Below, in pieces: positions 1 through 36,642 of a stretch of DNA of 36,642 nt; positions within the stretch are counted from its first letter, which is position 1, and the number at the start of each line of letters is the position of its first letter. The position numbers and the translations under genes are program-made. Origin of the DNA: Deltaproteobacteria bacterium (GTDB taxonomy: Bacteria; Desulfobacterota; B13-G15; RBG-16-54-18); contig DAOVGN010000047.1 of the NCBI GenBank assembly GCA_030672385.1, forward strand, positions 1-36,642, given 5' to 3'. Below the pieces are notes generated by a model. That model worked only from the letters and a program-made list of their open reading frames with translations, made no database searches and was not told where the DNA came from.

Positions 1-594
1 GTTACCGGAGTCGTCCATCCGGCGAAGGTGTTGACCAATAGGGGCGCCAGAGTGGGCGACAGTCTTATCCTGACCAAACCCCTGGGTACAGGTATTATTA
101 ACACTGCATTAAAGGGTGGGATGGCAGATGAGAATTCGGTGTATAAGTCAATAGAATGCATGAGCACCCTGAACAAGAAGGCATCAGAGGTGATGACAGA
201 GGTGGTGGTTCACGCATGCACCGATGTTACCGGCTTTGGCCTTTTGGGACATGCCTGCGAGATGATTGAGGGAGAGGATGTGGGAATGATGATTTATTTC
301 TCAAAGGTCCCTATTCTCCATAGGACAGAAGAATATGCCATGATAGGATTGATCCCCGGAGGCACGATTCGCAATCGGGATTTCCGCCTTCCTATGATTG
401 AGCGTGCCGCCGATATATCTGATGAGAAGTTGCTGATCCTGTTTGATGCACAAACCTCAGGTGGTTTACTCATATCAGTGTCAGAGCAAAATGCATATTC
501 CTTACTTGAGAAGCTGCATCAAGAAGGGGTGAGGGAGGCAGCTATCATTGGTGAGGTTGTATCAGAGCCGAAGGGAAAAATTCGGGTGATGTGA
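1..594 (+). CDS. selD: Selenide, water dikinase (SelD), C-terminal part; 5' end outside window
   Basis: Frame open from base 1 (VTGVVHPAKVLTNRGARVGDSLILTKPLGTGIINTALK...CTDVTGFGLLGHACEM...FDAQTSGGLLISV); typical SelD/AIRS-family motifs. Confidence 0.95.
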   Translation, partial: VTGVVHPAKVLTNRGARVGDSLILTKPLGTGIINTALKGGMADENSVYKSIECMSTLNKKASEVMTEVVVHACTDVTGFGLLGHACEMIEGEDVGMMIYFSKVPILHRTEEYAMIGLIPGGTIRNRDFRLPMIERAADISDEKLLILFDAQTSGGLLISVSEQNAYSLLEKLHQEGVREAAIIGEVVSEPKGKIRVM

Positions 595-598
595 ATTA

Positions 599-699
599 CC
601 ACCGAACAAGCTCGGTGGCTTCGCCAGCCGAACAAATTCGGCTGATCGTTTGCCTCTTTCTCAAGAGACAAACGATGATTAGGGGACTCGCCATCCCCT
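599..699. repeat. Cluster of four consecutive hairpins downstream of selD
   Basis: 599-618 ccaccga/tcggtgg; 625-644 cagccgaa/ttcggctg; 647-674 cgtttg-c-ctctt/aagag-a-caaacg; 681-699 agggga/tcccct. Confidence 0.7.
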
Positions 700-897
700 A
701 AAAACCCCTGCTTTGTAAGAATCGCTCAGAGGCTGGCAAAGGAAAAAGGAGAGATCTCGGATCTAATCCTTCCCCTGATCAAAAGGGGTAGGTTGATCCC
801 TTTAGCTCCTGAGCAAGTAGTCCATAAAGAGTTTTATGAAAGGCTGAAAGGGAAGATCATCCACTACATCCCGCAGGCCTTAAGGGGGTTGCTGTGA
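678..897 (+). pseudogene. Truncated coding-like remnant with no credible start (…CFVRIAQRLAKEKGEISDLILPLIKRGRLIPLAPEQVVHKEFYERLKGKIIHYIPQALRGLL*)
   Basis: Frame with protein-like composition up to TGA at about 895-897; the upstream end runs into the hairpin cluster; family not recognised. Confidence 0.4.
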
Positions 898-905
898 CGG
901 CGTCA

Positions 906-2144
906 TTAACCAAGTTCGATCCTCTCTTCGACGCCATAGATAAGGACAACCATCAGGCTGAGGTAGTCTCTTAAGAGTCTGGTAATGAGAAAATTTTCCC
1001 TGACAAACTCGCGTGCCTTATGTCCCATTGCCTGTAGCTTATCGCGATGGCTAAGGAGATAGCGCATACGAAGGGCGGCACCTTCTGGAGCATGAACAAG
1101 AAAACCCGTGTAGTGATTAATGACCTGCAATCGGATGCCCCCGACATCTCCACCGATGACAGGTTTGCCCTTCCACATTGCCTCTGTCACCGTAAGACCA
1201 AAACCTTCCCGTAGCGATTTTTGCAGGACTATATCTGCCCCTCGTTGTAGGGCATTGATCGTTCGATCGGCCCCAGGGGGCAAAAATAGGATGTGAATGT
1301 CGGGATCATCCGCTGCTGCTACACGTACTTCTTCCAGAACAACCTCTCCTTCTGGGTCGTCTTTCGCCCCCCCTCCTGCAAGCACAAGTTGTAGCGACGG
1401 AGTGAACTTTTTTGCCAGTTTGTAGGCCTGAATCACCCCTAAGGGGTCTTTAAAGCGATCGAAACGAGATACCTGTAGTATGATGGGTAACTCAGGATCC
1501 AAACCAAACTCCTTGTACACAGAGGCAACTTCATCCTCAGCGATATCAATATTTTTCTCACTCAATGGGTCGATGCTGGGCGGGACGATAAATATGTCAT
1601 GGGGCAACGGTTGGGAAAAATCAGCAAGGGAGAAGATACTCGCATCATAGTCATTTATATAATTCTGCAAGTACTTCCATACCGGACGGTGGGGACGGCT
1701 TATGTCTATATGACAGCGCCAGATCCACTTGCCATTTCGATTCGGGCACAACTTCAACAATGGAGCAGGTTGGGGATCGTGGATAAAGACGATGTCTGCT
1801 GCTTCAAGCTTCTCACGCAGCCGCTCTGCATTCTGTGCATTGGTCTCCTCGTAGACATTAAGTAACAATTCTGGAATATCAATTGCGTTTCCCTGTAGGG
1901 CATTATGAAAACTTTTTGTACACAAAAAGAAGTCCTCGCTACCGGTTATTATCTCCCATGTGGTGTCAAGTCCCAACTGCTGCATGAGCGGTACCAGCTT
2001 TCCCAAAATCTCTGCCACACCGCCACCTTCTCGCGTCGAATTGACATGGATGACCCTCTTTCCCCTCAGTAGGGTGGTCAGTTGGCGCAAGTGTTCGATA
2101 ACGTCCTTGCCTGCTACTTCAGCATAGCGCTCGAGTTCATTCAT
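906..2144 (-). CDS. treT: GT4-family glycosyltransferase, trehalose synthase (TreT)-like
   Basis: 412 aa; HVNSTREGGGVAEILGKLVPLMQQLGLDTTWEIITGSEDFF motif, GT-B C-terminal domain (REGFGLTVTEAMWKGKPVIGGDVGGI). Confidence 0.85.
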   Translation of the reverse strand: MNELERYAEVAGKDVIEHLRQLTTLLRGKRVIHVNSTREGGGVAEILGKLVPLMQQLGLDTTWEIITGSEDFFLCTKSFHNALQGNAIDIPELLLNVYEETNAQNAERLREKLEAADIVFIHDPQPAPLLKLCPNRNGKWIWRCHIDISRPHRPVWKYLQNYINDYDASIFSLADFSQPLPHDIFIVPPSIDPLSEKNIDIAEDEVASVYKEFGLDPELPIILQVSRFDRFKDPLGVIQAYKLAKKFTPSLQLVLAGGGAKDDPEGEVVLEEVRVAAADDPDIHILFLPPGADRTINALQRGADIVLQKSLREGFGLTVTEAMWKGKPVIGGDVGGIRLQVINHYTGFLVHAPEGAALRMRYLLSHRDKLQAMGHKAREFVRENFLITRLLRDYLSLMVVLIYGVEERIELG

Positions 2145-2824
2145 GACCCTTCCTTTTCAAGATGGGCTGTACATAGTCGGGCGAGTCTTTGCCGTATCTC
2201 AGACAATGTCGTAAAGTATAGATCGATAGTCCCTATTTCTTTGCACAAATTAGCATATTTTTTACCGAAGGCAACAAGCCAGGCAGAAAAGTCATCAACA
2301 CCTTCAGGTGTACGCCTTCGAGCATCAATGAAGTGGTAAAAAATACTGCCCACCGACAATGCAGGTAAAACATTTGAGAGCATCTTTGGTTCCACGATCC
2401 GTTTTTTAGTATCGAAGACAACGATCTTGGAGCGCTTGAAATAAAACTGTTGATCAGCTTTCGACCAAGGAACCATCTCGCTCTCGTACAGGCGTTTTTC
2501 AATAACCTCTATCAACTCTTGACGGAGCGTCTCTATATCGGGAAAATCTGTGGGATCAATTACCGCCAGTCTTTCGGCGAGAACGTAATCGTGAAGGCCA
2601 TGTCGTGCCCATGCAGCAAAATCATTATTAAACTCCGGCTCCTCAAATCTCGGCAAAAGGAGTCCTCCCCAAAAGTGATAGTAGATGCAACCTGGGCGGA
2701 CAGTTACCAATCTATCCCTTAATTCTCTCAAATTCTGCGCCCGAATACCCGTCGCGATGGCAATGAGCACACAGTCTTTTACTGCAAAGGGGAGTATTGT
2801 TTGGCTGTTCGGTTCTTCCTGCAC
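2141..2824 (-). CDS. DUF5752-like protein
   Basis: 227 aa; repeated IYYHFWGG / IFYHFIDARRR ... DFAAW / DFSAW pattern; ATGA overlap with the downstream treT start. Confidence 0.7.
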   Translation of the reverse strand: MQEEPNSQTILPFAVKDCVLIAIATGIRAQNLRELRDRLVTVRPGCIYYHFWGGLLLPRFEEPEFNNDFAAWARHGLHDYVLAERLAVIDPTDFPDIETLRQELIEVIEKRLYESEMVPWSKADQQFYFKRSKIVVFDTKKRIVEPKMLSNVLPALSVGSIFYHFIDARRRTPEGVDDFSAWLVAFGKKYANLCKEIGTIDLYFTTLSEIRQRLARLCTAHLEKEGS

Positions 2825-2840
2825 AGAAAATTCCCTAAAC

Positions 2841-5030
2841 CTAATCGGTTTTCGTCGCGATAAGTTCCTCTAATAATTCAGTAACCCCATACTGTAATGG
2901 GATATTAAACCGTGCCTTTGTAGGACCTAACCCAACTCTGATAGAATATGCCGAGTCTGGAAGGAGGGCAAAGATATCTTCATCCGTTAGATCATCACCT
3001 ATTGCCAGAATGAAGTCCCACTTCTCTTTAGAAATCCATACCATTGCTGCCCTGCCTTTATTGATTCCCCTATTTTTGACCTCTATTACCTTACTGCCCT
3101 CTAAAACCCCAACATTAAGATTAGCGGTAAGGGCCAACAGCGCCTCCTTGAGCTCCAGTGCCCTTTCGGAAGCCAATTCAGATTCTGCCTTGCGATAATG
3201 CCAGGCAAGGGAAAATTCTTTCTCTTCAATAAAAGATCCGGGTGTTCTGTCCGCGTACAGCTCAAGAATAGGACATATCTCTACTTTCCAGTCATTCGTC
3301 ATAGACTCTATCAAGTTCCACTCCTTTTCTTTGATCCATGCTCCGTGTTCAGCTACCAAACCTAGGTCTATATTCCCAAACCACATTTCTAAGGTACCTT
3401 TGTCTCTACCACTGATAATTACTGTTTCATTCTGTGGGTCTCCTGAAAGTTTTTTAAGCAACCGCAGAAGGTATTCAGTAGGCTGTGCCTGCTGGGGTCT
3501 CAAAAAAAGGGGCATGAGGGTTCCATCATAATCTAACAGCAAAAGTCTTTTGGTACTGCTACCATAGTCCTTGAGTAACTTCTGCTTCAGTGCGGGAGTC
3601 AGAATCCTCGCATGCATCTCCATTTGAATTTTTTTGGTATGCAGCAATCTATCCACGAAGTCCTCTGCCCATCGCATAACATTATAGCGCTGCAGCCGTC
3701 TCTGCATCATCCTGTTAACCTCTATTTTTTCATCTTCTGGCACTACCAACGCCTTTTCCAAAGCCTCCACGAGCTCCTCTTTATTGTTGGGATTCACTAT
3801 GAGCGCTTCACCGAGCTCTTTTGATGCACCAGCCATTTCGCTCAATATCAAAACACCCCTCCCATCTGCCTTGCTTGCCAAATATTCCTTCGCTATCAGA
3901 TTCATGCCATCTCTTAAAGGGGTAACTAAGGCAACATCGGCAATACTGTATAGGGCATTGAGGGTGGGGAAACGTAAGTAGCGATAAAAATACCAGATAG
4001 GGACCCAACCGATAGTTCCATGTTCTCCATTGATCTTGCCGATGAGTTCGTCCGTTTGTTTTTTGAGCGTCCTGTAATGCTCCACTTTAGTCCGTGAGGG
4101 TACTGCGACCAAAATAAGGATCACCTTTTCTTTGTGCTGGGGATTTCTCTCTAGAAAGTCATAAAAGGCCTCCAAGCGTTGAAGGATCCCTTTGGTATAG
4201 TCTAAACGGTCTATTGACAAAATTACCTTGCGGTCACCACATTTGCTTCTCAATTTTTCTGCCGCATTTTGAACCTCTGACGTCTCTACAGCCTTTGCAT
4301 ATCTCTCGTAATCGATCCCCATAGGAAACACATCAACCCTTATGGTGCGATCCGCACCAGAAATGTAACTGACAGTGTGCTCGTAACCTAATAAGTGGCG
4401 TACCGTAGTGAGAAAATGGCGTGCGTACTCATAGGTGTGAAACCCTATTAAATCAGCGCCCAAAAACCCTCGTATGATGTCCTCTCTCCATGGAAGCAAA
4501 CGGAAGATTTCAAAAGAAGGAAAGGGGATATGGAGGAAAAAACCTATCGTTGCATCAGGCATCTTCTCCCTAACCATTTGGGGAAGAAGCATAAAATGAT
4601 AATCGTGAATCCAAATAATATCATCTTCTTCTGCAACCTCCACAATTGCATCACAAAAAAGCCTATTAACGCGCTTGTATGCCTCATATAATGATTCCTC
4701 GTAGATTACGTGTTCAGTAAAGTAGTGGTAAAGGGGCCAAATAGTCTTGTTGCAAAAACCCTCATAATAATCCACTATATCCCTTTGCGAAAGGAACACT
4801 GGATGACAATTGAATTCAGTGAGCAACTGTTCCTCAATCTGTTCTTTATCGTATCCATTTTTCTTGTTTATCGCGATTCCAGGCCATCCAATCCATAGGC
4901 TCCTGTATGATTTATAGAACGATCCCAGGCCTGTAGCCAAGCCACCTGCACTTGGTTGAAACTGTAATTCCCCTCGCTTCTTCTCAATGCTTATTGGCAA
5001 CCTGTTTGAGACGATTAATAACCTGCGCAC
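2841..5030 (-). CDS. Bifunctional trehalose-6-phosphate synthase / trehalose-6-phosphate phosphatase (OtsA-OtsB fusion)
   Basis: 729 aa, GTG start; N-terminal GT20 (LLIVSNRLPIS...IHDYHFMLLPQMVR...HIPFPS...DRLDYTKGI), C-terminal HAD phosphatase (LLLLDYDGTLMP...GDDLTDEDIF). Confidence 0.95.
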   Translation of the reverse strand: MRRLLIVSNRLPISIEKKRGELQFQPSAGGLATGLGSFYKSYRSLWIGWPGIAINKKNGYDKEQIEEQLLTEFNCHPVFLSQRDIVDYYEGFCNKTIWPLYHYFTEHVIYEESLYEAYKRVNRLFCDAIVEVAEEDDIIWIHDYHFMLLPQMVREKMPDATIGFFLHIPFPSFEIFRLLPWREDIIRGFLGADLIGFHTYEYARHFLTTVRHLLGYEHTVSYISGADRTIRVDVFPMGIDYERYAKAVETSEVQNAAEKLRSKCGDRKVILSIDRLDYTKGILQRLEAFYDFLERNPQHKEKVILILVAVPSRTKVEHYRTLKKQTDELIGKINGEHGTIGWVPIWYFYRYLRFPTLNALYSIADVALVTPLRDGMNLIAKEYLASKADGRGVLILSEMAGASKELGEALIVNPNNKEELVEALEKALVVPEDEKIEVNRMMQRRLQRYNVMRWAEDFVDRLLHTKKIQMEMHARILTPALKQKLLKDYGSSTKRLLLLDYDGTLMPLFLRPQQAQPTEYLLRLLKKLSGDPQNETVIISGRDKGTLEMWFGNIDLGLVAEHGAWIKEKEWNLIESMTNDWKVEICPILELYADRTPGSFIEEKEFSLAWHYRKAESELASERALELKEALLALTANLNVGVLEGSKVIEVKNRGINKGRAAMVWISKEKWDFILAIGDDLTDEDIFALLPDSAYSIRVGLGPTKARFNIPLQYGVTELLEELIATKTD

Positions 5031-5200
5031 ATTACATCCTTCTCTGACCCCCTATTATAAAAAAGGAGGCCTTTTATAGTTTGCAAAGATTAATGATAAA
5101 TTTTACCCTGAAATTGATCTATATGCAAGATCAAAGAATGTTTGTTTGATAGACAGGTCAGGTATATCCTCTCCCATCAATGCCCTGTTGGCTAAAGAAA

Positions 5201-5224
5201 AGGGCATCAAAAGGTTGATGCCCT
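5201..5224 (-). terminator. Rho-independent terminator of the fumarase operon
   Basis: Perfect 10-bp stem AGGGCATCAA/TTGATGCCCT; followed on the minus strand by TTTTCTTT. Confidence 0.8.
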
Positions 5225-5252
5225 GTAGAAGATATTTAAGAAAATCCAAATC

Positions 5253-5447
5253 TTAGAACTTCTCGCTTATCATCCTCTTCTTCAGCTCTCCAATGGCCCA
5301 GGTGGGGTTCAGCCAGTTCTTATCAAACTCCCCCTCCCCTTTCCCAAAAAATGAAGGACATAGATGTGTAATCCGAGACAGAGAATGAGCAATCCCCCAC
5401 TTATCCTCATCAACAGCCATGACCATCCCCCGGTAAACCATCGGCAT
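5253..5447 (-). CDS. Small hypothetical protein (64 aa) downstream of fumarase beta
   Basis: MPMVYRGMVMAVDEDKWGIAHSLSRITHLCPSFFGKGEGEF...; AAGGAGGGG upstream of internal ATG at 5447, a better start than the ORF-track ATG at 5525. Confidence 0.5.
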   Translation of the reverse strand: MPMVYRGMVMAVDEDKWGIAHSLSRITHLCPSFFGKGEGEFDKNWLNPTWAIGELKKRMISEKF

Positions 5448-5466
5448 CTCATGATACCCCTCCTTT

Positions 5467-6024
5467 TTACTGCCGACGATATTTGGCTTCCCCTTCCTGG
5501 TAGAGGTCACCGCCGTAAATATCATTAATCACTATTACGGGGAAATCCTCCACCTCTAGACGCCTGATGGCCTCTGGTCCCAGATCCTCATAGGCGATGA
5601 CCTCGGCCTTCTTGATGCTCTTGGCGATCAGGGCCGCCGCCCCACCGGTGGCCCCGAGATAGACCACCTTGTACTTCACCATGGCGTCCTTTACCTCCTG
5701 TGACCTCATCCCCTTTCCGATCATCCCCTTGAGGCCCCGCTCGATTAGCTTGGGGGAGTAGGCGTCCATCCTACCGCTGGTGGTTGGGCCTGCCGAGCCT
5801 ATGGGCTGGCCTGGCTTGGCCGGCGAGGGGCCCACATAGTAGATAATCTGCCCTTTTATCTCAAAGGGGAGTTTCTCCCCTCCCTCTATCAGTTCTATAA
5901 GCCGCTTGTGGGCGGCATCCCTCCCAGTATAGATGACGCCGGTTATGAGGAGTTTATCCCCTATGCGCAGGCCCTCCACCACCTCATCGATCAATGGGGT
6001 GGTTACCCTCTTCACCTCAGCCAT
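5467..6024 (-). CDS. Class I (Fe-S) fumarate hydratase, beta/C-terminal subunit
   Basis: 185 aa; LITGVIYTGRDAAHKRL, YVGPSPAKPGQPIGSAGPTTSGRMD. Confidence 0.95.
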   Translation of the reverse strand: MAEVKRVTTPLIDEVVEGLRIGDKLLITGVIYTGRDAAHKRLIELIEGGEKLPFEIKGQIIYYVGPSPAKPGQPIGSAGPTTSGRMDAYSPKLIERGLKGMIGKGMRSQEVKDAMVKYKVVYLGATGGAAALIAKSIKKAEVIAYEDLGPEAIRRLEVEDFPVIVINDIYGGDLYQEGEAKYRRQ

Positions 6025-6044
6025 CTCCTCCCTCCTGGGTTTTT

Positions 6045-6884
6045 TTATATTGTTTTTTCCTTATGCCTTTGGGCGTGACATTGAATGTTCACCGCCACCA
6101 ACAGGCTGGCGATATGACAGGGGATCATATCCACGTGCACTGCGAGGGCTGTGACCCTGCCACCATAGCCCTGCGGACCGATTCCCAGATTGTTGATCCG
6201 GCCCAGCAGATCCTCCTCTATCGCTACGATTTCGGGGTCGGGGTTTCTGCTCCCGATGGGACGCAAAAGGGCCTTCTTGGCAATTAGGGCCGCCTGTTCA
6301 AAGGTCCCGCCGATCCCAACCCCAACAACAACAGGGGGACAGGGGTCTGATCCCGACTCCTTCACCCGCTGGAGGACAAAGTCCTTCACCCCCTCCAGAC
6401 CCACAGCCGGGGTGAGCATCGTTACCCTGCTCATGTTCTCGCTACCCCCACCCTTGGGGGCGGCGATTACCTTTATCTTATCCCCAGGGACCACCTCCAG
6501 GTGGATGATGGCCGGGGTATTGTCGCCGGTGTTCTTGCGGGTAAAACAATGGCAGGTGGATTTGCGCAGGTACCCCTCCTGATAGCCCTGCCTTACCCCT
6601 TTATTGATCGCCTCTGTGAGATCCCCTCCCACCAGGTGTACATCCTGACCTAGCTCAATAAAGACCACCGCCAGCCCTGTATCCTGACAAATAGGCATCT
6701 CCTCCTCTTTGGCGATCCTGGCGTTCTCGATCAACTCCGTGAGGATCTCCTTGCCAATGGGGGATTCCTCCACCTCCAGGGCCTGGTTAAAGGCCGCCAA
6801 CACGTCCTCCCCCAGGTTGATGTTGGCATCGATGAAGAGATCCCTCACCACCTTGGTTATCTCTCCCACAGATACCTCTCTCAT
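6045..6884 (-). CDS. Class I (Fe-S) fumarate hydratase, alpha/N-terminal subunit
   Basis: 279 aa; PICQDTGLAVVFIELGQDV, APKGGGSENMSRVTMLTPA, CPPVVVGVGIGGTFEQAALIAKKALLRP. Confidence 0.95.
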   Translation of the reverse strand: MREVSVGEITKVVRDLFIDANINLGEDVLAAFNQALEVEESPIGKEILTELIENARIAKEEEMPICQDTGLAVVFIELGQDVHLVGGDLTEAINKGVRQGYQEGYLRKSTCHCFTRKNTGDNTPAIIHLEVVPGDKIKVIAAPKGGGSENMSRVTMLTPAVGLEGVKDFVLQRVKESGSDPCPPVVVGVGIGGTFEQAALIAKKALLRPIGSRNPDPEIVAIEEDLLGRINNLGIGPQGYGGRVTALAVHVDMIPCHIASLLVAVNIQCHAQRHKEKTI

Positions 6885-6907
6885 CCCCTAAACCTCCTTT
6901 CCCCAGC

Positions 6908-8269
6908 CTATGTCTCCGGGGGCGTCTGGATAAACCCCTCCTTCATGAGGATCTGGGTCTCCTCCCTCGCCCTCTTTATGATCCGGGTGGCCTTCTCAAA
7001 AAGCTCCTCGCGGGAGGGCTTCGCTCTGGCTACCCCCTGCTCGATGGCCTTCAGCGCCACGGCCACCGCCTCTCGGGGGAAGACCTCCCATTCATCCATG
7101 GTGGGGATGAGGTACTCCTCGTTCATCCCGATGTCCTCGGCACAGCGGGCCAGCTCCTCGGCCGAAGCAATACTCATCTCATCAGTAATGGTGGTGGCCA
7201 TCACATCTAAGGTCCCGCGGAAGATACCCGGAAAGCCCAAGGAGTTATTCACCTGGTTGGGAAAGTCGGAGCGGCCGGTGGCCACGATCCTTGCCCCCGC
7301 CTCCTTGGCCTCCCAGGGCCAGATTTCCGGGATGGGATTGGCACACACAAAGACAATGGCATCCTTGGCCATATCCTCTATCCACTCCTTCTTGATGGTG
7401 TCCGGTCCCGGTTTGGAAAGGGATATGCAGACATCGGCCCCCTTCATCGCATCGGGGATCCCACCGACAACTCCATCTTTGTTGGTAACCTGACAGAAGT
7501 GCCACTTCTCTTTATATTTGTCCTTTAGCTCGCTGCGGCCAGGGTGTAGCGTTCCCTTGGTGTCCACCATGACGATGTTTCCTGGGGTGACCCCTGCGGC
7601 GATAAGCACCCTTGCGATGGCGATATTCGCCGCCCCGGCCCCGATCATTGCGATGCGCACCTGATCCATGGCCTTACCCACGATCTTGAGGGCGTTGATC
7701 AGGCCGGCCAAGGTGACCGCTGCCGTACCCTGCTGGTCATCATGCCAGATGGGTATCCGGGCCTCTTTGCGCAGGGTATCAAGGATATAAAAGCACTTCG
7801 GGTGGGAGATATCTTCCAGGTTTACACCGCCAAAGCTCGGTTGCAGCAGCAAAACGGTCTTGATGATCTCGTCGGGGTCTTTGGTATCCAGGCAGATGGG
7901 AAAGGCATCTACACCCCCCAGGTACTTGAACAGAATAGCCTTCCCCTCCATCACAGGCAAAGCCGCCTCAGGACCGATATCCCCCAAGCCCAGGACCCTG
8001 GTACCATCGGAGACCACGGCCACCATATTGGCCTTATTGGTATGCTGGAAAACTGTGTCGGGATTCTTGTTGATGTCTTTGCACGGCTCTGCCACCCCTG
8101 GAGTATACCAGATGGCAAAGTCATTAAAGTCCCTGATGGCGCACTTAGGGGTTACCTCCACCTTCCCCTGATAAAAGGGGTGGAGTCTCATGGCATCCTG
8201 GGCCGGTTTCTTCGCCTTGGCCAATAGCTCTTCTTTGGTAACCTTCATGCTTCCCTCCTTGGTTCCCAA
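6908..8269 (-). CDS. Malic enzyme (oxaloacetate-decarboxylating malate dehydrogenase)
   Basis: 453 aa; YTPGVAEPCKDI, SDGTRVLGLGDIGPEAALPVMEGKAILFK, DDQQGTAAVTLAGLINALK, SDFPNQVNNSLGFPGIFRGTLDV. Confidence 0.95.
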   Translation of the reverse strand: MGTKEGSMKVTKEELLAKAKKPAQDAMRLHPFYQGKVEVTPKCAIRDFNDFAIWYTPGVAEPCKDINKNPDTVFQHTNKANMVAVVSDGTRVLGLGDIGPEAALPVMEGKAILFKYLGGVDAFPICLDTKDPDEIIKTVLLLQPSFGGVNLEDISHPKCFYILDTLRKEARIPIWHDDQQGTAAVTLAGLINALKIVGKAMDQVRIAMIGAGAANIAIARVLIAAGVTPGNIVMVDTKGTLHPGRSELKDKYKEKWHFCQVTNKDGVVGGIPDAMKGADVCISLSKPGPDTIKKEWIEDMAKDAIVFVCANPIPEIWPWEAKEAGARIVATGRSDFPNQVNNSLGFPGIFRGTLDVMATTITDEMSIASAEELARCAEDIGMNEEYLIPTMDEWEVFPREAVAVALKAIEQGVARAKPSREELFEKATRIIKRAREETQILMKEGFIQTPPET

Positions 8270-8329
8270 TTATTTTCTCTGTTACCCCCTTCCTTTATAG
8301 CCGCATGACCTCCTGATGATGAGTTCGGG

Positions 8330-8491
8330 CTACAAAATATACTCCTGCCCCGGCTTAGCTCCCTCAATCCTATCTATCAAGCGTCGCACCGCCATAGTTC
8401 CCATGAGGTACTTCTTCTGGGATATGGTAATCCTGGTCCTTCCGTTTATGTCTCTGGAGACAATGGGTATGGGATACATACAAGCCAACAC
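8330..8491 (-). pseudogene. Possible C-terminal remnant of a LacI-type regulator
   Basis: Minus-strand frame VLACMYPIPIVSRDINGRTRITISQKKYLMGTMAVRRLIDRIEGAKPGQEYIL*; resembles the C-terminal 'LTT..QP.YEMGR.AV.LLI.RIEG' region of LacI effector domains; upstream frame interrupted by a stop. Confidence 0.4.
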
Positions 8492-8567
8492 TACCTATCT
8501 TGATGGTTGGGGAATTTCATGTTTTTTATCACTATCATAAAAAAGGTGGGAAGATAAACTACAAAGT

Positions 8568-10160
8568 TCAATGAACCCTCCTCGCCACATCCCTCCAGTA
8601 CTTCTCCCTCAAGTCCCGTTTGGCGATCTTACCAGAACCTGTCTTGGGAAGGGTATCGTAAAATGCCACTGACTTGGGGGCCTTGTACTTGGCCAACCTC
8701 TCCTTGCAAAAATCGATGATCTCCTCCTCTGTGGCCTCCATCCCTTCCTTCAAGACCACGATCGCCTTGACCGCCTCCCCCCACTTCTCATCCGGGACCC
8801 CGATGACCGCCGTCTCTAAGACAGCCGGGTGCATATAGAGGAAACTCTCCACCTCCGTGGAATAGACGTTTTCCCCACCGGTGAGGATCATGTCCTTCTT
8901 CCTGTCCACAATGGTCACATATCCTTCTTCATCCATCACAGCCAAATCACCAGTGTAGAGCCAACCATCCTTGATGGCCTTCTCAGTCTCCTCAGGAAGC
9001 CTCCAGTATCCAGGAGTAACGATATCACCTTTTACGATGATCTCACCCACCTCCTTTTCGTCCTTGGCCACCTCCGTACCATCTTTTCGTACCACCTTCA
9101 ACTGTACCCCTATAAACTCCCGACCTGTCTTGGACTTGATCTCCAGCTGCTCCTCATAGGAAAGCCCTGTAAGGTGGTCCTTGAGAATAGACATGGTAAG
9201 ATAGGGGCTCGTCTCCGTCATCCCGTAAGTCTGGATATAATTACATCGGAAGGTCTCCACTATCTTTTTAACCACTTCCGGGGCGATGGGCGCCCCTCCG
9301 CTCAAAAGGACCCTCAGGTTAGAATAGTCGTGTCCCCGCACATCGGGATGGTTCACCAGTAAATTCAGCATGGTGGGAATCATATTGGTAATGGTGGCCC
9401 GCTCCCTCTCCATGATCTCCAAGACCTTGGGGGGGTTGAAGGACCTGGCGAAGATGTGAGTCCCTCCCACCCATGTGATGGCCCAGGTGGCCCAGGCATC
9501 AGCCAGGTGAAACATGGGTGCCACGTGGATCCAACGGTCGCTGTCGGTGATGTGCAGTTCACCGATGGTACCCAGGGCGTGAGTACAGACATTCTTGTGG
9601 GTGAGGATTACTCCTTTAGGCCTCCCTGTGGTCCCGCTGGTATAGTAGAGTTGAGCGACATCTTCCTCCCGTATACCCTCTTCCTCCACGATGACAGTGG
9701 AATATCCCCTTATGGCCTCTTCGTAATCCATGGCCTCCACCCTCATCTGTGGACATTCCCCCTCTCCCGTCCACAACACCATCCGCACCCCCTTACCCCC
9801 TCCCTCAAGGGCAGAGGCCACCATTTGCACAAACTCACAGTCGGCGATCAAAAAGGTACTTTCCGAGTCATCCAAGATAAAGGCTACGTCTTTGGGGGAG
9901 AGACGATAATTGATGGGGACGGAAATGGCCCCTCTCAGGGCCACGGCGTAATAGGCCTCCATAAAGTAGTGACAGTTGGGCTGCAGTATGGCAACCTTTC
10001 CATCCTTTCTTATACCTTTGGCGCATAAAAGATTGGAAAGGGCATTTACCCTTCTCTGAAACTCAAGATAGGTAAACCTCCTATCCCCACAGACCAAGGC
10101 CTCCTTATTACCATAAAGTTTGACTGCCTTCGTCATTGTATCAGGGATTATCATAGCCAA
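8568..10160 (-). CDS. Long/medium-chain acyl-CoA synthetase (AMP-binding)
   Basis: 530 aa; YTSGTTGRPKGVILTHKN, QTYGMTETSPYLT, GWLYTGDLAVMDEEGYVTIVDRKKDMILTGGENVYSTEVE, PKTGSGKIAKRDLR. Confidence 0.95.
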   Translation of the reverse strand: MAMIIPDTMTKAVKLYGNKEALVCGDRRFTYLEFQRRVNALSNLLCAKGIRKDGKVAILQPNCHYFMEAYYAVALRGAISVPINYRLSPKDVAFILDDSESTFLIADCEFVQMVASALEGGGKGVRMVLWTGEGECPQMRVEAMDYEEAIRGYSTVIVEEEGIREEDVAQLYYTSGTTGRPKGVILTHKNVCTHALGTIGELHITDSDRWIHVAPMFHLADAWATWAITWVGGTHIFARSFNPPKVLEIMERERATITNMIPTMLNLLVNHPDVRGHDYSNLRVLLSGGAPIAPEVVKKIVETFRCNYIQTYGMTETSPYLTMSILKDHLTGLSYEEQLEIKSKTGREFIGVQLKVVRKDGTEVAKDEKEVGEIIVKGDIVTPGYWRLPEETEKAIKDGWLYTGDLAVMDEEGYVTIVDRKKDMILTGGENVYSTEVESFLYMHPAVLETAVIGVPDEKWGEAVKAIVVLKEGMEATEEEIIDFCKERLAKYKAPKSVAFYDTLPKTGSGKIAKRDLREKYWRDVARRVH

Positions 10161-10358
10161 GCCCTACTCAGAGGCAAACCCAACTTACCTCACATCGACT
10201 TTAATATCTTTATGAATATCTTGAGTAGGAGGAACACTTCAAAAGGTCGGCTTGAAGGTGGCCACCTCATCCCCTCAACAAAGAAGGTGATGGAACTCTC
10301 GGGCACTGCGCTTACCTTCTCATTCTTTACCTTTACCCTCTATCTTCCCCTCCCTCTC

Positions 10359-12182
10359 TCAGGTCAGATCCTCAGCCTTAATCAATTCTTCAAATCTCAG
10401 GTCCATCCCCAGCATACCCACAATCTCCTCATCCTCGCTCCTGATGGGAGCGGAGACAGTAATACAGAGGGCGCCAGTGATATAGGAGGTGTAGAAATCG
10501 GTTACATGTATCTTCCCCGTCTTGAGGGGCTCAATGAACCACTCCCTGTTGGAGTAGTCCACATCGGTACCAATGTGCTCGTAATTGGCTCGATCTTCAG
10601 GACGGGTGATATTTCTGGTAATCTTGTGCCCCGTCAGGTCGATGACATAGAGGAATTGTATAAAGGGGTTCTCCTGCTCGATTTTCTCCAAAAAGGTCTC
10701 TTGGCGTGCAGGGTCCATAGGCCGTATGTCTGGATCATCCACCACCTCTTCGATAAGATGGGCGGCCATCTCATACGCCCTCTGTTTTATCAGGTCAAAA
10801 TCTGAGATGAAGAGCTCGGGAAGACGCTTCCGGGCCTTTTTCTCCATCTCCTCCGAGGAGATATCGGTGATCCTCCCCTGGTCATACTCCTCCTTTACCC
10901 ACTTATATATCTTGGCCACCCCGGGGTGCCTTTTATCCAGGCGCTCATCGCCGGTCAGGGCGAAGTAGGAATTGATCCACTGGGCGATCCCCGCGGTGCC
11001 AGATTTATCGTTTATGGTCACTGTAAGGGGCCTGTTCAGGATCTTACCGGTGTTAAAGATGTTGTAGATCTCCTCATTCTTGAGGATTCCATCGGCGTGG
11101 ATACCCGCCCTGGTGGTGTTAAACTCAGCCCCGACAAAGGGGTAATTCTTGGGAATATGTTCACCGATGTGCCTTTCATAGTAATTTCTGATCTCAGTGA
11201 TCATGGTGGGGTCGACCCCGTTCTGGTCTCCCATAAGGCTGATATATTCAATGATCAACCCTTCGATGGGGGCATTGCCTGTCCTTTCACCAAACCCAAG
11301 CAGGGTCCCGTTGACTGCGGAGCAGCCATATAGCCAGGCGGTGGTGGAATTGATGAGGACCTTATGAAAATCGTTGTGGCCATGCCACTCCAGCTCCTCC
11401 GAGGGGATACCTGCATCATCCACCAAGGCACGTATCAGCTTCGGGACGCTCCTGGGCAGGGTAGTCCCTGGATAGGGAATTCCCAATCCCAGGGTATCAC
11501 ACAATCTGATCTTCACCGATGCCCCCCCCTCCTCGGCCAGGCGCATGAGTTCCTGGGCCAAAGGGATAACAAATCCGTAGATATCCGCCCTGGTAATATC
11601 CTCAAAGTGACATCGTGGCTTTACCCCCTCCTCCAAGGCCGCCTCCACAACCCGGAGGTAATCTATCATCGCAGCCCTCCTATTCTTGCCCAGCTTCAAA
11701 AAAATGTGATAATCCGATACAGAGGTCAAGATCCCCGTCTCCTTGAGGCCCATCTCACGGACTAACTTAAAATCACCCTTATCCGCCCTGATCCAACCTG
11801 TGATTTCCGGGTACCGATGTCCTCTATCCAAACACCCCTGGACGGCCTCTTTGTCCCTATCGCTGTAGAGGAAGAACTCGGTCTGACGGATTATGCCATT
11901 GGGACCTCCTAATTTGTGGAGCATATCGTACAGGTCTACCACCTGCTGTACGGTATAGGGGGACCTGGCCTGCTGCCCATCTCTAAATGTGGTATCGGTG
12001 ATCACTATCTCTTCTGGGGGATCTATCAGCTCGACCCGGTGGTCGAATTCAACACAACATACCTCTTCATAAGGAAAGACGTCCCTGAACAAATTGGGCT
12101 CATCCACATCCTGTAGCCTGAACCTCTCAGTCTTCTTGGTGCGATTGTCGAGGAAACTCCTCCCTTTCTTCATTATCACCAT
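10359..12182 (-). CDS. HMGL/IPMS-family condensing enzyme (Re-citrate or homocitrate synthase-like) with C-terminal Cache/PDC-like domain
   Basis: 607 aa; ITDTTFRDGQQARSPYTVQQVVDLYDMLHKLGG...EWHGHNDFHKVLINSTTAWLYGCSAVNGTLLGFGERTGNAP; C-terminal FLYVIDLTGHKITRNITRP...VDYSNREWFIEPLKTGKIHVTDFYTSYITGALCITVSAPIRSEDEEIVGMLGMDLRFEEL is Cache-like. Confidence 0.85.
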   Translation of the reverse strand: MVIMKKGRSFLDNRTKKTERFRLQDVDEPNLFRDVFPYEEVCCVEFDHRVELIDPPEEIVITDTTFRDGQQARSPYTVQQVVDLYDMLHKLGGPNGIIRQTEFFLYSDRDKEAVQGCLDRGHRYPEITGWIRADKGDFKLVREMGLKETGILTSVSDYHIFLKLGKNRRAAMIDYLRVVEAALEEGVKPRCHFEDITRADIYGFVIPLAQELMRLAEEGGASVKIRLCDTLGLGIPYPGTTLPRSVPKLIRALVDDAGIPSEELEWHGHNDFHKVLINSTTAWLYGCSAVNGTLLGFGERTGNAPIEGLIIEYISLMGDQNGVDPTMITEIRNYYERHIGEHIPKNYPFVGAEFNTTRAGIHADGILKNEEIYNIFNTGKILNRPLTVTINDKSGTAGIAQWINSYFALTGDERLDKRHPGVAKIYKWVKEEYDQGRITDISSEEMEKKARKRLPELFISDFDLIKQRAYEMAAHLIEEVVDDPDIRPMDPARQETFLEKIEQENPFIQFLYVIDLTGHKITRNITRPEDRANYEHIGTDVDYSNREWFIEPLKTGKIHVTDFYTSYITGALCITVSAPIRSEDEEIVGMLGMDLRFEELIKAEDLT

Positions 12183-12377
12183 CTTTCCCCTCCTCCTGGA
12201 GTATTATATCCAAATAATAATATTTCTAATACAAAATAGTGTCAATAACTTTCCCATCGACTTTTGGGCTGAGAGGGTACATGAACCCCCCTTGGTTTTT
12301 CTCTTCAGGTTTTTGGATGAAGAGTTCGTCGAGGAATACAGGGGAAAGGAGGATGAAATAATAAAAGGGTTGGTTAA

Positions 12378-13535
12378 TTATGACAGTATTTCGAAGGCTT
12401 CCAAGTCGGACTCGGTGTGTGCTGATGGTGATTGGGTTAAACATGCTACCATTTCATATTCTTCCGATAAAGTCTCAATAAGCTCTTTAACAGAGATGAT
12501 TTTCTCTATCCGATAAGCGTTAGCTCCCGCAAAAGCAAATCCTTCCTCAAGGTTTCCTCTTTTGGCATTGGTTAATGCAAGACCAATACAGTATGGCGAA
12601 TTTTTAACATCACAGGTTTTCAAACACTGCCAGGTGCATTTAAAAGATTTTTTAACTCCTGATGATATCTCCTCAAGAAACTTATTCTGTATTGCTCTTC
12701 CCGGTAATCCAACGGGACTGTCAATTATAATAATGTCTTCTTTTTTGCATTCTACATAAGCATCTTTGAATTCTATGGAAGCATCACACTCGTGAGTTGC
12801 AACAAACCTGGTTGCCATCTGTGCCCCCTGAGCCCCTAACTGGATAAATTTATGAATATCCGCACCTGTATATATGCCTCCTGCAGCAATTATCGGAATG
12901 CTTTTATTAAATTGCTGCTCATAAGGCTTTATCACAGAAATCACCTCCGGCAGTATCTTTTCCAATGCATGGTCAGGATTATTGATCTGCTCTTTTTTAA
13001 ATCCGAGGTGTCCACCAGCTAATGGACCCTCAACAACCACAGCATCAGGTACATGATTGTGCTTTTTCCCCCAGGATTTAAATATAAGTTTAGCCGCTCT
13101 TGCAGAAGATACTATAGGAACAATCTTGATTGCACTTTCAAGTACCCTATCCAGCGTCAATGTTTTAGGTACCTTTAGTGGAAGCCCTGCGCCAAGAAAA
13201 GCCAAATCTGCGCCTTCATCCACTGAAACCTGTACAAGATCATCAAAATTTGAAAGGGCTACCATAATGTTTACGCCAATAATGCCCGTTGTCATCTCCC
13301 TTGCCTTTTTTATCTCTCTCTGCAAGGCCCTTTTGTTTGCCTCCTTGAAATTTGCGTTAAAATCAGACTCAAACTGACCAATCCCAACAGTAGCAATAAC
13401 CCCAATACCACCCTCATTTGCAACAGCCGAGGCTAAACCGGATAAAGATATACCAACACCCATTGCTCCTTGAACAATAGGGATAGCAGCTTCCAAATCA
13501 CCTATTCGTAGTCTTGGTATGTCTTTGAAACTCAT
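12378..13535 (-). CDS. Nitronate monooxygenase / FabK-like flavoprotein
   Basis: 385 aa; PIVQGAMGVGISLSGLASAVANEGGIGVIATVG, VVVEGPLAGGHLG, IPIIAAGGIYTGADIHKFIQLGAQGAQMATRFVAT. Confidence 0.9.
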   Translation of the reverse strand: MSFKDIPRLRIGDLEAAIPIVQGAMGVGISLSGLASAVANEGGIGVIATVGIGQFESDFNANFKEANKRALQREIKKAREMTTGIIGVNIMVALSNFDDLVQVSVDEGADLAFLGAGLPLKVPKTLTLDRVLESAIKIVPIVSSARAAKLIFKSWGKKHNHVPDAVVVEGPLAGGHLGFKKEQINNPDHALEKILPEVISVIKPYEQQFNKSIPIIAAGGIYTGADIHKFIQLGAQGAQMATRFVATHECDASIEFKDAYVECKKEDIIIIDSPVGLPGRAIQNKFLEEISSGVKKSFKCTWQCLKTCDVKNSPYCIGLALTNAKRGNLEEGFAFAGANAYRIEKIISVKELIETLSEEYEMVACLTQSPSAHTESDLEAFEILS

Positions 13536-13558
13536 ATATTACACTTATTCAATGCATC

Positions 13559-13587
13559 TTTTCCCATTATTACATAACTTGGGAAAA
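13559..13587. promoter_or_regulatory. Inverted repeat upstream of the nitronate monooxygenase-like gene
   Basis: TTTTCCCA-N13-TGGGAAAA perfect arms, 24 bp upstream of the start. Confidence 0.35.
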
Positions 13588-13669
13588 CCTCAAGCTTTTT
13601 TATTCTTTAATTTCATTCTTTAAATTTTTGTCTGATAGGTTAATGAAGGAAGTAAGGGGTGGAAAGGGT

Positions 13670-13906
13670 TTAATGACGGTTTAGATAGGGGTCCCTTCTC
13701 TCTCTCATCTTGCCTTTGACATATTCCCTCCAGGAGACCTTCTTGATAAGCTTGATACCCCCGGCACACTCCTTCTTCTTCAAGCGAGAAGTATGTAGGG
13801 CCTTGGCAAGGACGCAAAAGATGTCATCCCCATCAAAATACCTCACCATCTCGTAACTCTTCCCCGCCCCAACATGACCTCCTTCCATCACCAACTTGAA
13901 AAACAT
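13670..13906 (-). CDS. Small hypothetical protein (78 aa)
   Basis: MFFKLVMEGGHVGAGKSYEMVRYFDGDDIFCVLAKALHTSRLKKKECAGG...; GAGGAAAA just upstream of start. Confidence 0.5.
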   Translation of the reverse strand: MFFKLVMEGGHVGAGKSYEMVRYFDGDDIFCVLAKALHTSRLKKKECAGGIKLIKKVSWREYVKGKMRERRDPYLNRH

Positions 13907-13984
13907 CTTTTTCCTCGGTCTATCTTTTTACCCTTATTGTAACCGAGGAAGATTAAAAACCGATTAAAAAAAGATTAAAACTTT

Positions 13985-14041
13985 TTAATCTTTCAGGGGA
14001 ATGGTCACAGTGAAGGTGCCCCATCTCCTGTTCCTTGTACA
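13985..14041 (-). pseudogene. Possible 3'-end remnant of a sensor histidine kinase
   Basis: Minus strand ...NRRWGTFTVTIPLKD* resembles the terminal 'G.GTTF.VTIPL' of HATPase domains; too short to be certain. Confidence 0.35.
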
Positions 14042-14131
14042 AATTGGAGACGAACTCATTAATTTTGCTTGCCAAACCCAAAATTATATGCTAACAAAAT
14101 ATGTGATTTATTTCTCAAAAAGGAGGTCAAG

Positions 14132-14227
14132 ATGATTCTTTGGAAACAGGCTTTTAGGATATTCATCTTTGGCTTCTGCGGGGTCTTTCTCACCCCAGGA
14201 ATCCTGGTCATCGCCGTCCTCATCTGA
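14132..14227 (+). pseudogene. Truncated OadG-like gamma subunit remnant of a sodium-pump decarboxylase
   Basis: AAAAAGGAGG SD then MILWKQAFRIFIFGFCGVFLTPGILVIAVLI*; single N-terminal TM segment of OadG type; 31 aa only. Confidence 0.5.
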
Positions 14228-14330
14228 GCAAATGCTATGGCAATGACTCCTGTTGGCTATCGGGGCTTTAGTTACAAAGTTATTAGGCGTACAATAGCTC
14301 GCCTGTGGCGAGAAAAGGAGCAAAAATGAA

Positions 14331-14468
14331 ATGATAGATTGGACTTTAGCGGGAAAACTTGCTGGTGGTGGTTTCGGAACGACTCTTGTTGTTTTAGCGA
14401 TTTTGTGCATTGTGATCTGGTTAATAGGATTTGTAATACAAAGAAAAACTGCAAAAAATAAAAAGTGA
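14331..14468 (+). CDS. Sodium-pump decarboxylase gamma subunit (OadG-like), 45 aa, absent from ORF track
   Basis: MIDWTLAGKLAGGGFGTTLVVLAILCIVIWLIGFVIQRKTAKNKK*; one TM helix plus basic tail; immediately upstream of the beta subunit; GAAAAGGAG upstream. Confidence 0.75.
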   Translation: MIDWTLAGKLAGGGFGTTLVVLAILCIVIWLIGFVIQRKTAKNKK

Positions 14469-14494
14469 AATTTGATTTGAAGGAGTGAATTAAA

Positions 14495-15685
14495 ATGTTT
14501 GGTTTATATCAAATGGCCTTTAGTAGCTTTACCTGGGGCAACATCTTAATGCTCTTTATCGGAGGAGGGCTCATTTACCTTGGCATTGCCAAGAAGATGG
14601 AGCCCGTCTTATTAATACCTATAGGGCTGGGTGTAATAATGGTCAACATACCTCTGAGTGGGCTGATGGTGTATGCTCCACCAACAGAGCCTGGTGCTAT
14701 CCCGATGCCCGTGACAGTAACAGGGGGAGCGCTAGGAGAGGCAATGGGCAGTGGGAAGGTAGGATTGCTAAATGTGCTATTTCAATTTGGGATAGCGAAC
14801 GAGATAATTCCCTTGCTTATCTTTCTTGGCGTTGGTGCCATGTCAGATTTCTCTCCAGCTATGGCTCGCCCTTCATCTTTCATGTTTGGCGCTACAGCAC
14901 AGGTAGGTGTTTTTATTGTATTTCTTATTGCTTACCTCACGGGCTTGTTTACCATGAATCAAGCTGCTAGCGTCGGTATTATCGGAGGGTCTGATGGGCC
15001 ACCTACAGTTTACCTTTGTGCCGCTTTAGCGCCTGGGTTATTGGGGCCAATTACCTTAGTAGCCTATTCCTATATGGCATTGGTGCCTATACTCCAACCG
15101 CCAGTAATAAGAGCCCTTATCCCAAAGAAGCAACGGCAAATATACATGAAGCCTCAAACACGAGAGGTTTCTAGGTTGGAAAAGGTTATCTTCCCTATAG
15201 CAGTGTTTGCAGTCGCCGCTATACTTGTCCCTAAATCAGCACCTCTTATTGGCATGCTTATGTTCGGCAATTTGCTTAATGTTACTGGTGTTACTGATAG
15301 GTTGGCGAAATCAGCAGGCGGCGTGTTTGTAGATGTATTGACATTCCTTTTGGGTATAACCGTTGGGGCCTTGATGCCGGCGGCAGTATTTCTTAATGTT
15401 AGAACCTTAGCTATTATAGGTCTGGCTATAGTAGCTTTCGCCTTTGGTACCGCTGGGGGTATTTGGGGAGCACAGATAGCAAATCTATTCTTGAAGGAGA
15501 AAATAAACCCGATTATTGGTGCTGCTGGTGTCTCCGCTGTTCCCATGGCAGCCAGAGTGGCACAAAAAGAGGGGCAAAAGGCAAACCCTAAAAACTTCTT
15601 ACTAATGCATGCTATGGGCCCTAATATGGCAGGGGCTATTTCTACTTCGGTAGTCGCTGGCATATTCTTGGGAATCCTTCACTAA
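14495..15685 (+). CDS. Sodium-pump carboxylyase decarboxylase beta subunit (OadB/MmdB/GcdB family)
   Basis: 396 aa multi-[71 protein letters not shown]. Confidence 0.95.
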   Translation: MFGLYQMAFSSFTWGNILMLFIGGGLIYLGIAKKMEPVLLIPIGLGVIMVNIPLSGLMVYAPPTEPGAIPMPVTVTGGALGEAMGSGKVGLLNVLFQFGIANEIIPLLIFLGVGAMSDFSPAMARPSSFMFGATAQVGVFIVFLIAYLTGLFTMNQAASVGIIGGSDGPPTVYLCAALAPGLLGPITLVAYSYMALVPILQPPVIRALIPKKQRQIYMKPQTREVSRLEKVIFPIAVFAVAAILVPKSAPLIGMLMFGNLLNVTGVTDRLAKSAGGVFVDVLTFLLGITVGALMPAAVFLNVRTLAIIGLAIVAFAFGTAGGIWGAQIANLFLKEKINPIIGAAGVSAVPMAARVAQKEGQKANPKNFLLMHAMGPNMAGAISTSVVAGIFLGILH

Positions 15686-15721
15686 ATCTGATGGCTTGGA
15701 TTTACACTTACTTCTTTAAAG

Positions 15722-15850
15722 GTTACAACTATTGGCGCCGAGGCTGACCCTAAAAACTTCCTCCTCATGCATGCTATGGGTCCCAATATAGCGGGGGTCA
15801 TCAGTACGGTCGTTGCCGCTGGTTTCTTTATCTCCTTGGCAGGAGGCTAA
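15722..15850 (+). pseudogene. C-terminal remnant of a second OadB-type beta subunit
   Basis: [42 protein letters not shown] repeats the C-terminus of the intact beta subunit ([33 protein letters not shown]). Confidence 0.85.
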
Positions 15851-15857
15851 CCAGATG

Positions 15858-15888
15858 CAAGGCCAGGGGCTTTAAGCCCCTGGCCTTG
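15858..15888. terminator. Strong hairpin terminator after the decarboxylase locus
   Basis: CAAGGCCAGGGGCTT-t-AAGCCCCTGGCCTTG perfect inverted repeat; no clear T-tract. Confidence 0.65.
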
Positions 15889-16117
15889 CTCAACCTCCTC
15901 TCTTCATACAAGATGGCAAAGTACCTGATCACCTGCCCTCATAATTCCTATTTTTAGAACAATTTTGATCAAAAACCATTAAAATCAATTTTATCTAACT
16001 TTTCACCCAAATTTTTCTTGAAAAAAAACAGAAATTGGTTAATATAATTGGTTGTTTCCTTCAAAGATTTATGCTAATGGTAAGGTGCTTTAAACCTTTA
16101 AGGAGGGAGGTTGTATC

Positions 16118-16678
16118 ATGGCAGAGACCCAAGCTGTAGATATCGGCAGCAAACTCAAGGCCATCCGTGGGGAAAAAAGGATATCTCTGCGCACATTGGC
16201 CAAATTAAGTGGCCTTTCGGTAAACACCCTGAGCCTTATAGAAAGGAATATTACATCTCCCACGGTGAATACCCTCTTCAACATCAGCAGGGCCTTGGCG
16301 GTTAAGATCAATTACTTCTTCGATGAAGAGAGGATAGAAGATACGATCTTCACCAAGGGGGATCAACGCAAGCAGGTGGGAACCAAGGATAAAGGGATAA
16401 GGTTGGAGAGCCTCGGCTCAGGCCTCATCCAGCAAGACTTGGAGGCCCATGTGATTACCGCTAGCAAGGACGCCAAGAGCGGAACCAAAGGGATGAGTCA
16501 TCTAGGTGATGAGTTGGTTTTCTGCTTGCTGGGCCAATTCCAATTTGAGGTGAAGAAGGAAAAATATATCTTGAAGAAAGGAGATAGCCTCCTCTTCAAG
16601 GGTAGTCTCCAACAACAATGGGAGAATATAGGGGATGGGGATTCTATCTTTCTCATTGTGAGGGGAAAACAAAAATAA
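16118..16678 (+). CDS. XRE-family HTH plus cupin transcriptional regulator
   Basis: 186 aa; IGSKLKAIRGEKRISLRTLAKLSGLSVNTLSLIERNITSPTVNTLFNISRAL then cupin-like YILKKGDSLLFKGSLQQQWENIGDGDS. Confidence 0.9.
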   Translation: MAETQAVDIGSKLKAIRGEKRISLRTLAKLSGLSVNTLSLIERNITSPTVNTLFNISRALAVKINYFFDEERIEDTIFTKGDQRKQVGTKDKGIRLESLGSGLIQQDLEAHVITASKDAKSGTKGMSHLGDELVFCLLGQFQFEVKKEKYILKKGDSLLFKGSLQQQWENIGDGDSIFLIVRGKQK

Positions 16679-16714
16679 TCGGGATCATTTACCCCTACCA
16701 CACCCTCAAGAGCC

Positions 16715-17308
16715 ATGTCCAAAGAATTGATTTTGGCCTCTTCTTCGCCGCGAAGAAAAAACCTTCTCTCCTCCATTGAGCTTGAGTTTGAGGTTATCCC
16801 GGCGGAGGTACGGGAGACCCCCTCCCCTCATGAAACAGCTAAAGATTTCGCCCTGAGGATAGCAGAGAGAAAGGCCGTTTTTGTAGGAGAAAGATATCCC
16901 CATTCCTGGATCATAGGGGCCGATACCGTGATCGCCATAGGGGGGGAAATCTTGGGAAAACCCTCTGGAAAGGAGGAGACAAAACGGATGTTGAAGCGAT
17001 TAGCCGGTAAAGAGCACCTGGTGATCACCGGCTATTGCCTCTTAAAATTGGCAGAGGGGAAAAAGATGGAGGGGGCCGAGGAAACTCGAGTCAAGATAAA
17101 GCCCCTCAAGGAAATGGAGATAGATTGGTACATCAACACAGGGGAACCATTCGATAAGGCGGGGGGATATGCTATACAGGGAAAGGGAGCCTTTATGGTA
17201 GAATGGATAGAGGGTTCTTACACCAATGTGGTGGGGCTCCCCCTTTGCCAACTCATCGAGCTCCTCAAAGGCGAAGGGGTGTCGATATTTTCTAAAGAAG
17301 TGAAGTAG
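16715..17308 (+). CDS. maf: Maf family nucleoside triphosphate pyrophosphatase
   Basis: LILASSSPRRKNLL, VIGADTVIA (IIGADTVIAIGGEILGKP), GYAIQGKGAFMVEWIEGSYTNVVGLPL. Confidence 0.95.
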   Translation: MSKELILASSSPRRKNLLSSIELEFEVIPAEVRETPSPHETAKDFALRIAERKAVFVGERYPHSWIIGADTVIAIGGEILGKPSGKEETKRMLKRLAGKEHLVITGYCLLKLAEGKKMEGAEETRVKIKPLKEMEIDWYINTGEPFDKAGGYAIQGKGAFMVEWIEGSYTNVVGLPLCQLIELLKGEGVSIFSKEVK

Positions 17309-17319
17309 ACATCCCTTCT

Positions 17320-18039
17320 GTGTTCGAGGAACTCATGGTCGCGGATTCCATGGGTGAAATAGATATAAAGGGAAACCTAAGCAAAGTAAGGGAAAGGATA
17401 GAAAAGGCGGCCGACAGGGTGGGGAGTGATCCCCAAACGATAAGGCTAATCGCGGTCACCAAGACCATAGAGGCAGAGAGGATAAGGGAGGCGATCTCTG
17501 CAGGGGCGACGATATTTGGGGAAAACTACGTTCAAGAGGCGAGGAAAAAGATCGAGGAGATAGGTCATACCAGCCTTCAGTGGCACTTCATCGGGCACCT
17601 CCAAACCAACAAGGCCAAATATGCGGGGAGACTCTTCGACCTAATCCATTCAGTGGACAGCATCAAGTTGGCCAGGGAATTGGACAGAAGGGCCGCTGCA
17701 GAAGGCAGGGTGATTGATTGTTTGATTGAGGTAAATTGCTCCCAGGAGGAATCCAAGTTCGGGATACGCAAAGAGGAAACCTTGGAACTTGCCAATGAGA
17801 TAAAGGGCTTGTCAAATCTTTTCCTGAAGGGCCTCATGACCATGCCCCCATATTTTGATGATCCTGAATTGGCCAGACCCTATTTCATCGCCCTCAGAAG
17901 GCTCAAGGAGGAAATAGAGAGGAATGACATCCCCCTGCCGGAACTCTCCATGGGTATGTCGGTGGATTTTGAAGTGGCCATTGAAGAAGGGGCCACCATG
18001 GTCAGGGTAGGCAGGGCCATTTTCGGAGAAAGGAGATAG
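17320..18039 (+). CDS. yggS: YggS/PROSC family PLP homeostasis protein (start may be ATG at 17350)
   Basis: LIAVTKTIEAERIREAISAGATIFGENYVQEARKKIEEI...WHFIGHLQTNKAKY...LSMGMSVDFEVAIEEGATMVRVGRAIFGER. Confidence 0.95.
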   Translation: MFEELMVADSMGEIDIKGNLSKVRERIEKAADRVGSDPQTIRLIAVTKTIEAERIREAISAGATIFGENYVQEARKKIEEIGHTSLQWHFIGHLQTNKAKYAGRLFDLIHSVDSIKLARELDRRAAAEGRVIDCLIEVNCSQEESKFGIRKEETLELANEIKGLSNLFLKGLMTMPPYFDDPELARPYFIALRRLKEEIERNDIPLPELSMGMSVDFEVAIEEGATMVRVGRAIFGERR

Positions 18040-18041
18040 TC

Positions 18042-19421
18042 TTGGCGGAAAAACCTTGGGGAGGGAGATTTACCCAAAAGACAGATGATTTGGCAGAGGA
18101 GTTTACCTCCTCCATCTCCTTTGACAAGAGACTCTATCGTTGCGATATTAAGGGAAGTATGGCCTACTGCGAGGCGCTGGCAAAGGCGGGAATCCTCTCT
18201 CGGGAGGAGAGGGGGAAGATCCTTCAGGCCCTGAAGGAGACAGAGGAGGAGATAGAACGGGGGGAGTTCTCATTTTCCAACTGCTGGGAAGACATCCATA
18301 TGCATATTGAGCAAAGGCTACAGGAAAAGATCGGGGAGGTGGGGGGGAAACTCCACACGGGCAGGAGCAGAAACGATCAGATCTCCCTGGATATGCGCCT
18401 TTACCTCAAAGAAGGAGTACTCAGTATTCTCGACCTCGTAAAGGAGCTCCAGACCAGTTTGGTGAAACAGGCCGCCAAATATATAAACTCGATCATGCCC
18501 GGGTACACCCACCTGCGCAAGGCTCAACCCATCCTTTTCTCACATCACCTGATGGCATACTACGAGATGTTCAAGAGGGATAGAGAGAGGCTGACCGACG
18601 CCTTGCGCAGGATAGATGTCCTCCCCTTGGGCAGCGGCGCCTTGGCCGGTTCCCCATATCCCATAGATCGAGACTATCTGGCAGAGTTGTTGGGTTTTGC
18701 CGAGATCAGTCAGAACAGCATAGATGCCGTGGGCAACAGGGACTTCGTAGTGGAGTTCCTCTCACACTGTGCTCTCATCATGATGCACCTCAGCCGCCTC
18801 TGTGAAGAGTTTATCATCTGGTCCAGTGCGGAGGCCGGATTCCTGCACCTGCCTCAATCCCTCTGCACCGGCAGCAGCATCATGCCCCAAAAGGAGAACC
18901 CCGACGTATTGGAGCTTATCAGGGCAAAGACAGGGAGGGTATATGGTGCCCTTGTCTCTCTGCTAACCATCCTAAAGGCCCTCCCCTTGGCGTACAATAG
19001 GGATCTCCAAGAGGACAAGGAACCCATGTTTGACACCGTAGATACGGTGAAGAACTCCCTTAAAATTATGGCCAAACTCCTCGATGGGATAGAGGTAAAC
19101 CAGGAGAGGATGAGGGCCGCCGCCGCCGAGGGCTTCACCAACGCCACAGATCTGGCCGATTACCTAGTCCTAAATGGGATCCCATTTAGGAAGGCTCACC
19201 AGGTCGCCGGGAAGGTGGTGCAGTACGCCGAGGAGAGGGACAAAAAACTGGAGGACCTCTCCCTGGCCCAATTGCAATCCTTTTCCCCTGCCATCAAAGA
19301 GGACGTCTTTGACTATATTCGCATAGAGAGTTCGGTGGACCATCGTCAAACCATAGGAGGGACGGCCCGTCAAAGGGTGGCTGAACAGATAAAAAGGGCC
19401 CAAAAGGAGCTGGCATGTTGA
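18042..19421 (+). CDS. argH: Argininosuccinate lyase
   Basis: 459 aa; KPWGGRF, EDIHMHIEQRL, TGRSRNDQISLDMRLYLK, GSSIMPQKENPDVLELIRAKTGRVYG. Confidence 0.98.
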   Translation: MAEKPWGGRFTQKTDDLAEEFTSSISFDKRLYRCDIKGSMAYCEALAKAGILSREERGKILQALKETEEEIERGEFSFSNCWEDIHMHIEQRLQEKIGEVGGKLHTGRSRNDQISLDMRLYLKEGVLSILDLVKELQTSLVKQAAKYINSIMPGYTHLRKAQPILFSHHLMAYYEMFKRDRERLTDALRRIDVLPLGSGALAGSPYPIDRDYLAELLGFAEISQNSIDAVGNRDFVVEFLSHCALIMMHLSRLCEEFIIWSSAEAGFLHLPQSLCTGSSIMPQKENPDVLELIRAKTGRVYGALVSLLTILKALPLAYNRDLQEDKEPMFDTVDTVKNSLKIMAKLLDGIEVNQERMRAAAAEGFTNATDLADYLVLNGIPFRKAHQVAGKVVQYAEERDKKLEDLSLAQLQSFSPAIKEDVFDYIRIESSVDHRQTIGGTARQRVAEQIKRAQKELAC

Positions 19422-20143
19422 AGAACACTTTTCCTCTCCTGATCATCCTCATCATCCTAGTGGGAGGCTGCGGCGTCAAGGCCCCCCCCATACCCCCTGA
19501 TGTGCTGGTACCCAAGGCCATCTCTGACCTACAAGGAAAGGTAAGAGAGGGAGAACTGTACCTGAGCTGGGGTGTACCGCGGAAAAACGTAGATGGTTCC
19601 AAGCCTGCCGATCTGGTGACCTTCAGGGTGCTCAGGAGGGAAGAGCGAGGAGGGTGTCTGGAGTGCCCTGGGGAGTTCAAAATAAGGGCAGATCTCGACC
19701 TTCGCGCCCCAGGGGATTACCGACTGGAGAGGGGCACCGTAACCTGGAGGGATGAAGACCTCAGGGAGGGAACCATTTATATCTATAAGGTGCTCAGCAT
19801 CAACCACTGGGGTTATCCCAGCACCCCTTCTAACGAGCTAATAATCCAATGGGGACAACCTCCACCACCCCCTTCATCCCTCAAAGGAGAGGGAAGGGAT
19901 GAATCAATCCTGCTGATCTGGGAGCTGGTGGAAGGAACAAATGGATACAATATCTACCGAAGAGAGGAGGGAAACCCATTCCCTTCAGACCCCCTGAACA
20001 AGAGACCAGTAAAAGGAGACAGATACTTCGATAAGGGACTGGAAAATGAAAGGAACTACCTCTATGTTGTCCGCGGGGTGAGGGTCTTCGGCGAAACAGC
20101 GGTGGAGGGGAAGAGCTCCGAGGAGATAAAGATCGAGTACTGA
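19415..20143 (+). CDS. Lipoprotein with FnIII-like segments
   Basis: 242 aa; signal peptide plus lipobox LVGGC-GVKAPPIPP; overlaps argH 3' end. Confidence 0.75.
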   Translation: MLKNTFPLLIILIILVGGCGVKAPPIPPDVLVPKAISDLQGKVREGELYLSWGVPRKNVDGSKPADLVTFRVLRREERGGCLECPGEFKIRADLDLRAPGDYRLERGTVTWRDEDLREGTIYIYKVLSINHWGYPSTPSNELIIQWGQPPPPPSSLKGEGRDESILLIWELVEGTNGYNIYRREEGNPFPSDPLNKRPVKGDRYFDKGLENERNYLYVVRGVRVFGETAVEGKSSEEIKIEY

Positions 20144-20154
20144 GGAGACAGAAA

Positions 20155-20715
20155 ATGCCCGAGATTAAGAGCACCATGGACCTCGTGATGGAACGAGTGG
20201 GAAAAATGGAGATAGACCAGGAGGAGAGGGAAGGATTTAGGAGAAAAGAAGCTGAAGACCTAACACAGCGCCTTTTCAACCGTTACTTCGTCCAAGCGGA
20301 CAAAAAGGAACTCAGTGCCCTGAAAAAGGAGTTGCAGGGAGCAAAAGGGGAGGTGAAGGCGGCACTTACCGAGATCCTGATCGCCAACTACTCCCCAGAG
20401 GACCCCTCCGCAACGAGCCTCGCAGGGTTGGAGATCGTACAGGAGGGGAAAGGCAAAGAGATAGTCAAGGCCCTGCGGGAGCTGACCTCAAGCTACCAGA
20501 AGGAGAGAGATGATGAATTACAGGGGATGGAGAAGGGGTTCCGAGAGGAATTGTCCCGCAAGGGGATATCAGGATCGGCTGTAGAACCGAACCCTGATTC
20601 CAATCCCCGTTGGACCGATTTCATCGGCCGACTGAACAAAAAATACGGAGAGCAAAAAAAGAGATGCTCAACAAACTGGTATGATACCCCCAGCCTAGGG
20701 ATACCACCTGTGTAA
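20155..20715 (+). CDS. Hypothetical charged protein; 3' end contains a slippery A-AAA-AAG heptamer
   Basis: 186 aa; good spacing after the lipoprotein gene; -1 frame at the A7 tract gives ...EMLNKLV*. Confidence 0.65.
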   Translation: MPEIKSTMDLVMERVGKMEIDQEEREGFRRKEAEDLTQRLFNRYFVQADKKELSALKKELQGAKGEVKAALTEILIANYSPEDPSATSLAGLEIVQEGKGKEIVKALRELTSSYQKERDDELQGMEKGFREELSRKGISGSAVEPNPDSNPRWTDFIGRLNKKYGEQKKRCSTNWYDTPSLGIPPV

Positions 20716-20776
20716 CTACTTCTTTTAATTGAGTGTCAACACGTCATTGTAAAAGCCGAAGACCCACAACCCTACT

Positions 20777-21442
20777 CTACATAAGTGGGAAGATCTTTTC
20801 CTCTATCCAGCGAAAGTTCTCCTTTACTGCCTCACTCCCCTCGATGATCCTTCCATGTCCAGGCAGGAGATACTCCACGTCGAGCTGTGAAAGCCTTGCT
20901 ATGCTTCGCTTGAGGAGGGCGCTGTCCCCCTCATAAAAATCCGTCCTGCCCACCCCTTCACTAAAAAGGACGTCACCGGTAAAAAGTACCCTCCTCTCCT
21001 TCCAGTAGAGGGAGATGGAACCAGGGGAGTGGCCAGGGGTATGGTAGACTTCTAACTCCTCTCCCCCCAACCTCACGATCCCCTCTTTAAGGTAGAAATG
21101 GGGTTTTACAACAGGTATGGGGAGCCCCATGGCCTGGTATATCTGATAGCCAAAGGCCCTGAGGTGCCGCTCCTCTTCCTTGTGAAAGGCAACCACGGTA
21201 TCGCTCTTGGAGAAGGTCGCCACCCCCTCGTGGTGATCGGGATGGAGATGTGTGGAGATAATCAAGGAGATCATGCCAATGGATACCCCATCCTTCTCCA
21301 TGGAGCCGAAGAGCTCGGCCAGATGTCTCAGGTGCCCCACATCGATGAGGGTGGGTACATCGCCATCGATCACATAGGTATTACAGTTGTTCTCGGTGGG
21401 GCTCGTCCAGGGATAACAAAAAAGGTCATCAAGAAGCTTCAT
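20777..21442 (-). CDS. MBL-fold metallo-hydrolase
   Basis: 221 aa; STHLHPDHHEG, YHTPGHSPGSISLYW, LFTGDVLFSEGVGRTDF, LLPGHG. Confidence 0.93.
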   Translation of the reverse strand: MKLLDDLFCYPWTSPTENNCNTYVIDGDVPTLIDVGHLRHLAELFGSMEKDGVSIGMISLIISTHLHPDHHEGVATFSKSDTVVAFHKEEERHLRAFGYQIYQAMGLPIPVVKPHFYLKEGIVRLGGEELEVYHTPGHSPGSISLYWKERRVLFTGDVLFSEGVGRTDFYEGDSALLKRSIARLSQLDVEYLLPGHGRIIEGSEAVKENFRWIEEKIFPLM

Positions 21443-21547
21443 TCAGTCGTCCTTTCCTCCTTCATCGGTATCTGATTCACAGCAAAAGCTAGTCTACACC
21501 TCCCACACGGTACAGTATAGCCTTGATACGCACAATAGTGAACCTCC

Positions 21548-21602
21548 CCCCGCCCACAGGGCGGGGCATCCCATCCAGTCTCCTCCCCCTTGATGGGGGA
21601 GG
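21548..21602. repeat. Two adjacent GC-rich hairpins
   Basis: CCCCGCCC-aca-GGGCGGGG (21548-21566) and CCTCCCCC-ttgat-GGGGGAGG (21582-21602 region). Confidence 0.7.
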
Positions 21603-21669
21603 GAACTATTAATGATGTCATTCATCCCCGTTCACAGAACAGGGTATTCTGACACGTCTTCATAAAAAA

Positions 21670-21690
21670 GGGGAGGCATAAAGCCTCCCC
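21670..21690 (-). terminator. Rho-independent terminator of the symporter gene
   Basis: GGGGAGGC-ataaa-GCCTCCCC; followed on the minus strand by TTTTTTATG. Confidence 0.85.
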
Positions 21691-21714
21691 CAGTTGTGCC
21701 GTTTTCTTGTTACC

Positions 21715-23259
21715 TTACCTCTTCTTAGGGAAACACTTGTTGATGATATCGGCAGCGGGCTTCTTCCCGATGAAGCTACCCAAGAAGTAGCAGATACCGG
21801 AGCCGAAAAAGACGATCCAGAACATGTTCGCCATACCCAGGGTTTTGTGCATCACACCCCAGGCTCCCCACAGGGTTGCAACAAGACCAAAGATGCACGC
21901 TGTGATGACACCCAGCGACGTAGCCCCTTTCCAGTAGTACGAAACGGCGGTCACGTAGATGAAGGTTCCGCCGAGGCCGATGGCCGCAAAGCCCATGAAG
22001 ATGGCGAGCAGTGCAGGCGGGCGGTGTAAGGTGTAGTAGAACGGGAGGAAGAGGAACACGGCCAGCAGGAACCTCGTGAGCCAGATGAGGGTTTTGTCCT
22101 TGGTCTTTGGCGCCCAGAGCTTTACCAGGTCTCTGGATACGTTACCGGCCATGATAAAGACCATCGCCGAGAGGGTGGAGAGGGCAGCGGCAAACAGCGC
22201 TGAAGTGTAGAAGGTCAGCAGCGGAATCCCGCCTACTGCCCACGCCATGGTAGGATCAGCAAGGTCGGCCTTCCAGGGCACAATCTTCATGAGCGCTGGC
22301 CCGTATATCGCCCGGGCGACCAGCCCGTTCCAGGCGCAGTCTATCATGATGGGAATCCCTGCCACAAGCCAGACAAAAAGGCACAGGATAGCATAATCCT
22401 TCTTGGTAAGCTGCCTCATGCCCAGAAACCGGCTCACATTGTGAGGAAAACCAGTGGCCATGGTAAAGAAGATCATGGGGCACGCCAGCAACCCTATCCA
22501 GCTGGCGAACAACTGCGTCTTGCCGAGCTGGGGCAACTCAGGTCGCATCAGCTTAATCAAGGCAGGACTCTGGGCGGCAAGGTTTTCGTTCAGCCCGGTA
22601 GGCCCTCCTATATAGACCAGTGCCATGATCCCCATGACCAACCCCACGGCCCCCAGAAAGGCACCTTGAAATGCCATGGACCACTGGGTGGCGGTGTAAC
22701 CTCCCAGGGTCATGTAGATCCATGTCACTATGACAGCGACCAGGAGACAGGCAAGAGGATTCCATCCGGTCACCACATGCCAGGTACCGCCCGCTGCCTT
22801 CAACTGCCCGATGGAGTACATCAACAGGTAGACCAGCATGACGAGGCTTATGATCGTCTGCGACGCCTTGCTGCCAAACCGCCTCCCCAGAAGCTCTGGC
22901 AAGGTGGTGGCACCCAGTTTGGCAGACAGCTCACGGGTCCTCAGGGCCGTAAACCAGACGCAGGGCATGATGCCGACTAGGGTCCATATACCCGCAAACC
23001 ACATCCCTGACCATCCCAGCATGTAACTGATCCCTGCGCTTCCGCAAAAGGCCCAGCCACTGAGGTAGGCGGCTGCCACCGCACACCCCGTGGTGATGGG
23101 ACCCATCGCCCTCTTTCCCACCATGTACTCATCAAAGGTACCCCATCTCCTCCTACCCATAAGGCCGATCCAGAGGGTCACGAGGAGCATGGCAGCAACA
23201 CCGATAGCAGCCCATAGACCCGAGGCCGCCGTTGCCGTCGGTACAGCTAAGAACTCCAT
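21715..23259 (-). CDS. Sodium:solute symporter (SSS) family transporter
   Basis: 514 aa multi-TM; DEYMVGKRAMGPITTGCAVAAAYLSGWAFCGSAGISYMLGWSGMWFAGIW; GFPHNVSRFLGMRQ. Confidence 0.9.
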   Translation of the reverse strand: MEFLAVPTATAASGLWAAIGVAAMLLVTLWIGLMGRRRWGTFDEYMVGKRAMGPITTGCAVAAAYLSGWAFCGSAGISYMLGWSGMWFAGIWTLVGIMPCVWFTALRTRELSAKLGATTLPELLGRRFGSKASQTIISLVMLVYLLMYSIGQLKAAGGTWHVVTGWNPLACLLVAVIVTWIYMTLGGYTATQWSMAFQGAFLGAVGLVMGIMALVYIGGPTGLNENLAAQSPALIKLMRPELPQLGKTQLFASWIGLLACPMIFFTMATGFPHNVSRFLGMRQLTKKDYAILCLFVWLVAGIPIMIDCAWNGLVARAIYGPALMKIVPWKADLADPTMAWAVGGIPLLTFYTSALFAAALSTLSAMVFIMAGNVSRDLVKLWAPKTKDKTLIWLTRFLLAVFLFLPFYYTLHRPPALLAIFMGFAAIGLGGTFIYVTAVSYYWKGATSLGVITACIFGLVATLWGAWGVMHKTLGMANMFWIVFFGSGICYFLGSFIGKKPAADIINKCFPKKR

Positions 23260-23291
23260 GTCTTATACCTCCTTGTTTGAGTTTGAGCTGT

Positions 23292-23414
23292 TTACTTCTT
23301 CGTCTTTTTAAAACTTTTTGACTTCGCCAAAACGATCCACGTACCGATAAAACTCATCGCTGTGGTCAAAATGACGATCCAAAGCCAAACCTTAAAGGGA
23401 AACAAAAGATCCAT
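23292..23414 (-). CDS. Symporter small accessory protein-like, 40 aa, absent from ORF track
   Basis: GGAGGAAGTGCTG-ATG: MDLLFPFKVWLWIVILTTAMSFIGTWIVLAKSKSFKKTKK*; one TM helix plus basic tail, directly upstream of the symporter. Confidence 0.75.
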   Translation of the reverse strand: MDLLFPFKVWLWIVILTTAMSFIGTWIVLAKSKSFKKTKK

Positions 23415-23535
23415 CAGCACTTCCTCCTTTCACAGAAGTTTTGCAAAAATCTTCTTCTCCCCTCACCAAAAAAGTCTTCTCACCCCCTCCCATGATTTAT
23501 TGAAAAAAACCAAAGCAATAACAAAACAAAATGAC

Positions 23536-23597
23536 CCTTCATGGGCCTTTCAAAACACCTTGAAACCCAGTATTACTATGACGTACCCCCATGAAGG
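23536..23597 (-). promoter_or_regulatory. Nested stem-loop in the 5' leader of the symporter operon
   Basis: Outer arms CCTTCATGGG / CCCATGAAGG, inner arms TTTCAA / TTGAAA; lies in the predicted leader. Confidence 0.5.
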
Positions 23598-23615
23598 ATC
23601 CCCTAGCTTGGTACC

Positions 23616-23644
23616 ACATAACCAAAATCCTTATTATTTGTCAA
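23616..23644 (-). promoter_or_regulatory. Putative sigma70-type promoter for the symporter operon
   Basis: Minus strand TTGACA-N17-TTATGT. Confidence 0.4.
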
Positions 23645-23799
23645 GGGAAAAATAACTTTGTTGTAAAAAACATAAAAAGAATGATCGGTCTCTTTGATGC
23701 GTAGGCACATCAGGGCGCCGTGGGATCTATCTCATCTGTATCATCCGTATTGACTCTCCCCCCCTTTGAATGATATAGGAGGCAAAAAAGGTGCAGCCA

Positions 23800-24651
23800 A
23801 TGAAGGTATTGGGATTGGTGGGCAGTGTGCGAAGGCTTGGCAACTCCGAGATCCTCACCAAGGAGGCCCTCATGGGGGCCGAGGAGGAGGGGGCGGAGGT
23901 GGAGATCCTCCGTCTCACCGACTACGAGGTAAAACCGTGCCGGGGGTGTGCAGCATGCCTCTTCCAGGGAAGGGATTGTGTCATAGAGGATGACGCCAAC
24001 TTCATCTTCGCCAAGATGGCAGCGAGCGATGGAATAATAGTCGGGGTGCCCTGTTACATCCTGGAAGCTACCGCCATCATAAAACAGCTCATCGATCGGG
24101 GCTTTGCCCCCATGCAACAGAACACGATCAGGGGAAAGGTAGGAGGGGTCATCGTCCCCTATGCCACCCGCGGGTGGACCCAAAATGTCTTCCAGCAGAC
24201 CAATACCTGGCTCCTCTCCTTGGGGGTAGATATCATCGATCAGCTCCTCATCCACGTCCAGGGGCTCAGTGAGGCCCCCCTCTTCTCCCAGGCCATAGAG
24301 AGGGCCCGTACCTTGGGCAAAAAGGTGGTCCAGGCCATAAAGAGAGGTGACCATTCCTATCAGGGAGAGGAGGGGATCTGTCCCATCTGCCACGACCGAA
24401 ACCTCAGGATCCTAAAGGATATGAAGACAGTGGAATGCCCGGTCTGCGCCGTCCGGGGCACCCTCCAGGTGGAAGGGGGAACGATCACGGTCGTATTCAC
24501 GGATGAGGCAATCCGACGGCATCGGTGGACCGAGGAAAACCTTCGGCGCCACTTCACCTACCACCTCAAGCCTTCGAAGGCATTCTTTATCAAGACAAAG
24601 GGGGAGAGAAAAAAGAAGACCCAGAAGTATAAGGGCTACCTGGGGATGTGA
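23800..24651 (+). CDS. NADPH-dependent FMN reductase/flavodoxin-like protein with C-terminal zinc-ribbon-like segment
   Basis: MKVLGLVGSVRRLGNSEILTKEAL...PCRGCAACL...DGIIVGVPCYI; C-terminal CPICHDRNLRILKDMKTVECPVC; ATG at 23800 preferred over 23791. Confidence 0.88.
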   Translation: MKVLGLVGSVRRLGNSEILTKEALMGAEEEGAEVEILRLTDYEVKPCRGCAACLFQGRDCVIEDDANFIFAKMAASDGIIVGVPCYILEATAIIKQLIDRGFAPMQQNTIRGKVGGVIVPYATRGWTQNVFQQTNTWLLSLGVDIIDQLLIHVQGLSEAPLFSQAIERARTLGKKVVQAIKRGDHSYQGEEGICPICHDRNLRILKDMKTVECPVCAVRGTLQVEGGTITVVFTDEAIRRHRWTEENLRRHFTYHLKPSKAFFIKTKGERKKKTQKYKGYLGM

Positions 24652-24658
24652 GGAGAGA

Positions 24659-25006
24659 GTGGACTATCTGGTACGATTTAGCTATTACCCTGGAGACCCC
24701 CTCCAAGAGATAAAAGAGGAGGACCTGCGCCGTATTGCCGAGAGATGGGGCCTGCAGATCGGGTTAGAAGAAGTGAGAGGTGATGTAAAAGGAGGTCAAG
24801 AGGAAACCCTTGATAAAGACCTGGAAGAGATTACACAGACGGTGATCACAGTAGCAGGCGACCATGCCTCTTCCATCCGCGGTGGATTGGTGGACCTCAT
24901 CGAGAGGTACCGGGCCCCGCGCACCGTCTATGCCCTCTGGGGGAGCAACCCCTCCGGGGAGGCCATCGCCAGGGAGGTCATAGATGAGATGGATGGGTGG
25001 TGGTAA
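24659..25006 (+). CDS. Small hypothetical protein, GTG start, 115 aa
   Basis: VDYLVRFSYYPGDPLQEIKEEDLRRIAERWGLQIGLEEV...; GAGGAGAGA before GTG; overlaps the downstream gene start. Confidence 0.65.
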   Translation: MDYLVRFSYYPGDPLQEIKEEDLRRIAERWGLQIGLEEVRGDVKGGQEETLDKDLEEITQTVITVAGDHASSIRGGLVDLIERYRAPRTVYALWGSNPSGEAIAREVIDEMDGWW

Positions 25007-26244
25007 TGAAGACGGAGATGAAGGTGCAAAACCCGAAGGTCCGCCCGCTGGAGGCATTCCCGGTACAGATGTCAGGCAGGGAGATGATCGGGATCAAGGA
25101 CACTACCGGGATAAGCACGGAGATCATCTTCGTCCCTCCCGAGGCCTTTTTTCTCATCAGTTTGATGGATGGAACGCACAGCCTGCGAGATTTGCAGGCG
25201 GCCTATATGCACAAATATGGAGAGCTCCTCTTCACCGATAAAATCGAAGAGCTCACCGACCAACTGGACTCCTACTATTTTCTGGAAGGCCCCCGTTTTT
25301 TGAACCACCTCCGCCATATCCAGGAGGAGTTCAAAGCGGCAGATATCAGAAAGGCGGCCTTTGCCGGCAGGGGATATGAGGATCATCCCGAAAGGTTGAA
25401 GGCACAACTGAGGGGATACTTCACCGATAAGGAAGGTCCCCGGCCCCTCGAAGAAGGGGAAAAAAGACGAGCAATCAGAGGGATCGTGGCCCCGCACATA
25501 GACTTCGCCCGGGGAGGGGCTTGCTATGCCCACGCCTATAACACCGTGGGGGAGTCCACCGGGGCTGATCTCTACGTGATCCTCGGCACCTGCCACACCC
25601 CCATGACGAACCCCTTTGCCTTTACCCGAAAGACCTTTGAGACGCCCCTGGGCAAGGTCGCAGTCGAGGGGGAACTCGTCGAAAAGATCACACAACGACT
25701 CCCCTTCGACCCTTTTGGTGACGAGTTCTCTCACCGCCAGGAGCATACCATAGAGTTTCAGGTCCTCCTCCTCCAGTATATTTTGGGAAACAGGAGGTTT
25801 AAGATCCTCCCCATCTTGTGCAGCTCGTTCCATGAGATGATCAAACAAAGAGCCTCCCCTCTGGAAGACCCCCTCTATCGAGAAGCCATCGCCATCTTGA
25901 AGGAGGTCGTATCCCCCCTCCCCCACACCTGTTGTATCGCCAGCGCTGATCTGGCCCATGTAGGGCCTCAGTTCGGGGACCATGAGATGGTCACACCCGG
26001 AGTCCTAGCGGAGGTCAGGGGGAAGGATTTGGAGATGTTGAACTCTGTGGAACGACTGAACGAGGAGGATTTTTATCGCTTTATTCTCCAGGAAGGAGAT
26101 CGAAGAAACATCTGCGGCCTGCCCCCCATCTATGCCCTGTTACATCTAATAGAAGCCCAGAAGGGGGAATTATTGAAATATCAACAATGGCGCGACCCTC
26201 AGGGCATGGGGATGGTGAGCTTTGCCAGCATGGTCTTCACCTGA
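24997..26244 (+). CDS. Memo-family protein (AmmeMemoRadiSam system protein B-like) with ~110-aa N-terminal extension
   Basis: 415 aa; GIVAPHIDFARGGACYAHAYNTV, YVILGTCHTPMTNPFAFTRKTFETPLGKV, SHRQEHTIEFQVLLLQYI, CCIASADLAHVGPQFGD; ATG at about 25006 also possible. Confidence 0.9.
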   Translation: MVVMKTEMKVQNPKVRPLEAFPVQMSGREMIGIKDTTGISTEIIFVPPEAFFLISLMDGTHSLRDLQAAYMHKYGELLFTDKIEELTDQLDSYYFLEGPRFLNHLRHIQEEFKAADIRKAAFAGRGYEDHPERLKAQLRGYFTDKEGPRPLEEGEKRRAIRGIVAPHIDFARGGACYAHAYNTVGESTGADLYVILGTCHTPMTNPFAFTRKTFETPLGKVAVEGELVEKITQRLPFDPFGDEFSHRQEHTIEFQVLLLQYILGNRRFKILPILCSSFHEMIKQRASPLEDPLYREAIAILKEVVSPLPHTCCIASADLAHVGPQFGDHEMVTPGVLAEVRGKDLEMLNSVERLNEEDFYRFILQEGDRRNICGLPPIYALLHLIEAQKGELLKYQQWRDPQGMGMVSFASMVFT

Positions 26245-26277
26245 ACCCGACCCTACTACAATAAACTCTCAATATTT

Positions 26278-26362
26278 CCTCTCCCCTTTGGGGAGAGGAA
26301 TAAGGTGAGGGGGAAAACCATATCCACCCTCACCCCGACCCTCTCCCGCCAGAGGGAGAGGG
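26278..26362. repeat. REP/BIME-like palindromic intergenic repeat
   Basis: CCTCTCCCC-ttt-GGGGAGAGG; GGTGAGGG/CCCTCACC; CCCTCTCCC-gccaga-GGGAGAGGG. Confidence 0.85.
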
Positions 26363-26403
26363 AGTGATAAAGGATTGTCATCGTTCTGGGTGACGAAGTC
26401 GTC

Positions 26404-27087
26404 ATGAGAAATGAGATAGCAATGGAAATACCAAAAGAGCTATGGGAGGCCATCGAGGATCTACGTTACCTCCTGAGCCGTGGCTATCCGAGAGAGGGCT
26501 CCCTCCAGGCGGTGGGCAACCGATATAACTTCACCCAAGACCTCAGACACCTCTTGCGCCGAGGGGTCTTCCCTGCTCACGTAGCTGAGGCGAGGAGGCG
26601 AAAGATGGTCTCTGTGGAGGAGATCAGGGGGAAGCAGCTTGCCATAGACGGCTATAACGTCATCATCACCTTGGAAAGCGCCCTGAAGGGAAAGACCATC
26701 CTGTTGGCCGACGACGGCTTTATCAGGGATATCTCAGGGGTCTCCGGTGGATATCGAGAGGGCGCGGCAACGACCGAGGCCTTGGGTTTGATCGCCGACC
26801 TTCTGGAGGCCTCAGGACCGGCACAGGTCATCTTCCTCCTCGACTCCCCCATCAGCGGCAGTGGAGAGTTGGCCGCCAGGATCAGGGCCCTCATGAGGGA
26901 GCGGGGGGTTTGTGGGGATGCCTCGGCGGTGAAGGTCCCGGAGCGGATCATGGAGGGATATAAAGGGATTATCGCCAGCAGCGACTCTGCCCTCATCGAT
27001 CAGGCCCAGGGGGTCTTTGATCTCGCTGGTCACCTCATCAGAGAAAAGTTGAAGGCATCTTTTATAGACATGGGGATGAAGAGATGA
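26404..27087 (+). CDS. DUF434/DUF5616-like protein
   Basis: 227 aa; LRYLLSRGYPREGSLQAVGNRYNFTQDLRHLLRRGVFPAHVA...QLAIDGYNVIITLESALKGK...FLLDSPISGSGELAARI. Confidence 0.8.
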   Translation: MRNEIAMEIPKELWEAIEDLRYLLSRGYPREGSLQAVGNRYNFTQDLRHLLRRGVFPAHVAEARRRKMVSVEEIRGKQLAIDGYNVIITLESALKGKTILLADDGFIRDISGVSGGYREGAATTEALGLIADLLEASGPAQVIFLLDSPISGSGELAARIRALMRERGVCGDASAVKVPERIMEGYKGIIASSDSALIDQAQGVFDLAGHLIREKLKASFIDMGMKR

Positions 27088-27285
27088 AGGCCGCCTTAGT
27101 TCACAGTGAAGAGATGAAACGATACGATTTCGGCCCTGGTCAGCGGGGTCTCGGGGATCGAGGTGGACCTGAAAGAACCAACCCCCCTGCCCCCCTGGCT
27201 CGATGAGGAGGTGGGGATGGAGCAGGTGAAACAGGTGGTGGTGGAGGTGAAGGGGCATCTCTCACCATTTTGGAACTGCTTGTAG
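27084..27285 (+). pseudogene. Collapsed AcuC/histone-deacetylase-family gene (N-terminus joined to C-terminus, frameshifted)
   Basis: MKAALVHSEEMKRYDFGPG in frame 1, then ISALVSGVSGIEVDLKEPTPLPPWLDEEVGMEQVKQVVVEVKGHLSPFWNCL* in another frame; catalytic middle absent. Confidence 0.65.
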
Positions 27286-27358
27286 ATACCTGTCCCTAAC
27301 ACCTGAACCTTGACGGTCTCCCCCCGCATGCTTATATTCCCTATAGTCTTGTGAGGAT

Positions 27359-27994
27359 ATGATGTGGGCCTTGGCAGGAATATTCGCAAGCTCTTTTGTA
27401 GTGGGGCTTTCCGGAGCGCTCATGCCAGGGCCGGTCCTCACGGTGACCATCGCCGAGACCACCAGACGGGGTTTCTGGGCAGGCCCTCTGGTTGTACTGG
27501 GTCATGGGATCATTGAATTTGCCCTCTTTGTGGCGTTGGTCCTGGGGCTTGGTAGCCTCCTGCAACAGGACCTCGTCTTTGGAATCGTCGGAACCGGGGG
27601 TGCCGTCGTCCTCATCTTGATGGGGATAGGGATGATGAGGAAAACAAAGGAGGCCACCCTGAAAATTCAGCTTGCAGAGGGAGAACGCAGCAGACCTGTG
27701 CTCGCGGGTATTGTGACCAGTATCGCCAATCCATACTTTATCATCTGGTGGGCGACCATCGGGCTATCGTACATCGCCCTCTCCCAGCAGTACGGGGTAA
27801 AAGGATTGAGCGCCTTCTATTCCGGTCATATCATGGCGGATGTAGCCTGGTATGTCTCCATCGCCGGGGCCATCACCCTGGGCAAAAGGGTCATGGATGA
27901 CCGGACGTATAGATGGATCATCGGCATCTGTGGTGGGTTTCTCCTGATCCTTGGGGTCTACTTCGGTTTCAAGGGTCTGAGTGTGCTGGTCTAA
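27359..27994 (+). CDS. LysE/RhtB family translocator
   Basis: 211 aa; SSFVVGLSGALMPGPVLTVTIAETTRRGFWAGPLVVLGHGIIEFAL; SIANPYFIIWWATIG. Confidence 0.92.
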   Translation: MMWALAGIFASSFVVGLSGALMPGPVLTVTIAETTRRGFWAGPLVVLGHGIIEFALFVALVLGLGSLLQQDLVFGIVGTGGAVVLILMGIGMMRKTKEATLKIQLAEGERSRPVLAGIVTSIANPYFIIWWATIGLSYIALSQQYGVKGLSAFYSGHIMADVAWYVSIAGAITLGKRVMDDRTYRWIIGICGGFLLILGVYFGFKGLSVLV

Positions 27995-28015
27995 AAATAT
28001 TGTAGGAGGTATTTC

Positions 28016-28657
28016 GTGATACTGAAATCATTAGTCGTAGGACCGATTCAGGCAAACTGTTATATCCTGGGGTGCGAGCGGACCAAACAGGCAGCGGTGA
28101 TCGACCCCGGGGATGAGGTGGACCGAATCCTGATTGAGCTGGCCAAAGATGAGCTGCGCCTGGTCTATATCATCAACACCCACGGACACTTCGACCATAC
28201 CGGGGGCAACAAGGCCCTCAAGGAGGCCACCGGTGCCGAACTCCTGATACACCGCGCCGACGCCCCCATGATCACGCATCAGGGAAGCAGTGCAGCGGCC
28301 TGGGGGATGAACGTGCAAAATTCCCCTGCACCGGATCGTTATATCGACGAGGGTGATGTCATCACCTTCGGGGATATCTCCCTGAAGGTCCTCAACACCC
28401 CTGGCCACTCGCCAGGAGGGATCTCGCTCGTCACCGATAAGATGGTCTTTGTGGGGGATACCCTCTTCGCCAGCTCCATCGGCAGGACCGACTTTCCTGG
28501 CGGTGATTACGAAGGGCTCATTCGCGGTGTGCAGACCAAGATCTTCACCCTCGGGGACGATGTGGTGGTCTATCCTGGACATGGACCACAGACCACCGTG
28601 GGACAGGAAAAACAGTACAATCCCTTCTTTGCAGGAGGGGGAATGAGATTATTTTGA
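28016..28657 (+). CDS. MBL-fold hydrolase (glyoxalase II-like)
   Basis: 213 aa; NTHGHFDHTGGNKAL, NTPGHSPGGISLVTDKMVFVGDTLFASSIGRTDFPGGD, VYPGHGPQTTVGQEKQYNPF. Confidence 0.95.
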   Translation: MILKSLVVGPIQANCYILGCERTKQAAVIDPGDEVDRILIELAKDELRLVYIINTHGHFDHTGGNKALKEATGAELLIHRADAPMITHQGSSAAAWGMNVQNSPAPDRYIDEGDVITFGDISLKVLNTPGHSPGGISLVTDKMVFVGDTLFASSIGRTDFPGGDYEGLIRGVQTKIFTLGDDVVVYPGHGPQTTVGQEKQYNPFFAGGGMRLF

Positions 28658-28664
28658 GGCTCAT

Positions 28665-29879
28665 TCATCCCTCCTGGCCTCTCCTAGGCGACAACGATCT
28701 GCCAAGTATAAACAAGGCTGGCAGGGCAAGTACCTGCATCGCCACGGCAAACATAATTACATAACCTATAGATATCTCATACAAAATTCCTATCAACAAG
28801 CTCCCCAAAAACCAGGATGCCCCGTAGGCGGTATTGAAGATACCGTAGGCGAAACCCCTGCGTTCCATCGGTGTCAGATCAGCTATGGCAGCGCGCATAA
28901 TGGTCTCCTGGATCCCCATGACCGCCCCCCAGAGGACCACACCCACGACGGCGAGAGCGTAGCTTCCTGAAAACCCCAGAAAGGGGATGGGGATAGTCAA
29001 GAGCGGCAGGGTGATCAACGAGATAAGGCCGACCCTGTCGTAGGTCTTGCCGATGATGAGGGCCACCACGGCGTCCACACCCATTGCCATGGCGTACAAG
29101 AGGGGTATCTGTATCTCCGGCACCACTGATTGGACCTTCAGGTGATAGGAGATGAGCTGAAAGTTGGCAAAACCCGCCACACTCAGGAAGGCAAAGAGGG
29201 TATATACCCAGAAGGATTTGGGGAGCTTCTTCCTTGTATCAGGTGGCGTCGTATCGTGAGATCGCTCCATCGCCTCTGGCGCGGGGACCTTTCGCCTCGC
29301 TACCGCCAGGACGACCAGGGTCAAGAGGGCAGGCAGCAATAAGATCGTGAAGCCAGTCCGATACCCACCCCGCAGGAAAAAGACGAAGAAAAAGATCAAA
29401 GGGCCGATAAAAGCGCCCACCTGATCCAGGGCCTCGTGGATGCCGAAACCCCAACCCCTGCCCACTTCCTTGGTGGCATAGGAGAGGATGGTATCCCGCG
29501 CCGGAGTCCTGATGGCCTTGCCCATGCGCTCCACAATGATAAAGATGGCAGCCACCTGCCACACACCTGCCAGGGCCAAGAGTGGGATGGACAGAATGAG
29601 GCCGTAGCCGATAAATACGAAAATCCAATATCTGCCCGTGCGGTCGGCCATATATCCGGAGATCAGCCGCAGCGCATAGCCGAGAAACTCCCCCAGCCCT
29701 GCAACCAGGCCGACAACAGCAGCGCTCGCCCCCACGGTGGAGAGAAAGGGGCCGGTGACACTGCGCGCGCCCTCGTAGGTGATATCCCCGAACAGGCTCA
29801 CCATCCCCAGCAGGATGATGAACTGATAAGCCAACCTTCTAGTGTCTTTCATCGGTCTGCTCGATGCTCTTCTCGACAA
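28665..29879 (-). CDS. MFS transporter
   Basis: 404 aa, 12-TM type; FGDITYEGARSVTGPFLSTVGASAAVVGLVAGLGEFLGYALRLISGYMADRTGRYW. Confidence 0.92.
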   Translation of the reverse strand: MSRRASSRPMKDTRRLAYQFIILLGMVSLFGDITYEGARSVTGPFLSTVGASAAVVGLVAGLGEFLGYALRLISGYMADRTGRYWIFVFIGYGLILSIPLLALAGVWQVAAIFIIVERMGKAIRTPARDTILSYATKEVGRGWGFGIHEALDQVGAFIGPLIFFFVFFLRGGYRTGFTILLLPALLTLVVLAVARRKVPAPEAMERSHDTTPPDTRKKLPKSFWVYTLFAFLSVAGFANFQLISYHLKVQSVVPEIQIPLLYAMAMGVDAVVALIIGKTYDRVGLISLITLPLLTIPIPFLGFSGSYALAVVGVVLWGAVMGIQETIMRAAIADLTPMERRGFAYGIFNTAYGASWFLGSLLIGILYEISIGYVIMFAVAMQVLALPALFILGRSLSPRRGQEG

Positions 29880-30259
29880 ATGGTCAGGTCTTACTTGCCG
29901 AAGTATACACGATATACGCTTGTCCTATAAGGGTAGAATAATGTTGTAAGTGGAACGCTTCTCGAATCTGATCAAGGAGCTTTGTTCGGCGTTTTTCCAT
30001 CCTCTTAATCTCTCGATCTGCCAGCGGGATTACGGTTCATCAAACTTATCAAACAACATCTCCTTTTTCTTGACTTTACTGATTTTATTACTTAAAATAG
30101 TTACAATAAGAGACAAAACATTGCAATGCCCCATCATTTGCTATTCTCATTGAGTTATACACAAGCTTTACAGAATTTTCATTCTATATTTTAGGATGAA
30201 ATACGGAAAATCTTCTGTATATTAATTGTTAGGTTCCAAAATTAGGTAGAGATTAATCG

Positions 30260-31258
30260 ATGAAAGTTATAGAGTGGTTCACTCAAGGAAAGCGACTGGA
30301 AGTCTTAACGTTGATTGTGTTAGTAATTGGTTGGCTTGGAAATTACTTCTTAGTTCAACGCTATGCCGCAAGAGTGAGCGAAGCGAAGTTTTCTAAAGAA
30401 ACAGCCCTGTTAATCAGCGAATTACAACCAAAAGTATCTGCTAATATAAATGGATTTATGTATCGAGACGGTAGAGCGGAAATCTTTTACAATATAGAAA
30501 ACGCCGGCATACATTCCGTCACAATAAGTCGACAAAAAAGCGAATTTTGGCCTGACAACCGCTTAGAAGATCAATATATAGATGGTAAGAACTACGAGAT
30601 TTCGCATCCCAGAACATTTAGCTTGCCTCCTGGACAAAAAATTACACACGCCATCTACGTTAATTTCATATCAGGGCAAAAACCGAAGGCTAGCTTCTAC
30701 TCCAAAATACTTTTTAAATATCAGACGAACCCCACTGTTGTAAATATTTACGCAAAACAGTTAAAAGCACATGTTAGCGATGAACAACTATCAGAATTAT
30801 CCACGTTTTATCAAGGGCAGGAGGGGTATATAGGAATTAGTTATGCAACATCACCAAACGAACCTCAAATAGTTATTCAGATAGACGGCAAGCAAATAAA
30901 AAGTGGCATACAGAATGGTGCTAAATATATAGGAGGTACCATTCACATTGCAAATAATGGTGGTGCACTCGCTACACTGATCCTGGAAAACGGTCCTCTT
31001 ATGGTAACTCCTGTTACCTTTTCGGATGGAAATGGAATAAAACTCGGCGACACACGACGATATGGCATCTTTGGAGACGTTACGTTAAAACAGCCATACC
31101 TAACGTCTTACTCTATTCATGGAGGAAATAGGAAGTCTTTCCCATACCTTGTTCTGGTTGAATCTGCGGGAATCTACTATGTTGATTTCAGAATCCAGCA
31201 GCCAGGGCACAATTATACCCAGACTTGGTCAGGAAGTACGTACGTAGTTGTGAAGTAA
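30260..31258 (+). CDS. Hypothetical membrane-anchored protein
   Basis: 332 aa with one N-terminal TM (LEVLTLIVLVIGWLGNYFLVQRY); family not recognised. Confidence 0.75.
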   Translation: MKVIEWFTQGKRLEVLTLIVLVIGWLGNYFLVQRYAARVSEAKFSKETALLISELQPKVSANINGFMYRDGRAEIFYNIENAGIHSVTISRQKSEFWPDNRLEDQYIDGKNYEISHPRTFSLPPGQKITHAIYVNFISGQKPKASFYSKILFKYQTNPTVVNIYAKQLKAHVSDEQLSELSTFYQGQEGYIGISYATSPNEPQIVIQIDGKQIKSGIQNGAKYIGGTIHIANNGGALATLILENGPLMVTPVTFSDGNGIKLGDTRRYGIFGDVTLKQPYLTSYSIHGGNRKSFPYLVLVESAGIYYVDFRIQQPGHNYTQTWSGSTYVVVK

Positions 31259-31312
31259 TTGATAGTCGGATAGGGGTCTAGTCGGGAAGAAGCCGGGATT
31301 GAATCTTTACGC

Positions 31313-31396
31313 TTGACAAAACCGTGAGCAAAAAACCGAACCCCTCATAGCAGTGGACGTGGTAACCTGGACAGTAGAACCTCATTCTTAGACCAA
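31313..31396 (+). repeat. Dispersed intergenic repeat, copy 1
   Basis: TTGACAAAACCGTGAGCAAAAAACCGAACCCCTCATAGCAGTGGACGTGGTAACC...TTAGACC; shared core with copies at 31857 and 34860. Confidence 0.85.
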
Positions 31397-31407
31397 CGGG
31401 GAACAGT

Positions 31408-31854
31408 ATGAATAATTCTCGTAAGATCAATCTTAAGGCAATCTTGATAGGTTTTTTTGTGGATATTGGCGGCACGACACTGGCCAGTTTTGTTTACGCA
31501 CTCATAATGGGTATTATATTGGCTGTGCAGGGAGTCCCTCCAACTGAGATCGAGGCCAAAATGGCTCAGGGCCCTGCTGTTTACCTCAGCAGTCTTGTTA
31601 TCGGTTTTGTCTTTACCTTTTTGGGAGGGTATGTTGCTGGACGCATTGCCAAAACCGCTGAGGTTTTGCACGGAGGTATGGTAGGGGTCATCGGCGTTCT
31701 GCTCGGTTTGGCGCTTTACACTCCCTTGAATTTCAGTGCCTATCCTGTGGGGTTCACGATGGTTGGATTTGCCCTTGCGATTCCCCTTGCCCTTCTCGGA
31801 GGGTATGTCGCAAAAAGCAAAAATGAGGAAGGAAAAGCGGAATTGCATCTCTAA
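31408..31854 (+). CDS. Hypothetical membrane protein
   Basis: 148 aa, about four TM helices; MNNSRKINLKAILIGFFVDIGGTTLASFVYALIMG. Confidence 0.8.
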   Translation: MNNSRKINLKAILIGFFVDIGGTTLASFVYALIMGIILAVQGVPPTEIEAKMAQGPAVYLSSLVIGFVFTFLGGYVAGRIAKTAEVLHGGMVGVIGVLLGLALYTPLNFSAYPVGFTMVGFALAIPLALLGGYVAKSKNEEGKAELHL

Positions 31855-31856
31855 TC

Positions 31857-31960
31857 TTGACAAAACCGTGAACACAAAACCGAACCCATCATCACAGCAG
31901 ATGTGGTAAACCGCTCTACTGATCTCCAGCGTCAGAAACCAAAAACCAAATAGTAATATG
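31857..31960 (+). repeat. Dispersed intergenic repeat, copy 2
   Basis: TTGACAAAACCGTGAACACAAAACCGAACCCATCATCACAGCAGATGTGGTAAACCGCTCTACTGATCTCCAGCGTCAG...ACCAAATAGTAATATGCC. Confidence 0.9.
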
Positions 31961-31974
31961 CCAAAATTATTAAG

Positions 31975-32022
31975 GGTAAGGTACTACTTTAAGCCACCAG
32001 AGGTATAAAATGGTACCTTACC
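31975..32022. repeat. Long-loop inverted repeat
   Basis: GGTAAGGTAC (31975-31984) / GTACCTTACC (32013-32022), followed by ATTGTTTTTTAATTTTT. Confidence 0.6.
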
Positions 32023-32106
32023 ATTGTTTTTTAATTTTTAAGATTATGTGGTAATATGCCAATAGAATGATAGTGTCCCTTGGAATAATGACTGAGGAGA
32101 CAAACA

Positions 32107-34434
32107 ATGAATAAACAATTCGAAACCCGAAATATGCAATCCGCAATTGTTAAAGTCCTGTTGATCGAGGACAGCTCCAAATACACTGAAGTAATACGAA
32201 TAATGCTGGACAGGGTACAGGGCACCCAATTTGATTTGGTGTGTGCCAGACGGCTCTCGAGGGGACTGGAAAGCCTTGGCGAGGGAGGGGTCGATGTGGT
32301 CCTGTTAGATCTCAAGTTGCCAGACAGCCAGGGGCTTGACACGTTCGACAGGGTGTATGCACAAGCACCAAGCGTGCCGATCATCGTGATGACTGTAACT
32401 GACAATGATGAGCTGGCAGTAAGAGCAGTTCAGAAAGGCGCGCAGGACTATCTGGTCAAAGATCAGGTGGATAGCAAATTGCTGGTGCGCGCCATACGCT
32501 ATGCCATCGAGCGCAAGCGGGTGGAGGAAGCGCTGAAGGAAACAAACATATTTTTGCAGAACATCTTGGAAAGTTCTTCCTATATTTCCATCTTGTACAC
32601 CGATCTGGAGGGCAATATCCTCTATTGGAATAAAGGCGCTGAAGACATGTTTGGATACAAGGTTGAAGAGGTCGTTGGCCGTTGTAAAACAGATATATTA
32701 TACCCAGATGATGAAGAGGAGACAAAAAAGAAAATAGAAGAGGTCAGGTCATTTATATTGAAAAATAAACAGGGGATAAGTTGCGAGGTTTGGGAGGTAA
32801 CGAAAGATGGACGCAAGCTATGGGTCAATTTGAATTTGACCCCCAGGTTCGATGAGAATGACCAGGTGATAGGGATTTTAGGTATTGGACAAGATATCAC
32901 CGAGCGCAAGCGGATGGACGAGATGCTGCTAACAGCTGCTCAGGAATGGCGGACTACGTTCGATGCCATTAGCGATGTTATTTGTCTGATCGACTCAGAA
33001 AGAAGGATTATTCGATGCAACAATGCTATGACGCATTTCCTTCAAAAATCGTTCAATGATATTATCGGCCGCACCTGTTGTAAACTTGTGCACGGCACGT
33101 CAGAACCCATCGAAGGTTGTCCCTTTGAGCGCATGCAGAAGACTCGCCGCAGCGAGACCATGGTTTTGCCAATAGATGCCCGGTGGTTCAACATCTCTGT
33201 TGATCCGTTGCTGGATGAAGGCGGCAATCTCATTGGTGGGGTTCATATTATGTCCGATATCACCAAGGAGAAAGAGATAGACAGGATGAAATCTGAGCTT
33301 ATCTCTAAGGTATCTCATGAATTGCGCACTCCTTTAACTACAATTAAAGAGGGAATTTCCCTTGTCTTCGATGGCACCTTGGGTCAAATCAACGCAGATC
33401 AGGAGGAAGTTCTCGCGATAGCCAAGAAAGATATTGATCGGTTAGCCCGATTAATAGGGAATCTTTTAGATGTCTCCAAGATTGAAACCGGGAAAGTGGA
33501 GTTGAAAAAATCATCGGTGAACATCTCATCTTTAGTCGAAGAGGTGCTCGTGTCATTTCAGAAACAAATCGAGAAAAAAAACATTACGCTCGAGACTCGC
33601 TTGAAGGGAGAAATGCCACCTCTCTATATTGATCCAGATAAGATCAGCCAGGTCCTGACCAATTTAGTTTCAAACAGCATTAAGTTCACCCCCGAAAGTG
33701 GCCACATTACGTTAGGGATAAAAGATAAAAGGGAAGAGATAGAGATAAGCGTTAAGGATACAGGTTTAGGAATTGCCAGAGAAAATATTCCTGAGTTATT
33801 TGATCGGTTCTCTCAGTTTAATCGAGTCTATGGTCCAGGAGAAAGGGGAACGGGGTTAGGATTGGCCATATCGAAGGAGATCGTCGAGATGCATGGAGGG
33901 AAGATATGGGTTGAGAGTGAGCTTGGTAAAGGAAGCACATTTACTCTTAGCTTACCCAGACTCAGTCAGGATGAGATCTTTCGGGAATATCTGACCAACG
34001 GGTTAAGAGAGGCAGAAGTGAAGGATTGCCCCTTGTCCCTGATCGTTATTTGTATGAAGAATGTTGAAAAGATTGAAAGAGATTATACAGATGTAAAGGT
34101 CTTTGCGATCTTGCAGGAGACTGAAGAAGTCATTGTGAGGACCCTGCGCCGAAAGAGTGATATCGTCTCCCGATATAAATATGGTGAGATTATCATAGCG
34201 ATATTGATGGATACGGCGAGGAGAAACGCCCTCTCTATTAAGGAGAGGATTGGGCAGGCGATTGAGGCTGAGATTCGAGAGAAAGGATGGCCAAAAGATA
34301 TAGAACTCATCTTAGATGTCGTCACGTATCCTGATGATGCCACGAATGAGGTGGATATGATTAATAAAATCTCGAAGGGGTTTTGGGTTGAGGAAATAAG
34401 TGACGAAGGAAGTAAAGGAGGAAAAGATGGATAA
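32107..34434 (+). CDS. Sensor kinase: REC-PAS-PAS-HisKA-HATPase with C-terminal degenerate GGDEF-like domain
   Basis: 775 aa; DVVLLDLKLPDSQGLDTFDR; KVSHELRTPLTTIKEGISLV; NLVSNSIKFTPESG; GERGTGLGLAISKEIVEMHGGKIWVES; tail RRKSDIVSRYKYGEIIIAILMDTARRNAL. Confidence 0.95.
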   Translation: MNKQFETRNMQSAIVKVLLIEDSSKYTEVIRIMLDRVQGTQFDLVCARRLSRGLESLGEGGVDVVLLDLKLPDSQGLDTFDRVYAQAPSVPIIVMTVTDNDELAVRAVQKGAQDYLVKDQVDSKLLVRAIRYAIERKRVEEALKETNIFLQNILESSSYISILYTDLEGNILYWNKGAEDMFGYKVEEVVGRCKTDILYPDDEEETKKKIEEVRSFILKNKQGISCEVWEVTKDGRKLWVNLNLTPRFDENDQVIGILGIGQDITERKRMDEMLLTAAQEWRTTFDAISDVICLIDSERRIIRCNNAMTHFLQKSFNDIIGRTCCKLVHGTSEPIEGCPFERMQKTRRSETMVLPIDARWFNISVDPLLDEGGNLIGGVHIMSDITKEKEIDRMKSELISKVSHELRTPLTTIKEGISLVFDGTLGQINADQEEVLAIAKKDIDRLARLIGNLLDVSKIETGKVELKKSSVNISSLVEEVLVSFQKQIEKKNITLETRLKGEMPPLYIDPDKISQVLTNLVSNSIKFTPESGHITLGIKDKREEIEISVKDTGLGIARENIPELFDRFSQFNRVYGPGERGTGLGLAISKEIVEMHGGKIWVESELGKGSTFTLSLPRLSQDEIFREYLTNGLREAEVKDCPLSLIVICMKNVEKIERDYTDVKVFAILQETEEVIVRTLRRKSDIVSRYKYGEIIIAILMDTARRNALSIKERIGQAIEAEIREKGWPKDIELILDVVTYPDDATNEVDMINKISKGFWVEEISDEGSKGGKDG

Positions 34435-34834
34435 AAAAAGGATTTTAATTGTAGATGATGAGCCTGATTTTGTGAGAGTGACCCAGTTCAGGTTAGAAGC
34501 AGCAGGATACGAGGTCGTGGTTGCCTTTGATGGGATACAAGGTGTGCGAACTGCTCATCAGGAGAAGCCTGATTTAATCATTTTGGACATCATGATGCCG
34601 GCCATGCATGGACATAAGGTATGTGAGACGTTGAAAAAGTCAGCGCGAACCTGGACTATCCCGATTATTTACCTCACTGCCAAAGGCAGTAAAGAAGATG
34701 AGGAATTGGCGTATAAACTGGGAGCAGAATACTTCCTAACAAAACCTTGCGATCCCCAGACTTTCTTGGAAAGCATCAAAAAGGCATTAGAACCAAGTAC
34801 AAAATTAGAAAGAGCAGAAGAAAAAGAATCTTAG
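34427..34834 (+). CDS. Single-domain (CheY-like) response regulator
   Basis: MDKKRILIVDDEPDFVRVTQFRLEAAGYEVV...DLIILDIMMPAMHG...PIIYLTAKG...AEYFLTKP; AAAGGAGG SD; overlaps the kinase gene end. Confidence 0.95.
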   Translation: MDKKRILIVDDEPDFVRVTQFRLEAAGYEVVVAFDGIQGVRTAHQEKPDLIILDIMMPAMHGHKVCETLKKSARTWTIPIIYLTAKGSKEDEELAYKLGAEYFLTKPCDPQTFLESIKKALEPSTKLERAEEKES

Positions 34835-34859
34835 GGGGGAGATCGGTCGAATCTTTGGT

Positions 34860-34958
34860 CTTGACAAATCCGTGGGCACAAAACCGAACCCCTCATCACA
34901 GCGGATGCGTTAAACCGCGCCGCTGATATCCAGCTTTAGAGACCAAATAGTAATATGC
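34860..34958 (+). repeat. Dispersed intergenic repeat, copy 3
   Basis: CTTGACAAATCCGTGGGCACAAAACCGAACCCCTCATCACAGCGGATGCGTTAAACCGCGCCGCTGATATCCAGCTTTAGAGACCAAATAGTAATATGC. Confidence 0.9.
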
Positions 34959-35509
34959 TAAAGTCATTAATTATAAATCGCCTTCAAGACCTGAGATTTA
35001 GTCTTGTAACTCGACCTACGGGTTCAGATATTGTCTTTAGTATCATAGTATTTTTAATCTATATGGTTAGTGCACTTGCCATTGGATTCATCAGTGGCTT
35101 TTTCACGTTCGGCCTGCTCAAAGCAAAGTACTGGCTTCTTATAATACTCCCTGTTTCGCTCTTAATTTTTCCCTCTTTTGTAGAGGAATTGTTCTTTCGT
35201 GTCTTATTACTCCCTCATAAAAGAAATAAAATGAGTAATCAAAAAATTATCCTTTATGCTTTAGTAAGCATCTTTTTATTTGTAGTGTGGCACCCATTAA
35301 ATGCTTCAACAATAAACCCTGCTGCTTATCCAATTTTTACGAATGCTACTTTCCTTTGTATTGCAGCGTTAATGGCTATTGCTTGTACCGTCACGTATTT
35401 AAAATCAGGATCAATTTGGATTCCAGTGGTAATCCATTGGCTTACTGTTCTATTCTGGGTATTTTTATTAAGTGGTAGAAATTTAATTTTAGATTGCACT
35501 ACCTATTAA
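34955..35509 (+). CDS. CPBP family intramembrane glutamic endopeptidase (CAAX-protease-like)
   Basis: 184 aa multi-TM; FVEELFFRVLLLPH (EExxxR motif), FLFVVWHPLN, GSIWIPVVIHWLTVLFWVF. Confidence 0.85.
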   Translation: MLKSLIINRLQDLRFSLVTRPTGSDIVFSIIVFLIYMVSALAIGFISGFFTFGLLKAKYWLLIILPVSLLIFPSFVEELFFRVLLLPHKRNKMSNQKIILYALVSIFLFVVWHPLNASTINPAAYPIFTNATFLCIAALMAIACTVTYLKSGSIWIPVVIHWLTVLFWVFLLSGRNLILDCTTY

Positions 35510-35525
35510 ATAACGCTTTCATTAT

Positions 35526-35583
35526 TCTAACATGCCAATCAACGCGGACAACACCTTCGGCGACGATTATTTGCTGAGTTAGA
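35526..35583 (+). repeat. attC-like imperfect palindrome
   Basis: TCTAAC...GTTAGA outer arms (3' arm GTTAGAT fits GTTRRRY); inner GCCAATCAACG / CGATTATTTGC pairs at 8 of 11 positions. Confidence 0.35.
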
Positions 35584-35603
35584 TACGTACGGTGAGTTCT
35601 CCC

Positions 35604-36458
35604 ATGAACAGAAGGCAATTCCTGAAAAGGGCACTCTGGGTCGGTGCTAGCGTCGCTTTGGTGGGGAGCTATCCTGTCTTCATAGAGCGATACATCATCC
35701 GAGTAAACCGATACACCATACCAGTCCCCAACCTTCCTCATGAGTTCGATGGCCTTCGAGTCCTCCAGCTCACCGACCTGCACTACGGCCCCTTGATGCC
35801 CCTGTGCATTCTTGCCGATGTCGTACAAAAGGCGAACGAGCTGAAAAAGGACATCGTGGTCTGTACGGGTGACTACGTGCTCGGAAAAAGCTCCCATCGT
35901 GCAATCGATGCGATCTGGCATGTCCTGGCGAAACTGCGTGCGCCAGAAGGAGTCTATACCGTCCTGGGAAACCACGATCACTGGGCAAGTACCGAAAGAT
36001 CGCTGCACTGGTTGGACACAAGCGGCCATATCAACCTAAGGCATAGGGCTGTTCCTTTCTCGCGCAATGGCAAGACCCTGTGGCTCGGCGGCGCAGGCGA
36101 TCTGTGGGAAGACCACTTAAACCTTGACCATCTGCTCAAAGAAGTTCCGCAGGATGAGTGCAGAATCGTGCTGGCACACAACCCTGACACCGCCGATACA
36201 GACTACACGACCAGGGTCGACCTGATGATCTCAGGACATACGCATGGCGGGCAGGTGAAGATACCGTTCATCGGGACACCACTTCTGCCAGTCAAAAACA
36301 AGGCGTATTCGAGTGGCTTCATCAGGTCCCAAAAGACTAACGTCTTCATTTCGAGGGGCATTGGATGGGCATACTTGCCCGTGCGCTTCAACTGTTTTCC
36401 CGAAATCGCCATCTTGGCCCTGGTCCGCAGCGAAGAATGTACCAGATCTCCAACCTAA
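35604..36458 (+). CDS. Metallophosphoesterase (YkuE/YaeI-like) with twin-arginine-type N-terminus
   Basis: MNRRQFLKRALWVGASVALVG; RVLQLTDLHYGPLMP, VVCTGDYVLG, VLGNHDHW, LMISGHTHGGQVKIPFIGTPLLPVKNKAYSSGF. Confidence 0.93.
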   Translation: MNRRQFLKRALWVGASVALVGSYPVFIERYIIRVNRYTIPVPNLPHEFDGLRVLQLTDLHYGPLMPLCILADVVQKANELKKDIVVCTGDYVLGKSSHRAIDAIWHVLAKLRAPEGVYTVLGNHDHWASTERSLHWLDTSGHINLRHRAVPFSRNGKTLWLGGAGDLWEDHLNLDHLLKEVPQDECRIVLAHNPDTADTDYTTRVDLMISGHTHGGQVKIPFIGTPLLPVKNKAYSSGFIRSQKTNVFISRGIGWAYLPVRFNCFPEIAILALVRSEECTRSPT

Positions 36459-36521
36459 CCGGTCGCTGTGTAATTAAGATTTGGGCTGCCCTTGACACGT
36501 GACCAATGAAATATCCAACCG

Positions 36522-36590
36522 GCCTAACACTGAAACTGACGGATTAACAGCTTCGCTGCGCGTCCGCAGCTTAGCTTGATGACGTTATTC
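36522..36590 (+). repeat. Possible second attC-like element
   Basis: GCCTAAC ... GCTGCG-cgtc-CGCAGC ... GCTTAGCTTGATGACGTTATTC; R' box imperfect. Confidence 0.25.
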
Positions 36591-36642
36591 ATCAAAACAT
36601 ACATAAGAAATCCTCATCATGGGTACTTATCGTTTGCATTCT

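Follow-up and report, generated by a model that had tools for sequence, protein, structure and literature searches.

The window analysed here is the whole stretch of 36,642 nucleotides of contig DAOVGN010000047.1, from a genome with a completeness of 93%. On the minus strand, an open reading frame with its ATG at 12182 and its stop at 10359 encodes a protein in which a condensing enzyme is joined to a C-terminal Cache domain. The gene is present as a single copy in the genome, and two further HMGL-family genes are found elsewhere, one of them adjoining a LeuC-type gene. A Shine-Dalgarno sequence and a strong sigma-70-type promoter match lie just upstream, so the fused gene can be transcribed on its own. 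Neither Rfam matches nor riboswitches have been found in the window. The features of the gene and of the encoded domains are as follows.

12217..12245, minus strand: sigma-70-type promoter match TTGACA-N17-TATTAT, 11/12 by consensus match alone, ~35–63 nt upstream of the start codon
12192..12197, minus strand: Shine-Dalgarno AGGAGG, 9 nt ahead of the ATG
10359..12182, minus strand: fused gene for a Re-citrate-synthase-type condensing enzyme with a C-terminal Cache, 607 aa (ORF, Pfam)
11184..12008, minus strand: HMGL-like DRE-TIM barrel, residues 59–333, with invariant R67 D68 and H267-x-H269 (Pfam, alignment)
10809..11183, minus strand: post-barrel subdomain, residues 334–458, with a weak HCS_D2 match and invariant H362 (Pfam, alignment)
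10671..10802, minus strand: two helices linking the enzyme to the Cache, residues 461–504 (AlphaFold models)
10383..10679, minus strand: single Cache/PDC module, residues 502–600 (Pfam, profile, AlphaFold, Foldseek)
10536..10547, minus strand: R546-x-W548-F549, aligned to PctA R126-x-W128-Y129 and KinD R131, putative carboxylate side of the pocket (profile alignment)
10491..10493, minus strand: Y564, aligned to PctA Y144 (profile alignment)
10401..10403, minus strand: D594, invariant, aligned to PctA D173, putative amine side of the pocket (profile alignment)

The condensing enzyme spans residues 59–458 and is of the HMGL/DRE-TIM type. The Pfam HMGL-like model (PF00682) matches residues 59–333 with E = 1.9e-28, profile and structure searches agree, and the metal-binding and catalytic residues of the barrel are present, with R67, D68, H267, H269, and H362 invariant. 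Residues 502–600 match MCP-like_PDC_1 (PF22673) over the cut-off (E = 3.1e-14), and residues 478–600 match dCache_1 slightly under it (E = 3.7e-11). The full-length AlphaFold model has a pLDDT of 87.9 and a pTM of 0.72, and the tail folded alone with 61 relatives reaches 91.6 and 0.86. Foldseek with the tail model places KinD at the top (E = 8e-10), followed by Tlp3, DctB, YkuI, Mlp24, PctC, and CtaA. Also, a tail profile search retrieves Tlp3, KinD, PctA, PctC, and YkuI from sequence alone. By fold and by profile match, the tail is a member of the Cache/PDC superfamily.

The maximum 19-residue hydropathy is 1.03 in the fused protein (1.64 is the maximum for the family), so the protein has no TM segment and membrane anchoring is ruled out. 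The tail does not have the extracytoplasmic placement with flanking TM segments that is typical, although not universal, among Cache/PDC domains. An earlier note on this DNA had described an HMGL/IPMS-family condensing enzyme carrying a C-terminal Cache/PDC domain in a soluble protein; both domains and the solubility are borne out. It had also named a LeuA-type regulatory domain as the finding that would speak against a Cache, and this identity is ruled out since no LeuA C-terminal domain is found in the Pfam search. Tail-less homologues stop at about residue 445–465 in the numbering of the fused form. The extra part in the fused form is therefore the two linker helices together with the Cache.

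The earlier note had left the enzyme between a Re-citrate and a homocitrate synthase, and several lines of evidence argue strongly for the former as the identity of the catalytic half. Si-citrate synthase (PF00285) has no match in the 93%-complete genome; the same model finds a match in 13 of 14 control genomes. The aconitate hydratase and NADP-isocitrate dehydrogenase (IDH) equivalog models score above their curated cut-offs in the genome. Among 395 genomes of the phylum, 41 carry both the fused gene and PF00285, 152 only the fused gene, 173 only the Si-type enzyme, and 29 neither (193 and 214 genomes in total for the fused-type enzyme and PF00285). The resulting odds ratio of 0.045 indicates that the two are largely mutually exclusive, and at the family level the odds ratio is 0.10 (p = 1.3e-6) with relatedness not fully removed. 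Genome content and exclusion statistics thus agree with a replacement of Si-citrate synthase upstream of aconitase and IDH, although the 41 genomes with both enzymes count against a strict replacement. The best explanation is that the Re-citrate synthase is the only detected citrate synthase of the organism. In Syntrophorhabdus-type loci and one Nitrospirota locus an aconitase-family gene lies 3–6 nt downstream of the fused gene, and in an Omnitrophota locus an IDH-like gene lies 12 nt downstream. The catalytic half is 62–63% identical to Planctomycetota proteins, and a Planctomycetota candidate (Kuenenia) has been reported to be 55.1% identical to the verified Re-citrate synthase of Clostridium kluyveri (PMC8027424); the tie to verified enzymes is therefore one of two steps, via the Planctomycetota proteins.

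The barrel is similar to those of homocitrate, citramalate, and isopropylmalate synthases, and the catalytic half could in principle be one of these rather than a citrate synthase. The nearest curated models are indeed nifV homocitrate synthase and isopropylmalate synthase, the solved relatives of the catalytic half are citramalate and homocitrate synthases, and the aconitase adjoining the fused gene in Syntrophorhabdus-type loci belongs to the LeuC/homoaconitase family. However, the nifV model reaches 145 bits against a cut-off of 463, a second homocitrate synthase model (NifV/LysS) reaches 110 bits against 414, and the LeuA isopropylmalate synthase and citramalate models all remain far under their cut-offs. 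The two other HMGL-family genes, one beside the LeuC-type gene, the presence of aconitase and IDH in a genome devoid of Si-citrate synthase, and the mutual exclusion described above all speak against this assignment, which is highly unlikely.

In the window, fumarase, malic enzyme, and acyl-CoA synthetase genes neighbour the fused gene on the same strand and fit a TCA role. The earlier note had relied on these neighbours, which are present as described; the neighbourhood is local and not conserved, with fumarase-type genes near the fused gene in only 3–4 of 72 loci. Across the phylum, the gene that is conserved next to the fused gene is aspS, frequently with hisS ahead of it. The aspS gene (aspartyl-tRNA synthetase) precedes the fused gene in 33 of the 72 loci, at a distance of ≤500 nt in 28 of these. 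These loci lie within L004–L058 (for example, L017:8148–9977 and L029:6902–8200), and the arrangement is absent from the window. This linkage could conceivably reflect a tie of aspartate use to the entry of oxaloacetate. The window also contains a minus-strand trehalose cluster at 906–5030, formed by a TreT-like glycosyltransferase, a DUF5752 protein, and a fused trehalose-phosphate synthase/phosphatase. On the plus strand are a Na+-transporting oxaloacetate-decarboxylase beta-type subunit (14495–15685), divergent from the citrate synthase region, and a Receiver-PAS-PAS-histidine kinase (32107–34434) with a weak GGDEF match (1.6e-6) at its C-terminus.

The Cache fusion, which the earlier note had described from this one gene, is common and widespread in anaerobic bacteria. 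It is carried by about half of the genomes of the phylum (193 of 395), and the ~150 matches listed for the phylum, out of a set with about 40 more, all extend through the tail. A gene-fusion artefact of one genome is ruled out because ~190 other genomes carry the fused gene. The fusion is present in roughly nine phyla. In Nitrospirota, 26 of the 31 matching genomes have it in one piece, the rest being broken by contig ends or unresolved, and further fused copies are found in Spirochaetota, Lentisphaerota, Elusimicrobiota, Omnitrophota, Margulisiibacteriota, Fibrobacterota, and others. A tail common to all homologues, which the earlier note had said would weigh against its reading, is not what is seen: the Planctomycetota matches (12 of 149 genomes) are all tail-less, and of the copies in Spirochaetota 11 are fused and 20 lack the tail. 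Two Spirochaetota genomes, G559 (L102, L113) and G595 (L099, L116), have one fused and one tail-less copy each. The copies of each genome sit in different parts of the tree and would form natural regulated/unregulated pairs. On Deinococcus plasmids (L125, L126), a tail-less relative with ~40% identity is found beside a citrate/2-methylcitrate synthase gene, and in L126 this relative is split into two CDS.

Outside the enzyme family, the tail has its closest relatives in chemoreceptors, in which an MCPsignal domain is followed by a C-terminal Cache and several of which have no TM segment, and in YkuI-type EAL proteins. In both groups the tails seem to act as sensors on the cytoplasmic side. Chemoreceptors of this C-terminal Cache type are found at L150–L162, where the YkuI_C and dCache_1 profiles both match, which suggests one cytoplasmic Cache group. 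The Re-citrate-synthase tails form one branch against the chemoreceptor tails (SH-aLRT 99.9). For the catalytic domains, a topology with all fused forms in one clade is not rejected (p-AU 0.28), and independent fusions in different phyla are not needed to account for these two results. The catalytic tree has a weak backbone and the parsimony count gives five changes, so the order of losses and transfer is not resolvable. The sequence relationships are most simply, though not conclusively, explained by a single fusion event with later losses or transfers.

In the putative pocket, 47 fused proteins show no variation at W548, S566, L572, and D594 and very little at F549, T569, and T575, and 93% of them retain R546. 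An amino-acid motif, [YFWL]x4[RK]xW[YFW]-x13-17-[YFW]-x27-34-D, has been described for Cache domains, in which R and W touch the carboxylate of the ligand and the second aromatic and D touch the amine (PMC11237719). Five of its six positions are present in 76 of 86 members, including the studied protein, compared to 0.19% of shuffled tails. The complete motif is found in 11 of the 86, mostly Desulfovibrio relatives (0.017% of shuffled tails), and 10 of the 86 are without the motif core. The studied protein lacks the first aromatic (V541) and hence the full dCache_1AA motif, and its tail is a single module of ~100 residues rather than the double Cache module of that family. The chemoreceptor tails share the same 5-position core. 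The presence in the tail of W and D, both absent from KinD, makes an amino acid the likelier ligand class, with a plain carboxylate as the main rival. We assign the ligand class as an amino acid only tentatively from these residues, and glutamate or aspartate specifically is a doubtful choice. Ligand-dependent regulation by the tail, whatever the ligand class, seems probable.

Based on these observations, a mechanism can be proposed. The Re-citrate synthase would condense acetyl-CoA and oxaloacetate to citrate, which would be converted via aconitase and NADP-isocitrate dehydrogenase to 2-oxoglutarate and hence to glutamate. The Cache, in the position held by the regulatory domains of isopropylmalate synthase and some homocitrate synthases, would bind a small metabolite with a carboxylate group, an L-amino acid (for example, glutamate or aspartate) being the most probable ligand. 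The predicted contacts are R546 and W548 to the carboxylate, and Y564 and D594 to the amine. Ligand binding would then set the activity of the enzyme allosterically, as a form of end-product feedback. Taken as a whole, a Re-citrate synthase under allosteric control by a cytoplasmic Cache that probably binds an L-amino acid is a reasonably likely reading of the protein.

Other functions of the tail have to be weighed against this reading. The Cache could sense a carboxylate other than an amino acid (pyruvate, acetate, propionate, or a C4 acid), which would imply feed-forward or substrate-linked control. KinD, the closest fold, has been solved with pyruvate and not with an amino acid, its R131, mutated in two deposited structures, aligns with R546, and it has the stretch S/T-D-x-Y-x-S-x-I-T-G in common with the tail. 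DctB with succinate or malonate is also among the Foldseek matches. On the other hand, the invariant D594 has no acidic counterpart in KinD and the invariant W548 is replaced by F there, and the combination of D, W, and R is the amino-acid pattern, which makes this alternative rather unlikely. Somewhat less likely again is a tail that serves oligomerisation or stability as a folded module no longer able to bind a ligand. Cache and PAS domains can act as dimerisation parts, and several lineages manage without the tail. However, the most conserved positions of the tail across the roughly nine phyla correspond to pocket-lining residues of relatives with solved structures, and the chemoreceptor tails retain these positions as well. 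The tail-less homologues seem to work without a Cache, which counts against the favoured reading. The kinship with these tails, the nearest relatives of the enzyme tail, would also fit docking of the enzyme to a signalling protein, such as a cytoplasmic chemoreceptor, in place of metabolite binding. Most of the genomes searched with the tail profiles, the studied one included, have no such receptor over the threshold, and conservation is seen in pocket residues and not in a surface patch; docking is the least probable of the explanations considered.

The control of the Re-citrate synthase by a Cache, as favoured above, can be compared with known systems. The Re-citrate synthases (EC 2.3.3.3) of Clostridium kluyveri, Syntrophus aciditrophicus, Dehalococcoides, and Heliomicrobium are likewise DRE-TIM enzymes that replace Si-citrate synthase in anaerobes and, like the fused enzyme, are related to homocitrate and isopropylmalate synthases. 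No Cache is mentioned for them in the open-access papers covered, in contrast to the C-terminal Cache of the studied enzyme. The fused form is present in Syntrophaceae genomes (L025, L029, L032), and the verified enzyme of Syntrophus could thus also have a Cache. LeuA isopropylmalate synthase and lysine-regulated homocitrate synthase share the catalytic fold, a C-terminal regulatory region, and a place at the first committed step of an amino-acid pathway, but they are regulated through a LeuA-type or RAM domain, or at the active site.

The Cache domains of KinD, Tlp3, PctA/PctC, and DctB (PF22673/PF02743) have the fold of the tail and its pocket positions (R/K, W, an aromatic, and D), but they are extracytoplasmic and belong to kinases and chemoreceptors, whereas the studied Cache is single, soluble, and attached to a metabolic enzyme. 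The C-terminal Cache of chemoreceptors and the YkuI_C domain of EAL proteins are cytoplasmic like the tail, and the chemoreceptors share its core signature. Their output is signalling, while the partner of the tail is an enzyme and the tail has its own branch. Among published cases, the closest is an amine-type dCache_1AM of Actinobacteria that stands alone inside the cell and has been called a rare example of repurposing (PMC10104139). It is an intracellular Cache like the tail, but it has a transcription-factor operon partner, an amine motif, and no enzyme fusion.

In the open-access literature searched, no paper has been found that pairs a Cache domain with the Re-citrate-synthase enzyme class. 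The Pfam matches are over threshold, so automatic annotation already displays the Cache domain. A description of it as a regulatory fusion conserved between lineages is absent from the literature as far as this is searchable. A possible, still tentative, account is that the Cache module has been taken over as an allosteric domain. A cytoplasmic Cache of the amino-acid type, which anaerobes also use in cytoplasmic chemoreceptors, would then directly gate a citrate synthase. The two would have been joined, probably in a single event, and the fusion retained in some lineages and lost in others among about nine phyla.

The route to 2-oxoglutarate and glutamate begins with citrate synthase, and no description of the regulation of the Re-type enzyme in anaerobes has been found in the literature searched. 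Homologues that naturally lack the tail, among them those in the two genomes with both forms, can serve directly as controls. Should the tail function as proposed, a defined allosteric site would be available in sulfate reducers, in syntrophs, and in many lineages not yet cultured, and the role of Cache domains, so far known as sensors that face outwards, would extend to the regulation of enzymes.
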